DNA from: a virus
IMG/VR virus record: IMGVR_UViG_3300027857_000016
Span: 1 to 64,000 of that record
Strand: one strand, 5' to 3'
DNA length: 64,000 nt
The position numbers were made by a program, and so were the translations under genes. Of this stretch, positions 1-64,000 are shown piece after piece. Numbering within the stretch: the stretch's first letter is position 1; every line of letters begins with the position of its first letter. Under the pieces are notes generated by a model. It did not search any database. It saw nothing but the letters and a program-made list of their open reading frames with translations, and was not told the DNA's origin.

Positions 1-205
1 GCTTGCCATGATTGGCTGGTGCTAGTGGAGTTTCATGTGCAGATAGGGAGAGAGCAACCACGCCAGTAGTAGTGATGATAGCCGCGCAGAAGGCGATGAG
101 AGTTCTCTGGATGGGTCGCCAATCTCTGTGTCGTGGAGGTGGCGGTGGAGGTGGGATGTCGTATGGGTTGTCATTGTATACCACGCTATGATTCTTCCCT
201 TCCAT
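1..205 (-). CDS. Proline-rich membrane protein, 3' end outside window
   Basis: The reading frame opens at an ATG ending at 205 and runs off the left edge, so only about 68 residues are seen. The N-terminus has a run of seven prolines followed by basic residues, then a hydrophobic helix (about residues 38-57, rich in A, I, T, V) that looks like a transmembrane segment or signal anchor. A short cytosolic proline-rich tail with the rest of the protein outside the cell is likely. No family is recognisable. A 13-bp palindrome lies just upstream (215-227). Confidence 0.6.
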   Translation of the reverse strand, partial: MEGKNHSVVYNDNPYDIPPPPPPPRHRDWRPIQRTLIAFCAAIITTTGVVALSLSAHETPLAPANHGK

Positions 206-249
206 CCTCGTTTGTTCGTAATGTGAACACTACCTTCCTATCATAGCGT
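183..249. repeat. 10-bp perfect inverted repeat around a gene start
   Basis: ACGCTATGAT at 183-192 and ATCATAGCGT at 240-249 are perfect inverted copies separated by 47 bp, flanking the start of the leftmost gene and the palindrome at 215-227. It may be a pair of protein-binding half-sites. Confidence 0.4.
215..227. promoter_or_regulatory. Palindromic operator-like site TTCRYANTRYGAA, copy 1 (exact)
   Basis: TTCGTAATGTGAA, 10 bp upstream of the start of the leftmost minus-strand gene. It matches all 13 positions of a motif that recurs through the window (see findings). Confidence 0.55.
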
Positions 250-290
250 ATGTTGTCTAGAGACTACGTGTTACTTACGCAGCGCATTGA

Positions 291-312
291 GGAGGCAGTG
301 GGTGCTGCCTCC
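291..312 (-). terminator. Hairpin after the DUF932 gene
   Basis: GGAGGCAG (291-298) pairs perfectly with CTGCCTCC (305-312) around a 6-nt loop, just downstream of the DUF932 stop. There is no clear T-run, so it is a weak terminator call. Confidence 0.4.
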
Positions 313-323
313 CCACGTCTCAA

Positions 324-1181
324 TCAGCCTTGTTGCTTTATTTGGACCATGCGTTGTGTAAGTTCCCAGAGAAGTGTTTCCATTTTCGTCAGGTTGTCGA
401 TCCCGGTGATGCCGCGAGTTGTACGCTTCTTTCCACGGTTTTTAAAATCACGGCGAGTCTGATTGCCCTCACGAAGATTTTCTTCCAACACGTTCATGAC
501 CGTAAAAGCGTCATCGGCGTAATCTTCTGGGCGATGAGGCGCGAGAAAATCTTGAGGCTTATAGAGATCAATCGCTCTTGTTTTGCCTGTCTGCTCATCC
601 TCATCCTCATCAAATCGTCCTTTCATGCCCAGCTCTGAGAGGAGGAGTTGCTCTTGCCTCGTCAGTTCAACGGATTTCATTTCCTGGACGGTCTCCATCA
701 CCTGTTCAGATTGTTTGCCCAGAGCAAGGGTACTCTCTACGACTTCGCCAACGATGGTATCGCCACCTCTATGATAGACCTTGTAGGTATTGAGGATATC
801 GCCTCGAATGAGTCCGTTGGTGCAGACGAGTCGGAAAATGCCGTCTCGTACGATGTAGCCAGAAGTTCCATCGTGTGAGTTCTCCAAAAGAATCTGATGA
901 CGTTCTGTCAACTCAACTCCCAGATGATCTCGATGGGTAAGCGTCACCAGATGTTTGGTATATTCAGCCTTCCCTTCAATTCTGGAGCCAGATTGCATGA
1001 CTTTTGTCGGCACATATCCCGTTTCTCTCTCAACCACCTCAAGGATCTGGCTGGTCGGGATATACGTATATCGCTGTGATCTCGACTCATGCTTCTGTTC
1101 CGCGAAAACTGAGGGACAATATTTCAGAATTTCCTCACTCGAAAGTCCGTTTAAATTCAGTACTGATGATGCTTGTGCCAT
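324..1181 (-). CDS. DUF932 phage/plasmid-like protein
   Basis: The product is about 285 residues and resembles the DUF932 family of phage and plasmid proteins, whose biochemical role is unknown. The conserved centre is visible: a segment with DGIFRLVCTNGLI, typical of the family, then a helical, acidic and basic C-terminus (EDEDEQ, KNRGKKR). The ATG at 1181 was chosen over one 10 codons upstream because AAGGAGA sits at good spacing before it. The gene stands alone behind a promoter at 1285-1314, divergent from the HTH gene at 1403. Family assignment is from pattern memory and fairly secure; function is not. Confidence 0.75.
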   Translation of the reverse strand: MAQASSVLNLNGLSSEEILKYCPSVFAEQKHESRSQRYTYIPTSQILEVVERETGYVPTKVMQSGSRIEGKAEYTKHLVTLTHRDHLGVELTERHQILLENSHDGTSGYIVRDGIFRLVCTNGLIRGDILNTYKVYHRGGDTIVGEVVESTLALGKQSEQVMETVQEMKSVELTRQEQLLLSELGMKGRFDEDEDEQTGKTRAIDLYKPQDFLAPHRPEDYADDAFTVMNVLEENLREGNQTRRDFKNRGKKRTTRGITGIDNLTKMETLLWELTQRMVQIKQQG

Positions 1182-1284
1182 GATATAATCTCCTTTGAAT
1201 ACCAGGAACACAGGTTCTCAATGCTGCCCTGGTTCGTTTCACCTGCCGTCATGCTTCTGCTTGGCGGCTTTCTTTTCTACCTTT

Positions 1285-1314
1285 ATTGTAACCGACACCA
1301 GTTACAATTGTCAA
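1285..1314 (-). promoter_or_regulatory. Promoter for the DUF932 gene with operator palindrome
   Basis: On the minus strand TTGACA (1309-1314) and TACAAT (1285-1290) are 18 bp apart. The same stretch is an inverted repeat, ATTGTAAC-8-GTTACAAT (1285-1308), so a dimeric regulator could cover the whole core promoter. Confidence 0.65.
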
Positions 1315-1340
1315 GCCATTTTGAGGCAATTTCTAGGGGG

Positions 1341-1370
1341 TTGCAGAAATTGATTGGTATCGGTTACAAT
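1341..1370 (+). promoter_or_regulatory. Promoter for the HTH gene at 1403
   Basis: TTGCAG (1341-1346) and TACAAT (1365-1370) are 18 bp apart. The 15-mer GGTATCGGTTACAAT (1356-1370) recurs with one change on the opposite strand at 1285-1299, overlapping the -10 of the divergent promoter, which suggests shared control. Confidence 0.5.
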
Positions 1371-1402
1371 GTGAGAAAGAGAAAACAGTAAGGAGAGGGA
1401 TT

Positions 1403-1678
1403 ATGCCTGTGCAGATTGATGGGAAAGAACTTTGGACGCCAAAGGAGGTATCCAAAGCATTTCATGTGCATGAAAGTAAACTGAGAAGGATGGCACAATT
1501 ACACCTCATTCCATCCATTTCCGTGAATAAATCCATGAGACTTTATGATTATGAGGAACTCCGCCAGATCGATGATGAGATCTGGGATCAACATGTTCGA
1601 GGGGTAAAGAAGCCACAGGGGAATCATCGCTACTATTCACGTCTTCGGCGGAAAACAGAGGAGAAGGCTGTCTCATGA
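1403..1678 (+). CDS. MerR/excisionase-like HTH DNA-binding protein
   Basis: This 91-residue protein begins with a winged-helix/HTH segment (WTPKEVSKAFHVHESKLRRM, residues about 11-30) followed by a wing-like stretch (NKSMRLYDYEELRQID) that matches the MerR/excisionase style of DNA recognition. The C-terminus is strongly basic. It starts at an ATG behind AAGGAGAGG and its stop overlaps the next start (ATGA), so the two are translationally coupled. It is the nearest candidate to bind the GTTACAAT palindromes just upstream. There is no effector domain. Confidence 0.65.
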   Translation: MPVQIDGKELWTPKEVSKAFHVHESKLRRMAQLHLIPSISVNKSMRLYDYEELRQIDDEIWDQHVRGVKKPQGNHRYYSRLRRKTEEKAVS

Positions 1679-1902
1679 ACCAGGCTGAACAACTTCAAGT
1701 CACGACAACCTATCAGGAGGCGTTTTCTGAGTGGTTTGGACGTTTCTACCAAGAATGGCAGCGACAACGTGAAACATCTCTTGCAGACCCTGGAGATCCA
1801 CACGCCTTTGTGGCGCAACTGCGTGAGTACTATCAACAAGAATTGGAGCCAGAGCAGGCGTTTCTAGAGTGGAGACAATCGATGATGGAATGGGAAGGAT
1901 AG
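1675..1902 (+). CDS. Small acidic hypothetical protein
   Basis: A 75-residue, aromatic and Glu/Gln-rich, probably all-helical protein (many W, F, Y and E). Its ATG overlaps the stop of the HTH gene by four bases, so both are likely made from the promoter at 1341-1370. No family recognised; it may be a partner of the HTH protein. Confidence 0.6.
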   Translation: MNQAEQLQVTTTYQEAFSEWFGRFYQEWQRQRETSLADPGDPHAFVAQLREYYQQELEPEQAFLEWRQSMMEWEG

Positions 1903-1912
1903 GTTATCTCTC

Positions 1913-2122
1913 TCATTGCGTCAACCCAAGCAGATGTTTGAGTGCTTGGGACGCGACCAGAATGGCTGTACTCCCGGTGAGACACTCCTCAATGACCTTT
2001 TCTGGGTTCTTCGCCTGACCGATCTGTAATGCTTGAATGGCGGCCCGTATCTGTGTAGATCGCTCCTCGATGAGGGTGAACTGCTCATTCAGGTCCTGTT
2101 GCTGTTCTTCTGTGAATTTCAC
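1913..2122 (-). CDS. Small helical hypothetical protein
   Basis: A 69-residue protein predicted to be two or three amphipathic helices (Gln/Glu-rich N-half, hydrophobic C-half with SQALKHLLGL). Its start overlaps the stop of the upstream gene (2119), so it ends a three-gene minus-strand operon, 2552 > 2119 > 1913. No family recognised. Confidence 0.6.
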   Translation of the reverse strand: MKFTEEQQQDLNEQFTLIEERSTQIRAAIQALQIGQAKNPEKVIEECLTGSTAILVASQALKHLLGLTQ

Positions 2123-2538
2123 TTCTTCTCCTGTTCTTCTAACTTCTGTGGAAACACCACCCGAAACGCGATTGAGAGAGGATCACCATCTTTCTTCCGA
2201 TCGGGTGTAACTGGACTCGGTTTAGTAGGAAACACAAAGAACCGTTGCTCTCCCTCGGTCCAGATAACCAGATCCATTTCAACACGTGAAATGGTCTTGG
2301 CAAGCGACCCCTGCATCTCCCAATACATGAGGTGTGTCTCGTGGTCACAACCTTTGAGCCACTCAGGTTCCTCTAGCTCGTTGTACTGCTTCATCACACA
2401 GACACTCCATGCTTGTCCGTCGTGCGCGTAGGAAAGATCTGCAGGAATCTCTAGAGGCTGGATATATTGGATAAACCACCGCATGGAGCGCTTCTCAAGG
2501 GAGGCGGAGCCTATCTGCTTCTTGGTGATGAGTGTCAT
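2119..2538 (-). CDS. Hypothetical protein
   Basis: The frame is open to 2568, but the first ten codons overlap the previous gene; the ATG at 2538 follows an AGGGA-type SD 13 bp after the upstream stop and is preferred. The product is about 139 residues, mixed alpha/beta in style, with several Trp and a WTEGEQRFFVFP strand-like segment. No family recognised. Confidence 0.6.
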   Translation of the reverse strand: MTLITKKQIGSASLEKRSMRWFIQYIQPLEIPADLSYAHDGQAWSVCVMKQYNELEEPEWLKGCDHETHLMYWEMQGSLAKTISRVEMDLVIWTEGEQRFFVFPTKPSPVTPDRKKDGDPLSIAFRVVFPQKLEEQEKK

Positions 2539-2551
2539 GCTTCCCTGTCCA

Positions 2552-3073
2552 CTACACTTTCCAGTCAATGCGTACCCCTGACTTCATCCACTTCATGAAC
2601 TCCTGTGGCGTCTTGCAGAGGGTTGGTGCGACCAGTCCATTCTCAGGATAGGACAGCAAGTGGAACTGGACTAGACTTGCCTGTGCTGGAAGATCAGTGA
2701 GCCACATGCGTAGATCCTGCTCGTGCTGAGTGTTCAGGAAATGTTTGAGCATCAGTAACTGATGCTCAAGGCACATATGATACACACTGTGAATAGTGAA
2801 GATGTCCTGCATCTGCTCTTTCATCGTGTTCTGCCAGATTATCTCTTCCAGTGCCTTGAGATTGACCACACCATGACTCTTCCTGATAGCCTCTTCGATG
2901 ACGTTTTTATCTTCATATTCATCGATGGCAAACTTGGCAATACGCTGGCACTTTCCCTGTCTCGCTTCGCATTTCTGAAGTGGATCAGTATTGTGTTTGA
3001 TCCAGGCAAGGATAAGTGGGAGGTCTTCAGCATCAGGAATAGGTTGTTTTGCATGGTTGCTGGTGGTCATCAC
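2552..3073 (-). CDS. Hypothetical protein, first gene of a minus operon
   Basis: A 173-residue soluble protein with a helical N-terminus (DAEDLPLILAWIKHNTD) and two Cys (CEARQGKCQR) 6 residues apart. The start follows GTAGGAGAGAGTG. It heads the operon continuing to 1913 and is divergent from the response regulator at 3168. No family recognised. Confidence 0.65.
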   Translation of the reverse strand: MMTTSNHAKQPIPDAEDLPLILAWIKHNTDPLQKCEARQGKCQRIAKFAIDEYEDKNVIEEAIRKSHGVVNLKALEEIIWQNTMKEQMQDIFTIHSVYHMCLEHQLLMLKHFLNTQHEQDLRMWLTDLPAQASLVQFHLLSYPENGLVAPTLCKTPQEFMKWMKSGVRIDWKV

Positions 3074-3167
3074 TCTCTCTCCTACATGATCTATCTTCTC
3101 TAGACGAGCGTATTATTATTCATGGTATGAGTAAAGTCAATGTCCTATTTTATTGAAGAGGTTTTTC

Positions 3168-3854
3168 ATGTATATTTTGGTAATCGATGATGACCCGTTG
3201 AACTGCGAACTCGTCAAATTTCTGTTGTTGAAAGAACGCTACGAAGTCGAAGTAGTGGACAACCCGCGTGGTGCCATTCATCTCATCGAGAAACGTCTTC
3301 CTGACCTCTTGTTGCTGGATATCCGCATGCCAGGCATGGATGGCTTTGCACTGACGGAGCACCTGGAAAAGACCGGGTACCGTATTCCCAGGGTCTATCT
3401 TACGGCTTGCTCAACTGAGGAGGACCGCCTCCGGGGCTACAAACTGGGAGCTGAAGACTATATTTGCAAGCCGTATTCTCCCGCCGAACTCCTGGAACGT
3501 GTCAAGGTCGTGGCACGCCATCAGCGAGGAGTCCGGCCAGCACAGCATCTGCGTGTTGGACCAATAGAACTGATCCCTGAAGAACTGCATCTGCTCATAG
3601 CGGGGCAATCTGGTCCTCTCCCACTCACTCCCACTGAAGCACGTTTGCTTGCTATCCTGATGAGTCATGAAGGGATCGTGGTTCAGCGTGGCGAGTTTAT
3701 TGCCACCATCTGGAATGACTCCGAAGACATGGGAAGCAACATTCTTGATGTGTTTATTAAGCGGTTACGTGGGAAATTGCGTATTCCTGGGAAGATGCTC
3801 CCTAGTATTCTGACGGTGCGTGGGGTAGGATATAAGCTGGTGAATGTGAATTAA
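3168..3854 (+). CDS. OmpR/PhoB-family response regulator, orphan
   Basis: A two-domain transcription regulator of about 228 residues. The receiver domain has the acidic pair D8-D9, phosphoacceptor D51 (LLLLDIRMPG), T79 and K101 (ICKPYS), so it looks phosphorylatable. The C-terminal part (about 125-228) is a winged-helix DNA-binding domain ending in the usual TVRGVGYKL segment. The ATG at 3168 has GAAGAGG in front and starts exactly at the receiver strand. There is no histidine kinase in the window, so it is probably served by a host kinase or works unphosphorylated. A near-match (11 of 13) to the recurrent palindrome lies at 3119-3131. Confidence 0.9.
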   Translation: MYILVIDDDPLNCELVKFLLLKERYEVEVVDNPRGAIHLIEKRLPDLLLLDIRMPGMDGFALTEHLEKTGYRIPRVYLTACSTEEDRLRGYKLGAEDYICKPYSPAELLERVKVVARHQRGVRPAQHLRVGPIELIPEELHLLIAGQSGPLPLTPTEARLLAILMSHEGIVVQRGEFIATIWNDSEDMGSNILDVFIKRLRGKLRIPGKMLPSILTVRGVGYKLVNVN

Positions 3855-3875
3855 GCAGAGAGATGGAGAAGTGCT

Positions 3876-4328
3876 ATGGTTGATCTGCAACGAAAACGTG
3901 TCACGGCTTCCTTTACCTTTGAAGTGAGAGTAGATGATACCAAGATCCACTCTTCAGGCAATGACGAAGAGGTGAAGCAACTTGACCTGGCACTTCTCCG
4001 CCAGTTCTTGGAGTCTGATCCAGAACGGGTGCGAATACTCCTTGCCGACATGATCTCATTGCAGTTGGGTGGGATGTACGATGATGAGACCAGGAAGTAT
4101 CTCGTCAAAGGCGTACCCGATGGCGATACCTTTATGAAATACCTCTTTTACGATGCTATTGAGCAGCTACCAGAGCCATTTTTGACTGATTGGCGAGAGA
4201 TACGCGATGATCCTGCCATTGACCTTTCCCAATGTGTAGAAGGTATTCTGGCGTGTTTTGAAGTCACGTTGGTGAGTGGAAGCCTGGAGCAGGACTCGAA
4301 CCTGCGACCACCGCACGATGTGAGATGA
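3876..4328 (+). CDS. Hypothetical protein running into a tRNA-like gene
   Basis: The frame starts 22 bases after the response regulator, behind GGAGAAG, and is probably cotranscribed with it. The first 130 residues look like an authentic soluble protein (beta N-terminus, then acidic helices). The last 15 or so, QDSNLRPP and what follows, are antisense translation of the tRNA-like gene at 4282-4378, and the stop codon lies inside that gene's extra loop. Either the gene really overlaps the RNA gene convergently, or the original C-terminus was replaced when the tRNA region arrived. Confidence 0.55.
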   Translation: MVDLQRKRVTASFTFEVRVDDTKIHSSGNDEEVKQLDLALLRQFLESDPERVRILLADMISLQLGGMYDDETRKYLVKGVPDGDTFMKYLFYDAIEQLPEPFLTDWREIRDDPAIDLSQCVEGILACFEVTLVSGSLEQDSNLRPPHDVR

Positions 4329-4378
4329 GTCGATGACCCAGTGCTCACGGCGGTGCTCTGCCACTGAGCTACCCAGAC
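4282..4378 (-). tRNA. tRNA-like gene with an enlarged anticodon arm
   Basis: On the minus strand a 7-bp acceptor stem (4372-4378 with 4282-4288, two wobbles), TA at positions 8-9, a D-arm GCTC-AGTGGCA-GAGC, and a canonical T-arm GCAGG-TTCGAGT-CCTGC (4289-4305) are all present. The region for the anticodon arm is 49 nt instead of about 22: CCGC pairs with GCGG but encloses about 35 nt, within which GTGAG pairs with CTCAC. The anticodon therefore cannot be assigned, and the 3' CCA is not encoded. It could be an intron-containing tRNA, a tRNA-like element, or a tRNA broken by a 26-nt insertion. Confidence 0.65.
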
Positions 4379-4647
4379 GTGTTGCTGCTTTCATCCTCAA
4401 TGTCAAACAAGCTCAGTTTCTTCCTCAGGTAATCGAGCGTAGCCTCTTCTTTTGTTCTTCCTTGCCCACGGAATGGACTGATAAATAGGTCAGTGGCAAC
4501 AAATAGTTTCTCCCATTGCCTGAATGTCAGTACCAGTTCTACATGCGTATCCCCGCACCGGAAAAGTATGTGGTCATTCCATTCATCTCGATACTCATCA
4601 TCTACTATTTCGCTCAAATAGCTTTCTCGCTGTTCTGCCTTGTTCAT
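4369..4647 (-). CDS. Small acidic hypothetical protein
   Basis: A 92-residue protein with an acidic N-terminus and a central beta-like part (HVELVLTFRQWEKLFVATDLF). Its stop lies in the first bases of the tRNA-like gene, the same orientation, so it could share that transcript. Last of a minus-strand run beginning at about 8.5 kb. SD is weak. No family recognised. Confidence 0.55.
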   Translation of the reverse strand: MNKAEQRESYLSEIVDDEYRDEWNDHILFRCGDTHVELVLTFRQWEKLFVATDLFISPFRGQGRTKEEATLDYLRKKLSLFDIEDESSNTSG

Positions 4648-4657
4648 AACGTCTTAT

Positions 4658-4873
4658 CTAAGGCTTGGTTGCTATCCATTCCAATGTGTTTATCGCTGGT
4701 TCATAGTAGGGCGATGTTTTAGGGATGAATACCTCTCTCCCTTTCAGAATAAGGAGAAGCCCTTTCCCCTTCCTGGAGGTGTAGCAGATGTCCTCTAGCG
4801 CAATACGCTCTTCTCCCAGGTCAATAGCTAGATGTTTTTCTATGACGGAATCCACTTGTTCATGTATGTCCAT
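4658..4873 (-). CDS. Small hypothetical protein
   Basis: A 71-residue protein with beta-strand character (GLLLILKGREVFIPK). It starts behind GAAGGTAAATA and overlaps the stop of the upstream gene by one base, which indicates coupled translation. No family recognised. Confidence 0.55.
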   Translation of the reverse strand: MDIHEQVDSVIEKHLAIDLGEERIALEDICYTSRKGKGLLLILKGREVFIPKTSPYYEPAINTLEWIATKP

Positions 4874-5376
4874 TATTTACCTTCCTTTTCAATCAACCAC
4901 TCATATAATGCTCTTCCATCATCAGCATCGCCATCCTCCATCTCACCAGATGCTACCCCAGATGGGAGTACACGTACATAATCTATGCTGTCCATATCCA
5001 CAAATACCGTCAACTTCTTCTTGCCATTCCACCACTCCATGACCACCTCATCACGCTCAGTAACTGGCATCAGTGGTGGTGTCCAGACCCATTGCTGTTG
5101 CTTCACATATCTATATAACGGCAAAATCCAGGCTAGAGCCTTTGCCAGCGACCTATGGACATTCATCTCAACGTGGTAACTGACGATAGGATGCTGCCCG
5201 TCTGTACTCTCAGCAATGGTGATAACACACGGATGCATCGCACGCCACGCCTTTTCTTGTTGCTTCCTTGCTTCCTCGTAGATACGCAACGCTTCATCTA
5301 ATTCGGGATGCTGCCTGCGCAGCTCGTCCACTGCATCAAAGATGGATACGGTTGTGCCATCTAATGGTTTGTTCAT
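4873..5376 (-). CDS. Hypothetical protein coupled to the XRE regulator
   Basis: The frame is open upstream to 5538 but the ATG at 5376 follows GGAGGACT and overlaps the XRE stop (TGATG), so that start is preferred, giving about 167 residues. A helical first half (DELRRQHPELDEALRIYEEA) is followed by strands and an acidic tail. It is always made with the regulator upstream. No family recognised. Confidence 0.65.
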   Translation of the reverse strand: MNKPLDGTTVSIFDAVDELRRQHPELDEALRIYEEARKQQEKAWRAMHPCVITIAESTDGQHPIVSYHVEMNVHRSLAKALAWILPLYRYVKQQQWVWTPPLMPVTERDEVVMEWWNGKKKLTVFVDMDSIDYVRVLPSGVASGEMEDGDADDGRALYEWLIEKEGK

Positions 5377-5801
5377 CAGTCCTCCAGGCAATCGATATCG
5401 ATATAGGTGTGTATGGTTACAATAGCCTCTTTCATCGCGTCTGTCCATGTAATATGAAATGCCTGTCCACACAAGCATAAGATAATGGGATATAGTTGTA
5501 TGAGTGACTGCCTGTTTTTCGAGAGCATATGGCGGCATTTAGGACAGACAATCCGTACCTCATGGATGGTCCACGACTCCACACTATCACCATGCTGAAG
5601 ATCTTGCATCGCTTCCTGCTCTTCCAGGAGGTGCCCAGGATGCAGGTCAAAGCACTTCGCCAGCAGAGTGAGGGTTCGTAGAGATGGTTGAGCACGTCCG
5701 TGTTCCAGATCAGAGAGATAGGAAACGGAGAGCGCCGTCTTTTCAGCCATCTGTGCAAGCGTCATTTTGCGCAGCTTTCGGAGTTCTCGCAGTTTCTTCA
5801 T
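5376..5801 (-). CDS. XRE-family regulator with a C-terminal zinc-ribbon-like module
   Basis: Residues 3-60 form a Cro/C1-type helix-turn-helix (TLAQMAEKTALSVSYLSDLE). Residues 80-115 carry CPKC (86-89) and CLC (109-111), a plausible four-Cys zinc site not usual in simple phage repressors. The ATG has AAAGAAG upstream. It sits in a minus-strand operon with the gene at 4873. It is one candidate for the protein that binds the recurrent TTCRYANTRYGAA palindromes, but no evidence links them directly. Confidence 0.8.
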   Translation of the reverse strand: MKKLRELRKLRKMTLAQMAEKTALSVSYLSDLEHGRAQPSLRTLTLLAKCFDLHPGHLLEEQEAMQDLQHGDSVESWTIHEVRIVCPKCRHMLSKNRQSLIQLYPIILCLCGQAFHITWTDAMKEAIVTIHTYIDIDCLED

Positions 5802-6048
5802 TCACTATCTTCTTTCCACACTCGTCACACGTCGCCCATATCGCCACTGTCTCGATGCCTACCAACCTGATCCACCGCTCTCTCTTGCTTTCATATGTCC
5901 AGTCATATCCTTGCCACTCCCTCGTCTGAAGAACAACATCATGGATATAGGCCGTAGGAAAAGGGTAGCATTCTGGATGGAAGACAGCAAAAGCTGAGAA
6001 CGACATGCTCAGCGTCTTGTGTGCTGTACTAATGGCTGTTTGGGTCAT
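5743..6048 (-). CDS. Hypothetical protein with a CxxC pair
   Basis: A 101-residue frame that overlaps the XRE gene by 59 bases and the upstream gene by 20. It contains WATCDECGKK near the C-terminus, typical of a small zinc site, and its composition is protein-like. The long overlap lowers confidence. Confidence 0.5.
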   Translation of the reverse strand: MTQTAISTAHKTLSMSFSAFAVFHPECYPFPTAYIHDVVLQTREWQGYDWTYESKRERWIRLVGIETVAIWATCDECGKKIVNEETARTPKAAQNDACTDG

Positions 6049-6565
6049 CGGGCCTCAAGATCTGAGGATCATATACATCCTTGATCCACTTACTTTTTCC
6101 TAGTCCTTCCTGCAATGGCTTTCTTTGCATAGCCCTCCCAACATAGGTACTTCGCAACTTTTTGTGATCGTCCCTGAAATAGGCAAACCAGACACTCAAT
6201 GCACCTCTTTTCCTCTTCTGATACGTAATAGTTCGGTCAGATGGGACCTTTCCGCTGTATAATATGATGGCTACTGTTTCTTCGATGTCTCTCAACTCTA
6301 TCTCTAGAGCCTCCAGAAAGAGTTGTATGCTTTCTTCAAAGATGCGTTGACGTTCTCCAAAGAACCTCGCCTCTCGTGCCATCTTCGTGGCAACTTCACG
6401 CAGATGTTTTCTCTCGATAAAATAGGACTTCAACTCTATGAGCATGGATGAGGTGCCCTTTGCCAAACTTCCAATATAGGCGTCGGGTAGATGTTCAATA
6501 CTTGTGCTAATGGCTACCTGATCCACGGCGGTGGCGTCGTCTCCTGCTCTACGAACGTTTTCCAA
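6029..6565 (-). CDS. Hypothetical protein
   Basis: A 178-residue mainly helical protein (long stretch of E, K, R, L in residues 40-115). It overlaps both neighbours (start within 6514-6801, stop within 5743-6048), as elsewhere in this compact operon. No family recognised. Confidence 0.6.
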   Translation of the reverse strand: MENVRRAGDDATAVDQVAISTSIEHLPDAYIGSLAKGTSSMLIELKSYFIERKHLREVATKMAREARFFGERQRIFEESIQLFLEALEIELRDIEETVAIILYSGKVPSDRTITYQKRKRGALSVWFAYFRDDHKKLRSTYVGRAMQRKPLQEGLGKSKWIKDVYDPQILRPDDPNSH

Positions 6566-6801
6566 TCCACTGGTTCCTCCCTGTACTCTGGGAGATAACT
6601 TAATCCATTGTTGAGATGGCTCTGCGCATCAGCAAGATGTCTGCTAATATCCTCCCACAAAGCCTTATCGTAGCTCTCTCCCACAAGAAGGGTGAGCAAC
6701 TTATCCATAGCGTCCTGATTGTCTTTGAGCGCCCAGAGGATACGGCGTCGAATGTGCTGCTCTTCTTCTTTGAGGCTACGCTCAGCAATAACGCTAGACA
6801 T
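6514..6801 (-). CDS. Small helical hypothetical protein
   Basis: A 95-residue, highly helical, acidic protein. Its start overlaps the stop of the membrane protein gene (6794) and its own end overlaps the next gene by 52 bases. No family recognised. Confidence 0.6.
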   Translation of the reverse strand: MSSVIAERSLKEEEQHIRRRILWALKDNQDAMDKLLTLLVGESYDKALWEDISRHLADAQSHLNNGLSYLPEYREEPVDWKTFVEQETTPPPWIR

Positions 6802-7399
6802 CTTGTCTCCTCTCTCCTATGGTGTCATGAACGATGAAGTCCCGATGATGCTCCATCTCTCCGTATGGTGATGAAACTTTGGCTGTCACCCGATGTTTCC
6901 CTGCTTGAAAGATGATATTGCAGGTACAAGCAACACCGAGTCGCTGCTCACACTCAGAAAGAGCGTGTGATGGACTCGATCCAACGCTGAGTGAATGTTC
7001 CTCTTCTGCAAGTACCTTCCCGTCCTTTTCACGCGTTACCGTCAGAAAGAACGTGAAGCGTTTCCCCCAGTCTTCGTCACGATGTCCTTTATACTGGTCT
7101 CCAATCGCTTGGTCTATATATTCTTCCAGGTCGGCAATCCGCAAGTCAATCAACGCATTCATCTCCTTGCTCTTTGCCTCCAACCGCTGATCCACCTCCT
7201 GCCTCTGTTGGATTAGCACGAGAGAGATGATAAGCGCCAGGAGAGTGACGCAGATCCCGAAGGCACTCTCCGTGAAGACCAGCAAGTCTATGGTGTGCTC
7301 AGGGAGTCTCCCATAGTACAGGAGGCCTGCGCCAACAAAGACACCGAGGCATCCTGCAATGCTGGCGGTTAGCGCCACACTTCTTTGCTGTTGTCTCAT
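6794..7399 (-). CDS. Two-helix membrane protein with a cytosolic or periplasmic domain
   Basis: Two transmembrane helices are clear (residues about 9-30 and 42-63). A charged helical stretch and then a beta-rich domain (residues about 110-200; strands such as RFTFFLTVTREKDG and HRVTAKVSSP) follow. The ATG overlaps the stop of the gene at 7396 by four bases. No family recognised; a small membrane sensor is possible but unproved. Confidence 0.65.
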   Translation of the reverse strand: MRQQQRSVALTASIAGCLGVFVGAGLLYYGRLPEHTIDLLVFTESAFGICVTLLALIISLVLIQQRQEVDQRLEAKSKEMNALIDLRIADLEEYIDQAIGDQYKGHRDEDWGKRFTFFLTVTREKDGKVLAEEEHSLSVGSSPSHALSECEQRLGVACTCNIIFQAGKHRVTAKVSSPYGEMEHHRDFIVHDTIGERRQDV

Positions 7400-7755
7400 G
7401 GCGACTCATAGCCATGTGCCAGTGTTGTCCCTGCTCCCTCGATATTGTTGATGATGACTCCATCGTCCAGGTTGATCTCGCCCTTGATGGTAAACCCGTA
7501 GATACATCCTATTCTCACTTGAGTTAGGATGATATCAATTTGATGTGTCGAAATAGGCTTGCTCAAGGTGAAGAGAATGGCTTTCTCCTCATAAGGCACT
7601 GAGAAGGGTGCAGCCATATTCCACATCAGATGCTTCTTCTCCGAGGTACTCACCGTATACCCTATCCCTTCTTCGGTGAGTGACTCTCCTATATGGTGTA
7701 TTGTGCTTTCTTCCCATGCTGGGTGAACGTACACTGTCAGCAGCGTCTTCGGCAT
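7396..7755 (-). CDS. Hypothetical protein
   Basis: The frame is open to 7809; the internal ATG at 7755 (MPKTLLTVYVHP) starts at the first strand and follows AGAAAGAG, so it is preferred, giving about 119 residues with alternating strands. A near-exact copy of the recurrent palindrome lies 22 bp upstream (7777-7789), with a TAGAAA -10-like hexamer 5 bp after it, so an operator-controlled promoter probably starts this operon. Confidence 0.6.
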   Translation of the reverse strand: MPKTLLTVYVHPAWEESTIHHIGESLTEEGIGYTVSTSEKKHLMWNMAAPFSVPYEEKAILFTLSKPISTHQIDIILTQVRIGCIYGFTIKGEINLDDGVIINNIEGAGTTLAHGYESP

Positions 7756-7776
7756 AGATGTTCTCTTTCTAGAGTA

Positions 7777-7789
7777 TTCACAATGTGAG
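7777..7789. promoter_or_regulatory. Palindromic operator-like site, 12 of 13 match
   Basis: TTCACAATGTGAG upstream of the minus operon that starts at 7755. Read on the minus strand it is followed after 5 bp by TAGAAA. Confidence 0.45.
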
Positions 7790-7845
7790 CACATTATACC
7801 AGTACTCATCTATGTGCTACTTGCTTGTTGAGAGGACAAAGCAAA

Positions 7846-7882
7846 GGATGAGGTAATGTGTTTGTGAGACATTACCTCATCC
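7846..7882 (-). terminator. Intrinsic terminator
   Basis: A perfect 14-bp stem (7846-7859 with 7869-7882) with a 9-nt loop. On the minus strand a T-rich stretch (TTTGCTTTG) follows, so it ends the 8283-7927 operon. Confidence 0.7.
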
Positions 7883-7926
7883 GTATTACAAATCTTCCCC
7901 CAGGTGCCTGATGCCAGATCTTTTTG

Positions 7927-8286
7927 TTACCCATTTGTCTGTTCTCTCCCTGGATCAGGATATGCCCTCCGAGCCTCTTCTACCGCCTCCTGATGCGCCT
8001 TCTCAGCCTCCTGCCTCGTCTCAACCCTCACTTGCCCCATTAGTCTCCCATCCACAAACATCGCCGTCTCATACATACACCGCAACACAGGCGCACTGGT
8101 CCCGAAGAATTTGGTGCTGATCTCAATCAACTGATCCTGTTCCGTTCTCCATTCATCCCATGCTACTCGTATACGGTCAGCATGCGCTTCAGAAAACGCT
8201 AACCAGTCCTCTAGTCCACCAAGAGGATACGGTGTCCCTTGCGCGTCTACGCCGTAGTACTCTATACCTTGCGGATCTCCACTCAT
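7927..8286 (-). CDS. Hypothetical protein
   Basis: A 119-residue protein with an acidic, Trp-containing helical middle and a charged helical C-terminus (QEAEKAHQEAVEEARRAY). Its start overlaps the upstream stop (ATGA type) and a terminator follows. No family recognised. Confidence 0.6.
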   Translation of the reverse strand: MSGDPQGIEYYGVDAQGTPYPLGGLEDWLAFSEAHADRIRVAWDEWRTEQDQLIEISTKFFGTSAPVLRCMYETAMFVDGRLMGQVRVETRQEAEKAHQEAVEEARRAYPDPGREQTNG

Positions 8287-8519
8287 TCCCCTCTTTCCCT
8301 CGCTTCCATCTCTTTCTTCAAGTACTCTGCATAATTGCTATCCGATATCATGCTTACCTCCTGCACTGCTATCTTCGTTGGTTTCCCATCACTATCGCGT
8401 TCCTGCACGGTATATGCTAATGCAAACACAGCATCAGGTGGGATCTCCACGCCATCTGCCAGCGTCAACACACCGATGATATCCGTTTTATCAAACTCCC
8501 TAGTCACTTGTATTTTCAT
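8283..8519 (-). CDS. Small hypothetical protein
   Basis: The frame is open to 8600 but the ATG at 8519 has AAGAGGGAAG right before it and is preferred, giving 78 residues. The N-terminal half is beta-rich (KIQVTREFDKTDIIGVLTLA) and the C-terminus is a charged helix. Two palindromic sites lie upstream. Confidence 0.65.
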   Translation of the reverse strand: MKIQVTREFDKTDIIGVLTLADGVEIPPDAVFALAYTVQERDSDGKPTKIAVQEVSMISDSNYAEYLKKEMEARERGE

Positions 8520-8573
8520 ACTTCCCTCTTCTCTCTTGACCTCTGCCACTTTGTTTGCCGTCATTCTACAGTA

Positions 8574-8586
8574 TTCACGATACGAA
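8574..8586. promoter_or_regulatory. Palindromic operator-like site, 12 of 13 match
   Basis: TTCACGATACGAA, upstream of the minus gene that starts at 8519. On the minus strand TAGAAT, a good -10 hexamer, follows after 5 bp. Confidence 0.5.
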
Positions 8587-8625
8587 TGGAACATCCCCAC
8601 TTCTCATCTGCTTGCTCTCAGATTC

Positions 8626-8654
8626 TTCATAGTGCGAATGATCCGTGCTATACT
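8626..8654 (+). promoter_or_regulatory. Probable promoter of the methyltransferase gene with an exact operator palindrome
   Basis: The exact palindrome TTCATAGTGCGAA (8626-8638) covers the -35 position; TATACT (8649-8654) is a good -10, 17 bp from TTCATA. Transcription would begin near 8661 and leave a leader of about 150 nt before 8815. Confidence 0.5.
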
Positions 8655-8727
8655 GATATTACGCTCTGGTGGAGAGCGCTAGAAGAGTTTCTTCGCGGGT
8701 GTTGGTGAGGCGGTAAATACATGATGT

Positions 8728-8778
8728 GACAACGGACATCCTTGACGAAAGCAGTCAGGCGATGTCTTTTTTGTTGTC
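8728..8778 (+). terminator. Leader hairpin with T-run (possible attenuator)
   Basis: GACATC-CTTGAC pairs with GTCAGG-GATGTC (8735-8766) and is followed at once by TTTTTT (8767-8772). An outer pair GACAAC/GTTGTC (8728-8733, 8773-8778) can form as well. It lies between the promoter and the methyltransferase gene. Confidence 0.6.
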
Positions 8779-8814
8779 TGAAAAGCGTATGGTGGAGCGT
8801 GTGGAGCGGAAACA

Positions 8815-10152
8815 ATGACACTATCATCGGTTAGTACATCTTTAGCATTTCATGAAGTTGCTAATCTTTTTCCTCTTATTGAAGGTCAGGAGTTCGATGA
8901 TCTTGTAAAAGACATCACGGAGAATGGTCTCAAACAACCCATATGGGTCTATCAGAACAAAATTATTGATGGACGCAATCGTTATAGGGCCTGCAACATG
9001 GCTGGCGTGGAACCTCGTTTTCAAGAATGGGACGAACAAGGATCGCTGGTGGCTTTTGTTATTAGTCTGAATGTCAAGCGCAGGCACCTCACGAGTAGTC
9101 AATTAGGCGTCATTGCATTGGGGGTTGAGCGCCAATTGGCTGAAGAGGCAACGGTAAGACATGCATTAAATGGAGGCGATAAAGTAAGTGCATTTGCTCC
9201 AGCGGCGGGTCAAAATTTTGACCCGAAGACCTCTGCTAAGTCTGCTCACCTTGCTGCAGATCTTCTAGGAACTAACCACGATTATGTGAGTGCAGCTAAA
9301 CGAATAGAGAGAGAGGCACCTGAACTTCTTTCCCATATCACCGAAGGGACTCTCACCATTCCTGACGCTAGGGCGATTGCTTCTCTCCCTCAAGAGCGGA
9401 GAACAAAGGTGGTGACGAAAGCCGTCCAGAAGAGGGAAGAGGAAGGGAAAAGGGTCAGTCGTGCTGTCAAGGATGCCATCTCTGAAGAAGAGGTCGAGAT
9501 CAGGAAAATACGGATGGAAGAGGAGGCAAAACAGGTCATTCTCCCTCAGTCTCTCCGATTATTGCATACCGACTTTCGTTCTTCCGGTCATGGAACCGTC
9601 TCCGATGCTTCTGTTGACCTGCTCTTTACTGACCCTCCCTATCATGGAGAACATCTCCACCTCTGGTCTGACCTTGCCTCTTTTGCTGCACGTGTCCTCA
9701 AGCCAGGTGGTGTCCTGCTAGCGTATAGCGGGCAGGTTTTCTTACCTGACGTTCTTAATCGCCTCATGGAACACCTTGATTATTGCTGGTTGCTCGGTAT
9801 TCAGCATACAGGTGGACATATTCAGATATGGAAACATACCCTCTGGAATGATTGGAAGCCTCTTGTGATGTTCAGTAAAGGGATTCCCACCAATCATGAA
9901 TGGTTTATGGACCTCTACCGAGGGGACAAAGGAGACAAGGATGCACACGAATGGTCGCAGGGTGAGGGTGAAGCTGCCTATTTTATTGAGAAATTGACGA
10001 AACCTGGACAGTTCGTGCTTGATCCCATGTGCGGATCAGGCACCATTTTACGTGCTGCTCAGAAACTAGGGAGGCATTCTCTCGGAATGGAAGTAGACGA
10101 GGATCGGTACACCGTGGCGTTGGCCAGCATGAAAGAGATGATGAGTGCTTAA
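8815..10152 (+). CDS. ParB-like domain fused to a DNA methyltransferase
   Basis: A 445-residue fusion. Residues about 15-110 are a ParB/sulfiredoxin-like domain (DGRNRYRAC at 52-60) with helices to about 230. Residues about 245-445 are an S-adenosylmethionine-dependent N4/N6 amino-methyltransferase: catalytic DPPY at 273-276 comes before the cofactor motif DPMCGSGT at 403-410, the beta-class order. Such phage enzymes methylate phage DNA and may protect it from host restriction. No restriction enzyme is adjacent, so it is an orphan. Its expression may be controlled by an operator and a leader terminator upstream. Confidence 0.9.
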   Translation: MTLSSVSTSLAFHEVANLFPLIEGQEFDDLVKDITENGLKQPIWVYQNKIIDGRNRYRACNMAGVEPRFQEWDEQGSLVAFVISLNVKRRHLTSSQLGVIALGVERQLAEEATVRHALNGGDKVSAFAPAAGQNFDPKTSAKSAHLAADLLGTNHDYVSAAKRIEREAPELLSHITEGTLTIPDARAIASLPQERRTKVVTKAVQKREEEGKRVSRAVKDAISEEEVEIRKIRMEEEAKQVILPQSLRLLHTDFRSSGHGTVSDASVDLLFTDPPYHGEHLHLWSDLASFAARVLKPGGVLLAYSGQVFLPDVLNRLMEHLDYCWLLGIQHTGGHIQIWKHTLWNDWKPLVMFSKGIPTNHEWFMDLYRGDKGDKDAHEWSQGEGEAAYFIEKLTKPGQFVLDPMCGSGTILRAAQKLGRHSLGMEVDEDRYTVALASMKEMMSA

Positions 10153-10153
10153 T

Positions 10154-10747
10154 ATGGCTGGAACAACCCCTCGCCGTGACGGTGGTGATACTCCTGGTGG
10201 TGATTGGATACGCAGACAACCAGAACTCAGCTCAAATCGTGGCTATGACCTGGAAGATATCGACTATGTTCACACGCGCATGTACTATTGGCACCAATAT
10301 TTACATGGTGAACTGATGATTATCGAGGAGAAGCAGTTCAATAGGGATGCAACCAAGGCGCAGAAGGATACCTTTGGGATTGTGAATCAGGCATTGACGA
10401 ATTCCTTTGCCGATCCTAAGTTTCGGGTCAAGCGGAAGTTTCCAGGACGGACGAATACCTATACCTACTTCGGCTATCACCTTGTCCAATACGAAAAGAC
10501 TTCACCTCTTGATGGCGAGATTCGTATCGATTATACAGTAGTCACACCACAGGAGTACTTGTTGTTCCTTCAGTTTGATAGGGCCTTCCTGGCAGAGCGA
10601 CTTCACTTTGACCCATTGACGGTCCCTATCCATGAACAATTTCATCTGGACCGTTTAAAACGCAAGTCACGCAAAAGCGTCTATCCTGTCGTCCCTACCC
10701 TGTTTGACCCAACACACCAGCAGTCTCTCTGGGAGCTACCAGGATAA
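10154..10747 (+). CDS. Hypothetical protein
   Basis: A 197-residue protein starting one base after the methyltransferase stop (a GTG at 10145 is an alternative). It is basic near residues 85-110 and again at the C-terminus (DRLKRKSRKSVYP), with several Tyr. Probably cotranscribed with the methyltransferase. No family recognised; a nucleic-acid-binding role is only a guess from charge. Confidence 0.65.
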   Translation: MAGTTPRRDGGDTPGGDWIRRQPELSSNRGYDLEDIDYVHTRMYYWHQYLHGELMIIEEKQFNRDATKAQKDTFGIVNQALTNSFADPKFRVKRKFPGRTNTYTYFGYHLVQYEKTSPLDGEIRIDYTVVTPQEYLLFLQFDRAFLAERLHFDPLTVPIHEQFHLDRLKRKSRKSVYPVVPTLFDPTHQQSLWELPG

Positions 10748-10848
10748 CCGCAGTGGGAGTCGTGACCGCTTCTCTCACCTTCCCACGACTCCCACCTCTT
10801 CCCTCGCCTCCACATACCCCCTCGCCTGGTCCTGCCCACTGTCTCTTT

Positions 10849-11298
10849 TCATGTTGGATTTTTGCCATATCTCTTTGTATAAATCTCTGCTATATGGGTG
10901 AGAGTTTGACCGCATACAAAAATGGCAATAATGATACAAAGGGCAGAAATAAGTCCTGCAATCCAAGAACTATTTGTCACGATTGCCCCTATGCCAATAA
11001 TTGCCGTTATGAGTCCAGCATACTGGAGAAATAGAAATGTTTTGCCTTTTGCTTGAGGGTCAACTTTATATGCTTGTATCTCGTACATAATAAGCGTGTA
11101 GCCTCCCAGACAAGGAAGGGCTATGGCAAATGAGGCGAGGGAAATGAACTGCCATATTGTAAGGTTACTCATTCCCAGTAGTGTTGGTAAAGTGATAATA
11201 ATAAGCGAGGAGAGTATCCCACTTATTTTTGCTGGTAATTCCAGCATAATCTCTCCTGGTTGTTTCTGTTCCATAGTTTCCTTTTCAATCGTTTTCAC
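10849..11298 (-). CDS. Four-helix membrane protein
   Basis: A 149-residue protein with four evident transmembrane helices (about residues 27-45, 50-73, 88-108, 113-133) and short loops. It lies 14 bp downstream of the CoiA-like gene on the same strand. No family recognised. Confidence 0.7.
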   Translation of the reverse strand: MKTIEKETMEQKQPGEIMLELPAKISGILSSLIIITLPTLLGMSNLTIWQFISLASFAIALPCLGGYTLIMYEIQAYKVDPQAKGKTFLFLQYAGLITAIIGIGAIVTNSSWIAGLISALCIIIAIFVCGQTLTHIAEIYTKRYGKNPT

Positions 11299-11312
11299 TT
11301 CTTTGTCCTCTT

Positions 11313-12122
11313 CTATTGATATGACTCACACCACAATTTTGCAGCAGGGATCACCATACCCTTTGACTTCCAGGGTTTACGGGTTACTGATGCTAACGAA
11401 GTGATATCAACTTCCTTGAAGAAATACGGTGTTCTATATCTTTTAGCGTAGCGATGGTACCCGCCAGCATAACACGCTTCTCCATCGCTGTCATACCAGG
11501 ATGACTCTTCTACATATATTCTGTGCTCATCAAAGCGCACTGGCTGTAATGTTTCACCTTCTACCCAATAATACATCTTTCCAAAGTACATAGCGTGCAA
11601 GTACTTCTCCCATTGCAGAGGGCTGTACTTCTTGGTGTTATATTCCAGCGTCAAGGGACACGGTGAAGTCCATAAGAGAGCGATCCCCTTGTTCGTATAG
11701 GCTCGCGTCCTTCTCTCAATGGTATCTAATGATAAAGTGCTCACCTGTACCTCAATGGCAATAGGAATGTTTCTCAGATAAAAGCTAATATCTGGACGGA
11801 CATCACCTAAAGGTCGCTCTAGTTGCAATTTGGTGATATCAGGATGATGCTGTAACGTCTCATAGATGCCTTGCTTTGCCTCTCTGTGCTTTTCACTTTC
11901 CCCTTCACCATAAACACAATTCGACGGAGGGATGTGGGAGAAATGGTGGATCTTTACTCTCCCCTTCTTGACCAATACACCGCTTTTACACATAGGACAG
12001 GTAAACGGACTATCTTCTTTTATTACTTGGGACGCTAGAACGTCACCGCCTTGGTTGCGAGCACTTAACATAAGGTACTGTCCTTCTACATCAGTATATG
12101 CCACTATGACGACGCCTATCAT
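11313..12122 (-). CDS. CoiA-like nuclease-fold protein
   Basis: A 269-residue protein of the CoiA competence-protein type: an N-terminal zinc-binding module (C42-x2-C45, then H59, H60 and H63 in KIHHFSH) and a PD-(D/E)XK-like nuclease core (D111 in VRPDISF, then E124-V-Q126). Members are thought to cut or process DNA; those in mobile elements are uncharacterised. No SD precedes the ATG at 12122, and an exact palindromic site sits 6 bp upstream, so the true start may be the GTG at 12104. Confidence 0.75.
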   Translation of the reverse strand: MIGVVIVAYTDVEGQYLMLSARNQGGDVLASQVIKEDSPFTCPMCKSGVLVKKGRVKIHHFSHIPPSNCVYGEGESEKHREAKQGIYETLQHHPDITKLQLERPLGDVRPDISFYLRNIPIAIEVQVSTLSLDTIERRTRAYTNKGIALLWTSPCPLTLEYNTKKYSPLQWEKYLHAMYFGKMYYWVEGETLQPVRFDEHRIYVEESSWYDSDGEACYAGGYHRYAKRYRTPYFFKEVDITSLASVTRKPWKSKGMVIPAAKLWCESYQ

Positions 12123-12128
12123 ACATCA

Positions 12129-12141
12129 TTCGCACTGCGAA
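12129..12141. promoter_or_regulatory. Palindromic operator-like site, exact
   Basis: TTCGCACTGCGAA, upstream of the CoiA-like gene. On the minus strand TATGAT follows after 5 bp, the same spacing as at 8574 and 26677. Confidence 0.55.
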
Positions 12142-12178
12142 GAGAACTCGCTATCCCACAGTTACCATCACTGCCTGC

Positions 12179-13549
12179 TCAACTGCCTTGTGCCATCTCA
12201 ACCACCCCTAACTCCTCCCTCAGTAGGTTAAGATAACAACGAGCAGGATCAAGCCCGCTGCCCTTTTTAATGCGCACGTAGAACAGGCTCTTGTAGAGCG
12301 TATCCGCATCTCTCCCAGCCTGCTCATAGATCCCACACAACTCTCGCTCAATCGCCTCATCACTCATGCTGGTATTCCACTTCGCTCTAAATTGCATCAC
12401 CTGCTCAACGATCATCTCAAACGTCACTGGCGGTCCTTCTGCATCGGCAGGATATTGACTTTCAGTTGCTATAGGCTTCATTGTTCTATATGCAGTCATC
12501 TCTCTGGGTGAGTTGCCCTGAGCCTGCTGTGCGTTGAACCTGGCACTAGCCATCCGTGTTGCATAGTGTTTGCAATAGGCTTTGAGTGTCAACTTCTTTG
12601 GGTCTCTCCACCAATAGGTGCCATTCTTCTCGCGCTCATTCCAGAAGTCGGTAAACGCCAGCCTCATCGCTTCTGATGAAGTATCCTGCTCATCAAGCAG
12701 TTGTACGATGGTGGCGTACAACTCGCTATCAACCTCAACCTTGTGTGTGCTTAGTTTGGGATTGGCAAACATTTCTCGCGTCAACTTCTCAAAGCCTGAG
12801 CAGAATGCTTCTACCTGCTCTAGTTGGTCTTCTTTGGCTGGCTCCGGGTTCCCTCCCTTCTCGGAAATAGTCTTTTCTTGAAGAAGTGGAGGAGAGATCT
12901 GTCTTGCAGTCTCTTTTCGTTTTTGATTGGCGCTCTCCTCCTCTTTTTTAGATGGTTCTATGTCATGATTCTTAGGGGATTCTATGTTGCGTTTACTTGA
13001 GGATGGTACGCGTCCCTCTGTAAACGCTACCGATTGATTTGTAATCGGATAGCGTTTACTTGTAAACTGGTCAGATTGATTTGTATATGGGTCTGTTTGT
13101 GAGTGCTTCATATCTACTTGGGGATGCTTTTGATGGGGTTCTCGCTCAGGGAGGAGCTTTATTCTGCGGTTGAGTTCCTGGTAATTCAGTCGATACTTAA
13201 AGGAGTCTCTACCATACATTTTGTACGGTTCTTTGGAAATAAGTCCCTCACCTATCAGCTCGTCAAGACTATCTATGATGACGTTGCGTCCAAACATTCC
13301 ATACATGGCATTGATCCACTGGGGATAACTCATGAAGATAGCTAGATCCTCACCCCTGCCACGCTTGTCATTCGTCCAGCTTTCGAGGATAGCAAGAATA
13401 AATGCTTTGCAGTAGGCAGATGCCTTATTCTTTGACTTGCCTGCTGGTACTTTTTTGTACGTACAGTTGCAACAAATAATGAGATACTCTTCTCGAAATT
13501 CAACGTAGAAGTAGCTGCCACGATGCTCTACAATGCTATTATTACTCAC
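12179..13549 (-). CDS. Probable replication initiation protein
   Basis: A 456-residue protein in three parts: an N-terminal region (about 1-140) with a winged-helix style (WINAMYGMFGRNVIIDSLDEL, then IGEGLISKEPYKMYG); a low-complexity middle (about 145-240) rich in S, T, Q, K and E with repeated TNQS and FTSKR words; and a helical C-terminus (about 240-456). This resembles phage initiators such as lambda O or DnaD-like proteins, and the DNA of the middle part holds iteron-like and inverted repeats. The assignment rests on architecture, not on a diagnostic motif. It is preceded by a hairpin at 13608-13632. Confidence 0.55.
   Translation of the reverse strand: MSNNSIVEHRGSYFYVEFREEYLIICCNCTYKKVPAGKSKNKASAYCKAFILAILESWTNDKRGRGEDLAIFMSYPQWINAMYGMFGRNVIIDSLDELIGEGLISKEPYKMYGRDSFKYRLNYQELNRRIKLLPEREPHQKHPQVDMKHSQTDPYTNQSDQFTSKRYPITNQSVAFTEGRVPSSSKRNIESPKNHDIEPSKKEEESANQKRKETARQISPPLLQEKTISEKGGNPEPAKEDQLEQVEAFCSGFEKLTREMFANPKLSTHKVEVDSELYATIVQLLDEQDTSSEAMRLAFTDFWNEREKNGTYWWRDPKKLTLKAYCKHYATRMASARFNAQQAQGNSPREMTAYRTMKPIATESQYPADAEGPPVTFEMIVEQVMQFRAKWNTSMSDEAIERELCGIYEQAGRDADTLYKSLFYVRIKKGSGLDPARCYLNLLREELGVVEMAQGS
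12989..13085. repeat. Iteron-like repeats and large inverted repeat inside the putative initiator gene
   Basis: GATTGATTTGTA occurs at 13032-13043 and 13074-13085 (42 bp apart); GCGTTTACTTG occurs at 12989-12999 and 13052-13062 (63 bp apart). An inverted repeat of 15/16 bp (13020-13034 with 13044-13059, one bulge, 9-nt loop) is followed by the palindrome GTTTAC-TT-GTAAAC (13054-13067). The cluster is a candidate replication origin. Confidence 0.6.
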
Positions 13550-13607
13550 TTACTCACCTCGTCATATATCGATAAAAGTGAGAATACTCTTGACGATAGG
13601 TAAGTGG

Positions 13608-13632
13608 GTATGCTACTCTGCTGGTAGCATAC
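13608..13632. terminator. Perfect 9-bp hairpin before the initiator gene
   Basis: GTATGCTAC (13608-13616) and GTAGCATAC (13624-13632) with a 7-nt loop. It lies just after the 49-codon gene at 13642 and upstream of the initiator gene; no T-run follows, so it may be an operator or processing site instead of a terminator. Confidence 0.45.
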
Positions 13633-13641
13633 TTCAACCTT

Positions 13642-13791
13642 TTAAGAGGGCTGGTTCCTATCCGTCGAAAGTTGGGAATCAGCTTTCTCGCTTTTATACA
13701 CTTCTTCTAACTTCAACAAAAAACGCGCAGGGTTGCTCCATCCTTCCCGGCTTTCCAACCCATATCGATGCAACTCTACGCGTTTGTTCAT
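13642..13791 (-). CDS. 49-residue small protein
   Basis: A short frame with a good SD (GAGGAGAA) and start ATG at 13791. The product begins MNKRVELHRYGL and has a basic helical first part (PARFLLKLEEVYKSEK) and a polar tail. The exact palindromic site at 13787-13799 overlaps its start codon, so a bound protein would block its transcription. No family recognised. Confidence 0.55.
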   Translation of the reverse strand: MNKRVELHRYGLESREGWSNPARFLLKLEEVYKSEKADSQLSTDRNQPS

Positions 13792-13799
13792 ACTGCGAA
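13787..13799. promoter_or_regulatory. Palindromic operator-like site, exact
   Basis: TTCATACTGCGAA overlapping the start codon of the 49-codon gene. Confidence 0.5.
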
Positions 13800-13843
13800 T
13801 TGTTCTCCTCATCATACGGAGATTCCACTCCGCTGTCTAGTGG

Positions 13844-14191
13844 TTATGCCAGTATGCTCTCCTGTTGCTCTAAGTCGTGAATGTGGGAACAGTATCCACA
13901 GACCTTCGCCTCGTAGCATGAGCACCTATACTGCTGCTCTTTGTTTGACCACATTTGAATGTAGCTCCACCCTGGAAACTTCTGCGCAGTTGCCAAGTGG
14001 ACCATAACACTTCCCTGCAGGCGGATCTCTACATTGCGGATATGTTCTCCAGTAAGCGCGTAGAAATAGGCTGCAGGAAGGATAACGCCATATGGGAATG
14101 GCAACGAGATGCTATTCCCAGTAAGGATCTGGTGATGGACCAGCAGAACTCGTTGCGAGCTAACTGGGACCCGACCAAGAAAGGTATCCAT
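13844..14191 (-). CDS. Hypothetical protein with a Cys-rich C-terminus
   Basis: A 115-residue protein whose last third has CSC-YEAKVCGYCSHI, a Cys/His cluster that could bind zinc in the manner of a SWIM-like finger. The rest is strand-rich. It follows the gene at 14201 by 9 bp in the same transcript. Confidence 0.6.
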   Translation of the reverse strand: MDTFLGRVPVSSQRVLLVHHQILTGNSISLPFPYGVILPAAYFYALTGEHIRNVEIRLQGSVMVHLATAQKFPGWSYIQMWSNKEQQYRCSCYEAKVCGYCSHIHDLEQQESILA

Positions 14192-14200
14192 ATCTCCTCC

Positions 14201-14419
14201 CTAGAATCCGTCAGGTGAGAACTCATCAACATACGTGGCGCGTTGATGTGCTTCTTGCTCAAGTGGTGTGAGCGCATTCCATGAGAGCATGAGGAATATG
14301 CCATTGCGATAGGTAGGGAACAGCAGCGAGTCCTCAATGTGCTGTTGGAGGTCTCTGTCAATAATGCGCTCAAGGGAGGTCGTTTGGTTGGCTGGTAGTT
14401 GCGTGGTTGAAATGGACAT
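14201..14419 (-). CDS. Small acidic hypothetical protein
   Basis: A 72-residue protein, first gene downstream of the consensus minus promoter at 14525-14554, with an ATG behind GAAAGGA and a leader of about 100 nt. Mostly helical with an acidic C-terminus. No family recognised. Confidence 0.6.
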   Translation of the reverse strand: MSISTTQLPANQTTSLERIIDRDLQQHIEDSLLFPTYRNGIFLMLSWNALTPLEQEAHQRATYVDEFSPDGF

Positions 14420-14524
14420 GGTAGAATCCTTTCGAGGTGTTGCCTCTGGCCTAGTAAACGAGGGGCTTCACCAAATGCTAGAGCGCTTGTCTTCAAAGGC
14501 AGGCGCTTTCTTTTACCTGCCTAT

Positions 14525-14554
14525 ATTATACTCTAAGTTGTCATGAGTTGTCAA
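14525..14554 (-). promoter_or_regulatory. Consensus sigma-70 promoter (minus) with direct repeats
   Basis: TTGACA (14549-14554) and TATAAT (14525-14530) with an 18-bp spacer. AGTTGTCA is repeated at 14536-14543 and 14546-14553, 10 bp apart, overlapping the -35 and spacer, as expected for a regulator bound on one DNA face. Confidence 0.75.
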
Positions 14555-14568
14555 TGTTAGGTCTATGT

Positions 14569-14598
14569 TTGACAAAACTTATAATAACTCTGTATAAT
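14569..14598 (+). promoter_or_regulatory. Consensus sigma-70 promoter (plus)
   Basis: TTGACA (14569-14574) and TATAAT (14593-14598) with an 18-bp spacer, divergent from the promoter at 14525-14554; the two -35 boxes are 14 bp apart. It drives the excisionase-like gene at 14642. Confidence 0.75.
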
Positions 14599-14641
14599 GT
14601 GTCTAATGGCTAACACTAAACTGTCACCACGGGAGGGATAC

Positions 14642-14848
14642 ATGAAGAGAGAGTTTCTCAATATTAAGCAGGTACAAGAACTTCTTGGTATTAGTGAACG
14701 TACGGCGTTTCGCTATATCAGGGGTGGAGAGTTAAAAGGTTTCAAGGCTGGCCGCGAGTGGAGGTTTGAACCGTCTGATATTGATGCGTTTATTCAAAAG
14801 CGGCGTGAGCAGGCTGAAGCAGATTTGAAGGACAAGAATGTGGCGTAG
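14642..14848 (+). CDS. Excisionase-family HTH DNA-binding protein
   Basis: A 68-residue protein of the excisionase/HTH_17 type: residues 3-50 contain NIKQVQELLGISERTAFRYI and the typical wing EWRFEPSDIDAFI. The start at 14642 has GGGAGGG before it; an upstream ATG in frame lies in the -10 region and is not used. Its position directly behind one of two divergent consensus promoters fits a regulator of that switch. Such small proteins can bend DNA for excision, but no integrase is in the window. Confidence 0.8.
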   Translation: MKREFLNIKQVQELLGISERTAFRYIRGGELKGFKAGREWRFEPSDIDAFIQKRREQAEADLKDKNVA

Positions 14849-14852
14849 CCCC

Positions 14853-14896
14853 GCGTGCGTCTCAGTGCATCCCGACAACGCAAGGAAGACGCACGC
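14853..14896 (+). terminator. Inverted repeat after the excisionase-like gene
   Basis: GCGTGCGTCT (14853-14862) and AGACGCACGC (14887-14896) are perfect inverted copies with a 24-nt loop, immediately after the stop. No T-run. Confidence 0.35.
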
Positions 14897-14980
14897 GACA
14901 AAGCTCTCTCTACAGTATACCGAATAATAGAATTGTACACAAGAAGGGATAGACTTGGTACCCTAAAGGAGAGAGGGAGC

Positions 14981-15229
14981 ATGAAAGCTGTACTGAGAAA
15001 AGAGGACACGCCAAGAGGGAGATGGAGTCTGATGGGAGGCAAGATCAAAATGAGTGCCTTCAATTTCACTCCTGATGCTTTTGAACAAGAGCGAATACAG
15101 AAAGCTACGCGGGGCGATTGGGATGCCATGATCGATCTCGCCTATCGAGATATCCTCTATGATGCGTTGAGAGAGGCGTGGGTACGCGTACCTGAAGAGG
15201 ACTTTGATCGGAGGCGTAGTGGAGTATGA
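14981..15229 (+). CDS. Small hypothetical protein
   Basis: The ATG at 14981 follows GGAGAGAGGGAG and gives 82 residues; the frame is open to 14855 without a better SD. Basic N-terminus, then an acidic helical C-half. It heads a five-gene + operon in which stops and starts overlap. Confidence 0.6.
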   Translation: MKAVLRKEDTPRGRWSLMGGKIKMSAFNFTPDAFEQERIQKATRGDWDAMIDLAYRDILYDALREAWVRVPEEDFDRRRSGV

Positions 15230-15489
15230 GTGGGTCAGATTCGCACATTGGAGATAATATTCTGGCGTGGTTTTATCCGAACAAAGAAAGCGTGTATCGT
15301 ATGGACCTGCGAACAGAGGACGGATGGACTGAGGGAGTGCCATTGACCATGAGCAGGAAACTCGCCTTTGCCACATTCGACTTCTTAACACAGACCTGGG
15401 TACAAGAAGTCGTGATGTATCGGGATGACAAAGAAATCAAACGACACGAGCAGGCAAAGGAGGAAATACATGCAAGTGACAATAGTTGA
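15226..15489 (+). CDS. Hypothetical protein
   Basis: An 87-residue protein with strands in the first 60 residues and a charged helical tail. The start overlaps the previous stop (ATGA), so translation is coupled. No family recognised. Confidence 0.6.
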   Translation: MSGSDSHIGDNILAWFYPNKESVYRMDLRTEDGWTEGVPLTMSRKLAFATFDFLTQTWVQEVVMYRDDKEIKRHEQAKEEIHASDNS

Positions 15490-15763
15490 CCATTTGTCAG
15501 GATGGAGTGACCCATCTGAAATTATGGTGATGGATATGGAGGTCATCCCACGTGAGGGCGAGTATATTCGTCTCACGCTCGGAGAGATACTCGCCTTTCT
15601 CAAGGTGCGATCTGTTGAGTGGCACTTGGACACGCGGGATTATGTGACTTGTGGTGAGCACCGTCACGAGATAGTACTTCGAGTTGCTGGTGCGGATCAG
15701 ACAACCAGTGACTATCTCCAGAACGCGTTGAGAGAGAAGATGAAGCAGAATGAGCAATCGTGA
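15470..15763 (+). CDS. Hypothetical protein
   Basis: The ATG at 15470 has AGGAGG 6 bases upstream and gives 97 residues, overlapping the previous gene by 20 bases. Beta-rich (QVTIVDHLSGW, then SEIMVMDMEVIPREGEYIRL) with a helical end. No family recognised. Confidence 0.6.
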   Translation: MQVTIVDHLSGWSDPSEIMVMDMEVIPREGEYIRLTLGEILAFLKVRSVEWHLDTRDYVTCGEHRHEIVLRVAGADQTTSDYLQNALREKMKQNEQS

Positions 15764-15995
15764 TACCCAGTTCAAGCAGTTCGCTGAGTTGTTGTTTGCT
15801 GAACTGTTGGCCGTTGATGATGGACGAATTGATGTGAGCACCTATAACTTTATGGACAATGAGATGATCAACACCTATCGCGCTATCATTGCTCAACGGG
15901 CTTATGACCTGGCATCCCACGTTGTGACGCAGACGACCCTCACCGCACATGGCGATATGGACAAGATACCAGATATGGGCAAGTGGCCCGAATAG
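15750..15995 (+). CDS. Small hypothetical protein
   Basis: An 81-residue, mainly helical acidic protein overlapping the previous gene by 14 bases. No family recognised. Confidence 0.55.
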   Translation: MSNRDTQFKQFAELLFAELLAVDDGRIDVSTYNFMDNEMINTYRAIIAQRAYDLASHVVTQTTLTAHGDMDKIPDMGKWPE

Positions 15996-16006
15996 GAGGA
16001 ACAGAG

Positions 16007-16429
16007 ATGCAACAAGAACGCATAGACGCCATGTCTGCTCTCATGGTACAAGTCAGAAAAGCACAGCAGGATATTGGTGAAGTCCTGGTGGCCTCTCTTG
16101 CAGATGCCGCGAAAGAATTAGGCAGCGTTGAGGCTCTCGTTCATGGACGCCCTGGCTCCTGGGAAGCCGATATTGTTCGACGGATGGCGCTCGCTGGTCA
16201 CTACGTGAGAGTGACCAACCTGGACGAGAGCGTGGTCCGTGGACTGTCTGTCCTCTTCATCGAAATGGGAGAGGCGCGAGAAGACGGTGGTGATATCCTC
16301 TCTCAGGCAATGGGACAGGCAGTCAATGAGTTGGGTGGACTCAAGGAGTTTGCCGGAGACAGTCAGTGGTATTGGGATCTCGTCAATATCGGGTGCCAGT
16401 ATTCACGCTATCCGTTCCCAGTGAAGTAG
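16007..16429 (+). CDS. Hypothetical helical protein
   Basis: The ATG at 16007 follows AGGAGGAACAG; the product has 140 residues with an internal duplication: the stretches ADAAKELGSVEAL (about 27-39) and GQAVNELGGLKEF (about 103-115) are clearly related and each follows an I-G/A-E-V/L helix. It ends the operon; two hairpins follow. Confidence 0.65.
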   Translation: MQQERIDAMSALMVQVRKAQQDIGEVLVASLADAAKELGSVEALVHGRPGSWEADIVRRMALAGHYVRVTNLDESVVRGLSVLFIEMGEAREDGGDILSQAMGQAVNELGGLKEFAGDSQWYWDLVNIGCQYSRYPFPVK

Positions 16430-16492
16430 CTCTAGATCCAATATGGTATACTCTCCCATGTGAGAGAATGCATGTCCCTGAAGGAAAGGGAG

Positions 16493-16522
16493 ACAACGCC
16501 CACCAGTCTTGGTGGGCGTTGT
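16493..16522 (+). terminator. Terminator hairpin
   Basis: ACAACGCCCACC (16493-16504) and GGTGGGCGTTGT (16511-16522), perfect, 6-nt loop, after the operon that ends at 16429. Two weaker hairpins, CTCTC/GAGAG and TCCCT/AGGGA, precede it, so a small stable 3' RNA is possible. Confidence 0.6.
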
Positions 16523-16540
16523 TCGCTAGCTATGACTTGT

Positions 16541-16609
16541 AGGGGTAGAGCTATGTAAGGTGACACCCGCTACTTTGCGGCGGGTGTCACCTTACATAGC
16601 TCTACCCCT
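16541..16609. repeat. 30-bp perfect inverted repeat
   Basis: Arms 16541-16570 and 16580-16609 are perfectly complementary over 30 bp around a 9-nt loop. It lies between convergent genes (16429 on +, 16617 on -). There is no T-run on either side, and the stem is much longer than that of normal terminators. Confidence 0.8.
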
Positions 16610-16616
16610 TGTAATG

Positions 16617-17216
16617 CTAAATGGACGCGCTGCGAGGCATGATATGAAGTTCGTAGTCTGAATGGCATCGTATTCTGTTCACAGGTTTTTTTCTATCAGC
16701 ATACATGATCCATACTGAGTCTCCATTTTGTTTGACGTTTGTGACGAGTCCAACTGGGTCTAGACCCAGGTCTAAGTGATCGCCCTGGATGACCTGATTT
16801 GCATGTACTTTGAGTGGTTCTATGTAACTAACCGCTTCTAAAGAGAAGTTAATGGGAAGCAATATTTCCTGTTTTCGATGAGAAGTACCTCGTGCTTGAT
16901 TCGCCCTGTCTTTGGTGGCTTGCGATAGTGGCATATATTGGATATTTGTTAAGAGAATATTTTGCTGAGTATATGCATGAATGTAGTACCTTTCCCTTGT
17001 TTTTGCTTTCTCTTTGCCTTCTACAATCTCAATGATGTTCATTTTGGGCAGCAAATTTTCGGATTGGATCTCACTTATTCTTGTGCTTTTTACTTCATTT
17101 GTATCTTTTACTGTCAGGTGTTGCATCATTCTCCCATTGGGATGGTTTGTGATTCCAATGTAAAAGGTCTGGTCTGTTCGAGGGTCAATGAGTTCGTAGA
17201 CGAAATAGAGCATATT
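16617..17216 (-). CDS. GIY-YIG homing endonuclease
   Basis: A 199-residue protein with an N-terminal GIY-YIG nuclease domain: FVY at 4-6, FYIG at 17-20, the conserved Arg in PNGRMMQHL and a Glu in the helix after. The C-terminal part has RANQARGTSHRKQ and a basic region for DNA binding. The ATG at 17216 follows AAGGAGAGG; 15 upstream codons are not used. It has its own promoter (17263-17291) and a leader hairpin. It sits outside any structural operon, between hairpins on both sides, so it behaves as an independent mobile cassette. Confidence 0.8.
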   Translation of the reverse strand, partial: NMLYFVYELIDPRTDQTFYIGITNHPNGRMMQHLTVKDTNEVKSTRISEIQSENLLPKMNIIEIVEGKEKAKTRERYYIHAYTQQNILLTNIQYMPLSQATKDRANQARGTSHRKQEILLPINFSLEAVSYIEPLKVHANQVIQGDHLDLGLDPVGLVTNVKQNGDSVWIMYADRKKPVNRIRCHSDYELHIMPRSASI

Positions 17217-17262
17217 CCTCTCCTTGTGGGTAATGATATATAACAACGTGTTACATATCATT

Positions 17263-17291
17263 ACTATACGTTATTTGGTTGGTAAAATCAA
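17263..17291 (-). promoter_or_regulatory. Promoter of the GIY-YIG gene at 16617
   Basis: TTGATT (17286-17291) and TATAGT (17263-17268) on the minus strand with a 17-bp spacer. The leader folds as AATGATAT...ATATCATT just before the SD. Confidence 0.55.
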
Positions 17292-17329
17292 GTATTATTC
17301 AAAACTAATCGTTTGGCTTAAGCGATAAA

Positions 17330-17357
17330 AGACGCCTTCCCAACAGGGAAGGCGTCT
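17330..17357 (-). terminator. Intrinsic terminator of the HTH gene at 17361
   Basis: AGACGCCTTCCC (17330-17341) and GGGAAGGCGTCT (17346-17357), perfect 12-bp stem with a 4-nt loop; on the minus strand it is followed by TTTTAT. Confidence 0.85.
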
Positions 17358-17360
17358 GAT

Positions 17361-18242
17361 CTAATCTCCAGGATGTCGGTGTTGCTGCCAATTATTGAGG
17401 GATACCGCATATTCTGAATGTTTGAGGAACAACTCTCCGAGAGCACGTTGATATGCTTTCAGAAGTGGGACCGATGAGTTGAGAATATCAAGCCAGTACG
17501 TGTACCGCCTTCTGACAGGTTCTGCATATTGTCTCATGTGCATTCTCACGCTCAACAGAATACCACTTTTGGATTCGGTATAGGCGTAAAGGCGAGGTAT
17601 GATAATTCCCTGTTTGCCTAGTTGCTCTAACTCTTTGCTGACTCCACGTAACAGTATGCCTGTATGTCTACGTCGCAAAGATCGCTTGATACTAGGATCA
17701 CTACCAATGCTTACGATGATGCATCCAGTAGGTTTGCCTGGCTCCAGTTTCTGTACCATCTCTCCAGTGATATCTCTCCCACGAAATTCATTGCGCATAT
17801 AGGCTTCGATACGCTCATCAGTAAGTGCGACGATATGAAGGTAGGCTACTACATCACCATTGGATTTCCTGACTACGTAATGTCCCTTTGGCTCCTTCTC
17901 AAACCATTCTGTGCGTGTTGGTGTCTGGATAGGGCGAAGTGTTGCTGTCTTAAAAAGCTTCTCAGAGACAAGAGTTATTTTTTCGAGGTCACCAATAGTT
18001 GCTGGAGAGAATTGTACATCTGTCTCTTCGGTCAGTTTTCCCTTTTCTTCTCTCACCAACTTCTCTAATTCTTGAATTTTATAATATTTTTGTTTGCGAG
18101 ATTCCGGTCCATGTCGCAGCAAGCGTCCTTGCTTTACGTATTTATAGACCATACCCTCGCTTATATGAAGCCCATGATTGTCTAAAAATTGTATGGCATC
18201 CTTTAGGTTGAGATGTCCTTCAGGTGGTAGTGGTCGTGGCAT
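17361..18242 (-). CDS. HTH protein with an acetyltransferase-like C-terminal region
   Basis: A 293-residue protein. Residues about 10-65 look like a helix-turn-helix (NLKDAIQFLDNHGLHISEGM then YKYVKQGRL and YYKIQELEKLV). Residues about 75-240 have a GNAT-like strand pattern (GHYVVRKSNGDVVAYLHIVAL and GCIIVSIGSD...HTGILLRGVSKELEQLG), which suggests an N-acetyltransferase fold but lacks a convincing acetyl-CoA loop. Monocistronic with its own promoter and terminator. Such HTH fusions are common in Ktedonobacteria-like genomes by memory; function unknown. Confidence 0.6.
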   Translation of the reverse strand: MPRPLPPEGHLNLKDAIQFLDNHGLHISEGMVYKYVKQGRLLRHGPESRKQKYYKIQELEKLVREEKGKLTEETDVQFSPATIGDLEKITLVSEKLFKTATLRPIQTPTRTEWFEKEPKGHYVVRKSNGDVVAYLHIVALTDERIEAYMRNEFRGRDITGEMVQKLEPGKPTGCIIVSIGSDPSIKRSLRRRHTGILLRGVSKELEQLGKQGIIIPRLYAYTESKSGILLSVRMHMRQYAEPVRRRYTYWLDILNSSVPLLKAYQRALGELFLKHSEYAVSLNNWQQHRHPGD

Positions 18243-18278
18243 GCAGTGCTCTTATGCCTCCCCGTGCGTGTTTAGCTA

Positions 18279-18308
18279 AGTATACGGTATTCCCTACCAT
18301 TTTTACAA
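18279..18308 (-). promoter_or_regulatory. Promoter of the HTH gene at 17361
   Basis: TTGTAA (18303-18308) and TATACT (18279-18284) on the minus strand, 18-bp spacer. Confidence 0.55.
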
Positions 18309-18394
18309 TCCCTACAATAATTACTGGACAATATTCTCATGATAGCGATATTTCCCATTTTTGTCCGATAATCAAAATTTGGTTGTGAAAACAC

Positions 18395-18423
18395 TTGACT
18401 TTAGCCAACCGATAGAGTAAACT
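18395..18423 (+). promoter_or_regulatory. Promoter of the HTH gene at 18461
   Basis: TTGACT (18395-18400) and TAAACT (18418-18423), 17-bp spacer, divergent from the promoter at 18279. Confidence 0.55.
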
Positions 18424-18460
18424 AACAAATAAGAACACTAATGAACATTCGAGTTGTAGG

Positions 18461-18667
18461 ATGGCAATGATAGAGATCAAAGGAGAGACGTATCTACTGG
18501 CGTGTGAGGCAGCGAAAACATTAGGAGTTGCACGGACTACGTTTTATGGGCGATATCGGGAATTGCTTCAGGCATTTAGAATTGGGGCGAGGCGGCGAAT
18601 ACACTATAGGCTATCAGATATAGAGCAATTGAACAAAGCGGAACCGATAGTGGCGCAAGGGGGATGA
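18461..18667 (+). CDS. Small MerR/excisionase-like HTH protein
   Basis: A 68-residue protein consisting of one winged HTH (YLLACEAAKTLGVARTTFYG then RIGARRRIHYRLSDIEQLN). The second ATG (18467) is an equally good start. It follows its own promoter and precedes the operon at 18730, from which it is separated by 62 bp containing an exact palindromic site. Confidence 0.7.
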   Translation: MAMIEIKGETYLLACEAAKTLGVARTTFYGRYRELLQAFRIGARRRIHYRLSDIEQLNKAEPIVAQGG

Positions 18668-18689
18668 GTCCATCTTGCCCATGATACCA

Positions 18690-18702
18690 TTCATACTGTG
18701 AA
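18690..18702. promoter_or_regulatory. Palindromic operator-like site, exact
   Basis: TTCATACTGTGAA, extended symmetrically to CATTC...GAATG, 27 bp upstream of the start at 18730. Confidence 0.55.
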
Positions 18703-18729
18703 TGCTTTTGCGATAGAAGGAGAGAAACG

Positions 18730-18927
18730 ATGGAAGAAGAAGTGGCGGTGGTCGTGACGGACGATCCACGGCTGGGGCGCTATGCGACGGACTGTGAAGG
18801 GTTTCGTGGGAGGATCAGCACCATTTGGCGATGTTCCGATGGGTCTGAGTTGTTTGAGATCAGCGATGGTGGACATGCTCATGGCGGATTGGAACGAGAT
18901 CAAATCCAGATAGAGGAGGCAGAGTGA
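18730..18927 (+). CDS. Small beta-rich hypothetical protein
   Basis: A 65-residue acidic, strand-rich protein (GRISTIWRCSDGSELFEISDGG) resembling a small SH3-like barrel in pattern. The start follows GAAGGAGAG. It is coupled to the next gene by TGATG. No family recognised. Confidence 0.6.
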   Translation: MEEEVAVVVTDDPRLGRYATDCEGFRGRISTIWRCSDGSELFEISDGGHAHGGLERDQIQIEEAE

Positions 18928-19193
18928 TGGAACGAGTAGAGGTTGAGCGACTACTGCAGGAGGCGAGGGAGATTCCTGTTGAGATGGGGCAGGCGAGCGC
19001 CATTAGTCAGGTTCAGGTCGCATTGCAACGTGGGATACCTGGGCAGGAAACGGCTAATGGCGGTGACGATGATCCTGTAGGTGGACCAGAAGGGACCATT
19101 CCTCGGTTTAGCCACCTCTTTGTGGACTGGTGGCGGTCTGGAGGCCCTGTCACCTCAGAATTGGTGGATGAAGTCTGCGCATTGATGCAATGA
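18927..19193 (+). CDS. Hypothetical protein
   Basis: An 88-residue protein, acidic and helical at the N-terminus, Gly-rich in the middle and ending in a Trp-containing helix. Starts at ATG 18927 (an ATG three bases upstream is also in frame). A 287-bp non-coding gap follows. No family recognised. Confidence 0.55.
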   Translation: MERVEVERLLQEAREIPVEMGQASAISQVQVALQRGIPGQETANGGDDDPVGGPEGTIPRFSHLFVDWWRSGGPVTSELVDEVCALMQ

Positions 19194-19244
19194 CAGAAAG
19201 ATGTGGGAGGGAATGGGTATGTGTTTTTTGTAGCGTGTTTGATA

Positions 19245-19277
19245 GGGCAACACCAGACATCTGGTGAGGATTGAAAC
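19245..19277 (+). repeat. Solitary CRISPR-repeat-like element
   Basis: A 33-nt unit with a perfect 7-bp palindrome CACCAGA-CA-TCTGGTG (19251-19266) followed by AGGATTGAAAC (19267-19277). The GGATTGAAAC ending, overall length and central hairpin match the plan of type I-C/I-B CRISPR repeats. No second copy, spacer array or cas gene is in the window. The element lies in a 287-bp gap without genes (19194-19480). Confidence 0.45.
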
Positions 19278-19418
19278 TAGCGCGGTCACTAGAGCTTGTC
19301 AATCGGGCACTCAGCGGGTTGATAAGCATGTGGTGAGTGAGCCACGAGTCGTTGTAGTGCGGTTTGTCGTTTGAATCTGTCATGCGGATTTTGTAGGTGT
19401 CGTTCTCGTAGTTTTTGC

Positions 19419-19453
19419 GCTCTGTGCCAGTGTTGTTACCACTGGCACAGAGC
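19419..19453. terminator. Perfect 14-bp hairpin upstream of the 19481 operon
   Basis: Arms 19419-19432 and 19440-19453 are perfectly complementary with loop TTGTTAC. It lies after the CRISPR-like unit and could end an RNA that starts near it. There is no strong T-run. Confidence 0.55.
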
Positions 19454-19480
19454 TGACCGCAAACGTGAAAGGCCACGTTC

Positions 19481-19807
19481 ATGGCTTCCGCCATAGTAGC
19501 ATCTCCAGTGGATGCGCACAAGCAAATAAGTCAAAGTGTCACCCAATTTCCTACTGTCACTGTATCGTCGTCTCTTCCCGGTCTCACCGTGCTGCATTAC
19601 CCGATACCCGGTGATTCTACACGGGAATGCGTCATTCTTGAGCACAGGGAGCCATTTCATCCAACCCTGGCAACTGGCGTGCGTCGTCTGAGTGGGAAGA
19701 CATCTGCGAAGGCTCGCCGTGTCCCTATGTTGCTCAGTCATGATGGGACTGTCTACTCGTCCAGCGTGTTCGCACCTCTGGGGAGCCAGGTGGAGGTGAG
19801 ACGATGA
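19481..19807 (+). CDS. Hypothetical beta-rich protein
   Basis: A 108-residue protein with Val/Ser/Thr-rich strands, starting near the hairpin at 19453. It begins a run of eight short genes to 21688 joined by ATGA-type overlaps. No SD is obvious before the ATG. No family recognised. Confidence 0.55.
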   Translation: MASAIVASPVDAHKQISQSVTQFPTVTVSSSLPGLTVLHYPIPGDSTRECVILEHREPFHPTLATGVRRLSGKTSAKARRVPMLLSHDGTVYSSSVFAPLGSQVEVRR

Positions 19808-20013
19808 TGAAAAACACCACGAATGATGAATTGTATATCGTCGTCACTGATGAGAGCACAGAACCGCCAACAACCAGCGAATGGAGTACTGACTGTGCCT
19901 GGTGTCTTGTTGAACAGGGTAGTGAATTAGGCGAGGGTTCACACGGAATATGCTCTCCTCATGCAGAAGCCGTTTATGCTTCCTATCAAGCACGGCATGG
20001 GAGGGCAGCATGA
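19804..20013 (+). CDS. Small Cys/His protein
   Basis: A 69-residue acidic protein with CAWC (31-34), then GICSPHAEAVY; the three Cys and one His may bind a metal. Start and stop overlap both neighbours. No family recognised. Confidence 0.55.
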   Translation: MMKNTTNDELYIVVTDESTEPPTTSEWSTDCAWCLVEQGSELGEGSHGICSPHAEAVYASYQARHGRAA

Positions 20014-20285
20014 GCGAGACAGAAGAGAGGCAAGAGGGGTTGCCTGACTTGACGCCAGTCCAGGTAAGTTGGGAAAGCATCCGTCTCCCTGGTGGAAGTC
20101 GGGTCGTGACCGTCAGGAGTAATCGACCCCTTTTCAGGATGATGGTCATCACGGGGAAGCAGCATACGGAACAGGCAGTCTATCAGGACTCGTTCGGGTA
20201 TGTGGCGACCTTCCAGATCCCAAACGGTGGGAGCGTTGATGGAACGTTCTTCATCATGCCACAGGGGAAGTTGGTGGAGCGATGA
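20010..20285 (+). CDS. Hypothetical protein
   Basis: A 91-residue beta-rich protein (SRVVTVRSNRPLFRMMVITG). ATG at 20010 overlaps the previous stop. No family recognised. Confidence 0.6.
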   Translation: MSETEERQEGLPDLTPVQVSWESIRLPGGSRVVTVRSNRPLFRMMVITGKQHTEQAVYQDSFGYVATFQIPNGGSVDGTFFIMPQGKLVER

Positions 20286-20557
20286 GCGAGATGGTACCAG
20301 GGACACTCACCATTCACCTCATCCAGGGCGATGTGGACCTGCACGCTATTGGGGTGCCACGGTTCGTAGAAGAAACGGCTTCCTGGGTCAGTTGGACCAT
20401 CACCGGATCTCATCCGTTTGTCATGGGGGATCAGGCAAGCGAGGAGTACAAGGAGGGATATCACGTGGTCCAGCGACTCCTGCCAGTTGATGCTGAGGTG
20501 AAGGTGTTGATCAAGGGGCTTCTTCTTACGGTGCAGAAGGGAGTGGGAAAGGAATGA
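20282..20557 (+). CDS. Hypothetical protein
   Basis: A 91-residue mixed protein, strands then a helix (SEEYKEGYHVVQRLLPVDAE), coupled to both neighbours by ATGA overlaps. No family recognised. Confidence 0.6.
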   Translation: MSEMVPGTLTIHLIQGDVDLHAIGVPRFVEETASWVSWTITGSHPFVMGDQASEEYKEGYHVVQRLLPVDAEVKVLIKGLLLTVQKGVGKE

Positions 20558-20799
20558 GCATTTGGCACTGTCCCTCCTGTACGGGTGTCTGGACGCAGCG
20601 AGGGGTGATCTGGTCTTGTGTGCAAGATCATCCTGAGCAAGAAGACCTGCCAGACTTCTCTACCTGGAGCGGGGAAACACTGAGGTGGCTGTACGACATC
20701 CTGCAGAAGTGGCCGCAGGAGTCTCGCCCTCCGAACGTGCAGGAAACGATCAGGCGGATTGAGCAGGTGATGGATGAGCGGAAGAGAGGGATGTCATGA
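20554..20799 (+). CDS. Small zinc-ribbon-like protein
   Basis: An 81-residue protein beginning with CPSC (6-9) and a later C22, then helices and a basic end. Only three Cys are seen with H26 as a possible fourth ligand. Coupled by ATGA overlaps. Confidence 0.6.
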   Translation: MSIWHCPSCTGVWTQRGVIWSCVQDHPEQEDLPDFSTWSGETLRWLYDILQKWPQESRPPNVQETIRRIEQVMDERKRGMS

Positions 20800-21122
20800 A
20801 TCGGCTTTCTGAAAACTGGGGTGTCTATGGGTGGAAGCTCATTCCTCACCTCATCAGTGATTGTGTCACGGAGATGAACACACGACAGCGGATCAGCATG
20901 GGGGTGCTGATGGTGTTTGTGTATGCTCTGGTTGCAAAAGTGGATTGGGGAGAGTGGCTCCCGCTTATCGGGGTCCTGCTCTGGGTGACGGTGGCATGGA
21001 GTATGTGCCTCATCGGGGAAGGCTGGTCTGTGCATTGTGCCTCTCGCTATGGTGAGTCCGAGTCTCTCACAGACGAGGAAGGTATGGGAACTCTCGATGT
21101 GGAACAGGAGGAGCGGGTGTGA
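20796..21122 (+). CDS. Two-helix membrane protein
   Basis: A 108-residue protein with two hydrophobic helices (about residues 33-48 and 52-73) and an acidic C-terminus. It lies directly before the cell-wall hydrolase and overlaps it by four bases, so it may be a partner in the envelope. Confidence 0.6.
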   Translation: MNRLSENWGVYGWKLIPHLISDCVTEMNTRQRISMGVLMVFVYALVAKVDWGEWLPLIGVLLWVTVAWSMCLIGEGWSVHCASRYGESESLTDEEGMGTLDVEQEERV

Positions 21123-21688
21123 GGAGGAAGCGATGTGTACGGCAGGTTCTGCAGATGTCTCTTTGTCTGGTTGTTCTCTTCTTTGTGATGGTCATGGGTA
21201 CTGCGTGTACGAAGGCAGAGCAACAAACCTTTGGCACCAATGGGGATGGGTTCTATTCAGTGATCGGGGTGCCAACGATCACTGTGTCAAAGATAGATAG
21301 TATTCTCTGTAACGCTGGCAGTCCCGCGTGTGGGACGGGTAAAAGCCTGTATGACCTGGGAGTGCAGTACACCATTAACCCAGTGTACGCACTGGCCTGG
21401 TTTCGTCAGGAGTCAACGTATGGCACCGCTGGCGTAGCACGTTCCACCCATGCGTTGGGCAATATTCAGTGTTCGCATGGATATGCCTGTTATCAAGGGT
21501 TTCGGTCTTACTCGGGTTGGGTGGTAGGCTACGAGGATTGGTACAAACTTATTGCTGGACCGGTTTATGTAGGGTCTGGTCTGACCACGGTGAATGCTAT
21601 TGCACAGAAATATGCTCCATCTGGCAGTAACAACACGATTCAGTATGTCAGGAGTATCGAGTCTTTTGTGGACTCGTGTAGTGCGTAG
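21119..21688 (+). CDS. Secreted lysozyme/glucosaminidase-like protein
   Basis: A 189-residue protein starting at GTG with a positively charged start, a hydrophobic helix (about 12-28) and a Cys at 30 (GTAC; an imperfect lipobox). The rest resembles glucosaminidase or lytic enzymes: YALAWFRQESTYGTAG, where the Glu could be catalytic, then ALGNIQCSHGYACYQGFRSY and a Trp-rich helix. It would cleave cell-wall glycan outside the membrane. Its neighbours are membrane proteins and a HerA-like ATPase, which fits opening the wall for a DNA or protein passage better than host lysis. Confidence 0.65.
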   Translation: MRRKRCVRQVLQMSLCLVVLFFVMVMGTACTKAEQQTFGTNGDGFYSVIGVPTITVSKIDSILCNAGSPACGTGKSLYDLGVQYTINPVYALAWFRQESTYGTAGVARSTHALGNIQCSHGYACYQGFRSYSGWVVGYEDWYKLIAGPVYVGSGLTTVNAIAQKYAPSGSNNTIQYVRSIESFVDSCSA

Positions 21689-21729
21689 AAACCGTCCTGC
21701 CGGGCTTGACAGGACGGAAAGGAAAAGAT

Positions 21730-22365
21730 ATGAGCGCAGAATTTCGCGGGGCGAAGAAAACCTCGAAACTGGAGGATACCCTGGATGATACGGCTTTCGA
21801 GGCGATCCCTGAACATCCTCCCTATCTCAAGTTTGGCATTGGCGTCTGTGAGTTCCTGTTTGGATTTGTCTGCAATTTCGTGCAGGTGGTGACTTCGACG
21901 ATTGGAATCTTGTCTCTCGTCCTGGGGTCATCCATCGCGCTGGTGGGCCTCACTCATCTCATGGGGGTTTATCCGTATGCTGCTACCATCGCGCTGGTGA
22001 TTGCCTGTGCGATCCAATTGTTCTTGCACAAAAATGCGCAGTCGATGAGCAGCACCTATCAGCGTCTCAGACAGATCCAGCATTTCAATATCAAGAGTGT
22101 GAATGCTCTCTCGGATGTGAAGGAGGCGATCACCGTCAACTCGGTCTACTTTGCACTGGCGCTTGCCGCCGATATCATCAGCGATGCTACCTTTGTCAAT
22201 CTCTATTCACGTAATGCCTATGTCATCGTCGGTTGGATGCTTTTCCTAACCGGATCAAGCACATTGCTCATGTATGATGGCGCGACAAGGGTGTGGGGCG
22301 CGATTGAGGACTTCAAAGACTATGCCGCCTATCATGCGAGGCACGCTGCCAAAGACACGAAATAG
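21730..22365 (+). CDS. Four-helix membrane protein
   Basis: A 211-residue protein from ATG 21730 (behind GGAAAGGAAA). Helices lie at about 38-60, 62-80, 84-100 and 134-180 (two). Between the pairs is a hydrophilic stretch (KNAQSMSSTYQRLRQIQHFN). It is followed 9 bases later by the ATPase and probably forms a membrane complex with it. No family recognised. Confidence 0.65.
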   Translation: MSAEFRGAKKTSKLEDTLDDTAFEAIPEHPPYLKFGIGVCEFLFGFVCNFVQVVTSTIGILSLVLGSSIALVGLTHLMGVYPYAATIALVIACAIQLFLHKNAQSMSSTYQRLRQIQHFNIKSVNALSDVKEAITVNSVYFALALAADIISDATFVNLYSRNAYVIVGWMLFLTGSSTLLMYDGATRVWGAIEDFKDYAAYHARHAAKDTK

Positions 22366-22374
22366 GAGATGCTC

Positions 22375-23997
22375 ATGGGCTTTTTATTCCCGTATATCAA
22401 TAGGTTGAGGAACCCAATCTACCTGGTGATCCTGGTGATCCTGGTTGGGTTCCTCGCGTCCCAGTTTTCCGGTTTGGGGATGGACGGTATCACCTATGCA
22501 GTTCTAGGTGCTGCCGCCATTGTTGTGCTCATTCCACTCGTTGGATCTGCGATAAAAACAGGGTGGCACGCCATGATTCATGGGGAGTCTGGTGTGCTTG
22601 ATTTCGCGGTCTCACCAGGCGGATATCGTCGAGCAAGGCAAGCAGAGACAGAAGAGGAGCAGGTCGCGCAATCTATTGTGCAGCCTACTCCCAACCGTCC
22701 ATTTATTATTGATGCTTTGCCATCTGTTGCATCTTCTTCGTCTGTACAGGTTTCTCCGACTGCTGTGGTAAAAGGATCGTCGATGACAGTAGCACCCTAT
22801 CGCGGTGGTCTGCTTGAGACGAAGCTGAACCTTTCTGCTGACTGTAAGCCTCCTATCAACTTTGTGCTTGGTCGGGCGATTCTGGGCGTTGGTCAACGTG
22901 GATCTGGGAAGACGAATCTAGCAGCCCGTCTCATTGAGCAGATTGGGCAGTTCCCTATCCCGATGGCGATCTTCGACTATGAGGAGGACTACCTGACGCT
23001 GCCAGCCCTCTCGAAGGTGAAGCCGAACGTGCTCAACCGTTGCGTCATTGCAGGGAGACCTGATTGGGAGGAAGCGTTCCGCTACCGGGAATACTATTGG
23101 CAGGTGGATACGGAAAATGCTAGAGAAGTGGGCTATGAGATCTTAGAGCAGGGGGTGCAACTCGTTCTAGAGGTTGGGACGTATCTGACCCTGGAAGAGG
23201 GTGCTCGCATCATGACTGAGATCATTCGCGGCATGTTTGACTGGGCCAATGAGCAAGATCCGAAGAAGCGTGTTCCCAATCTGGTCTTGCTCGACGAGGC
23301 ACAGCACTTCCTGCCTCAGAACTCTGGCGTCTCCAATATTCGTGAGGAGGAAGCTGGCGAACTGCTCAAGGCATTCATGGACATCAATGCCCGTGGCCGC
23401 AAGCGTGGATTTACCCCTGCTATCTTCACGCAGCGTATTGCTCAGATCCGCAAAGAGGTGATCGCTGGATCTGAGATCTACTTCCTCATGCGCCAGACGA
23501 TCAGCAATGACCTGCAGGTCTATGAGGGACTATTGGGCAAGGATGACAACAATAAGCAGCGTCTGGACCGGAGGACAGTGCAGGCATTTGAGAAAGGTGA
23601 TGGGATTGTCTTTGAGGGTGGAGAGATGTTCATCACGCACTTCGATGAGCGTGAGTCGGAACATCGCGGGAACACACCGAAGCTGGAGCAGGCCCTCAAC
23701 CGTTACGGGGACAGACCATTGGCACAGCGGTCCAGAAACAAATCACCTCTTGTACCAGATGAAGAGATCGAGGATGAGGATGAACAGGAACTGGAGTGCA
23801 TGCAGTTGGGGAAAGATGTTTTTATCACGATGGACCAGTTTGCTTTAGCGGTCAAGTTGCGCAAAGAAGGTCTCTCAAAGGGGTATCGAGATTTAATGCC
23901 TGTGTTTGAGTTATCAGAGCATCACGCCAAAGAGTTGAACAAGCGTATCCGAGAAGTGTTGGGTCAGGAACCTGAACAAGAGGGCAATGGAGTCTGA
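22375..23997 (+). CDS. Membrane-anchored HerA/FtsK-like ATPase
   Basis: A 540-residue protein. Two N-terminal transmembrane helices (about 15-32 and 41-57), a linker, then a P-loop ATPase of the HerA/VirB4/FtsK group: Walker A GQRGSGKT (173-180), Walker B LVLLDEAQH (303-311) and an Arg-rich stretch INARGRKRG, with a later FTQR that fits the sensor Gln. The C-terminus has an acidic linker and a small helical domain (ELSEHHAKELNKRIREVLG). Such proteins pump DNA across membranes, or process DNA ends. The start is ATG 22375, spaced correctly from GGAGATG; the ATG at 22369 is too close to the SD. Confidence 0.85.
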   Translation: MGFLFPYINRLRNPIYLVILVILVGFLASQFSGLGMDGITYAVLGAAAIVVLIPLVGSAIKTGWHAMIHGESGVLDFAVSPGGYRRARQAETEEEQVAQSIVQPTPNRPFIIDALPSVASSSSVQVSPTAVVKGSSMTVAPYRGGLLETKLNLSADCKPPINFVLGRAILGVGQRGSGKTNLAARLIEQIGQFPIPMAIFDYEEDYLTLPALSKVKPNVLNRCVIAGRPDWEEAFRYREYYWQVDTENAREVGYEILEQGVQLVLEVGTYLTLEEGARIMTEIIRGMFDWANEQDPKKRVPNLVLLDEAQHFLPQNSGVSNIREEEAGELLKAFMDINARGRKRGFTPAIFTQRIAQIRKEVIAGSEIYFLMRQTISNDLQVYEGLLGKDDNNKQRLDRRTVQAFEKGDGIVFEGGEMFITHFDERESEHRGNTPKLEQALNRYGDRPLAQRSRNKSPLVPDEEIEDEDEQELECMQLGKDVFITMDQFALAVKLRKEGLSKGYRDLMPVFELSEHHAKELNKRIREVLGQEPEQEGNGV

Positions 23998-24064
23998 GAG
24001 AGTGAGTGAGAGACTGCGAGGGGACCCCATTTTGTGCTCGGAGAGACTTCTCTCACTCACTCTC
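23998..24064. repeat. 15-bp inverted repeat between the ATPase and the next membrane gene
   Basis: GAGAGTGAGTGAGAG (23998-24012) and CTCTCACTCACTCTC (24050-24064) are perfect inverted copies 37 nt apart, directly after the ATPase stop. A third partial pyrimidine copy follows at about 24076. It may act as a terminator or RNA stability element. Confidence 0.5.
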
Positions 24065-24131
24065 GCGCCATTTTCTCTCACTCTCTCAGCACTCTCGCGG
24101 TACATTAGTCTTTCGAAAGGACTTGTAGGTT

Positions 24132-25463
24132 ATGTCATCAAAGCAGAAAATCATCACGCAGGGACTCTTCTGGGGTGCATTTGGCATCTTTCTCGCGGTG
24201 TCTATCCCGCATATTGCCTGGGTGGTGTTCCAATATACGCCACAGGATGCGTCCGTTTGGGTCTCGGTGGGGTATGGGGCGCTCTCACTGGGCTACGCGA
24301 TAGCCATTGATGGCATCATGGCATGGCTGACCCATGCGCAGAGCAGCCAGAAGCGGGCTTTTTCGCGTGATGCCATCTTCACCTGGATCTTTATCTTCGC
24401 GCTTGTGGCAATGAGTTGGTATCTCAACTGGGTCTATAACGTGGCTCATGACCCATCACACCAGGGCGGAGAGGTCTGGAAGTTCGCTCTCACCAGCCAG
24501 TGGGGGGTTCTCCCTGAAATCACCGTTGGCACGTTTACGCCGTGGCTCCTAGCGGCGCTCCCGGTCTTCACGATTGCCTACGTGGGAGTCCTCAATAATG
24601 TTAACAATATGAAGGAAGAGGCAGCAAAAAGTGTGGAGGATCTGGAGAATGAGGCAAAGGTTGCGGTGCGTCGTGCAACGGCGATGAAGCAGATCAAAGA
24701 TGCGAGATCAAGTGATGATACTGTCGCAAAAGTTGTTGATAATGCTTTCGGTATTGCGGGAAAATTCAAGGAAAATTTGAGGGAGTTTCGTGGCACAAAA
24801 CGAGATCCTGAGATGGAGAAGCAGACAAAGGTTTTACAGATGTTCCGTGATGTTCCCTCCCTTTTAGAACCACAAAACGAAGAGAATGGTGTGGCAACCA
24901 TCAAGGAAATGTTGCGGATAAAGCGAGACGCCGAAGCTCGTTTCTGGTGGCTAAAAGCAAAGACACTTCTTGAACAGAAACAGGCAGAAGAGCAGGAAGA
25001 AAACGTGGCACATTCTGTGGATGATTCGCTGGAAGAAACTTCCACAGGTGAGACCCACAAAAAGACGACGCAGCAGGATGAAGAGAGCACTTCTCACACT
25101 GAAAACAATGCGTCTAAAACATCCACAGCAACACCTGCTTCTACCCGCGCTACAACGCCACTGAGCATCACTATTCAAGAGGCAGCAGCGCAACTCGAAC
25201 TCAGCGAGGCATACATTCGTGAATTGCGCAATAATGGGAAACTTCGCAGTCCAGCACGTAGTAAAAAAATGATCCTGATCAGTAGTCTGAAAACCTATCA
25301 AGAAAGTCGTGCGAAAAAGGAACCAGTAACCGACAAAACAGCATCTATAAAATCGGAACAAAACCACCAACAGAATGGACAAAGTGGTGGGAAGAATGGC
25401 AACGGAAGTGGGTACGATAAGGAGACAGAATCTGTTATGAATTTGCCAATGTATACGGCTTAA
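24132..25463 (+). CDS. Membrane protein with a C-terminal HTH
   Basis: A 443-residue protein with four membrane helices (about 10-32, 42-63, 83-104 and 137-158), then a long charged helical region, a Thr/Ser/Glu-rich linker and a C-terminal excisionase-like HTH (ITIQEAAAQLELSEAYIREL, about 345-364). The combination of membrane domain and DNA-binding domain could tether DNA to the membrane. The ATG follows GAAAGGA. It belongs to the ATPase cluster. No named family recognised. Confidence 0.7.
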   Translation: MSSKQKIITQGLFWGAFGIFLAVSIPHIAWVVFQYTPQDASVWVSVGYGALSLGYAIAIDGIMAWLTHAQSSQKRAFSRDAIFTWIFIFALVAMSWYLNWVYNVAHDPSHQGGEVWKFALTSQWGVLPEITVGTFTPWLLAALPVFTIAYVGVLNNVNNMKEEAAKSVEDLENEAKVAVRRATAMKQIKDARSSDDTVAKVVDNAFGIAGKFKENLREFRGTKRDPEMEKQTKVLQMFRDVPSLLEPQNEENGVATIKEMLRIKRDAEARFWWLKAKTLLEQKQAEEQEENVAHSVDDSLEETSTGETHKKTTQQDEESTSHTENNASKTSTATPASTRATTPLSITIQEAAAQLELSEAYIRELRNNGKLRSPARSKKMILISSLKTYQESRAKKEPVTDKTASIKSEQNHQQNGQSGGKNGNGSGYDKETESVMNLPMYTA

Positions 25464-25480
25464 AGAAAGGGAGTTTTATC

Positions 25481-25681
25481 GTGAGTTCTACCCAATTTCG
25501 TAGTATGTGTGAACTTAGTCTGGTGGCGATTATCATGTCTGGTTTTATCGGGGCATTCCCGCTGTTCAATGGGACCATCATCCCATTTTTGATTGTGTGT
25601 GGACAGGGGATCATCTTCATGGTATGTATCCTAGTCACTGTTCGAGTATGGAAACAACAGAAAAGGAGGCAAGAAGCATGA
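25481..25681 (+). CDS. Small two-helix membrane protein
   Basis: A 66-residue protein starting at GTG behind AAAGGGAG, consisting of two hydrophobic helices and a basic tail (KQQKRRQEA). Last gene before the terminator at 25718. No family recognised. Confidence 0.6.
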   Translation: MSSTQFRSMCELSLVAIIMSGFIGAFPLFNGTIIPFLIVCGQGIIFMVCILVTVRVWKQQKRRQEA

Positions 25682-25717
25682 ACTGGAAAATGGAGCAGTA
25701 GAAACAACTCCTCAGCT

Positions 25718-25759
25718 AGAAAGGCACCTCTCAAAACTCCCTTTGAGAGGTGCCTTTCT
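25718..25759 (+). terminator. Strong intrinsic terminator
   Basis: A perfect 18-bp stem (25718-25735 with 25742-25759) with a 6-nt loop, T-rich at the right arm's end. It closes the 19.5-25.7 kb operon. Confidence 0.85.
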
Positions 25760-25841
25760 GGTCATCCACCACCTATCCCCCAACGTATCTTTCGACAAAA
25801 AAGCATTCACAAAATGAGTAGATTTTGAGTAGACATTGTTA

Positions 25842-25870
25842 TTGCAAAGTGACCCATCATTGGTCACAAT
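25842..25870 (+). promoter_or_regulatory. Weak promoter candidate with palindrome
   Basis: TTGCAA (25842-25847) and CACAAT (25865-25870) with a 17-bp spacer; the palindrome GTGACC-7-GGTCAC (25849-25867) fills the spacer. It lies in the 275-bp gap between the terminator and the gene at 25957; I see nothing else in that gap except a two-mismatch copy of the recurrent palindrome at 25806-25818. Confidence 0.35.
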
Positions 25871-25948
25871 GTTTGTATATGTCTCGTCGTCCTATTGTTG
25901 AGTTGTCCATATGTTCTAGTGCAGGGAGGCAGTATTAGACAAGAAAGG

Positions 25949-25961
25949 TTCATGTTGTGAA
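25949..25961. promoter_or_regulatory. Palindromic operator-like site, 12 of 13 match
   Basis: TTCATGTTGTGAA, overlapping the GTG start of the gene at 25957. Confidence 0.45.
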
Positions 25962-26220
25962 TGGTATCCCGCTTCCTGAGTTAACGCAGGCCCTGGAGGA
26001 GTACAAACGCTATGAAGAGGCATTTCGACGAGCCTCTTACTACGGATCTCTCTGTACCTCTTTCCTTCGTGAGCAGTTGCAGATAGCTGAGAAGGTACTA
26101 GATGAATTGTTCATCTCCTTCTATGAGATGAATATCGCCCCTCTTTGGGATGCAAGTCAGAGGTGTTTCTATGGCGTCTCTTTTTGTGAGCGTCAATCTG
26201 TTCGCAGTGTGAAGGGATGA
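25957..26220 (+). CDS. Small helical hypothetical protein
   Basis: An 87-residue helical protein (LEEYKRYEEAFRRASYYGS). The GTG start overlaps a palindromic site and has AAGAAAGG upstream. The exact palindrome at 26201-26213 lies in its last codons. No family recognised. Confidence 0.5.
   Translation: MNGIPLPELTQALEEYKRYEEAFRRASYYGSLCTSFLREQLQIAEKVLDELFISFYEMNIAPLWDASQRCFYGVSFCERQSVRSVKG
26201..26213. promoter_or_regulatory. Palindromic operator-like site, exact
   Basis: TTCGCAGTGTGAA, 13 bp before the start of the gene at 26227. Confidence 0.5.
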
Positions 26221-26226
26221 TGGGGA

Positions 26227-26427
26227 ATGAAGATCATGCATGTGTGTGGGGAGTGTCACGAGGCATTTGAGGTGGAACTGCGTGAAGGTGGGCGTGGGTC
26301 CGCTCACTGTTGTCCGGGATGCAGGGTCATCTTACGGGAACGGCGCAAAGAGGTAAATAACCAGCGGTATCATCGCTGGTATAGCAAACATCGGGCAGGG
26401 CATCATGCAGAGGATATCCGTGCTTGA
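26227..26427 (+). CDS. Small zinc-ribbon protein
   Basis: A 66-residue protein with CGEC (7-10) and CCPGC (28-32), the two knuckles of a zinc ribbon, and a basic C-terminus (RKEVNNQRYHRWYSKHRAGH). It may bind DNA or RNA. The gap after it (26428-26829) contains no convincing gene on either strand, only the promoter and palindrome at 26672-26700. Confidence 0.65.
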   Translation: MKIMHVCGECHEAFEVELREGGRGSAHCCPGCRVILRERRKEVNNQRYHRWYSKHRAGHHAEDIRA

Positions 26428-26671
26428 CAGTCCTCTTGTCTGAGCGTAGAGTAGGTTTTCATGGTGCGAGGGATATGCTGCCAAAGGAATCCTTTCGTGG
26501 TTGAAATACTCCATAAAGCCTGTTTCTCGCACCTCGTATTGATGACCTCCGTTTCTGAAGACGGGTACACTGAACATGTGTGCGTGTGTGCTTTTCTACC
26601 TCTTCAACTACTTCGTGTTCCATGAGGGCGTTCATCCTATTCCACTTTTCCATCAGACATGCGCACACTTG

Positions 26672-26700
26672 TTGCATTCATGTTGCGAACTATGTACAAT
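26672..26700 (+). promoter_or_regulatory. Promoter with an operator palindrome in its spacer
   Basis: TTGCAT (26672-26677) and TACAAT (26695-26700), 17-bp spacer. The palindrome TTCATGTTGCGAA (26677-26689, 12 of 13 match) sits between the two boxes. It probably starts the transcript into the terminase and morphogenesis genes. Confidence 0.6.
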
Positions 26701-26829
26701 AGATAGCAAGAAGCGAGGGTCGTAGGATCATCGGCTGGCTGGAAACCGAGAGAGAAATACTATGAAGTGAAAGTAGATGTCTCTGGCCTTTCCACGTCTT
26801 ACGTCTCGCCTCTTCTCTTAGACTGATGA

Positions 26830-27273
26830 ATGGATACATGGAAGAGGTGCTACGTGGTGGTTGAGATGAGACGCATTACTCTCAAGGATCTCCCTGTCTA
26901 CCCTCTCTACGATGAGCTATACCTCAGTCACGGGCATACGCGTTTGCAGGTGGATTGGTTGCTCCAGAACGGCACGCTCTATCGCTCTCTTCCTGTGTTT
27001 GTTCCAGACGACCCGTTTGGCGATACCTCCTGGTATCACGAGATGTTTTATCGGGATGGGGTCTACACGTTTGTGAAGTATGCGCCAGGCTATCATGCTG
27101 ATGATGAACCCGACCCGTCCAAAGTGACGATGAGGCAATACAAGACGCTGAATGAGTTGTTCGAGGGCGAGCAGGTGAGGAATATAGCCGATTGTGCTCA
27201 TGATGTGAGTGATCCTGGGTGGCACTGGACACATTACGCGCCTGCAGTCCTGGTGAGTGGAGGTCGTGAGTGA
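26830..27273 (+). CDS. Hypothetical protein upstream of terminase
   Basis: A 147-residue protein, rich in Tyr, Trp, His and Asp. The ATG at 26866 (MRRITLKDLPVYP) is an alternative start with a GAGGTG SD. No family recognised; its position suggests a packaging or late-gene role but nothing in the sequence shows it. Confidence 0.6.
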   Translation: MDTWKRCYVVVEMRRITLKDLPVYPLYDELYLSHGHTRLQVDWLLQNGTLYRSLPVFVPDDPFGDTSWYHEMFYRDGVYTFVKYAPGYHADDEPDPSKVTMRQYKTLNELFEGEQVRNIADCAHDVSDPGWHWTHYAPAVLVSGGRE

Positions 27274-27386
27274 TGGTTATCACAGGTGAGATGCTAGTGC
27301 AAGCGGCGTTGACGGCATTCTTTGTGGTGTTCTTCTTAGCGATTATCTCGTTGTTGTTTGGACGCTGGATGTGGCCCAAGCCGTAG
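27273..27386 (+). CDS. 37-residue membrane peptide
   Basis: A short frame whose ATG overlaps the preceding stop (TGATG). The product is one hydrophobic helix (about residues 9-30, FFVVFFLAIISLLF) ending in GRWMWPKP. It is below usual length limits but position and composition support it. Confidence 0.55.
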   Translation: MVITGEMLVQAALTAFFVVFFLAIISLLFGRWMWPKP

Positions 27387-27408
27387 GCAATTCACTAGGG
27401 TGGAATAG

Positions 27409-27981
27409 GTGGTAGGTGTGGCGGAGAAGTATGGGCAAGTGCAACTGGAAGAAACGCCTAAATCAGCAGCAGCATTCTATGAGTACTGTTTGCTCGGTGC
27501 TGATCGCAGTTTAGCAAAACTTGCTCAAAAACTCGGTAAGTCAACGGCATATATACGGTGTCTGGAAACGTGGTCATCGCACAATAGGTGGCAGGAACGG
27601 GTCAGAGAATATGACGCTGAGCAGGCAAGATTTCAAGGAGAAGCCATCCTCCAGGAGCGTACAAAAATCCTCAAATTTCGTTATGCGCTTATGCACAAGC
27701 GCATTGAACAACTTGACCGCATAGCACAAAAACTCCTCGATTATGCCGAAGACGAAGAAAAAGTATGGCTCCCCGATGTGAAAGCTATTGGCAATGGACC
27801 AGGCGCTGAACGTGTTGATCTAGTGCAGTTCAACGATGCCCTCTTCCGAGAAATCCGTGCGCACTTTGCCGATATCGCATCTGAACTGGGTGAGCGTGTC
27901 AAAAAGACCGATACCACCGTTACGGTAATCCCAAAGACCTACCTTGATCTTGATCCTGATGAGGACGGGAGCGAAGAGTGA
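27409..27981 (+). CDS. Probable terminase small subunit
   Basis: A 190-residue protein starting at GTG. The N-terminal part has a helix-turn-helix pattern (RSLAKLAQKLGKSTAYIRCL, then W-SSHNRWQERVREYD), followed by a long helical oligomerisation region. This is the usual plan of small terminase subunits, which recognise the packaging site. It directly precedes and overlaps the large subunit. Assignment rests mainly on that pattern and position. Confidence 0.75.
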   Translation: MVGVAEKYGQVQLEETPKSAAAFYEYCLLGADRSLAKLAQKLGKSTAYIRCLETWSSHNRWQERVREYDAEQARFQGEAILQERTKILKFRYALMHKRIEQLDRIAQKLLDYAEDEEKVWLPDVKAIGNGPGAERVDLVQFNDALFREIRAHFADIASELGERVKKTDTTVTVIPKTYLDLDPDEDGSEE

Positions 27982-27992
27982 TGGGAGCAGTG

Positions 27993-29384
27993 ATGAGCGC
28001 TCCGAAAGAGCAACGACCCTACAAGCGATACGGTGCTGCATTGACTGCATGGAAATCTCGACGGCGTGAGCTGGTGCTTTCTGGTCCTGCTGGAACTGGC
28101 AAGAGTCGCGCCTGTTTAGAGAAACTTCACTTCTGCGCTGACAAATATGCTGGCATGCGTGGGTTGATCGTGCGTAAAACACGGACCAGTGTCACGCAAA
28201 CAGCAATGGTGACATTCGAGCAGAAAGTGTTACCTGAAGGGTGGCTTGGAAACATTATCCACTTTCGCTCAAGCGAGCAAGAGTATCGATATCCCAACGG
28301 CTCCATTATTGCCGTTGGCGGGCTAGATAAATCATCCAAGATCATGAGTTCCGAGTGGGACATGATCTATGTACAAGAGGCAACAGAACTAAGCGAGGAT
28401 GGATGGGAATCGCTGACCACACGCTTACGTAATAATGTGATGCCTTATCAACAACTTCTTGCTGACTGTAACCCTGGACCTCCTACCCACTGGCTCAAAC
28501 TTCGCGCTGATCGTGGTCTTGTGTTGATGTTGGAGTCCAGACACGAGGATAATCCCTCCGTTACTCCTGAGTATATTGCTACCCTGGATGCACTCACAGG
28601 TGTGCGCTATCTCCGTTTACGCAAAGGAATATGGGCAGCGGCTGAGGGATTGGTATATGAGGAGTGGAATCCCGCCATACATAAAGTCTCACGCTCGAAG
28701 CTGGTGGAATGGCAGATCCTTACATCGACAGGGGCGATGAATCGTAATGGAGCAAGGCGGGTTATTGCTGGTGTGGACTGGGGATGGAAGAATCCTGGAA
28801 CCATCCTCGTTTTTGCTCTAGATGCTGATGATCGTTTGTTTCTCATCCACGAGGTGTATCGAACACAGCGTACAGATGACTGGTGGACAGAGCAAGCGGT
28901 GCAACTCAAGAAGATGTATGGCATTAGTGAGTTCATCTGTGATCCTGCTATGCCTGCCTATATCGCCAAGTTCAAGCTCGCAGGCTTAAATGCTATCGAG
29001 GCGAACAATGAGATCGCCGCTGGTGTCAACGATATGCGCGAATGTCTCCAGATAGCCAGCGATGGACGACCGCGTTTTTATGTCTACGAATATGCGCTGA
29101 GAGATCGTGATGAGACACGTGTTGAGAAGTATCTCCCGTTTTGTTTCGATGGGGAAATCTTGGAGTATGTGTGGCCGAAAGATCAGGAGGGGAAACCCGT
29201 TAAGGAATTACCAGTAGCGGTGAACAATCATGCGTTAGACGCCTCTCGCTACGTATGCCGGTGGTTGAGTAAAGACACGCCCTCATCAGCACACCATCTT
29301 TTGGCAATAAATCGTCGTGTTGAGTTGGACAGGAGAAGAAGGGTACAACCTATCCAGTCAGTGCAAAGAGGATGGCCGCAATGA
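27993..29384 (+). CDS. Terminase large subunit
   Basis: The DNA-packaging motor. With the ATG at 27993 it has 463 residues. ATPase: Walker A GPAGTGKS (31-38), Walker B MIYVQEATE (124-132) and coupling motif LLADCNP (155-161). Nuclease domain (RNase H fold): D262 in AGVDWGWKNPG, D317 in FICDPA and D416 in NHALDASRY. All expected residues are present. In-frame starts at 27978 and 27981 are possible. The family resembles PBSX/Terminase_3-type subunits. Confidence 0.92.
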   Translation: MSAPKEQRPYKRYGAALTAWKSRRRELVLSGPAGTGKSRACLEKLHFCADKYAGMRGLIVRKTRTSVTQTAMVTFEQKVLPEGWLGNIIHFRSSEQEYRYPNGSIIAVGGLDKSSKIMSSEWDMIYVQEATELSEDGWESLTTRLRNNVMPYQQLLADCNPGPPTHWLKLRADRGLVLMLESRHEDNPSVTPEYIATLDALTGVRYLRLRKGIWAAAEGLVYEEWNPAIHKVSRSKLVEWQILTSTGAMNRNGARRVIAGVDWGWKNPGTILVFALDADDRLFLIHEVYRTQRTDDWWTEQAVQLKKMYGISEFICDPAMPAYIAKFKLAGLNAIEANNEIAAGVNDMRECLQIASDGRPRFYVYEYALRDRDETRVEKYLPFCFDGEILEYVWPKDQEGKPVKELPVAVNNHALDASRYVCRWLSKDTPSSAHHLLAINRRVELDRRRRVQPIQSVQRGWPQ

Positions 29385-29656
29385 GCAAGGTTAACCTCTC
29401 GGAGTGGACACCGGAGCAAATTGACGAGTTTGAACAGCTCTTCCGTGACCTCAAAAAGATCTATGGGAACGAACCACTCGCATTGACGCCAGAACAAAGA
29501 GACATCGCTGTTCAATTGGGATTGATACCTCCCTTATCAGTAAAGGTAGAGGTGGATTTCAAAGGGGAAAAATGTCGGGGGTTTCTTCATTTGGATGACA
29601 ATGATGTCTACAGGGGGATGGTATATCTAGTTGAAGAGGAGAAAGAAATTCAATGA
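29381..29656 (+). CDS. Small protein, paralogue of the gene at 33210
   Basis: A 91-residue acidic protein beginning with a helix (NLSEWTPEQIDEFEQLF) followed by PLALTPEQRDIAVQLGLIPP and a short beta part (SVKVEVDF). The gene at 33210 is clearly related in every part (NLSEWNADQIDHFEQ, FALRPEQRAIAIQLGI, LSVKVEV). Coupled to the terminase gene by ATGA. Unknown function. Confidence 0.65.
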   Translation: MSKVNLSEWTPEQIDEFEQLFRDLKKIYGNEPLALTPEQRDIAVQLGLIPPLSVKVEVDFKGEKCRGFLHLDDNDVYRGMVYLVEEEKEIQ

Positions 29657-30312
29657 CAGAAGTACAAACCGAGCAAACATCTTTAGACCAAATCAATACA
29701 CCACTGAAAACCAATGTGATCTTTATCATCGACGAATCTGGTTCGATGGCATCTGCCGCCAGTGACGTACGAGGCGGGTTTAACACCTATGTCCAGACGC
29801 TGAAAGATGATAGCAACGAGTACTCTCTCACCGCTCTCAAGTTTGGGACAAATGTAAGACCCTTGTTTACTAATTTACCACTCAGTCAGGTACCAGAACT
29901 CACGGTAGCGAACTATAGACCGCTAGATGGGACTGCCCTCTATGACGCCATTGGGTATGGGTTCGCCTCCACGAAACAGCAGTCCACTGATCCGGTGAAG
30001 CCAGATGAAGCCGAGCGGTATCTGATGATCATTATGACTGATGGCTTCGAGAACTCTTCCCGTGAGTTTGACAAGGAGACCATTGTCAAGAAGATGAAAG
30101 AGCATGAGGCATCTGGATACTGGACGTTCGTGTATCTGGGAGCAGATCAAGATGCATGGCCTATTGCATCCCAGTTGGGATTTGCTCAGGGGAATGTGAT
30201 GAGTTACGCCAGTGCTGATACCGGTTCAACGTTCTCTGAATTAGCATCATCAACCACAACTACCAGCAGTTCTGGACACGCACAGACGCGCCGCTTCTTT
30301 GGCGGGAAATAA
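29653..30312 (+). CDS. von Willebrand factor A domain protein
   Basis: A 219-residue protein that is essentially one vWA domain with a complete metal-binding (MIDAS) site: D27-x-S29-x-S31 (DESGS), T94 in LDGTALYD and D130 in IMTDGFE. The C-terminus is Ser/Thr-rich and basic. vWA domains bind protein partners through a metal ion, and phage and tellurite-type systems use them with ATPases; none is adjacent here. No signal peptide, so it is cytosolic. Confidence 0.85.
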   Translation: MTEVQTEQTSLDQINTPLKTNVIFIIDESGSMASAASDVRGGFNTYVQTLKDDSNEYSLTALKFGTNVRPLFTNLPLSQVPELTVANYRPLDGTALYDAIGYGFASTKQQSTDPVKPDEAERYLMIIMTDGFENSSREFDKETIVKKMKEHEASGYWTFVYLGADQDAWPIASQLGFAQGNVMSYASADTGSTFSELASSTTTTSSSGHAQTRRFFGGK

Positions 30313-30314
30313 TA

Positions 30315-30710
30315 ATGGATGAGTTCATACGAGATGTCATCACCAAACTGACACAAGCGCGAGTCAATGCTGGTCTGACACAGGCTGAAGTGGCCGAGCG
30401 CATGGGGACAAAACAAGCGTCTATTGCTCGGATGGAGAATGCTCTCAATGGGTCATTCTCTCTACGTCGGATAGCTGACTACGCCCTAGCGTGCGGGGTA
30501 GTTCCATGTCAGTTTGCCCATAATGAACCTTTAGAGTTTCATCTCATTTCTTTGGAACTTGCCTATGAGTTCACCCTTGTTGATCCACAAAAGCCAATGA
30601 CATGGAAGAATTTCACGGCGTGGGTGTCAAAGCGAGTCTGGGAAGGTGCCCCGCCTGTGTATACTGTGTCGAGTACGTGGCATTGGGATGGGAGGAGTAT
30701 AGCGGCATGA
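30315..30710 (+). CDS. XRE-family HTH protein
   Basis: A 131-residue protein with an N-terminal Cro/C1-type HTH (GLTQAEVAERMGTKQASIAR, about 20-39) and a C-terminal part without a known domain. Two bases after the vWA stop. It may regulate this operon or act as an antitoxin-like partner. Confidence 0.75.
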   Translation: MDEFIRDVITKLTQARVNAGLTQAEVAERMGTKQASIARMENALNGSFSLRRIADYALACGVVPCQFAHNEPLEFHLISLELAYEFTLVDPQKPMTWKNFTAWVSKRVWEGAPPVYTVSSTWHWDGRSIAA

Positions 30711-31087
30711 GTGATGAGAAGAACCTCGTCATGGCACCAATGAAGGTGAAGAACCTCTGCATCATTGAGTGGTGCTATCTCTGCAACAAGGCAAAGGCAG
30801 CATCCTACACGCTTGTCGATGCCTCTCATAGTGCGGATGAGGGTGTGCAAGATCTTCCATCAATGTGCTCTTGTGAATGGTGGGGGCAAAACTTCACGAC
30901 GAGTCATGTGGGATGGAACCCGTCGCCTAGTACTTACCATGTGGTACAACCTCCTCCTGTCACTCCTACCTACTCATTCAAAGCCTATCAACTCACGGAG
31001 TATGATCTGCAGCGTATACGGCAGATAGTTGCTGAAGAGGTCAAGAATGTGTTGCAAGCAGTGAAGGAGGGGCATGCTGGTGAGTAG
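30707..31087 (+). CDS. Hypothetical protein with Cys pairs
   Basis: A 126-residue protein starting at the ATG overlapping the previous stop. CYLCNKAK near residue 23, then MCSCEWWG, give four Cys that could form a zinc site; a helix at the C-terminus (DLQRIRQIVAEEVKNVL) is similar in style to that of the gene at 31074 (DIEVIRHIVEEVVEKAF). Confidence 0.6.
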   Translation: MSDEKNLVMAPMKVKNLCIIEWCYLCNKAKAASYTLVDASHSADEGVQDLPSMCSCEWWGQNFTTSHVGWNPSPSTYHVVQPPPVTPTYSFKAYQLTEYDLQRIRQIVAEEVKNVLQAVKEGHAGE

Positions 31088-31355
31088 CAAGAACACAGTA
31101 TGGATCAGCGACCCGACCACTGGTCGCTTGTTACAATCTGAACCCGTGTCGGGTACTGTTGTGGTTACAGCACGTCTGGTACAAGAGGATATTGAAGTGA
31201 TACGCCATATTGTTGAGGAAGTGGTTGAGAAGGCGTTTCGGAAATGGCTTGATACCAATCTTGCAGTCGATGAGTTTGCCTATGAGCATCTCCGCGACAT
31301 GGCGAAAGCATCTTTGCCTATGAGTGACGAGAGACTTGCTGGGATGGACTCATAG
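31074..31355 (+). CDS. Hypothetical protein
   Basis: A 93-residue protein with a beta-rich N-half and a helical C-half. Its helix DIEVIRHIVEEVVEKAF resembles the C-terminal helix of the previous gene, so both may be parts of a duplicated module. ATG 31074 or GTG 31080. Confidence 0.55.
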   Translation: MLVSSKNTVWISDPTTGRLLQSEPVSGTVVVTARLVQEDIEVIRHIVEEVVEKAFRKWLDTNLAVDEFAYEHLRDMAKASLPMSDERLAGMDS

Positions 31356-31380
31356 CAGTGCTGAGAGTGGGAGGTGTGAT

Positions 31381-31914
31381 GTGGCAGAGAAACATGAAGG
31401 CGGAGACAACCGAGCATTTGAGCAGAAACGGATAGCAGGCGTCCAGAAGCCTCGTCTGTTTCAGCATGTCCCTCATCCTCATGTCCCTCACAATGTGAAC
31501 CTCCTCCATGAGGCAGAGAAGGCCAGCTCCTCGCTTAACGACAGGATTGCTATTGCATTGACCAAAGGTGTGGGGAGTATGACTTGTGCCTATATCTTCG
31601 CTGTCCTGGCTCTCCTGGGGTTGCCGGGTTTGCTTCCACCTGTTGTTGCGCAGTGGGTCCAGTGGATCTCTCAGACATTCATTCAACTTGTCATGTTGAG
31701 CATTATCATGGTTGGTACTGGACTCTTGGGACGACATCAGGAACTGCAATCGGACGAGCAATTTGAGACAACAACGAAAACGTACAACGATATCGGGCAA
31801 ATCATCGAACATCTTGGGAAACAGGATGAAGAGTTACTCAAGCATACCGCTATTCTCACCGCAATAGCACAGATGATGAGTGGAGAGGGAACACATGGCG
31901 ATTCCACCAAATAA
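31381..31914 (+). CDS. Membrane protein with two helices
   Basis: The frame is open to 31324; the GTG at 31381 behind GGGAGG gives 177 residues. A hydrophilic N-terminus (His/Pro-rich) is followed by helices at about 66-86 and 91-112 and an acidic helical tail. No family recognised with confidence. Confidence 0.6.
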   Translation: MAEKHEGGDNRAFEQKRIAGVQKPRLFQHVPHPHVPHNVNLLHEAEKASSSLNDRIAIALTKGVGSMTCAYIFAVLALLGLPGLLPPVVAQWVQWISQTFIQLVMLSIIMVGTGLLGRHQELQSDEQFETTTKTYNDIGQIIEHLGKQDEELLKHTAILTAIAQMMSGEGTHGDSTK

Positions 31915-32350
31915 ACCGAAGAATGGAGGCGATCCACCTCGCCCAATTCTGTTGCATCGTATGAGGCGATTTGTTGTGACGTTCAACAATCGGAAGAAGA
32001 GGGGTGCCTACCCTGCTCAGTCTCATACTGCTGAAGGGTGCGTTGCGACCAATGGAGAGGTTGCCATTTTTACCGATGACTTCCATAGACGTGGATTTCG
32101 CAGTGTAAGTGAGATGTGCAGCGCATTAGAAGAGTATGGGGACTGCAACGTGTCCTGGGTGCCTGAGAATGGGTTGACCGCGCTCTCTCCTGTGACCCGT
32201 CGCCTCCTCTCCCAATTTATCGTAGAAGCCTTTCAGGAGGGTAGGGTACAGGATACCCTCACCCGTTTTGCCGTTCCTCCTGACACGATGAAAGGCGCGA
32301 TTGAGGAGTTGAAGCAGTTGATGGTGGAACTACAGGAGAAGCCAGTATGA
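31895..32350 (+). CDS. Hypothetical protein
   Basis: A 151-residue protein from ATG 31895, behind GGAGAGGGAA. Basic first third (RRFVVTFNNRKKRG), helical and acidic last third. Overlaps both neighbours. No family recognised. Confidence 0.6.
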   Translation: MAIPPNKPKNGGDPPRPILLHRMRRFVVTFNNRKKRGAYPAQSHTAEGCVATNGEVAIFTDDFHRRGFRSVSEMCSALEEYGDCNVSWVPENGLTALSPVTRRLLSQFIVEAFQEGRVQDTLTRFAVPPDTMKGAIEELKQLMVELQEKPV

Positions 32351-32703
32351 GTGATCTCACCGTGAACCCTGACTTCAAGGTGGACACACGGGAACGCCTC
32401 ATCACCATCTCTAACAAGGATGCGGTGATCTTGATCTGCCCCATCTGCGGCAATACCAAGAATGTCTTTCTCCACGCCATTCCGCTGCATAGCGAGATGG
32501 AGCCACAAGCGCGACTCAAGACGGGCATGATTCAATACCCGTTCTTCCAGCAATGTCACTGCAACAAGCAGACACCTGTCGTAGACCTGCAAAAGATATT
32601 GCGAGATATCTCAACGGCTCTTGCTACCTGTAAGACCATCGATGATGCTCAACGCCTGTTGCAGACACTGGCGAGCCGTGAGGAAATGAAGGAGTCATCA
32701 TGA
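32347..32703 (+). CDS. Hypothetical protein with zinc-binding pattern
   Basis: A 118-residue protein with CPICG (31-35) and QCHC (69-72) that likely form one zinc site; a helical C-terminus follows. Coupled to both neighbours by ATGA overlaps. Confidence 0.6.
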   Translation: MSDLTVNPDFKVDTRERLITISNKDAVILICPICGNTKNVFLHAIPLHSEMEPQARLKTGMIQYPFFQQCHCNKQTPVVDLQKILRDISTALATCKTIDDAQRLLQTLASREEMKESS

Positions 32704-32942
32704 GCAAAGCTAAACAAGCGGCGCAGCGTCTTGCTCGTATCAAGCTGCGCTCTATTAGGCGATGGCGCTGCCAAGTCTGTAAAGGTGTCCGTCGAGTGGA
32801 GCCAGAACGCACAGATGAGATCCCGGTGGAACTGGAGGGATGTCACTGGTGCGTCTGTGGCGAGCATAATGAATACCGAGCACATATTGAGGCATGGCGG
32901 AATTGGTTAGTAGCGCGAGGGAACAAGGTAGCAGCATTATGA
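32700..32942 (+). CDS. Small basic zinc-ribbon protein
   Basis: An 80-residue protein with CQVC (24-27) and CHWCVC (48-53) and strongly basic N-terminus (KAKQAAQRLARIKLRSIRRW). Nucleic-acid binding is plausible. Coupled by ATGA overlaps. Confidence 0.6.
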   Translation: MSKAKQAAQRLARIKLRSIRRWRCQVCKGVRRVEPERTDEIPVELEGCHWCVCGEHNEYRAHIEAWRNWLVARGNKVAAL

Positions 32943-33220
32943 GGTGGTTCTGGCAGAGAGAAGCGCAACCGAAAGACGAGCATCCTATGCAGGAGATCTG
33001 GGATGAACTTGAAGAAGGTGGCAGTGGGCAATCGAATAGCGCATTGCTTACTCTGATGAAGTCATTGGAGAGACAACTGCCTATCTCACCGCTCACATGT
33101 TTACCCTATGATCCTGCGCTCATCAGGTATGATCCACCGCAGGGTGGGAGTGTTATTGCTCCTCCTCCTATGTCACGCGTTGACCATAGGTTGATTGGGT
33201 ACAAGAAATATGAGCGATGA
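32939..33220 (+). CDS. Hypothetical protein
   Basis: A 93-residue protein from the ATG that overlaps the previous stop: WFWQ near the start, an acidic middle and a Pro-rich, Tyr-rich end. No family recognised. Confidence 0.55.
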   Translation: MRWFWQREAQPKDEHPMQEIWDELEEGGSGQSNSALLTLMKSLERQLPISPLTCLPYDPALIRYDPPQGGSVIAPPPMSRVDHRLIGYKKYER

Positions 33221-33494
33221 TGTAGGGATGGATGCTCTCAACCTTTCAGAGTGGAATGCCGATCAGATTGACCACTTTGAGCAAGTCATCCTGGCACTCA
33301 AGGAGATGAACGGCGATAAACCGTTTGCACTACGACCAGAGCAGAGAGCAATTGCCATCCAGTTGGGGATTCTAGAGCCATTATCCGTAAAGGTGGAAGT
33401 GATGCTTGAGGGAAAGCCGTACACAGGGACATTGCACCAAGATGGTGATGTGTATCGAGGTGAGGTCTGCTTGGTAGAAGGTAAGAGCGTATGA
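33210..33494 (+). CDS. Small protein, paralogue of the gene at 29381
   Basis: A 94-residue protein aligned over its length with the product at 29381 (same order: NLSEW helix, LRPEQRAIAIQLGI, LSVKVEV strand, DGDVYRGEVCLVE). The two copies are 3.8 kb apart, so this is an old duplication within the operon. Confidence 0.65.
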   Translation: MSDDVGMDALNLSEWNADQIDHFEQVILALKEMNGDKPFALRPEQRAIAIQLGILEPLSVKVEVMLEGKPYTGTLHQDGDVYRGEVCLVEGKSV

Positions 33495-34072
33495 GTGAGT
33501 ATAGATTTGAGATTGTGAAGGACCAAGACGTTGACTGTTTGCATGTCCTGGTTGGTGATGAGGAGATTGTTGACGCTTCTATCCCACTTTGCGATATCCA
33601 GACAGCAATGTACCATGCTGGAGTCAAATGGGATCTGCCTAGTGTAGGGCGTATCAAGATCAGCGCTGGTGGTATTGAACAGTATAAAAATGGTTTACGA
33701 GTCTGTTTTCCTCAATTTGATTTCTGCCAGTCAATGATTACTGATGCTGATACCGGTCAATGCCTAAGTTTTGTGAACGGTATAGAGATCAGTAGCACCA
33801 TCCCTCATGGCACGATTGTCAAACTCTTAGTCGCAGATTTTGAGTTAGATTGCCATATCCAGCAGCAGTTGAAACGTACTGGTGATTGGCGAATAGAAGA
33901 TGCGCGAGCGAGCATCAAAGATCTGCAGCATCAACTTGAGGATATTGATAAGTGGTCTGAGATGCTGCGATTCAAGATCCAACAGTTGGAAGCAAAGCAA
34001 ACTGGATTACTTACTCTTGCAGATATTGACCAGTGGATGGACATGATGTCTGAGGAAAAGAGTGAAACATGA
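33491..34072 (+). CDS. Hypothetical protein with coiled-coil end
   Basis: A 193-residue protein: a beta-rich N-terminal two thirds and a helical, probably coiled-coil segment (IEDARASIKDLQHQLEDIDK) at about 133-152. Coupled to both neighbours. No family recognised. Confidence 0.6.
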   Translation: MSEYRFEIVKDQDVDCLHVLVGDEEIVDASIPLCDIQTAMYHAGVKWDLPSVGRIKISAGGIEQYKNGLRVCFPQFDFCQSMITDADTGQCLSFVNGIEISSTIPHGTIVKLLVADFELDCHIQQQLKRTGDWRIEDARASIKDLQHQLEDIDKWSEMLRFKIQQLEAKQTGLLTLADIDQWMDMMSEEKSET

Positions 34073-34317
34073 TACAAGAAGACCCATCTCAAATAAGACA
34101 ACGCATGGCTCTTGCCACTGCTGTCCGTAATGCCGCCACACATCAGTGCATTTTCACCGTAGATGGCTCAGAGTACGCCTATATAGATGGAGCACTTTAT
34201 AGGGTAACACCTGGCACGTCGCAGTTCCAGCGTGGATATGCTCCGGTTTCCCTACGCGTTGAAGAACTATTTGGGATGTCAGATGAGGATATTTGGGTAA
34301 GGGTGATGGGGGAGTAA
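34069..34317 (+). CDS. Small hypothetical protein
   Basis: An 82-residue protein, helical start then strands (HQCIFTVDGSEYAYIDGALY) and an acidic end. Overlaps the preceding gene by four bases. Confidence 0.55.
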   Translation: MIQEDPSQIRQRMALATAVRNAATHQCIFTVDGSEYAYIDGALYRVTPGTSQFQRGYAPVSLRVEELFGMSDEDIWVRVMGE

Positions 34318-34321
34318 GCAC

Positions 34322-34786
34322 ATGACGACAACGTGGCCAATAGAGATAGACACAACCAAAGATGAGCAAGAGCAAAACCGTATATGGATTCGGAACTATT
34401 TGTCTTACTTAGGGTATGATATCGAAGAATCATGCCCTCTTTTGGATGAGATCTATTCGCTTTATATGGGCAATAAGCTGCGTATTGGGAGACATGAGAA
34501 AAACGGTCGCCTCCCACTCATCTGCAACAACGAAAATAAGACCTCATTACGTAAGGACAAAAATCTCTATAGATGGGATAGCGGGCACCTCCTCCTTTGG
34601 CCCATTCATATTGTTTTGTGGAGATATAAATGGTGGCGAGAAGAATATGGTCCAAAACTCTGCTCTGGGAAGCGGGTAGTTGATTACACACAAGAAGGTG
34701 TACAGATCTTTGCTTGGAGTGTGCGTTTGGGACCAGTCGGAATAAGCGCTCGCACCGAATCGAAAATACGATGGTCATTCTGTTGA
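34322..34786 (+). CDS. Hypothetical protein
   Basis: A 154-residue protein, Trp- and Tyr-rich (WDSGHLLLWPIHIVLWRYKW), soluble or peripheral. Last of the small genes before the portal. No family recognised. Confidence 0.55.
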   Translation: MTTTWPIEIDTTKDEQEQNRIWIRNYLSYLGYDIEESCPLLDEIYSLYMGNKLRIGRHEKNGRLPLICNNENKTSLRKDKNLYRWDSGHLLLWPIHIVLWRYKWWREEYGPKLCSGKRVVDYTQEGVQIFAWSVRLGPVGISARTESKIRWSFC

Positions 34787-34827
34787 TTGCGACGTAGGGA
34801 TGATGTGAGTGTAGTGGAGGTGGAAGC

Positions 34828-37800
34828 GTGAGCAGGCGAAAATTCCGAAAAAAGCAGATGACCCTGGATAGAGCAAACCAGATGGCTCTGCCTGGTGGGG
34901 CAATGATGTATGTACCTCCAGGGGGCGCACAGTCAACCTATTCGCAGACGTTTTACGGGTCTCGCACAAAAAATACTCCCACAGGTCAAGTAGCACTTTT
35001 CACACCTGGAAGTCCATTGCAGCCGCAGCAAGGGATAAACCCTAATGGGCAACCCATTGCTTACCGTTATCCTTTCTCCTTCAATACGTTCCCGGTTGAC
35101 CGTACAAGTCAAAACCCTGATATACCCTCTTTTCAGCAGTTACGCAACTTAGCGAAACTCTACAATGGAGTGACTCTTTGCGAACGCTGTTGGCTTGATC
35201 TCGTCCCTCGGATGAAACTCAAAATTGAACTCAAACCTGAATATGCGGCGCTTGGTGCCGATGAAAAAGACTATCAGGCAGACATTTCTTACTTCCTCAC
35301 CTGGTTTGAGTCTCCTGATAAGATGCATGACCTCCACTCATGGCTTCGCATGTGTCTCCGCGAGCAAACTCAAATTGATGAACTATACATCTACAAACGG
35401 AAGAAGCGTGGTGGTGGTTTACATGCATTAGAGTTGGTTGCAGGCGATCAGGTCAAACCACTGCTTGATGATTGGGGCAAGATCCCGCAGCCACCTGATT
35501 TTGCCTACCAGCAATATCCCTGGGGCATACCGGGCGCATGGTTCAGATCCGATGAGATGATCCACTATCAGGAGTCTCCTGCTGCCGATAATCCTTACGG
35601 TCAGAGTCGTGTTGAGCGCATTATCATGCTGGTCAACCAGGGTCTCCGCAAGCAAAAGAAAGACCTCTCACACTTCACTGAAGGGAACATTCCGAGCGGC
35701 ATGATGCTTGTCCCGGATGATGCCACCTGGACACCAGATCAAATTGACGCCTTTGAGCAAGCCTGGAACGCGTTACTCGCAGGAAATGCACAGCAACAAG
35801 TACGGATGAGATTTACCCAACCAGGGATGAAGTATCAACCATTCGAGCAGTATGGGCTTGATCCAACCTTTGACAAGTTCATTCTCAACATTGCCGTGAG
35901 CGCGTACGGCATGAGTATGCAGGATCTGGCGTTTACTGAGGATATCCATAAGAGCAGTGGTGACTCTCAACAAAATGTCACGTATAGGCGTACCATTGAT
36001 CCTCTCGCCGTAGTGTACGCCTCCTTCCTCACCCAGTCCATGAATACTGACTTCCCACCTGAGTATCATGGTGAGATGTTTCAAGCGAGCTTTGGGGGCT
36101 ATGATGAGGAGGAAGATGTATCTGAGTTAGCAGGTGCATATAGTACATTAGTGACATCAGGTATTCTTGGCATTACCAATGCTGGCAAACTGCTGAAACT
36201 CCCTGATGATCCGAATGCTCCCTACATTGGTCGGATCTTGGTTACCAAAGACGGACCCGTGTTCCTCGACGATATGGCGAGCGACAAGATGCGCAATGCT
36301 CAAATGCAGGCACAAATGGCAGGGTACAAACAAGCTAGTAGTCCACAACAACCCGCACAGAATCAACAGAAGACTGGAGAAGAAGAGCAGCAATCGAAGG
36401 AGAACGAGCAGAAGACGCCTGAGAACGAGCCTGCTGACCAGACAGCATCCACTACGCCACAAAATAGCGATGAACATGAGAGTGAGCAAGAGACCGAAAC
36501 GCCCGAAGAGACGGCTGAACATGAGAATGAGATCTCGACCTTGCTCAAGCAGGATACAAGCGAGCCATTTACGCAACTTGAGCGTATGATCGATGTTTTT
36601 GAGCGGCATGAGCCTGGTGGACACGATCATGATCAGAAAACGCATGGAGACTTCGCCCATCCAGGATATGGCGCAAAGCACGACAAGACACCAGCCAATC
36701 AGGAGGCGATGCAGGCTGAAGCAAAAGCACAACCGGCGATCCAGGCGGCAGACAAGGCAGTACAGGCTGCCCAGGCCAAAGTCAATCAAGCAGAAGTGGC
36801 ACTGGCAGGTGCGGCAACCCCTGCCGCAAAGGCACAGGCAAGAGCAGCGCTGGACCAGGCACGTACCGACCTCAGAAAAGCAAAAGATGCACTTCTCATG
36901 GAAAAAGCAAAGGCGAAGGATGCGGCAACAGCAGAGCGGGCAAAAGCCAAACAGGAAGCGCAGAAACTGGCGGCAGAGAAAAAAGCTGCTGCCGCCAAGC
37001 TGCATGCACAAAAGATGAAAGCACACCTACAGAAACAGGCACAAGCAGCATCCGCCAAAGCCGCGAGAATGCAGGCAACCGCACAACACAAGGCTCAGAT
37101 TGCCGCAGGGAGAGCGGCCAAGTCTGCTGCGAAGTCTGGGAAAGCGCAGGCTCACGCACAACTTCAGGCTGCCAAACAGCAGCAGAAGGCGGCGAAGGTG
37201 TTGGCATCATTGGTCAATACGTTGGGAGCGAAGGCAACACTCTATAATGCGCTAGCAGGACGCAAACTCTCGAAGACCTGGAATGCGCAGGACTCCCAGG
37301 ATGCTTCAGCTATTGCCAGTGACTTCCATGCCCTGATCGAGATGGTCAATTCTCATGCCAACGAAGGGAACGCAAAGGCACTTGTTCAACAATTAACGCA
37401 ATCGGTAAGTAAGTTACAGGGACAAAAGGGAATCACCTCTGCGAGGTCTGCGGCATTGGATAAGTTGATAGCGCGTATCCAGTCCCAACTAGCGCTCAAT
37501 CGCTCAGTTGGAGACGATAACAGTGACGAGTGGCTCTATGACGATCCAGAAGAGGATGAACGGTTTGATGATGAGGAAATTGACGAAGAAGCAGGAATTG
37601 AAGAAAGACGCTACACGATTGGCGAACTCCTTCACCTCCTCCAGGAACAGATGCAAGCGAAGGCGACAGATCAAAGAGATGGAACGGATCTTGAGCAACC
37701 CATCAAAGCGCGATCAGTTGATACAGGAAATGGCAATACGAAGCACGCCACTTCGTCCAATGACGAGACCTCGGATTACAAGCGATGGAGGGGACGAGCC

Positions 37801-38061
37801 ATCGAAGATGTGAAGGCAGGAAAGTCACAACGCGGTTTTACTACAACACTGATACCCGACCACATCCATAGGTGGATTAGCGATGAGTTGCCTCTGTGTA
37901 CGACTCCCGATGAAGTTCGCTCTGTGTTTAGCAGGGCAAAGAATATGGGTGATGAACCGCTTATCACCAGTCGTGAAGAACTAGCAAGGGGTGTTCATTC
38001 TGTGTTTAGCAAAGTGGCTCAGCGAGGGCACAATGAACTGATTACCCTGGAGTCTGAATAA
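34828..38061 (+). CDS. Portal protein with a very long C-terminal extension
   Basis: A 1077-residue protein. Residues about 100-480 have the portal fold pattern of SPP1/HK97-type phages (RNLAKLYNGVTLCERCWLDL, QIDELYIYKRKKRGGGLHALEL, WFRSDEMIHYQESPAADN, AYGMSMQDLAF). Portals form the ring through which DNA enters the head. After about 490 come Gln/Glu-rich repeats, a HEPGGHDHDQKTHGDF motif (about 591-606), an Ala/Lys/Gln-rich coiled coil (about 625-790) and a folded C-terminus (about 970-1077). Portal proteins are usually 400-550 residues, so this is a fusion or an unusual scaffold-like extension. The HDQKTHG motif recurs in head proteins of other phages by memory. Confidence 0.85.
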   Translation: MSRRKFRKKQMTLDRANQMALPGGAMMYVPPGGAQSTYSQTFYGSRTKNTPTGQVALFTPGSPLQPQQGINPNGQPIAYRYPFSFNTFPVDRTSQNPDIPSFQQLRNLAKLYNGVTLCERCWLDLVPRMKLKIELKPEYAALGADEKDYQADISYFLTWFESPDKMHDLHSWLRMCLREQTQIDELYIYKRKKRGGGLHALELVAGDQVKPLLDDWGKIPQPPDFAYQQYPWGIPGAWFRSDEMIHYQESPAADNPYGQSRVERIIMLVNQGLRKQKKDLSHFTEGNIPSGMMLVPDDATWTPDQIDAFEQAWNALLAGNAQQQVRMRFTQPGMKYQPFEQYGLDPTFDKFILNIAVSAYGMSMQDLAFTEDIHKSSGDSQQNVTYRRTIDPLAVVYASFLTQSMNTDFPPEYHGEMFQASFGGYDEEEDVSELAGAYSTLVTSGILGITNAGKLLKLPDDPNAPYIGRILVTKDGPVFLDDMASDKMRNAQMQAQMAGYKQASSPQQPAQNQQKTGEEEQQSKENEQKTPENEPADQTASTTPQNSDEHESEQETETPEETAEHENEISTLLKQDTSEPFTQLERMIDVFERHEPGGHDHDQKTHGDFAHPGYGAKHDKTPANQEAMQAEAKAQPAIQAADKAVQAAQAKVNQAEVALAGAATPAAKAQARAALDQARTDLRKAKDALLMEKAKAKDAATAERAKAKQEAQKLAAEKKAAAAKLHAQKMKAHLQKQAQAASAKAARMQATAQHKAQIAAGRAAKSAAKSGKAQAHAQLQAAKQQQKAAKVLASLVNTLGAKATLYNALAGRKLSKTWNAQDSQDASAIASDFHALIEMVNSHANEGNAKALVQQLTQSVSKLQGQKGITSARSAALDKLIARIQSQLALNRSVGDDNSDEWLYDDPEEDERFDDEEIDEEAGIEERRYTIGELLHLLQEQMQAKATDQRDGTDLEQPIKARSVDTGNGNTKHATSSNDETSDYKRWRGRAIEDVKAGKSQRGFTTTLIPDHIHRWISDELPLCTTPDEVRSVFSRAKNMGDEPLITSREELARGVHSVFSKVAQRGHNELITLESE

Positions 38062-38747
38062 TGCATGCCAGTCTCATTGACCACATTGTCAAAACTTATG
38101 CCTTCACTGTTGAAGAGAAGCGGCAACTAGCCAACACACTTGCTCAAGGCTACTTGCAGGCGAAAACACAGGCATATCAGAGAGCACAATCACATGCTGG
38201 TCATATTGTGCAGATTCGTCATCCCTGGCAGGTGAGTGAGTCTGATGTAAAGAAGTCGCAACAATGGGCATTGAGTCAGGTACAGAGTATTGCAGAAACG
38301 TATGAGACACTGCTGCGCCACATGCTAGAACAACTCCCAGAGGAACGTGCTGCAGAAAATATCATTGGCAAAGTACGGGGTGTCATCTCATCCATTATTG
38401 ACTGGATCAATGGCTTTTTGCCGTGGAAGGTGAAGCAAGTCGCTGATAACACATGGAACACTGGCGACAATGATGGAACAGAGCAGTGGATAGACGATGT
38501 GCAGTCAGATGACATTGAAGGCGATACGAGCACTATTTTCTTGAAAGTAGTGCCAGAAGGAAGCAGTTCTGACTATTGTGCTGACTTCGCTGGGCGCACT
38601 TTCGCATTGGGGGATGAGATTCCTCATTTCCCTGCTCATGTTGGCTGTATTCATTCTATTGAGGTTATTACGGCTTCCGAGCGCATGGTAAATGTATCGA
38701 GAAATGTACAACCGGAACGGTTTTTAGTAGGCGTGTGGGGCGTATGA
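38061..38747 (+). CDS. MuF-like minor head protein
   Basis: A 228-residue protein directly behind the portal (shares one base of its stop). N-terminal two thirds helical; the last part has FLKVVPEGSSSDYCADFAGR and EIPHFPAHVGCIHSIEVI, the end-of-domain pattern with a HVGC turn typical of Mu gpF-type head morphogenesis proteins. It is thought to be a minor head component injected or needed for assembly. Confidence 0.65.
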   Translation: MHASLIDHIVKTYAFTVEEKRQLANTLAQGYLQAKTQAYQRAQSHAGHIVQIRHPWQVSESDVKKSQQWALSQVQSIAETYETLLRHMLEQLPEERAAENIIGKVRGVISSIIDWINGFLPWKVKQVADNTWNTGDNDGTEQWIDDVQSDDIEGDTSTIFLKVVPEGSSSDYCADFAGRTFALGDEIPHFPAHVGCIHSIEVITASERMVNVSRNVQPERFLVGVWGV

Positions 38748-38760
38748 AAGGGAATAAACG

Positions 38761-39234
38761 ATGCCAAGTGAGTATCTTGCAGACATTATAGATCACAAAC
38801 AGCGAGTAGCCAACTACTTGCGAATTATAGCGAATGACCTCTTTAAAAGGGCAGCGGAGCATGATAATTCAAAGTTTTCCCCCGAAGAGTTCGAGGCATA
38901 TGAGAAAGCTTTTCCTGGACTCCAAAAATATGCTTATGGTACTCCTGAGTTCAAAGCAGAGTTGCGTAAGATCAAGCCAGCTATAGAACACCACTATGCG
39001 CATAATCGGCACCATCCAGAGCATTACAAAAACGGCATAAATGATATGAACCTATCAGACATGATGGAAATGGGGTGTGATTGGCTTGCAGCATCTAGTA
39101 GAAGTAAAACTGGACTTGAAAAGGGTCTTTTGATGAATAAGGAGAGATTTGGAATAGGTGACCAAATGTTTGGCATTATCCAGAGGACTATTATAGATCT
39201 CACCAAAGATGGAGAAGGTAGTAGCAGTGAGTAA
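38761..39234 (+). CDS. DUF5662-like protein
   Basis: A 157-residue protein resembling DUF5662 by memory. HDNSKFSPEEFEAYEK (34-49) and the HHYAHNRHHPEHYKNG (92-107) cluster of His suggest a metal-binding, HD-like site. The C-terminal part (about 112-151) recurs in a truncated copy at 40005, on the other side of a homing endonuclease gene. Function unknown. Confidence 0.7.
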   Translation: MPSEYLADIIDHKQRVANYLRIIANDLFKRAAEHDNSKFSPEEFEAYEKAFPGLQKYAYGTPEFKAELRKIKPAIEHHYAHNRHHPEHYKNGINDMNLSDMMEMGCDWLAASSRSKTGLEKGLLMNKERFGIGDQMFGIIQRTIIDLTKDGEGSSSE

Positions 39235-39236
39235 AC

Positions 39237-39265
39237 TTGTTCTAGTGACTGATTTAGGGTATAAT
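39237..39265 (+). promoter_or_regulatory. Promoter of the HNH endonuclease gene
   Basis: TTGTTC (39237-39242) and TATAAT (39260-39265), 17-bp spacer, directly after the DUF5662 stop. Leader of about 70 nt. Confidence 0.6.
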
Positions 39266-39315
39266 AAGCACATAAATATTGTTGTGTCAGGCGCTACTTG
39301 CGATAGCCCTGACCG

Positions 39316-39340
39316 GATACGTCTGATAAGGAGACATATC
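39316..39340 (+). promoter_or_regulatory. SD-containing hairpin shared with another endonuclease gene
   Basis: GATACGTCT (39316-39324) pairs with AGACATATC (39332-39340, one mismatch), holding the SD AAGGAGA (39328-39334) in loop and stem. Almost the same sequence precedes the GIY-YIG gene at 62121-63050. Confidence 0.6.
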
Positions 39341-39988
39341 GTGGATAGTTTACATCATCCTGCCCATTTTCAGCAAGCCTCTTCCTTTATCGATCCTCTT
39401 CAAGGCGCACAAGCAATCTCACAAGAAGAACGGTGGCTGCCCGTTGTAGGTTACGAAGGTTACTGTGAGATAAGTAATCTTGGCAATGTTCGTAGCCTTG
39501 GGCGTGTAGTGGAAAGACCTGTACGCGGAAATTACATCAAGCGTAACCGTACTCTCAAGCCACATCTAACGCCAAAGGGTTATGCCCGTATCCAGTTAAG
39601 CCGTGATGGAGTGTTGAAAAGTCATATGGTTCATAGACTTGTAGCCCAAGCCTTCATTCCCAATCCCTACGAATTGCCTGAAGTCAATCATAAAAATGGC
39701 ATAAAGGTAGACAATCGGGTAGAAAATCTGGAATGGATAACATCTGCAGCAAACCAGGAACATGCCTACGAGATAGGACTAAGAGATCCTGTAACTAAAT
39801 ATATTATCCATTGTAAAGAACTAGATATAACCACTAAAGGGACTACTAAGATGGCTGAAGCCCTTAGAGAGCGGGGTTATGTCACTGCTAACCCTGGTGC
39901 CATTTGGAATTGCATTTTTGGAACGAGTGCAACCCATTTAGGCTTGACTTTTACAGGTTCAAGGCTAGTAACCAACAGAGTTTCATGA
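39341..39988 (+). CDS. HNH homing endonuclease with NUMOD4
   Basis: A 215-residue protein starting at GTG 39341, next to a strong SD; the longer frame to 39209 crosses the promoter. Residues about 31-60 are NUMOD4 (RWLPVVGYEGYCEISNLG), then an HNH domain: H95/H98 in KSHMVHRLVAQAF, N116-H117 in VNHKNGIKVDN and N129 in VENLEW. The C-terminus is a small region that may be a NUMOD-type HTH. It inserts between a complete and a partial DUF5662 gene. It would cut a sequence in related phages lacking it. Confidence 0.85.
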   Translation: MDSLHHPAHFQQASSFIDPLQGAQAISQEERWLPVVGYEGYCEISNLGNVRSLGRVVERPVRGNYIKRNRTLKPHLTPKGYARIQLSRDGVLKSHMVHRLVAQAFIPNPYELPEVNHKNGIKVDNRVENLEWITSAANQEHAYEIGLRDPVTKYIIHCKELDITTKGTTKMAEALRERGYVTANPGAIWNCIFGTSATHLGLTFTGSRLVTNRVS

Positions 39989-40004
39989 AAATGGGGTTGA
40001 GGAT

Positions 40005-40187
40005 ATGACGCTCCCGCAGATTATTGAGATGTCTTGTGCTGACTGGCTCGCAGCTTCTGAGCGAAGCCAGATCGATCTCTCAAAAGGTCTTGAGATGAAC
40101 AAAGAGCGGTATCACATTGATGATCAACTGTTTCGGATTATCAAGAATACCATTAAGCAGTACGCACCAGAGAAAGATCTCGACTAA
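40005..40187 (+). pseudogene. C-terminal fragment of a second DUF5662 gene
   Basis: A 60-residue frame aligned with the last 60 residues of the 38761 product (EMSCADWLAASERSQ vs EMGCDWLAASSRSK; LEMNKERYHIDDQLF vs LLMNKERFGIGDQMF). The catalytic N-terminal part is absent. The ATG at 40005 has TTGAGGAT before it, so the fragment could still be translated. It probably lost its first half when the endonuclease gene arrived. Confidence 0.7.
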
Positions 40188-40203
40188 ACAGGAGACAGAT
40201 ATC

Positions 40204-40530
40204 ATGCGAACGTTTTTGCTCATGCGCTATGATAACCCATCGGCTCCCAGTTTCTTGGATGTAGAAGTGGCTGCTGAAGGAGTTATTTTTACCGAGAAGG
40301 TTGTGCTTTATCACCTCCATGATGAATCTATCACCATTTATGACTCAGTGGATGTCCTCAAAGGGACGTGGGTGGACGATGGCACACATTTCATCCAGTT
40401 CAAGGAGGGTATACCACTTCATGCCGTAGAGCGACATTTTACTCTGGCAGAGCAACAAGAGATTGTTCAGATCGTGGAGAAACACCTGAGACAACAATTA
40501 CGGTTACGTGGAAATACCTTGATGAAATGA
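40204..40530 (+). CDS. Hypothetical protein
   Basis: A 108-residue protein from ATG 40204, behind ACAGGAGAC. Mainly beta with a helical end (LAEQQEIVQIVEKHLRQQLR). No family recognised. Confidence 0.6.
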   Translation: MRTFLLMRYDNPSAPSFLDVEVAAEGVIFTEKVVLYHLHDESITIYDSVDVLKGTWVDDGTHFIQFKEGIPLHAVERHFTLAEQQEIVQIVEKHLRQQLRLRGNTLMK

Positions 40531-40539
40531 GGGAAGTGG

Positions 40540-40788
40540 ATGGTGGAGCCGCCAATGGATCTACGTGTGTCAGTTGAGGGACCAGAATATCAGAAGGTGG
40601 TACATGGTGTGGGTCAACATGGCAACGGTGCCTGGTTTACGTTGACTGTTGCTGTTCCTGGCTGGACTGGTGACATCCCCTATTCCATGCTCACGGATGT
40701 TCTTTTTAGCAGGCAGAGAGGGTCCCGGCATAGATTGCGCAAACGACCTGAGCGCATGAAGAAGAGGTGGAGGAGGGATATGCGATGA
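40540..40788 (+). CDS. Small basic hypothetical protein
   Basis: An 82-residue protein, strand-rich start and strongly basic end (RHRLRKRPERMKKRWRRDMR). An ATG at 40555 is an alternative start. Possible nucleic-acid contact. Confidence 0.5.
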   Translation: MVEPPMDLRVSVEGPEYQKVVHGVGQHGNGAWFTLTVAVPGWTGDIPYSMLTDVLFSRQRGSRHRLRKRPERMKKRWRRDMR

Positions 40789-40994
40789 AAGAGTTACCAG
40801 TTACGCAAACTGATACCCAACAGATCCCAATTCGATGTGAGACCACAGGCCGATTAGTAGCACGGGCAGATGAGCATGGCGTCTATTTCTTTTGTCGGCA
40901 ACACAATACTCAACATCTGATGTCATGGACTGCATTGGAAAGATTAAGAGAAGATATTCGGTTGGGAGAAGTGAAGCCGAAGCAGATGGTGTGA
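40785..40994 (+). CDS. Small Cys/His protein
   Basis: A 69-residue protein with CETTGRLVARADEHGVYFFC and a HNTQH stretch, consistent with a small zinc finger. Starts at the ATG overlapping the previous stop. Confidence 0.55.
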   Translation: MKELPVTQTDTQQIPIRCETTGRLVARADEHGVYFFCRQHNTQHLMSWTALERLREDIRLGEVKPKQMV

Positions 40995-41014
40995 GAGAAT
41001 ATCAGCGTCATAAA

Positions 41015-41044
41015 TTGCCTTTTCAGGCGAATTCATGGTATAAT
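41015..41044 (+). promoter_or_regulatory. Promoter of the Vsr-like endonuclease gene
   Basis: TTGCCT (41015-41020) and TATAAT (41039-41044), 18-bp spacer. The leader folds as GCCCTTG...CAAGGGC, and AAGG/CCTT around the SD can pair too. Confidence 0.55.
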
Positions 41045-41121
41045 GAGATTGGTTGATTGAGTTGTTGCCCTTGCGGTGATGGAAACACCCAAGGGCGTGA
41101 TAGCAAGGAGTGACCCTTACT

Positions 41122-42237
41122 ATGGATAGCACTATACCAGAAGGTTTTAAACGATGCAACAAATGTGATCTAGTGAAGCCGCTAGATGAGTTTTATACGA
41201 TGAAGAGGCCGAATGGGATAAGGAGTCCAAAGTACATATGTAAAGAGTGTGAGAATGTAGGATCTCAAAGCCGCTTCAAGCAAAAGAAAGTACAAGCAAA
41301 CAAAAAGTGCGCCTATCCACCCTGTGATACTATCATTGTGCCTTCCGCAACTTATTGCTCTGCTCACTTCCGGTTAAACCCTGAAGAGGTTGAGCGACGT
41401 GCTTCTAAATTCCCTCCTAAATCCACCTGCATTTTTCCTGGTTGTGGCAAACTAATCTCTCGCGGAGCATCATATTGTCATTATCACTATAATCGACGTG
41501 AACGATCCCACGTCACTAAATCTAAGATGTCTATGTCTGCTAAGAGACGAGCTAATACTCCAGAAGGCAGGGCAAGAATGTCTCAAGCTGCCAGCCTTGG
41601 AGGGAAAACATGGAAGGGACGGCACCACACACAGGAAACAAGAGATAAGATACGTGGAAAGCGTGCAATGCAAATTCTTTCTCGTGAAAGTCTGGAGAAG
41701 ACGTGGAGTAAAACGCGAGGTCGACCTGGCAATCGTGGCGGTATCCCCCATACAGAGGAAGTAAAGGCGAGGATCTCAACAACCCTACAGTCTAAGCGAG
41801 AGCACTTATCGCGGAAGGGTAGAGAGCGTTATGAACGTGAGACAGAGGAGCAACGGGAAAAACGACTTAATCACTGGATACAGGCTGGACAAGAGAGTAT
41901 AGCTAAGATTTTTAGTGGTACTACCATCGAAATGTTTATTGCTCAGCAACTCGACACTCTAGGTATTGAGTATGAAATGCAAAAGAAGATTGGTTACTAT
42001 ATTGCTGACTTTTGTATTCCTTCTCATATGATAGTGATAGAAGCAATGGGATGTTTCTGGCATGGGTGTGAGCAGTGTGGATATAATGAACCTTGGCATA
42101 TACTCAAGCGAGAGAAGGAGAAAGTGCGAACCGAAAGGATAGTGAAGAAGGGATATTCTGTTGTAGCCCTTTGGGAACACGAGATTCGTCGAGCAATGCA
42201 AGATAGCGGCTATATCTTGCAATTAGGAATTGAATAG
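41122..42237 (+). CDS. Vsr-like homing endonuclease with zinc fingers and NUMOD3
   Basis: A 371-residue protein. Three Cys-rich zinc modules lie at 12-43 (CNKC...CKEC), 63-82 (CAYPPC...CSAH) and 103-122 (CIFPGC...CHYH). Residues about 128-215 carry NUMOD3-like helices (SHVTKSKMSMSAKRR, TPEGRARMSQAA, HTQETRDKIRG). Residues about 265-360 match the Vsr/PD-(D/E)XK nuclease: YYIADFCIPSHMIVIEAMG then CFWHGCEQCG, ending in VVALWEHEI. D296 and the WEHE motif are present. The start at 41122 uses AAGGAG, 11 bases upstream. It carries its own promoter. Confidence 0.85.
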   Translation: MDSTIPEGFKRCNKCDLVKPLDEFYTMKRPNGIRSPKYICKECENVGSQSRFKQKKVQANKKCAYPPCDTIIVPSATYCSAHFRLNPEEVERRASKFPPKSTCIFPGCGKLISRGASYCHYHYNRRERSHVTKSKMSMSAKRRANTPEGRARMSQAASLGGKTWKGRHHTQETRDKIRGKRAMQILSRESLEKTWSKTRGRPGNRGGIPHTEEVKARISTTLQSKREHLSRKGRERYERETEEQREKRLNHWIQAGQESIAKIFSGTTIEMFIAQQLDTLGIEYEMQKKIGYYIADFCIPSHMIVIEAMGCFWHGCEQCGYNEPWHILKREKEKVRTERIVKKGYSVVALWEHEIRRAMQDSGYILQLGIE

Positions 42238-42245
42238 GCTATACT
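42217..42245 (+). promoter_or_regulatory. Promoter in the end of the Vsr-like gene
   Basis: TTGCAA (42217-42222) and TATACT (42240-42245), 17-bp spacer, reading into the protease and capsid genes. It may restore transcription after the cassette. Confidence 0.5.
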
Positions 42246-42294
42246 CTAAAGTAACAAAATATAATTGATGAAGAGCCATAGCGTAAGACGCATA

Positions 42295-42331
42295 GGCCGT
42301 CCATTTCAAATTGAAGGGACGGCCCCTTTTT
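42295..42331 (+). terminator. Hairpin with T-run at the start of the protease gene
   Basis: GGCCGTCC (42295-42302) pairs with GGACGGCC (42317-42324), followed by CCTTTTT (42325-42331). The T-run touches the first possible ATG of the protease. It can end the endonuclease transcript and may attenuate the protease transcript. Confidence 0.65.
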
Positions 42332-44185
42332 ATGGCAATAGACCTCTCCTCACAGACAATAGACGTTTGGCCTGAAGGTGCTGAAGAGCAGGGAATTGCT
42401 CGTTCCATGACCATGGACGAGCGCAATAAAGTTGATGACTCAGACTTTGCGTGGCCCGACGCCCCCGACCATCCAAAGTACCCCGTTCACGACCAGGCTC
42501 ATCTGGATGCTGCTGCAAAATTGATAGGACGTGCCCCTGCTGACAAACAGGACGAAATCAAAGCGCGTGCCAAAAGAATCGCTAAGCGTAAGGGTCTCAA
42601 ACTTCCTGATAGCTGGGAAGAGGGCAGCGCAAAAGACGATAGCACCAAAGATCGTGCCGTTGGAACGGAAGCGTCCTCTCCCAACATCCAGGTCACGATT
42701 GACGGAGCCATGCTTGCTGCCACCACTACGAGTACCAACGTTATTGCCGATATCACCCTCCACCGAGCAGCTGGAATGAATCACGATCCCTTCACGGGTA
42801 CACACAGTCATGCGCACCCAGCATTTGGCAGTCAAGGGGACGACGAGATGCATGAACATGAGCATAGCCACGATGGAGATGCTGACCACAAGCATAGTCA
42901 TGCCCACACGTCGGATGAAAAGAAGGATCGCTCTGTGGGTTCCATCGTTCAGGTGAGTGACCGTCATGTGATGTCTCTGCCTCTTGTGCGTATCGATGCA
43001 GCAAAACGGGAGGTCTGGGGGCAGGCAACGGCTGAAGTCCCTGACAGTTATGGGACGATCTTTGGATACTATCCCGAAGCCTGGACGCAGTGGCGAGGCA
43101 ATATCAGGGAGCAGCATGATCCCAAGAAGGCGGTAGGCAAGCGTGTTGATCTTGATTGTAATGATCAGGAACGCGCTGTTTATGTGGGATCTCGTGTGAG
43201 CCGTGGAGCGCAAGACACCTGGCTCAAGGTAGAGGACAACGTGCTGACAGGGTATAGCGCCTCCATTATCCCCGATGCTGAGTATGGCAATGACCCACGA
43301 CGCTGGCCAAAGAAAGAATACAACGGAAAAGAATATCCCTACCTCCCCCGCTATACCGTTGCTGAGTTATCCCTCGTTGATAATCCAGCCTGTCCTGGCT
43401 GCAATATCCAGATTGTGCGAGCTGATGGTTTTGCTACCGATGTTCTTGACCTGACTGAAGAAGAACCAGAGCAACCCAAACCAGTAGAGCGAGCAGGGGC
43501 CAGAGTCTCTGGCGCAACACGCGTCTCGAATCACAAATCCATTGGACATACCCTTCGAGCAGCTATCTCACAAATGCAGAACTGTGGGGGTGACTGCCCT
43601 CAGTGTACTGCTGCTATGAAAATCATTGATCCTGATGGGGATGGCGATATCGATCTTGGAGGCTATGACGACTCTGATGGTGACTGGCAATCGCTCTACA
43701 ATGGCAAACAAGAGGACATGGAGCGCGTGGTCACTGAACTCATCGAACGCTCACTCCAACCCGTCTATGCGCGATTTCAGGGCATTGCAGGCACCCTTGC
43801 TCGCAATAATGCTCTTCCAACGAATATTGATTCTCTGATTTCATCCTCCATCTCACGCGCATTTGAAGCGATTGACGCCAAGCTTACGGCGCTTCCGACA
43901 GAGGCAAGCCTCGCTGAAGTACGCGCTGAATTGTCAGCGGTAAAAGAGCGGGTTGTCCAGATTGCAGAGCAGCCGATGCCAGGGGGGCCGATTCTCAATG
44001 CAGGCGTGATGCCACGGGCGATTGAAAAGCAACTCCCAACTGATCCTCCCTACGCACCACCACGACCATCGATGGGGTCGGTGTATGACGCGATTGCAAC
44101 GATGTCACGGCAGGGTCAGCTCGATACCGAAGATAAACAAGTTGATGCAATGTACGCTGGCCTGCTGGCACAGCGCAGGAGATAG
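42332..44185 (+). CDS. Prohead protease with N-terminal extension
   Basis: A protein of about 617 residues; the ATG at 42332 has no good SD, and 42410 or 42416 are alternatives. The N-terminus (KVDDSDFAWP, KYPVHDQAHLDAA) resembles the small DUF found before phage proteases. A His-rich stretch (THSHAHP, HEHEHSHDGD) at about 150-195 could bind metal. Residues about 205-370 look like a prohead protease (XkdF/HK97-type: REQHDPKKAVGK with a His, and GYSASIIPDA with a Ser). The C-terminal third is helical and may act as scaffold for the capsid. It directly precedes the capsid gene. Confidence 0.7.
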   Translation: MAIDLSSQTIDVWPEGAEEQGIARSMTMDERNKVDDSDFAWPDAPDHPKYPVHDQAHLDAAAKLIGRAPADKQDEIKARAKRIAKRKGLKLPDSWEEGSAKDDSTKDRAVGTEASSPNIQVTIDGAMLAATTTSTNVIADITLHRAAGMNHDPFTGTHSHAHPAFGSQGDDEMHEHEHSHDGDADHKHSHAHTSDEKKDRSVGSIVQVSDRHVMSLPLVRIDAAKREVWGQATAEVPDSYGTIFGYYPEAWTQWRGNIREQHDPKKAVGKRVDLDCNDQERAVYVGSRVSRGAQDTWLKVEDNVLTGYSASIIPDAEYGNDPRRWPKKEYNGKEYPYLPRYTVAELSLVDNPACPGCNIQIVRADGFATDVLDLTEEEPEQPKPVERAGARVSGATRVSNHKSIGHTLRAAISQMQNCGGDCPQCTAAMKIIDPDGDGDIDLGGYDDSDGDWQSLYNGKQEDMERVVTELIERSLQPVYARFQGIAGTLARNNALPTNIDSLISSSISRAFEAIDAKLTALPTEASLAEVRAELSAVKERVVQIAEQPMPGGPILNAGVMPRAIEKQLPTDPPYAPPRPSMGSVYDAIATMSRQGQLDTEDKQVDAMYAGLLAQRRR

Positions 44186-44187
44186 AC

Positions 44188-45963
44188 ATGACTGTAACGG
44201 ATAACGTCATACAGGGTCAATTGCCACCAGGCGCACAAAAGAGCGTTGGCGATAGTAAACATGCCGCTGGTGTGATTGATGAGTCCTTGTATACCGAAAC
44301 CGATGTGCTTGCTAATCAGGCTCGCATGATGGCACGTGCTCGCAATGGCATCGCGTATGAAAACGGAGACGAATTTTCAGACCGCTTCGTGAGGGATGTG
44401 CGCGGGATGAACATGCCAAAACAATACGTTCATCAACGATTGAGCCAGGATACCATCAACGCTCTTCAGACTGGCAGCCAACAGCGCGATCAGCAGTATA
44501 TCGGGAATAACGCCGATTGGACCGGGTACTATCTGGAGCCATTGGCGAAATTTATTGTGCCGTATGACACTCCAGTGCGCAATATGCTGCCACGCTCACC
44601 AAGTGTAGGCATCGATGTCGAGAACTGGCGTGCCATCACGGATGTGTTTGGCGGTACTGGCCCAACGGTCGGACAGTTCATCCTCGCACAGCAGACCGCA
44701 CCACAGAAGGCATCATATACCTGGGCGAATAAAAGCAATGTCCTGCGTCAACTTGCCTTCTCCGACGTGGTGACCTTTGAGTCTGAGTTGTTTGGTCGGA
44801 TGTTCGAGCCGGATGTTCGAGCCAAGGTTGCTAGTAAACTTGCCCCGTCGCTTATGCTTGGGCAAGAGGTCTGGTACTTAAACGCCGCGCAGAACCTGTG
44901 GAATCCACCGCCTCCAAATACGCCAACCACAGCAACAACAGGTGGAACCGTTGCCGCTGCTACCTATTGGATCATCACAACCGCCGTGAATGCACAGGGC
45001 GAGACGTTGGCATACTCATTGCCACCAGCTTCTTCTTCTGTCCCATTCGCTATCTCTCAGACTACCTCTGGGAGTACCAGCACACTCTCATTCAATATCA
45101 TGAGGGTCCCGAACGCGGTCAGTTACAACGTCTATGTCGGATCTGGTTCAACACAACCTGCAAACTCTGCAATGTGGCGACAGTCAGCAACCACCCAGTT
45201 TGGCGGTTCGACTGCCCTCAATGATCCCGGCGGACTAGCCAGTGGGTACTTCAACGTCACGATGAGTGCAGCGCCTGCCACTTCTGGTACAGCATACTCA
45301 ACGGTGGTGACCGCAGGCAATACGGCGGTTGCCTATACTTCTGGTGGTGGTGGCACTCCAGCCAACCAGACACTGACCTTTGATGGCATCCAGTCACTCA
45401 CCTACCTCAATGCGGGCACACTTTCAACCGTTGGTGTTGGTGGCGAGACAGCAACAGTCAGACGCGTATCAGATACAGGTGGCGCTCTCGCTAAGACGGA
45501 TATTGACGGGTGGCTAGAGGCCATGTACCTCAATGCCCGTGCCAACCCTGAATGCCTCCTTGTCTCCGTGAAAGATCACAAGGCCCTCAGCAATATCATC
45601 ACCACATCCACCAATTATCGCGTCAACGTCCAGCCCACCGGGCCGTCTCAGACCGATTTGGTCGGAGGAGGCCGTGCGACGAAATGGATCAATCAGACGA
45701 CAGGACGAGTAATGGACATCATTATGACTCCGTATCTGATGCAAGGGACGATTTTGGCTCTTTCGCTTACCCTTCCTTTCCAGGTAGCAGAAATTGATAA
45801 ACCGCCATTACGGGTATCTGTGAACAGAGATATGTGGGCAATGGAATATCCACCTGACCAGTCTCACACTACACAATGGCTCTATAGCTGTTTTTCAAGC
45901 GAGACAGTTGTAAACCAATTTTTGGGCGGTGCTGGAGCGCTCGTAGGCTTAGTGACTGCTTAA
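44188..45963 (+). CDS. Major capsid protein with an inserted beta-sandwich domain
   Basis: A 591-residue protein two bases after the protease, start behind AGGAGATAG. The first part (1-245) and last part (about 430-591; DGWLEAMYLNARANPECLLV, IIMTPYLMQGTILAL, DMWAMEYPP) fit an HK97-type capsid protein. The middle (about 250-320) is fibronectin/Ig-like: TYWIITTAVNAQGETLAYSL and VPNAVSYNVYVGSG. Its length beyond the usual 300-400 residues is due to this and a Gly/Thr-rich stretch (about 375-430). No other candidate coat protein is in the window. Confidence 0.8.
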   Translation: MTVTDNVIQGQLPPGAQKSVGDSKHAAGVIDESLYTETDVLANQARMMARARNGIAYENGDEFSDRFVRDVRGMNMPKQYVHQRLSQDTINALQTGSQQRDQQYIGNNADWTGYYLEPLAKFIVPYDTPVRNMLPRSPSVGIDVENWRAITDVFGGTGPTVGQFILAQQTAPQKASYTWANKSNVLRQLAFSDVVTFESELFGRMFEPDVRAKVASKLAPSLMLGQEVWYLNAAQNLWNPPPPNTPTTATTGGTVAAATYWIITTAVNAQGETLAYSLPPASSSVPFAISQTTSGSTSTLSFNIMRVPNAVSYNVYVGSGSTQPANSAMWRQSATTQFGGSTALNDPGGLASGYFNVTMSAAPATSGTAYSTVVTAGNTAVAYTSGGGGTPANQTLTFDGIQSLTYLNAGTLSTVGVGGETATVRRVSDTGGALAKTDIDGWLEAMYLNARANPECLLVSVKDHKALSNIITTSTNYRVNVQPTGPSQTDLVGGGRATKWINQTTGRVMDIIMTPYLMQGTILALSLTLPFQVAEIDKPPLRVSVNRDMWAMEYPPDQSHTTQWLYSCFSSETVVNQFLGGAGALVGLVTA

Positions 45964-46014
45964 ATAAATAGTGTATCTATTAGTCCGATCTGGCTCAAGA
46001 AGCCGGTTTATCGG

Positions 46015-46043
46015 TTGACCTTAACAACAAAATAGAGTACAAT
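46015..46043 (+). promoter_or_regulatory. Promoter of the GIY-YIG gene at 46149
   Basis: TTGACC (46015-46020) and TACAAT (46038-46043), 17-bp spacer, right after the capsid gene. Confidence 0.65.
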
Positions 46044-46047
46044 GCAT

Positions 46048-46114
46048 GTGGTTGTCTAGGGACGGATTGATCATCCGTTCCGAAGAAGCGTTACCTTGAC
46101 GCTCTGGCAACCAC
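46048..46114 (+). ncRNA. Three-way-junction RNA leader
   Basis: GTGGTTG (46048-46054) closes with CAACCAC (46108-46114). Inside are GGGACGGAT/ATCCGTTCC (46059-46067 with 46073-46081, loop TGATC) and AGCGT/ACGCT (46087-46091 with 46099-46103). All three helices fit one fold, a junction of about 67 nt, at the start of the endonuclease transcript. It matches no riboswitch I know. Confidence 0.5.
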
Positions 46115-46126
46115 CACGATCAAGGT

Positions 46127-46143
46127 TAAACTTAAGGAGTTTA
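46127..46143 (+). promoter_or_regulatory. SD hairpin of the GIY-YIG gene
   Basis: TAAACT (46127-46132) pairs with AGTTTA (46138-46143); the SD AAGGAG lies in loop and stem, which would hinder ribosome access. Confidence 0.5.
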
Positions 46144-46148
46144 GAACT

Positions 46149-47021
46149 ATGCCTCAGTGTGGCATCTATCAGATCGTAAACACGATCACTGGTGACTGTT
46201 ATGTTGGCAGTGCTGTTAATTTTCATGTACGCAAATTGCGTCACCTCAACGAATTACGGCAAGGTATCCATCATTCTCTCCATCTCCAACGTGCATACGA
46301 TAAGTACGGCAAAGATGTCTTCGTTTTCACTTTTCTCGAAGATGTTATAAGAGATCGAGATACCCTCTTCCAGCGTGAAAGCCATTGGGTACAGCAACTA
46401 CATCCTCAGTACAACACAGGCAAAGTAAATGCAACTGCCCTTGGCGCGAAACGGACAGAAGAAACCCGTAAGCGCATAACTGAAAAAGCTACGGGACGGA
46501 AGCATTCTGAGGAAACTAGGCGAAAGCAATCAGAACGTAAGTTCGGTATCAAACAATCTCCCGAATTCATACAGAAGCGCTCAGAAGGCATGCTTGGTCA
46601 CGCAGTTTCTGAGGAAAATCGCCAGAAATTTGCTGAAAGAAGTCGTGAGATGTGGGCAAATCGCACACCTGAAGAAAAGCGTGCGATTGTAGAAAAGCGT
46701 TCACCTGAAGTTCAAGAGAAGAATCGAGAACGAATGCGTGAACTTGGCAAAGATCCTGACAGGATTGCACATATCAAGCAAGTGCATTTGGGTGCCAAGC
46801 GGTCTGAAGAGACACGTCAGAAGCAACGTGAGGCGTGGGTAAGACGGAAACAAAGACAACTGGAGAATCCGAAACCTCCAGTAGAAAATACGCAGCCTCC
46901 CAAAGAGTATAAGTACTCTGAGGAGACTCGAAGAAGGATGTCTGAAGGGAAAAAGGCATCCTGGGACAAAAAGAAAGCCGCGCAAGCGGAAACGATACAA
47001 CAACAAAATCTGTTTGATTAA
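46149..47021 (+). CDS. GIY-YIG homing endonuclease with NUMOD3 repeats
   Basis: A 290-residue protein. The GIY-YIG core has GIY at 5-7, YVG at 18-20, an Arg in HVRKLRHLNEL and a Glu in FQRESHWVQQL. Residues about 95-170 and 215-275 carry NUMOD3-type repeats (LGAKRTEETRKRI, TGRKHSEETRRKQS, LGAKRSEETRQKQ, YKYSEETRRRMSEGKK) that bind DNA. It separates the capsid gene from the small structural gene at 47076. Confidence 0.88.
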   Translation: MPQCGIYQIVNTITGDCYVGSAVNFHVRKLRHLNELRQGIHHSLHLQRAYDKYGKDVFVFTFLEDVIRDRDTLFQRESHWVQQLHPQYNTGKVNATALGAKRTEETRKRITEKATGRKHSEETRRKQSERKFGIKQSPEFIQKRSEGMLGHAVSEENRQKFAERSREMWANRTPEEKRAIVEKRSPEVQEKNRERMRELGKDPDRIAHIKQVHLGAKRSEETRQKQREAWVRRKQRQLENPKPPVENTQPPKEYKYSEETRRRMSEGKKASWDKKKAAQAETIQQQNLFD

Positions 47022-47029
47022 CTCCTCTT

Positions 47030-47067
47030 CCTCCATTGGAACGAGTTAACAAACGTTCTAATGGAGG
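47030..47067 (+). promoter_or_regulatory. Hairpin enclosing the SD of the gene at 47076
   Basis: CCTCCATT-G-GAACG (47030-47043) pairs with CGTTC-T-AATGGAGG (47054-47067) around a 10-nt loop. The SD GGAGG (47063-47067) is entirely within the stem. Confidence 0.65.
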
Positions 47068-47075
47068 TTTCCTCT

Positions 47076-47423
47076 ATGGACAATCCGAATGTGGCATCCA
47101 CGACTGGCGAGGCGATTCCTTTTTCGACGTCTGTCCCACCTGTGGTGAGCAAGTCTGGTCACCCATTCCAGCAAGTGGAACCATTTGCTGTTGCTGCAAA
47201 TACCTCGCAAACACCGATGAGTTTTGAGACAACCGTCAAAACCTCCTATGAACTTGCGAACAGTGAAGCCGTACAAGGGGCAAAATACACCTTTGGGCAG
47301 CAGGGGTCCATTCCTGGACAGCCACCGATGGTACCAAAGGGGTCGCTTCCATCATTTGAAAAGCTCGATATGAAACCATTGCCTATGCAGGGGTTACCTA
47401 CGCCCCCAGACTATAAACCGTAA
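47076..47423 (+). CDS. Small structural or accessory protein
   Basis: A 115-residue Pro/Ser/Gln-rich protein, low in secondary structure, ending in PTPPDYKP. The gene at 48933 also ends in DYKP. Starts at the ATG after GGAGG. Position after the capsid suggests a head decoration or stabilising peptide, an inference only. Confidence 0.6.
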   Translation: MDNPNVASTTGEAIPFSTSVPPVVSKSGHPFQQVEPFAVAANTSQTPMSFETTVKTSYELANSEAVQGAKYTFGQQGSIPGQPPMVPKGSLPSFEKLDMKPLPMQGLPTPPDYKP

Positions 47424-47463
47424 TCAGGGCATCCATGTGGGATGGAAGGGATGAGAGAGAACG

Positions 47464-48906
47464 ATGCCAACACCACCAACTGATGGGAGTTTGCCAAGAG
47501 ATGTTGCAGGGTTTCCTGCAGATGGTGTCTATGTTTCAAACACTGGCACGGTTGCTGCAATGGGGGGCACGCTCACTACTGATAATCTGAATATTCCGAG
47601 TGCGCCGCCCGTTATTCAAATGGGTGATGGATCAACGCCCTCGCTTCGGGCGACGATCACCGCTTTTCACTCTGCTGATCATCAGTATTTAGGGGCCAAC
47701 GCGAACGGACTCAATACGGGCGGCTATACCCAACTTCTGACGGTCGATGGATATGGAGATAGGCAGCGTGAAACAGGGGTTGACGGTATTTCAGCGATAG
47801 GCATTGCGACTGGTGCTGCTCAATTCGCACAGTTCTTTGCCACAACGGTCCCAACAACAGGAACGCTTACTTCAGGACAGGCGACAGGAACGATTACCCC
47901 GGCCTCTATGTTTGGCATTCAGGTCGGGGCTGTGCTCACGGTGGACACTGGGGCAAGTGTCGAAGTGGTGATGGTTACGGGTCTTCCGAGCGCCTCTACG
48001 GCGACGGTTGTTCCTGTCAACGGTGCCCCTACAGCACCCACCTTTAAATTTACCCATACTCCTTCCTATACCGTCACCGGCTTTGTCTACAACCAGGAGC
48101 GTGATGCATCTGGGGAGAACTCAGGCGCATCTGGCAAGGGAACGGCGGTTGCCGCCGAGTATGAGTACGCTTCAGGTGGACCTGCCCTCGCCAATGGGAC
48201 GCCCTCTCAACTCCAATACGACCGTGAAGTGGCAGCCCTTGGCAAAGTAGCGAGCAATGCAGGCGCAGGTTTTGCCATATCAAGCACGACTGCTGGTGAC
48301 ACCATTCTGACGCCAACGACACCAGGGAACTTCAAGACCCTCACCCCTGGACAGTGGATCAGGCTGTCAGGATCTGGCACGAATGAGTACGTGCGTGTCC
48401 ATGACTCCTATACCATTGCTACAGCACCTGCCACCATCCCACTCACTTCTCCTGTGGTCAATACCGGGCAAACCACCGCAACCTGGGATGCCTTTGGCGC
48501 AAACGGACCAGGGCAGACCCCTGTATTGTGGACAGGCGAAGGCTTTGAAGGTGTCTTGCTCAATGATCGAGCGAACGCAGGGTTTGCGCGTGCCTGGCAA
48601 GGGAATACGGTTGGTGAGGCCGCAGTCACCAACGGGGGATTGCAGACAACACAGACAACACCTACATCACTGACCGTCATCAAGGCGAGTCCTGGTCGTT
48701 TAGCACGCATCCTGGTCTCTGTGGCGAACGGGGCAAACCCGATCCTTATCTATGACAATGCGTCGGCTGCCAGTGGAACGGTTATCGGCGCGGTGGCAGC
48801 TTCTGCCGCGATTGGAACGGCTGTGGATTGTCAGATGCCAGCCGCTAATGGAATCACGATTGCGGCAACCGCCAGCGCGGGCACCATTACGGTGAGTTGG
48901 AGCTAA
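47464..48906 (+). CDS. Structural protein with a reused C-terminal domain
   Basis: A 480-residue Gly/Ala/Thr-rich beta protein, typical of phage structural proteins. The last 70 residues (GRLARILVSVANGANPILIY, then DNASAASGTVIGAV) recur in the proteins at 52061 and 52532, so this is a shared module. A head decoration or fibre role is likely. Start behind GAGAGAGAACG. Confidence 0.7.
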   Translation: MPTPPTDGSLPRDVAGFPADGVYVSNTGTVAAMGGTLTTDNLNIPSAPPVIQMGDGSTPSLRATITAFHSADHQYLGANANGLNTGGYTQLLTVDGYGDRQRETGVDGISAIGIATGAAQFAQFFATTVPTTGTLTSGQATGTITPASMFGIQVGAVLTVDTGASVEVVMVTGLPSASTATVVPVNGAPTAPTFKFTHTPSYTVTGFVYNQERDASGENSGASGKGTAVAAEYEYASGGPALANGTPSQLQYDREVAALGKVASNAGAGFAISSTTAGDTILTPTTPGNFKTLTPGQWIRLSGSGTNEYVRVHDSYTIATAPATIPLTSPVVNTGQTTATWDAFGANGPGQTPVLWTGEGFEGVLLNDRANAGFARAWQGNTVGEAAVTNGGLQTTQTTPTSLTVIKASPGRLARILVSVANGANPILIYDNASAASGTVIGAVAASAAIGTAVDCQMPAANGITIAATASAGTITVSWS

Positions 48907-48932
48907 ATCGAGGAAGAAGGAGGGGCATCATC

Positions 48933-49154
48933 ATGACACACGCGAGTCCAGGAGATCCGCTCAACCCTGCGCAGGAAACGAGTGCAGAAGGGTTGCCAGG
49001 AGGCGGGTTTCTCATTCCATCTCATGTGATGAACGTGGGAAGTGGGCAGTATAGCATGTGTACGCCCGTGCTCCTGCCAGTTCCTCTTCAACACGCTCAA
49101 TACAAGAGTACCGACGTGCCTTTTCGTCCATTGCGGGCAGACTACAAGCCGTGA
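48933..49154 (+). CDS. Small hypothetical structural-region protein
   Basis: A 73-residue protein from ATG 48933 behind AAGGAGGGG. Gly/Pro-rich, ending PLRADYKP, similar in ending and style to the product at 47076. No family recognised. Confidence 0.55.
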   Translation: MTHASPGDPLNPAQETSAEGLPGGGFLIPSHVMNVGSGQYSMCTPVLLPVPLQHAQYKSTDVPFRPLRADYKP

Positions 49155-49160
49155 GGGTGA

Positions 49161-50063
49161 ATGAACACGTACATCAGTTGGTTCGACTGGCAAAGGACGA
49201 CGACGGGGTTAGAGTGGTTGTCTCTGGTAGGAAATACGGGGAGAGTAGGAAGCACCATCAGCATAGGGGCAACCTCTCTTCCTATCACACCCGCCTTAAC
49301 AACTGTTCAGGTGAATCAATGGGATGTCATTACGGTTTTCGATGGATCTAGTTCAGAGGTGGTCACAGCGACGGCGGGAGCAAGCATTGGAGCAACCAGC
49401 ATACCAATCACCGCGACAACCTTTGCCCATAGTGCAGGGACGCCCTATTGCACTGATGGAGTGCTCGGGAGTCTGGCAGATCAGATCGTAAAGGCCTCCC
49501 AGTGGCTGGAAACTATTTGTCGGCAATCTCTGTTCTTGACGACCTATACCAATGAGGAGTTAGCGATGCCATCGATGAGAGCGTCTATCGACAATGCCTA
49601 TGCATTGCACTTTCGCCCTCGCCATTGGCCTATTCAATCCTTAACCAGTCTTTCTATCGCAGGAACACCAGGAACGGCGATCTCATTTGACCCAACCCAG
49701 GTCTTTATCAACTCAGACAAACAAATTTGTACGATGCCCAACATGCAGCCCTTACCACTGCCAGGAAGTGGACAGGCACCGTACCCGATTTGGAATGTCC
49801 CATCGAGACAACGTATGGCACAGTTGACCTTGACCTATCAGGCAGGGTACGCAGCATCGGCCATGCCACCTGACGTGACAGAAGCCGCCGTCTTATTGAC
49901 TTCTGATCTCCTGGCGAAACGACAAAATCCCATTGGTGCGCCTGACCTTGGAAGTGGGAACCGGCATATTTCAGCCGTGCTCAGAGGCGATAATTCAGGT
50001 GAAAGCCTCCTTGCAAAAAGAGCGATGCGTATTTTAGAAAACTATATGATGCAATCTTTTTAA
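49161..50063 (+). CDS. Head-tail connector-like protein
   Basis: A 300-residue protein. The first 100 residues hold two similar beta motifs (ISIGATSLPITPA and ASIGATSIPITAT), then a helical part (SLADQIVKASQWLETIC) and strands; PPDVTEAAVLLTSDLLAKRQ near the end is typical of gp6-like head-tail connectors. Position after the capsid fits. Confidence 0.65.
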   Translation: MNTYISWFDWQRTTTGLEWLSLVGNTGRVGSTISIGATSLPITPALTTVQVNQWDVITVFDGSSSEVVTATAGASIGATSIPITATTFAHSAGTPYCTDGVLGSLADQIVKASQWLETICRQSLFLTTYTNEELAMPSMRASIDNAYALHFRPRHWPIQSLTSLSIAGTPGTAISFDPTQVFINSDKQICTMPNMQPLPLPGSGQAPYPIWNVPSRQRMAQLTLTYQAGYAASAMPPDVTEAAVLLTSDLLAKRQNPIGAPDLGSGNRHISAVLRGDNSGESLLAKRAMRILENYMMQSF

Positions 50064-50092
50064 TTCATGAGAGGTGAAGCATTTCAGAGGAC

Positions 50093-50407
50093 GTGAGGGC
50101 AAACATCACAAGAGCAGGAGTCAACACTCCCATAGCCACAAACATTGTTTTGCAGTTAGATGAGATGAATGCACTGGAAGCAGCGAGCTATCAGGGGGCA
50201 GACCCGCACTTTACCTATAAGGTCTACACCACGATGCTGCCAGTAGGAAACCCTCAATTGGTCCAATTTCGTGATTACCTGATTGATCAGGTGGTGATTG
50301 ACGCAGTCACCAATGCACCGCGCAAATTTCTGATTATTGGCGAACCGAAAATGCATATCGCTGATGGACATTGGCAAATGGTTGTAACCCGCATGAGAGG
50401 ATCATGA
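50093..50407 (+). CDS. Probable head-closure protein
   Basis: A 104-residue protein from GTG 50093. Short and beta-rich (HFTYKVYTTMLPVGN, KFLIIGEPKMHIADGHW), comparable to head-closure or stopper proteins in size and place. Not diagnostic by itself. Confidence 0.55.
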   Translation: MRANITRAGVNTPIATNIVLQLDEMNALEAASYQGADPHFTYKVYTTMLPVGNPQLVQFRDYLIDQVVIDAVTNAPRKFLIIGEPKMHIADGHWQMVVTRMRGS

Positions 50408-50455
50408 TATTTCACCTTGTTTTACCGTATATAAGTGATAGTGAGGAGATACAAT

Positions 50456-50683
50456 ATGCAACAACATGTCACACAAGCAGAGCATCAGGTGTTGGCAGAG
50501 GCTCATACAAAACTGCATGCGGCTCATGTCCAACTCCGTGATGACCATGAACTGTTGACAAAGGCACATCAGGAGTTGAGTGAGCGTGTAACAGCACTGG
50601 AGAAGCATGCAACTCCTGCTCCCGGCACGACGACAGCAAGCAGCGTTCGTAAACCAGTGATCCAGAAGACGGGCGAGCACTAG
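50456..50683 (+). CDS. Small coiled-coil protein
   Basis: A 75-residue protein with a long helix (AEHQVLAEAHTKLHAAHVQL, ELLTKAHQELSERVTALEKH) in heptad pattern, then a Thr/Ser-rich tail. ATG 50456 follows GAGGAG. Similar in style to the product at 50794. Confidence 0.6.
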   Translation: MQQHVTQAEHQVLAEAHTKLHAAHVQLRDDHELLTKAHQELSERVTALEKHATPAPGTTTASSVRKPVIQKTGEH

Positions 50684-50770
50684 AGGCGACGGGAAGAGGA
50701 CGGTGAGGGGGAGGCGCGGTGTGGATGCTGTGTTCGTAGTGGGTGATCGCCTCGCCCGATCCGTCGCCTC
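50683..50770 (+). repeat. Nested inverted repeats before the gene at 50794
   Basis: GAGGCGACGG (50683-50692) is perfectly complementary to CCGTCGCCTC (50761-50770), and an inner pair GAGGCG (50711-50716) with CGCCTC (50748-50753) can stack within it. A folded leader or terminator in the mRNA is likely. Confidence 0.5.
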
Positions 50771-50793
50771 TCATAAAAGAGAAAGAATGCAGG

Positions 50794-51030
50794 ATGAAAC
50801 AAACAAAAGCCATGCCAGTCCTCTCGACTACTGCGACCGTGGTCGAGGAAGTGAAGACGCCAGAACAGCGCCTTGTCGCCATTGAACAGCGTCTTGAGTC
50901 CTTGGAAAGGCAGGCTCACACTGAGCATACCATTGGTGAAACGACATTAGAGACGATTGCTACTCATGTTCTGCGTCGTTTAACAGAGCATTTGCAGCAC
51001 ACGTTTGGGCAGACGGATACACAGATCTAA
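50794..51030 (+). CDS. Small coiled-coil protein
   Basis: A 78-residue protein with a heptad helix (EQRLVAIEQRLESLERQ) and a second helix at the end. Short coiled-coil proteins of this kind often lie between connector and tail genes. No family recognised. Confidence 0.55.
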   Translation: MKQTKAMPVLSTTATVVEEVKTPEQRLVAIEQRLESLERQAHTEHTIGETTLETIATHVLRRLTEHLQHTFGQTDTQI

Positions 51031-51072
51031 CCCGCTTTCAGGGGAAGTAGAGAGAAGAAGAGGAGAAATGTT

Positions 51073-51963
51073 ATGCCACTCAATCCAGGTGCCGCCGATT
51101 TTCTCACGACGCCTCCTGCCCCAACGGTTGTCCAAAATGCTGTTGGAGCCAGTGCGGCGATTACCTATTCCATCGTCTTTGTCAACGCATCCGGCCAGGA
51201 TTCTATACCTAGCCCAACAACGGTGACCGGAGCAAACAATGCCTCAACAGCCAATAATACGCTTTCCTGGGCAGCTCAGGCGGGGGTTATAGGAACCCGT
51301 ATTCTGAAGAACGGCAACCTCCTTGCGACGGTTGGTCCGGGTGTGACCTCCTACACTGATAGCGCAGGAAGTGCTGGTATTGCCTACACGGCCTATACCG
51401 CTAATCCAACGGCGATGGTCCCTTCAACGAATAGCCCGATTGATGGAGGCTACGCCACCTATTCGGCATCGATGCAGGCACTGGTGGCTGTCACTGGATG
51501 TACTGATCTCTTCACCATCTATGGAAGCGCAACCAAGACAGTTAAAGTGACGAAAGTGACCATTGTGGGTACGACCATCACGACCCCGATTGTGTCTGAA
51601 GTCCAGCTTATCAAACGATCATCTGTGAATACAACAGGAACAAGTTCTGCACCAACCAATCTGGTTGCGTATGACAGTAACAGTCCAGCAGCGACAGCAA
51701 CGGTCTTAGGATATACAGCAAACCCAGGAGGCCTGGGGACGGTTGCAGGTATCATCAGTGCCTCGAAGATCATCCTCAATATCGTCCCAACATCAACCTT
51801 AGATGTCGCCCCTGATCGCTATATTCAGGAGTTTGGTGGAGGTCGTCCCTCGCAATGCCCGACACTTCGCGGTGTAGCTCAGGGACTCTGCGTCAACCTG
51901 GTGGCAACAGCCTTTTCCACTGCCGCAACATTTGATGTTGCCTTTGAATGGTGCGAATTCTAG
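51073..51963 (+). CDS. Structural protein with an Ig/FN3-like N-terminus
   Basis: A 296-residue beta-rich protein. Residues about 20-100 look like a fibronectin-type fold (AAITYSIVFVNASGQDSIPS, then WAAQAGVIGTRILKNG). The rest is Thr/Ser/Val-rich strands ending in two Cys. Decoration or fibre-like protein by composition. Confidence 0.6.
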   Translation: MPLNPGAADFLTTPPAPTVVQNAVGASAAITYSIVFVNASGQDSIPSPTTVTGANNASTANNTLSWAAQAGVIGTRILKNGNLLATVGPGVTSYTDSAGSAGIAYTAYTANPTAMVPSTNSPIDGGYATYSASMQALVAVTGCTDLFTIYGSATKTVKVTKVTIVGTTITTPIVSEVQLIKRSSVNTTGTSSAPTNLVAYDSNSPAATATVLGYTANPGGLGTVAGIISASKIILNIVPTSTLDVAPDRYIQEFGGGRPSQCPTLRGVAQGLCVNLVATAFSTAATFDVAFEWCEF

Positions 51964-52060
51964 CCTAATAAACCTATAACCCGTTATGTTGGGCAATGCA
52001 TAACACTGTATTTTATAGCGTGTTTGAGAAACGGTATGCAAAGGTGGAAGGGGGCGTGGC

Positions 52061-52504
52061 ATGAGCTTTGGCACAACACCAACCTCGACCACCCCTTTAA
52101 CAACCAACCAATTTCCTGTGTCTGCCGTGTATATCCCTGGCACCAGTGGAAGCAACTTGACGGCCTTGCAGGGTGGTCCTGCATCAACAGACGGGTTAGG
52201 GAATGTTTCAGCACCTGTCGTGGTGGTCTTTGGTGGAACGGCTACCTTTCCTGTGCCGTCCAATAGCGGTGTTACCGTGGTAAGAAACAGTGCAGGGCGT
52301 CTTGCGACGGTGATCGTGACCACCAGCGGACCAGCACAACTCAACATCTACGACAATGCGAGTCAGGCAAGCGGAACGATCATCGGGGCGATACCGGCCA
52401 ATGCGGCGGTTGGATCGGTCTACGCATTTAACAGTCCTGCCGCCCTTGGGATTGTGGCGAACTCGGTGGCATCCTGCTGTAGCGTCACTATTTGCTATTA
52501 CTAA
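52061..52504 (+). CDS. Stand-alone copy of the shared structural domain
   Basis: A 147-residue protein, the C-terminal half of which (GRLATVIVTTSGPAQLNIY then DNASQASGTIIGAIPANAA) is the same domain as at the ends of the 47464 and 52532 products. It ends in CCSVTICYY. The N-terminal half is Ser/Thr-rich. Confidence 0.65.
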   Translation: MSFGTTPTSTTPLTTNQFPVSAVYIPGTSGSNLTALQGGPASTDGLGNVSAPVVVVFGGTATFPVPSNSGVTVVRNSAGRLATVIVTTSGPAQLNIYDNASQASGTIIGAIPANAAVGSVYAFNSPAALGIVANSVASCCSVTICYY

Positions 52505-52531
52505 GGTATGTGAGGGGGAGAGGGAAGAGCG

Positions 52532-53782
52532 ATGTCAACTGTCAATGTAGGCAACTCAACAAGTAATCCGGTTCCAGTGAACGTCAATGCCGCGTTGCCC
52601 GCTGGCGGCAATACCATCGGCAACGTCAATATCCAGGCCAGCGGATCTGCTGTCTCGCTTGGTCAGGCAGTCATGGCCTCCTCGCTTCCTGTGGTCATTG
52701 CGAGCAACCAAAGCAATCTCCCCACGAATTTTGTACAAGTTGCCGGTTCCGCCATTGCCACTGCTGCGACCGGGATCATCAAAGTTGGTCTCACGGATGG
52801 CACAGGCAATGCTATCACGAGCACCTCTAGCGCCATCGATGTCAACATCAAGAGTGGCGGCGGGTCAGGTTTTTCCGTCGTCGATGAAGTGGCATGGACA
52901 GCAGGCACTTCTGCGCTGGTGCCAACTGGTGGCGTCTTCAATGATTCCGCTGCTGCGTTGACTTCTGGTCAGGAAGGTACCATCAGGGTCACGAATAACC
53001 GCGCCATTCATGTCAATCTCCGTGACGCAAGTGCCAACCAACTGCTCGGATCGAAGACCTCTGCCAACTCTCTCCCGGTGGTAATTGCATCAGACCAGGC
53101 AGGACCCTTGCCTGTTGCGGGTATGGTGGCATCCGGTGCCTCCAATGCCAATAACCCGGTCAAGATCGGTGGAGCATTTAACACCACGCAGCCGACCGTC
53201 ACAACCGGGCAGGCGGTCGATGCGCAATATTCAGCGCGTGGCGCAGCCATCGTGACGACCGGCGTAGATACCTTCAACGTCACCATCAACGCAGCACTTC
53301 CAGCAGGTGGAAATACGATTGGTGCAGTCACACAGGCCAGCGGTCCCTGGACCTCCAATATTACCCAAGTAGGCGGTTCCTCTTTAGCTCTCGGGCAGAC
53401 GACCATGTCTGCAAGTGTTCCGGTGACGTTTGCTAGCAACCAGAGTTCGCTTGGCGTCACGCTTCCATCCAATAACACGACCATGATTGGCGTCATCAGT
53501 CCTGGAGGTATCTCCACATCAGCCATTGCAGCGGCAGCAACGAACACGGTGGTCAAGAGTGGTGCAGGACGATTATGTCGTGTCATGATCACGACCTCGG
53601 GCACTGCGGCACTCACGTTTTACGACAATGCCACAGGTGGAAGTACCACTGGAAACATCCTGGGTGTTGTTCCTGCTAATGCAGCAGCTGGGTCCGTCTA
53701 TGATTTCCAATTTATCGCATCTACAGGCATTCAGGCACCGGGCGGTGCAAGTACGCCTGCCGTTACCGTTGGATATATCTAA
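52532..53782 (+). CDS. Fibre-like structural protein with repeats
   Basis: A 416-residue protein with repeated modules of the kind ALPAGGNTIGNV and SLPVVIASNQSNL (about 20-65, then again 250-310), known from phage structural proteins, and the shared C-terminal domain (GRLCRVMITTSGTAALTFY). It begins MSTVNVG like the next protein (MSTVNIG). Host binding or surface role likely. Confidence 0.7.
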   Translation: MSTVNVGNSTSNPVPVNVNAALPAGGNTIGNVNIQASGSAVSLGQAVMASSLPVVIASNQSNLPTNFVQVAGSAIATAATGIIKVGLTDGTGNAITSTSSAIDVNIKSGGGSGFSVVDEVAWTAGTSALVPTGGVFNDSAAALTSGQEGTIRVTNNRAIHVNLRDASANQLLGSKTSANSLPVVIASDQAGPLPVAGMVASGASNANNPVKIGGAFNTTQPTVTTGQAVDAQYSARGAAIVTTGVDTFNVTINAALPAGGNTIGAVTQASGPWTSNITQVGGSSLALGQTTMSASVPVTFASNQSSLGVTLPSNNTTMIGVISPGGISTSAIAAAATNTVVKSGAGRLCRVMITTSGTAALTFYDNATGGSTTGNILGVVPANAAAGSVYDFQFIASTGIQAPGGASTPAVTVGYI

Positions 53783-53797
53783 TCATGAAAGCGTTGT

Positions 53798-55627
53798 ATG
53801 TCTACTGTTAATATTGGGTCTTCTCTTCCAGCAGGAAGTAATACCATTGGAAATGTGAAGATTGTTGACGTAGCCGGAACAAACCAGGCTGCGGTAGATG
53901 CCAACAACAATCTACATATTGCCGTGTACAACGCTGCGAACTCAATGGCGGTGGACTCCTCGAATAATGCCCATGTCGCTCTTTTCAATATAGGTAACCA
54001 GCTTGCTATCAATGCATCCGGTGCTCTCTCTGACAACATTACACAAGTAGGAGGAGTATCGCTTGCACTTGGGCAGATTACCATGTCTGCTTCCCTCCCT
54101 GTTGCCATCGCGTCTGATCAGACGCCGCTCAACGTGGTGAGTGTCGGGAGTTCCATAACAACACTGAATGGACCTGCATCAACGGACAATTATCAAGCGA
54201 CCGTCTTTGCGCCTGGAGAGTTGCGGGTGAGCATGGAGCCAACACAACTCTTTCTGGATTCCTTTGATACAGGACTAGATACCGTGAATCGATGGAAAAC
54301 GCCAACATGGGGACGAGGAGGTATTGCCGCCCTCAATGAGGCGACGGATACGAGGCTCGGAACGGGAACGCTCGCAAATGGATGGAGTTGTCTGGAAAGT
54401 CAGCCGACATTTGGACCAGCGAATCCGGGATGGCTTCAAATCACGTATGGGAATAACGTTCCCTATCCCTACATCCCGAATACCTATTTTTTCTGGGGAA
54501 CAGGAACCTCTCCCGCTATCCCCACTGCCTTTGCTCCACTGGTCGATGCCGCAGGGTTTGAGATAGCCATTGGTGGTAGGCTCTTTGCTGTCATGTATCA
54601 GGGAGGTGTCAGGCAGCAAATCGCGGACCTCTCACAAGCTACAGGAACAAGAAAACAACCACAGGATGCTGGTGTCCACTACTATCACATGTTTTATCGA
54701 GGTGATCATACCTATTGGTGCATCGACAGTCTGGATAACGTAGTCGCACAAACCTTTACAGGCGCACCAGGCCCAAATCTCAATACGCTTCCATTAAAAA
54801 TGATGGCCGCAGCAGGGGCGGGTGCTCCTCCCACCAACGGACAACTGATTTGCAATACCGTCCACGTGAGCGATACCGCACGCAACAATGTGCAACTTTC
54901 TGATGGAGTCTGCCCGTGGAGGCAAGCAACCATCGATGTCAATGGGAACCTTTCTGTCAAAGCATCAGCAACTGCCTTTATTTCCACGACTCTACAAAGC
55001 AGTGCAAGCGCGAACAGTAACGGAGCGACACTCTCTGTCCTTGGCATGGGTACGGTGACTTTTACTGTCACGGGTACCTATCAAGGAACCGTGAATTTCG
55101 AGGGCAGTGAAGATGGGGTCAATTTTTATGGGCTTCAGGCCACACAACTGGGCACCAATGTCTTTGGGATGAGTACGGCAACCACAGGCATCTTCCAGGC
55201 GTCGTGTGCGGGACTCCAAACCATTCGATCGCGTATCAGCGGGTATGCCACTGGGCAAATCACCGTTACTGCTCATGCCATTCCCTCCCCATTTTCAACA
55301 CCAGTGGTCACGCTGAGTGGTGCGGGCGGAAAACTGGCCCTCTCGGCCAGTAGTCTAACGGTCAATGCCGATAATCCTATTACATTTGCTGGAGCAAGTA
55401 CAGTCGCACGGCGTGTCCGAATACAAAACGAGTCAGGCGGCACAGTCTACTGGGATGCCGATGTGACTGCCACTATTGGCAGTCCGAGCCTCCCGTCGCC
55501 TAGCGCAAACTCAGTGATGGTGGAGTGGGTCAACATTCCCATGACCACTCTCCACGTATTTGTCCCGTCAGGAGGCACAGCAGTGCTCAATGGCACAGGC
55601 GGCGTCAAAGTGAGTGCATGGGCCTAG
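53798..55627 (+). CDS. Fibre-like structural protein
   Basis: A 609-residue protein starting like the previous one (SLPAGSNTIGNVKI, then SLALGQITMSASLPVAIASD). Residues about 145-360 form a lectin-like module (LFLDSFDTGLDTVNRWKTPT...GFEIAIGGRLFAVMY) in the concanavalin style; strands follow to the end. Could be a receptor-binding or tail fibre component. Confidence 0.7.
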   Translation: MSTVNIGSSLPAGSNTIGNVKIVDVAGTNQAAVDANNNLHIAVYNAANSMAVDSSNNAHVALFNIGNQLAINASGALSDNITQVGGVSLALGQITMSASLPVAIASDQTPLNVVSVGSSITTLNGPASTDNYQATVFAPGELRVSMEPTQLFLDSFDTGLDTVNRWKTPTWGRGGIAALNEATDTRLGTGTLANGWSCLESQPTFGPANPGWLQITYGNNVPYPYIPNTYFFWGTGTSPAIPTAFAPLVDAAGFEIAIGGRLFAVMYQGGVRQQIADLSQATGTRKQPQDAGVHYYHMFYRGDHTYWCIDSLDNVVAQTFTGAPGPNLNTLPLKMMAAAGAGAPPTNGQLICNTVHVSDTARNNVQLSDGVCPWRQATIDVNGNLSVKASATAFISTTLQSSASANSNGATLSVLGMGTVTFTVTGTYQGTVNFEGSEDGVNFYGLQATQLGTNVFGMSTATTGIFQASCAGLQTIRSRISGYATGQITVTAHAIPSPFSTPVVTLSGAGGKLALSASSLTVNADNPITFAGASTVARRVRIQNESGGTVYWDADVTATIGSPSLPSPSANSVMVEWVNIPMTTLHVFVPSGGTAVLNGTGGVKVSAWA

Positions 55628-55646
55628 CCCTGGAGAGAAAAGAGAA

Positions 55647-58640
55647 ATGCCTTTTACGATTGCAACAACAAACAATGCCCAAGGGACTTCGTACCCGCAG
55701 AACTCAACAGTATCAATTGATGGGAGTGCGACTGCATCTATTTTCTGGTACGACGGAGCACAGATGAACTTTTCTACTGCTTCTCCGCCCTATAGTGCTT
55801 GGTCACATCAGGCGACACTTGAAGCAGGATCATCCCCTGCACTTTCAAGCTTCCCTACAACGCCTGGGCACATTTTGGATGTTGGCGTAATCACTGGGGT
55901 GGGTGTGCAGTGGCACTTCTATCTCAACAACGCAATCAGCCAGAGCGCTAGCGTGGTGAGTGATTCTGCATACACAACGGCAACTCAATCAGCCCAGCAC
56001 TATCGTGATATCCATACCCGCTATTGGGCCGTCGTATCTGATCACACTGGGGGCAGTGTCGAGGTGTATGAAGCGACGACGCCTGGGACGTCGAACTGGA
56101 CTGTCAGTTTCAGTGCCAGCGGTGTTACTGCCACGACTTCTCCCGTTGCGGCCATCTGTGGAAACTTCCTGGTCGTGGCGTATCAGACGGCACCGACTAC
56201 TTTTACCTATGTCCGTATTGATGTCTCTGTGTCAACGCTTGGAAGTTGGAGCACGCCAAAAACGTTCTCCCTTGCCGCATCGACTGCTTCCTCGACCTTC
56301 TGCTTGCGTGGCAACCCATCGGGCAAGGGTATGTTTGTCTACAACGGAACCGCTGGTATTGCGGCGCTCTCCTATGATCCTGTGTCGGATACCTGGGGGA
56401 CGGAAACGGCGCTTACCTCCAACGGCAGTGATACGCAACCGACACTCGCGACGGTTGGCTCCAACTTTTATGCGGTCTGGTGCAGTTATGTTAGTGTGAA
56501 CAACTACTCCATCGACTTCAACGTCTGGCGAGGAGGAACGCAGACGTGGGATATCGATAAGATCAATCTAGTGCCAGCAGGAGCAAACAATCATTTTCCA
56601 CAGGTTGCCTATGGCTCAAATATCATCGGAGTGGCCTACACGGTGGGAACTGCTGCCCCATACAGCATCAATTTTGAGATAGCACTTGCAGACGGAGGAC
56701 TTATCCCACTCTCGCTATATGGCATTAACACTTCTTCTGTCACTCTTTCGACAGCATCTACACTTGCCACACAAACAGGTGGAACGGCGACGGCAACTCC
56801 CATTACTAGCGCTCCGAGTAGTGGGACAAGTCTCTATATGGAAGCGCTCTCGCAAGGTGGCACGGGCAGCACAAGCGCATCCCTTCCAGCGCAAAGCGGC
56901 AAAGGGTGGCTCTACGAATCAACAGTCTTGGAAAACAGGAAAATCCCCGCAGGAAACTGGTCAGCCTTCGTAACCGTCGAGAATGGGTCTCGTATCAACG
57001 GTCAGACGCTTTCTAGTATGACTATTCGGTTCTCTGTGCGCTCGTCATCTGGCGTCTACACGACCATCGGAACTATTGCGCTCACCAATCCTTTCGTCCC
57101 GCACAGTCTTCAGGTGTTCTCATTTCCGGCTACGGCAATGCCAGGTGTGTCCTTTGGTGCTGGGGATAAGCTCTACATAGACTATTTCTATCAAAGCGGG
57201 ACTGGTGCCAATGCATGGGCGAGCGATGCGATGGCAATCACAATGACCTTTGATTATGCACTCGGAATGAGTAATAATCTCCAGGTCGCCACACCTGGGT
57301 ATGAAGCAGACCCTCCGCTTACTGTATACGGGAGTGCCGCTGCGTCTACCACACTTATAACAGCGGATAAGCTAGCCACAACTCTGGGTGGAACAGAAAC
57401 TTCTTCACGGACAACGGCTCCGGCCAGTGGTACAAGTCTTTGGATGGAGGCGCTCAGTCAGGGAGGAACAGGCACAACCAACGCCAGTATTCCTGCGCAA
57501 AGCGGGAACGGATGGCTCCTCGACTCAGCCCTGCTTGAAAATCAGTCCATGAACTCAGGGAACTGGTCAGCCTCCGTCGCGGTGCGGGACTTTACACGAT
57601 CTCTTACGCTCGGAAATATGACTATTCGCTTCTCTAAGCGCTCTTCTGGAGGAGTCTACACCACCATCGGGTCTTTAACACTTGCCAGTCCCGCTGTCAC
57701 AACATCCAGATCTGTGTTTGCATTTAGCGCCACGGCTCTCTCAGGGGTCTCATTCGTGACTGGGGATAAGTTATACCTGGACTTCTTCTACCAATCATCT
57801 GGAACGGCCGGATGGGCCAGTGATGCGATGGACATTTTTATCACGACGGCAAGTACAGCAGGTCTGGCCTCTGACTTGCAGGCAGCCACCCCTGGATATA
57901 CTGCAACACCGAATTATTATGCAACCGTGCTGCGAGATAATCCTATCCGTCTGTACAAACTCAACGAGACAAGCGGAACATCTGTCACGGATTACGGGTC
58001 GCAGGCGCAAAATGGCACCCTTCACGGCACGGTCACCCTCAATCAAGCGAGCATGATCCCCTCAAACGCAGCAGACGGTTCCATGCTCTTTGATGGTACG
58101 ACCGGATACATGCAAGCTGCAACGACAGGGCTTCCAACAGGTGCTCAGGTCTGGAGCATGGAGGGGTGGATTACGATGCCAACGGTGCCTGCAACGGGCA
58201 TCCACATTATGGCTGAGTGGGGAACCAATACCTCCAATGAGGCGGCGGCTATTGGCATCTTTACGGGGGTCATCCGCTTAAATACCTACTCCGCCAATAA
58301 CATTCTCGGCCCAACTGCCGTGAATGGAACAACCTATTATATTGTTGGCACGTACGATGGCACGAACCTGCGCCTTTATGTGAACGGTGCCCTGCAAGGA
58401 TCGCCGCTTGCAGCAACGCCTGCAATTGCGCTGACCTATTGCTACATTGGAACGGAGGATAATGCGGCGGATGACTTCTTCAGCGGGAAAATTCAGGGGG
58501 TTGCTTTCTACAATACTGTCCTAAGCGCTACTCAAGTCTCTACCCACTACAATGCGGGTATCACGATATTTTCTCCGCAAGGGGCCATTGCCTCCCCTGA
58601 ATTGAAAGCAGGAGTCATCACAGGAGGGATTAATAGTTAA
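55647..58640 (+). CDS. Large fibre protein with LamG-like domain
   Basis: A 997-residue secreted-style beta protein, start ATG 55647 behind GAGAAAAGAG. Residues about 380-575 and 590-775 are a tandem duplication (SGTSLYMEALSQGGTGST vs SGTSLWMEALSQGGTGTT; GDKLYIDYFYQSGTG vs GDKLYLDFFYQSSGT). Residues about 780-975 form a laminin-G/concanavalin-like domain (YKLNETSGTSVTDYGSQ, LFDGTTGYMQAA, WSMEGWITMP, GTYDGTNLRLYVNG). Carbohydrate or host-surface binding is likely. Confidence 0.8.
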   Translation: MPFTIATTNNAQGTSYPQNSTVSIDGSATASIFWYDGAQMNFSTASPPYSAWSHQATLEAGSSPALSSFPTTPGHILDVGVITGVGVQWHFYLNNAISQSASVVSDSAYTTATQSAQHYRDIHTRYWAVVSDHTGGSVEVYEATTPGTSNWTVSFSASGVTATTSPVAAICGNFLVVAYQTAPTTFTYVRIDVSVSTLGSWSTPKTFSLAASTASSTFCLRGNPSGKGMFVYNGTAGIAALSYDPVSDTWGTETALTSNGSDTQPTLATVGSNFYAVWCSYVSVNNYSIDFNVWRGGTQTWDIDKINLVPAGANNHFPQVAYGSNIIGVAYTVGTAAPYSINFEIALADGGLIPLSLYGINTSSVTLSTASTLATQTGGTATATPITSAPSSGTSLYMEALSQGGTGSTSASLPAQSGKGWLYESTVLENRKIPAGNWSAFVTVENGSRINGQTLSSMTIRFSVRSSSGVYTTIGTIALTNPFVPHSLQVFSFPATAMPGVSFGAGDKLYIDYFYQSGTGANAWASDAMAITMTFDYALGMSNNLQVATPGYEADPPLTVYGSAAASTTLITADKLATTLGGTETSSRTTAPASGTSLWMEALSQGGTGTTNASIPAQSGNGWLLDSALLENQSMNSGNWSASVAVRDFTRSLTLGNMTIRFSKRSSGGVYTTIGSLTLASPAVTTSRSVFAFSATALSGVSFVTGDKLYLDFFYQSSGTAGWASDAMDIFITTASTAGLASDLQAATPGYTATPNYYATVLRDNPIRLYKLNETSGTSVTDYGSQAQNGTLHGTVTLNQASMIPSNAADGSMLFDGTTGYMQAATTGLPTGAQVWSMEGWITMPTVPATGIHIMAEWGTNTSNEAAAIGIFTGVIRLNTYSANNILGPTAVNGTTYYIVGTYDGTNLRLYVNGALQGSPLAATPAIALTYCYIGTEDNAADDFFSGKIQGVAFYNTVLSATQVSTHYNAGITIFSPQGAIASPELKAGVITGGINS

Positions 58641-58882
58641 TGCCTGTACTCACCATTCCCCGCACATTTGGGGGAACCCTTTTGATCACCCTGGCAGGGC
58701 CAACGAGCCAGATGGCATCTCTGGCAATTACGGCACTGTTCCGTGATGGTCAAATGGGAGGTGTATGGCGTGATGGTGAAGTTTCATCGCTTGGGCGTGA
58801 TGGACAGGTTCAGGCGAGATCTCGTGACGGTGAAGTGTCTTCAGCCGGGCGTGATGGGGTGATTGTGATGGGAGGGAGGTAG
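58640..58882 (+). CDS. Small protein with five 9-residue RDG repeats
   Basis: An 80-residue protein. After a beta start (LLITLAGPTSQMASLAITAL), RDG occurs at 35, 44, 53, 62 and 71, exactly every 9 residues (RDGQMGGVW, RDGEVSSLG, RDGQVQARS, RDGEVSSAG, RDGVIVMGG). Such a period fits a small beta-helix or solenoid. It shares the last base of the preceding stop. Confidence 0.65.
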   Translation: MPVLTIPRTFGGTLLITLAGPTSQMASLAITALFRDGQMGGVWRDGEVSSLGRDGQVQARSRDGEVSSAGRDGVIVMGGR

Positions 58883-58885
58883 CAC

Positions 58886-59206
58886 GTGCCAATTAGCCCG
58901 TGGGCGCTTGGGCAACTCAGTCCTGTTTGGACCATCGTCATGGCAAGAGACAGCAAACCAATGGATCTCACGGGTGTGACCACGAATCAATTGAGTTTGC
59001 TCATCTATAACGCCAATCATGTGCAGATAGGTACGGGAGCAGGCACCTTTGTGATTGTTGATGTCAATCCAGGGGTCGTGACATATCAATTGGTTTCTGC
59101 TGACCTTCCGCTCACGACTGGCACCTATTACTTACGTGTGAAGATCAACTTTAATAATGTCTCGCCTGACATGAGCGATTACATCAACTGGGTCATCCAG
59201 GCGTGA
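58886..59206 (+). CDS. Baseplate/neck Ig-like protein
   Basis: A 106-residue protein starting at GTG. MDLTGVTTNQLSLLIYNANH, then VVTYQLVSADLPLTTGTYYL and LRVKINFNN match the pattern of the N-terminal domain of phage BppU-type baseplate proteins, an Ig-like fold. It lies before the tail completion genes. Confidence 0.6.
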   Translation: MPISPWALGQLSPVWTIVMARDSKPMDLTGVTTNQLSLLIYNANHVQIGTGAGTFVIVDVNPGVVTYQLVSADLPLTTGTYYLRVKINFNNVSPDMSDYINWVIQA

Positions 59207-59233
59207 GGAATAGAGGAGAAAGGTGGTGAGTGT

Positions 59234-59656
59234 ATGGCGGATGGACTAATCAATGTTGCTTTTGATGCAGCGTCACTTGGGATCATTGACCATCTCGGTC
59301 AGTTCGGAACATTTCTTGAACCTGAGATAGCGTCAGCTATGACCAAGATTGGCGATCTATTAGTGGCTGCGGCCGAGGCAAACACATGGACCGCCTTCCA
59401 AAATCCCACGGGGCATCTCGCCTCTCAAATTGCCGCACAACTCCAAGGTCCGCTAGAAGTGATTATCACGGTAGATGTTCCCTATGCCTGGAGGCTGGAG
59501 GAGGGCTTCCACGGGGCTGATTCTCTAGGGCGTGTCTACGACGAAGTTGCTGAACCGTACGCCATGCCCGCATTGATGGCAAACGAAGATGAGATTATGG
59601 TAATCGTGGGGCTTGCTACTGCTGAAGCGTTTGCTTCGATGGGTGGGGGGGTGTAG
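59234..59656 (+). CDS. HK97 gp10-like tail completion protein
   Basis: A 140-residue protein, with an acidic helical beginning, a central helix LASQIAAQLQGPLEVIITVD and PYAWRLEEGFHGADSLGRVY, the loop conserved in gp10-like neck proteins that join head and tail. Two bases before the next gene. Confidence 0.7.
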   Translation: MADGLINVAFDAASLGIIDHLGQFGTFLEPEIASAMTKIGDLLVAAAEANTWTAFQNPTGHLASQIAAQLQGPLEVIITVDVPYAWRLEEGFHGADSLGRVYDEVAEPYAMPALMANEDEIMVIVGLATAEAFASMGGGV

Positions 59657-59657
59657 A

Positions 59658-60152
59658 GTGCCAGCACCGAATCAGCCTTCAACGATTGCGGTTGCTCAGG
59701 CAATAGCAGGTTTTGCACAGTCCCTTGTCTATCCTTCAGGGATCTTGGTGTATAGCATCGTTTCACTGGGTGAGCAAAAGGACATTACCACAAATGTAGC
59801 AGGAGGAAATGCGTGCTTGGAGGTCTATGCAAACAAGGATGATTCACAACGGCATGCCTTCGGAGGCAAAATTTGGGATGAGCAGACATGGTTTCTGCTC
59901 TCCCTTGTCGGGCTGGACAATGCACAAGCAGCAGAGACCTTGATCTATGCCGTACGTGATGCGCTTGTTCAACCATTTCAGACCCATGCAACCCTCGGAA
60001 ATGCAGGCAGCGTCTTTCACGCGCAACTCAAGCCGGGAACAGGAAGGTTCCTCAAAGTACTGCGAAATGGGCAATGGCTGCGAGCACATTTAGTCGAGGT
60101 GATGTCACGTTCAGAATGGTTTGTTATAACACCACCGGGAATAACAGCATGA
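59658..60152 (+). CDS. Probable tail terminator protein
   Basis: A 164-residue protein from GTG 59658. Alternating strands and helices (IAVAQAIAGFAQSLVYPSGI, AETLIYAVRDALVQPFQTHA) fit the tail-terminator family in size and place, between gp10-like and tail-tube genes. Confidence 0.6.
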   Translation: MPAPNQPSTIAVAQAIAGFAQSLVYPSGILVYSIVSLGEQKDITTNVAGGNACLEVYANKDDSQRHAFGGKIWDEQTWFLLSLVGLDNAQAAETLIYAVRDALVQPFQTHATLGNAGSVFHAQLKPGTGRFLKVLRNGQWLRAHLVEVMSRSEWFVITPPGITA

Positions 60153-60448
60153 GTATACAAACATATAGTTTTTATGGGTCAAGTGGTGTGATCCCTGGCG
60201 TCCCTGGACAATTCAGTGCAGGAACATGGGTCACGATTGATACGACAACCATGCAGATTACTGCCCAGGGGTTTCTGGCACCCATCTTCTCACCATCGGT
60301 GAGTGATGTGGATGAGACCTTTATGGACTATGGCGAGGCTGGTGTTATTCCAGAGGTCGCCAATCAACCCATAGATGCAGGGCAGATTGAGGTGGTTGAC
60401 GCAACCACAGATACGGTGGTCAGTGATCACTTTTTGCCATCATCATAG
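60149..60448 (+). CDS. Small tail-region protein
   Basis: A 99-residue beta-rich protein, ATG overlapping the previous stop. Acidic C-terminus. No family recognised. Confidence 0.55.
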   Translation: MSIQTYSFYGSSGVIPGVPGQFSAGTWVTIDTTTMQITAQGFLAPIFSPSVSDVDETFMDYGEAGVIPEVANQPIDAGQIEVVDATTDTVVSDHFLPSS

Positions 60449-60470
60449 AGACATGTTGTCTTTTATTCTG

Positions 60471-60483
60471 TTCATAGTGTGAA
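60471..60483. promoter_or_regulatory. Palindromic operator-like site, exact
   Basis: TTCATAGTGTGAA, 49 bp upstream of the tail tube gene, in an 83-bp intergenic gap. It is the only exact copy within the structural region. Confidence 0.5.
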
Positions 60484-60531
60484 GGCTACCTCTTGTGAGG
60501 TGGTGGGAGATGGAAGGGAGAACATAAGAGT

Positions 60532-62133
60532 ATGCCTATTTCGGCCACCGCTGCACGCGGAATCGTTGATATTATGCTAGAGGCGAATAACGGTGAACAG
60601 TTATTACTTGCCTCTACTCCGGTTATTGCAACAATAACCGGCATCACTGCTCCTAGTGGTAGTACGGGTATGAGATTTCACATACGCATTACCAATTGGA
60701 CGGCTTCTGGGACCGTGACGATTACTGGCACTGGCACACCAGGCAACACGGAGACCTACAACATTGCCGCTCCAACTGCTCAACAGACCCAGAGTGCGCA
60801 GTTAGCAAGCAATGAGTATGTCAGTGTGAATGCCTACACGGCAATCACGAATATTACCACCACTGGACTCACCAACGGCACTATCACTGTGTATGGTATT
60901 TACGCTGGCAAGTTTACCGTGCCTTCCATCATGACCTCCAACCGTGTGGTGAAAGTCTATAGCCCGAACGAGCACAATAGTTTCCTGGAGCGTGACAAGA
61001 AGATCCTTCACCTTGTGAACAACACGACTGTTGATCTCAAGCAAGACGTCTACGCGGATTTGAGCTTGTGGTGGCCCTACATGATGATGGGGGCACCTAC
61101 CATCACGACGTTGCCATCCACACCCACGTCGCTCTTTGCTGCTGCTGCCATCTCGGCAACCCAGTCTCTGACGACACAGCCAACGGCACCGGGCATGAAG
61201 CTCATCTTTACCATTACTGCCTTTACCGTTGCAGGAACATTGACCATTGCCGGGACATCCTATGGTCAAGCAGTGACCGAAACAATTTCCATCACTGCTG
61301 CCGGTACCTACTACTCTAGCAATGTCTATTCTGCGGTGAATGCTTCTGGTATTACCAACGCCACGACGGCTGCGACGATGGCGATAACTGGCGTCTATGG
61401 CTGGCAGTTGGTCTTCTTATCAGGCGGCAACCTCTATAGTGCAGCGATTGAGTGGTACGACGGTGCAGGCTCATGGACGCATCCATTCTCCTTCGCCACT
61501 GAGGGCGATTTCGATATCAAGGTCCAGACGGAGGCGACCCTGACCCTCAAAGGCAAGGCACAAGACAAATTGCCAATTGGCGATAGAACGACGACCCCAC
61601 TTACGGGCGTGAATCGTATCGCCTCCATCGGTGCCAACCTCAACGATGAGCCAATTGTGGGATGGCAAAGTGCTGTGTATCTTGACCCTATTACGGGCAC
61701 GTCGCAAACGACCGCCTTTATACACTGCGAGGAGTTAAAGGTCGCCCTCAAGGTGCCGCAAGAAGATCATTTTACCTTTACGAATAGCCAGAACTACAAC
61801 AGGGCCTATGCCGTCAAGCGGGAATGCACCTGTGAGGCCGTCCTCGATTTCATCGATATGCTGCAGTGGGAACAATTCAGGCAAAACCTCAAGCAGTACC
61901 TCGCCTTCCAGTTTTTGGGTCAGTACATCGGGACCACGGGTGGGTCAGCGCAATTCAAAAGTTGGACTTGGACGCTTCCTGTCCGAAGTGATGGGCAATT
62001 CGATGTGACCTCTGATCCAGCAAAGGGCAACGTGCAAGCCAAGGCGATGTTTAGGACGGAATATGATTCGTCACTGGGGGGGAGCTACAAACTCGTGGTG
62101 GTTACACAACTTCCGCCTACCTACCCCGCGTGA
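60532..62133 (+). CDS. Major tail tube protein with inserted beta domains
   Basis: A 533-residue protein. The first 125 residues and the stretch about 205-300 are similar Thr-rich beta domains (MRFHIRITNWTASGTVTITG vs MKLIFTITAFTVAGTLTIAG), an internal duplication; the remainder (about 130-200 and 310-533) looks like a tail tube or tail sheath type protein (FSFATEGDFDIKVQTEATLT, FTFTNSQNYNRAYAVKREC). Position before the chaperone supports tail tube. Ordinary tube proteins are 150-250 residues, so the insertions double it. Confidence 0.7.
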   Translation: MPISATAARGIVDIMLEANNGEQLLLASTPVIATITGITAPSGSTGMRFHIRITNWTASGTVTITGTGTPGNTETYNIAAPTAQQTQSAQLASNEYVSVNAYTAITNITTTGLTNGTITVYGIYAGKFTVPSIMTSNRVVKVYSPNEHNSFLERDKKILHLVNNTTVDLKQDVYADLSLWWPYMMMGAPTITTLPSTPTSLFAAAAISATQSLTTQPTAPGMKLIFTITAFTVAGTLTIAGTSYGQAVTETISITAAGTYYSSNVYSAVNASGITNATTAATMAITGVYGWQLVFLSGGNLYSAAIEWYDGAGSWTHPFSFATEGDFDIKVQTEATLTLKGKAQDKLPIGDRTTTPLTGVNRIASIGANLNDEPIVGWQSAVYLDPITGTSQTTAFIHCEELKVALKVPQEDHFTFTNSQNYNRAYAVKRECTCEAVLDFIDMLQWEQFRQNLKQYLAFQFLGQYIGTTGGSAQFKSWTWTLPVRSDGQFDVTSDPAKGNVQAKAMFRTEYDSSLGGSYKLVVVTQLPPTYPA

Positions 62134-63050
62134 TCTGACCATAAAGTAGGAGCATCAGAAGGAGGTAATTTTTTTATGGCATTTCGCTTTTTGTGTGCTA
62201 AGGACATCTTAGCACGGGTTTCAGGCGAGGGTTTTCGCCCTCGACTAGCATTGCCTATGGCACGACAATGCTCTTCAGAAAGTTTCCTCCCTTTGAGCGA
62301 GGTGGACGTTTTTGCCCGTGTCTCATCTGACTTTTTCCGCCCTCTGCTTGCCTTAGCCATATTAGCACGGGCTTCAGCAGAAAAAGGTTTACGCTTTACG
62401 CCTTTCTTTGCTTCAGATATGTTTTTGCATTCTTCCTGTGATTTCACACGTCCTTTATGGGCTTTTGAGATTTTAGCACGAGCTTCTAGTGAGGGCGTCA
62501 CACCTTTCATGCCTGCTCGTATGTTTTCTTTCCATTCGGAAGAAAAAGGTGGGCGTTTTCGACCTTTTGTCGTAGCAGACATCTTAGCTTTGGTTTCATC
62601 CGATAAATGCTTTCCCTTATTCGCTTCGGAAAGTCTTTGCGCTAAATCAGTTGTCGCGTACGCATTTCTCACGCTCGCAGAAATCTTTGCCCTGATCTCT
62701 GGTGTCAATGATTTCATTCCAATTCCACCCGGAGCTTCATTTGTGAGAGGTGCTCCTTGAGAACGGTAGTATTGAATCCAGTATTGCTCACGCTCTTGCC
62801 ATTCATCGACAGAGACTTCATCGATGATATCCAGGAGTGGTTCCAATCCGAGCGATTTGAGATGTTTGACCCAGCGGCCTCTATGTGTCGCTTCTTCGCT
62901 ATTCCTAATATGTACTCTCAATCGGTGCTGGGGATCATTCGACTTGCCCACGTATCGAACTTCGCGTGTGACAGGATCGCTAAGGATGTATATCCAGGTA
63001 GTTTGAGGGAGAGGGTTGTCCAATTGATCATGAGGTGGTACAGTGTCCAC
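62121..63050 (-). CDS. GIY-YIG homing endonuclease with many NUMOD3 repeats
   Basis: A 309-residue protein on the strand opposite to the late genes, its stop overlapping the tail tube gene by 13 bases. Start is GTG 63050, in the leader shared with the gene at 39341. The nuclease domain has WIYILSDP (19-26), RYVGKSND (32-39), an Arg in PQHRLRVHI and Glu in EREQYWIQYY. From about 130 to 300, seven or eight NUMOD3 repeats of the type LSDETKAKMSATTKGRKRP follow and bind DNA. Convergent orientation makes interference with late transcription possible. Confidence 0.85.
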   Translation of the reverse strand: MDTVPPHDQLDNPLPQTTWIYILSDPVTREVRYVGKSNDPQHRLRVHIRNSEEATHRGRWVKHLKSLGLEPLLDIIDEVSVDEWQEREQYWIQYYRSQGAPLTNEAPGGIGMKSLTPEIRAKISASVRNAYATTDLAQRLSEANKGKHLSDETKAKMSATTKGRKRPPFSSEWKENIRAGMKGVTPSLEARAKISKAHKGRVKSQEECKNISEAKKGVKRKPFSAEARANMAKASRGRKKSDETRAKTSTSLKGRKLSEEHCRAIGNASRGRKPSPETRAKMSLAHKKRNAIKKLPPSDAPTLWSDHAG

Positions 63051-63078
63051 GATATGTCTCCTTATACAGACGTATCCA
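63051..63078 (-). promoter_or_regulatory. SD-containing hairpin shared with the HNH gene
   Basis: On the minus strand GATACGTCT and AGACATATC flank GTATAAGG, holding the SD AAGGAGA, directly before the GTG start at 63050. The HNH leader at 39316-39340 is identical except for one base in the loop. Confidence 0.6.
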
Positions 63079-63128
63079 CGCCAGGGGATGGGTCCAACCA
63101 TCGCTCTGGCACAACATTTTACCTCCTC

Positions 63129-63157
63129 AGTATACCACATACCAAACATTCGTTCAA
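63129..63157 (-). promoter_or_regulatory. Promoter of the GIY-YIG gene at 62121
   Basis: On the minus strand TTGAAC (63152-63157) and TATACT (63129-63134), 17-bp spacer. It lies between the tail tube and chaperone genes. Confidence 0.6.
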
Positions 63158-63263
63158 GCAATTTCACCGTATAATTTCTTGTTTTTCGTTACTCAAAAAC
63201 AGAAAACAAGAAGGGCGATACTAATTAAGATGATGTTGATAGAAGTGATGAGGAGAGAACAAC

Positions 63264-63716
63264 ATGGGTGCATTTGATGATGCAGCGAATATTCTGCTGC
63301 CAGATCCGAGCGATACAGAAGGGTCAGCAGCATTCCGTCGAAAGTGGGGATGGGATGCACACGAGCAGGTCATCCTGAAAGGGGCGTACACGGCAGGAGA
63401 TCTCGAAGCCGTTTCCAATGCTGTGCTCGTGAGTGGAAAGAGGGGCGAGAGCATTATGCAGGCAGGAGCGACTCGCATTAAGTTGCTTGATCGTCTCATT
63501 CTCGATTGGACCTTTGCTCGCAATGGGGTCAAGGTGCCAAAGACACTCGATGCCATCAGACGTCTTCCTGCAAACTACACCACGCCCATTCTTGAGGCCT
63601 GTGACAAGTTGGCATCAGCCATGAATGAGGAGGAGCAGGAGGATTTTTTGGACTTTGTGAACGGGCATTCCTCGGACGACTCCGTACCGATGAAACTGCT
63701 CCAGAAGCGATCATAG
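63264..63716 (+). CDS. Tail assembly chaperone, short form (gpG-like)
   Basis: A 150-residue protein, start behind GAGGAGAG. It is acidic and helical at the C-terminus (LASAMNEEEQEDFLDFVNGH), as in tail assembly chaperones that hold the tape measure. Near its end TTTTTTG (63644-63650) allows a -1 shift into an open frame to 63874. Confidence 0.75.
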   Translation: MGAFDDAANILLPDPSDTEGSAAFRRKWGWDAHEQVILKGAYTAGDLEAVSNAVLVSGKRGESIMQAGATRIKLLDRLILDWTFARNGVKVPKTLDAIRRLPANYTTPILEACDKLASAMNEEEQEDFLDFVNGHSSDDSVPMKLLQKRS

Positions 63717-63874
63717 AGGCAGAGTTGTGGCCGCTCTTTGGTGGCTATTGGGGGTACCAGGCGGCACCAGTACGCAAAACCATCGAGCAGCGTCTGGTCT
63801 TCTTTGCTCGCACGTCAGCGGAGAAGCAAATCCAAGAAAGACAAGAAGCGGAATATCGGCTACAGACGCGATAA
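63264..63874 (+). CDS. Tail assembly chaperone, frameshifted long form (gpGT-like)
   Basis: Programmed -1 slippage at T-TTT-TTG (63644-63650) would join 129 residues of the short form to 74 residues in the -1 frame, ending at TAA 63872-63874 (203 residues). The -1 frame is open from the slip site to that stop and has a protein-like composition (IEAELWPLFGGYWGYQAAP and a charged helical end). This is the lambda G/GT arrangement of tailed phages, directly before the tape measure. Confidence 0.8.
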
Positions 63875-63893
63875 GTGGCGTAGAAGGTGATAA

Positions 63894-64000
63894 GTGGCAG
63901 CAGGTGACATCGCAATACAAATGACGATCACGGCGGTGGATGCCGCGTCATCGATTGTGGGGAATATCGCTGACAGCCTCTCAAAACTTCCTGGTGGACT
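63894..64000 (+). CDS. Tape measure protein, N-terminus only
   Basis: A frame opening at GTG 63894 behind GAAGGTGATAA and continuing past the window. The start (AAGDIAIQMTITAVDAASSI) is like tape-measure N-termini, in which a short strand precedes a long helical region. Position after the frameshifted chaperone supports the call. An ATG at 63921 is an alternative start. Confidence 0.7.
   Translation, partial: MAAGDIAIQMTITAVDAASSIVGNIADSLSKLPGG

Follow-up and report, generated by a model that had tools for sequence, protein, structure and literature searches.

A solitary type I-C-like CRISPR repeat in an intergenic gap of a tailed phage: a candidate RNA anti-CRISPR

The phage and the gap at 19.2–19.5 kb

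The window analysed here covers 64 kb of a virus record of 79,998 bases (~80 kb) from a tailed phage, which encodes the large subunit of terminase (TerL; 27978–29384), a portal protein (34828–38061) and a head maturation protease (42311–44185). A HerA/FtsK-like ATPase (22369–23997) is encoded upstream of the terminase, and its only relative in the viral collection is found on an identical contig. The left part of the window carries a gene for a full-length response-regulator-like protein (3153–3854), matching plasmid-borne regulators at 37%, and an Rfam tRNA match of 45.1 bits on the minus strand (4281–4378), which overlaps the end of an ORF and is not called by ARAGORN. Searches for relatives with the HerA-like, TerL, 293-aa and 108-aa proteins yielded, apart from the identical contig, just two distant relatives by TerL, both of which lack the element described below. 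The contig that carries it (L003) is 100% identical over 12 kb, which confirms the assembly and does not amount to independent evidence.

Within a run of small plus-strand genes, a gap of 287 bp (19194–19480) separates the ORFs 18927–19193 and 19481–19807. As originally predicted, the gap contains no recognizable coding sequence; a 123-aa minus-strand ORF running across it was rejected as a gene, given its neutral codon score and lack of a family match. The upstream plus-strand ORF encodes an 88-aa protein of no known family, the structure of which, predicted without an alignment, was of low confidence and too poor for a structure search. No function could be assigned to the 108-aa product of the downstream ORF, and no known Acr or defence families were matched near the element.

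The gap contains a single 31-nt CRISPR-like repeat, GCAACACCAGACATCTGGTGAGGATTGAAAC (19247–19277, plus strand), which consists of a 4-nt 5' end (GCAA), the stem CACCAGA/TCTGGTG around a central CA and an 11-nt tail. The perfect palindrome CACCAGACATCTGGTG (19251–19266, plus strand) is predicted to form a stem-loop, with a C-G pair at the stem base and the outer CACC/GGTG pairs characteristic of the repeat family; folded as RNA, it yields 6 bp and a 4-nt loop. By analogy, this stem-loop might be the one bound by Cas5d. The tail AGGATTGAAAC (19267–19277, plus strand) directly follows the stem and has the length of the type I-C handle, suggesting that cleavage would occur at this point. The size, palindrome and end typical of CRISPR repeats, initially noted for 19245–19277, were thus confirmed, although the first two bases of that interval fall outside the model match.

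The element occurs once, as had been proposed: the window contains no second copy even when 3 mismatches are allowed, and GGATTGAAAC is found only once in the entire 79,998-base record. No array is evident either: beyond weak gapped matches (similarity scores of 13 and 11, compared to shuffled means of 8.9 and 8.5), no second repeat is seen in the 100-bp flanks, the rule for a solitary repeat unit (SRU) being that no second or partial repeat (>70%) lies within 100 bp. Likewise, no cas gene was found among the phage proteins scanned. Among 150 genomes of 80 kb simulated with matching dinucleotide composition, a stem of 7 bp or more with ATTGAAAC starting no further than 4 nt beyond it appeared once, or ~0.007 times per genome.

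The stretch 3' of the repeat (19278–19400, plus strand), comprising the position of a would-be spacer and the sequence downstream of it, is strongly folded according to the z-scores, which reach −3.5 for the 287-nt gap and about −5 locally, at 19281–19460. In the minimum free energy (MFE) structure of the full gap, the repeat stem gives way to a competing helix, in which the repeat segment GATTGAAAC pairs with GTTTGAATC (about 19370–19400); the margin is only 1.7 kcal/mol. The spacer-like stretch yielded no protospacer match to phages and plasmids. Just ahead of the ATG at 19481, a small hairpin, AACGTG-AAAGGC-CACGTT (19462–19479, plus strand), exposes a Shine-Dalgarno-like loop.

The perfect 14-bp hairpin with a 7-nt loop, previously noted at 19419–19453, is indeed present and exceeds chance expectation, with stems of at least 11 bp being absent from 6 random 64-kb sequences of the same make-up. 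Its suggested role as the terminator of a small RNA fared less well: it has no T-run on either strand, and the intergenic gaps of the phage contain six hairpins of this kind in all; therefore, it is not specific evidence for a small RNA, although it might mark a transcript end or processing site. The five other perfect intergenic hairpins, with stems of 12–30 bp (7846–7882, 16493–16522, 16541–16609, 17330–17357 and 25718–25759), also lack T-runs and are possibly terminators of an unusual type; the stem at 16541–16609 is perfect over 30 bp. No sigma-70-like promoter was predicted on the plus strand between 18423 and the element, although the promoters of the host may differ. Thus, there is no predicted promoter within 250 bp upstream, which in the published study of RNA anti-CRISPRs (Racrs) is a selection rule rather than a strict definition. 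Given that the element begins only 53 nt after the 88-aa ORF, co-transcription with this ORF is plausible, and read-through from the upstream operon, as in the case of RacrIC1, is possible by analogy.

Relationship to type I-C repeats

Among the CRISPR families of Rfam, the best match for this stretch is CRISPR-DR9, at 27.1 bits, which is below the curated cut-off of 45; the corresponding E-values are 0.00034 for the 287-nt gap and 0.076 for 64 kb searched against 4227 families. The CRISPR families gave no match, at E up to 10, in 50 kb composed of the remainder of the record together with both TerL relatives. Rfam microRNA matches reflect plain hairpins and were set aside. The 15-nt 3' end of the element, GGTGAGGATTGAAAC, is identical to that of the type I-C repeat of Thermus thermophilus HB27, GTTGCACCGGCCCGAAAGGGCCGGTGAGGATTGAAAC (PMC10989782), and GAGGATTGAAAC is shared with the repeat of Geobacter metallireducens (PMC2700814). 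Besides the 3' end, the element resembles CRISPR-DR9 and the T. thermophilus repeat in the stem flush with the tail and in the outer CACC/GGTG pairs, but differs from them in being six nt shorter, in the A-T pairs of the inner stem, in starting with GCAA instead of GTTG and in lacking an array.

A covariance model, R1, was built from 16 repeats (array repeats, solitary copies and two published repeats), with the element itself excluded. The stem of this family covaries: 99.1% of the cells are paired, changes on both sides are seen in 14 cells, and the covariation score exceeds those of all 500 shuffles. In a search of 113,850 bases, the element was the sole match (25.9 bits, E = 4.3e-5). Given that true members score 34–60 bits and weak lookalikes up to 23–24 bits, it is a borderline member, and its placement in the family depends on the stem, namely, on CACC/GGTG, the A-T covarying pairs and the flush junction with the 11-nt tail. 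The element retains 18 of the 19 columns that are invariant in the 16 repeats, the tail columns being invariant partly through the selection of these repeats, and carries A-T at both strongly covarying pairs with the pairing intact. As in the type I-C family, the stem abuts an 11-nt NGGATTGAAAC tail. Conversely, the element departs from the canonical repeat in being 31 rather than 37 nt long and in the 5' end GCAA instead of GTYG.

The identity of the element to the 16 repeats is 74–81% (BLAST, 30.2 bits), below the thresholds published for SRUFinder, which asks for a known repeat matching at 90% identity or more and with 41.1 bits; the 17,823-repeat database of SRUFinder may hold a closer one. 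The DR9 and R1 matches lie outside genes, as expected of an SRU, the former being below the Rfam gathering score. Overall, the Rfam match, the Thermus I-C repeat and the model derived from repeats on other contigs, both solitary and in arrays, support the type I-C assignment, I-C or I-B having been suggested originally. The element is akin to type I-C repeats in both sequence and structure and occupies a solitary, intergenic position. We are fairly confident that this is a genuine CRISPR-repeat-like element and, judging from the sequence, it most likely represents a solitary type I-C repeat unit of compact and divergent form.

Solitary repeats in other viral contigs and the search for a host

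A search for CNGGTGAGGATTGAAAC across 2.9 million viral contigs produced 35 stretches, and comparison of these revealed that solitary I-C-type repeats exist in a range of viral contigs. The 37-nt repeat GTYGCACC...GGTGAGGATTGAAAC forms arrays in L019, L020/L041, L030 and L036, and the same repeat is found in solitary form at or near gene boundaries in L016, L017, L022, L026 (two copies), L027, L029/L043, L035, L040 and L048, as well as in L028/L032. The two solitary copies in L026 (533–569 and 4537–4573) are identical and lie 4 kb apart, the first one immediately preceding a ribosome-binding site and start codon (ATG). In a clade of related phages (L018, L028, L032, L033, L034, L035, L037 and L039; 85–98% DNA identity), I-C-like repeats occupy two or three intergenic junctions that are fixed in position, including those before a small-terminase-like gene and before an MSK... 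gene. Across this clade, the stems vary or vanish between relatives and the tail GAGGATTGAAAC is retained; L039 has kept the tail alone, and in L035 an insertion (1805–1856) contains most of a repeat.

A strict exact-stem scan of 84,980 species genomes, with a pattern that misses single stem changes and other loop lengths, detected no matching array. An exact-stem match in Shimia marina falls inside a protein-coding stretch and was dismissed as a chance occurrence. Across 96 genomes of the class to which the Shimia genome belongs, R1 retrieved one isolated weak match, which is uninformative with regard to the host.

A candidate RNA anti-CRISPR and the alternatives

Phages and plasmids can encode Racrs, solitary repeats whose binding to Cas proteins gives rise to aberrant subcomplexes (PMC10651486). 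The stem is essential in RacrIF1 (PMC10651486), and RacrIC1, with demonstrated Racr activity, is co-transcribed with an acr gene and located 11 nt downstream of it (Camara-Wilpert et al. 2023, PMC10651486). In type I-C systems, Cas5d generates the crRNAs, leaving a 5' handle of 11 nt (PMC5965380). The element resembles RacrIC1 and other Racrs in being a single intergenic, repeat-like hairpin on a phage, without an array, with type I-C architecture and located just after a small ORF; the 88-aa ORF is placed like the acr gene upstream of RacrIC1. The element differs from them in the lower identity to known repeats, the compact 31-nt form and the lack of a neighbouring known acr gene. Virus-borne mini-CRISPR arrays likewise place a repeat of host type on a virus that lacks cas genes, but here there is one repeat only, and neither a full second one nor a clear partial one adjoins it.

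Racrs being already known as a kind, the sequence makes the element a candidate for a further case, and we favour, with modest confidence, the interpretation that this phage-borne solitary type I-C repeat unit acts as an RNA anti-CRISPR. Under this scenario, for which we infer transcription, Cas5d binding, inhibition and a type I-C host, all four, the element would be transcribed on the plus strand, probably within an operon starting at about 18.4 kb. Cas5d of the host would then bind the hairpin, perhaps cutting at its base, and the adjoining RNA would recruit Cas7 into dead-end complexes that lack a useful spacer, so that the real crRNAs would be starved of Cas proteins. There is also a slim chance that the whole 19.24–19.48 kb region forms one extended, structured anti-CRISPR RNA that joins a compact I-C repeat to a folded body; pairing of this body (19370–19400) with the repeat could then switch such a regulated Racr between decoy and hidden states.

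One objection is that an intergenic hairpin precedes a CRISPR-like tail by accident or convergence, without any relation to CRISPR. The six perfect intergenic hairpins of at least 12 bp make a hairpin in this gap unsurprising, the element was picked out of a large scan and its R1 score barely exceeds those of the weak lookalikes. The E-values for the phage (2e-5 to 4e-5) argue against such an accident; they apply to one phage, and when roughly scaled to the whole viral collection, chance matches are expected at 25.9 bits. Also against it is the combination of an exact 15-nt tail match, a flush stem and the outer pairs of the family: the probability of a flush stem before a given tail is 0.0043 for 6 bp and 0.0013 for 7 bp, and distinct copies of the tail without a stem number only about 7 across the whole viral collection. 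A chance lookalike seems rather unlikely. The strong fold of the gap, the competing pairing of the repeat segment in the MFE structure and the Shine-Dalgarno-like loop immediately before the ATG would also fit a structured leader of the 108-aa gene at 19481, either a cis-regulatory RNA or an attenuator, with the CRISPR-like segment as one of its helices. However, such a leader leaves the match to CRISPR repeats unexplained and has no Rfam riboswitch or leader match; we regard it as unlikely, while emphasizing that a leader is compatible with a Racr and the two are not mutually exclusive.

Another proposed role of solitary viral repeats is that of recombination sites with host arrays (PMC8616872), and the clade that includes L018, L028, L035 and L039 gains and loses repeats at fixed junctions, raising the question of whether the element could be a remnant of a mini-array, or a repeat acquired from the host, either as a site for recombination into the host array or through array decay, rather than an inhibitor. 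Against such an origin stand the flanks, in which no second repeat is seen beyond weak gapped matches, the proteins scanned, which include no cas gene product, the stretch after the repeat, which matches no protospacer, and the intact stem with paired changes, a feature that decay would not preserve. We regard a remnant as quite improbable.

If the element is indeed an RNA anti-CRISPR, it would extend the known decoys by a compact and divergent type I-C form carried by an uncultured phage, with an identity below the threshold of the published search as tested here, suggesting that published searches miss repeats which are recognizable only through stem covariation combined with the tail. A compact 7-bp stem around CA is also present in the viral contig L051.
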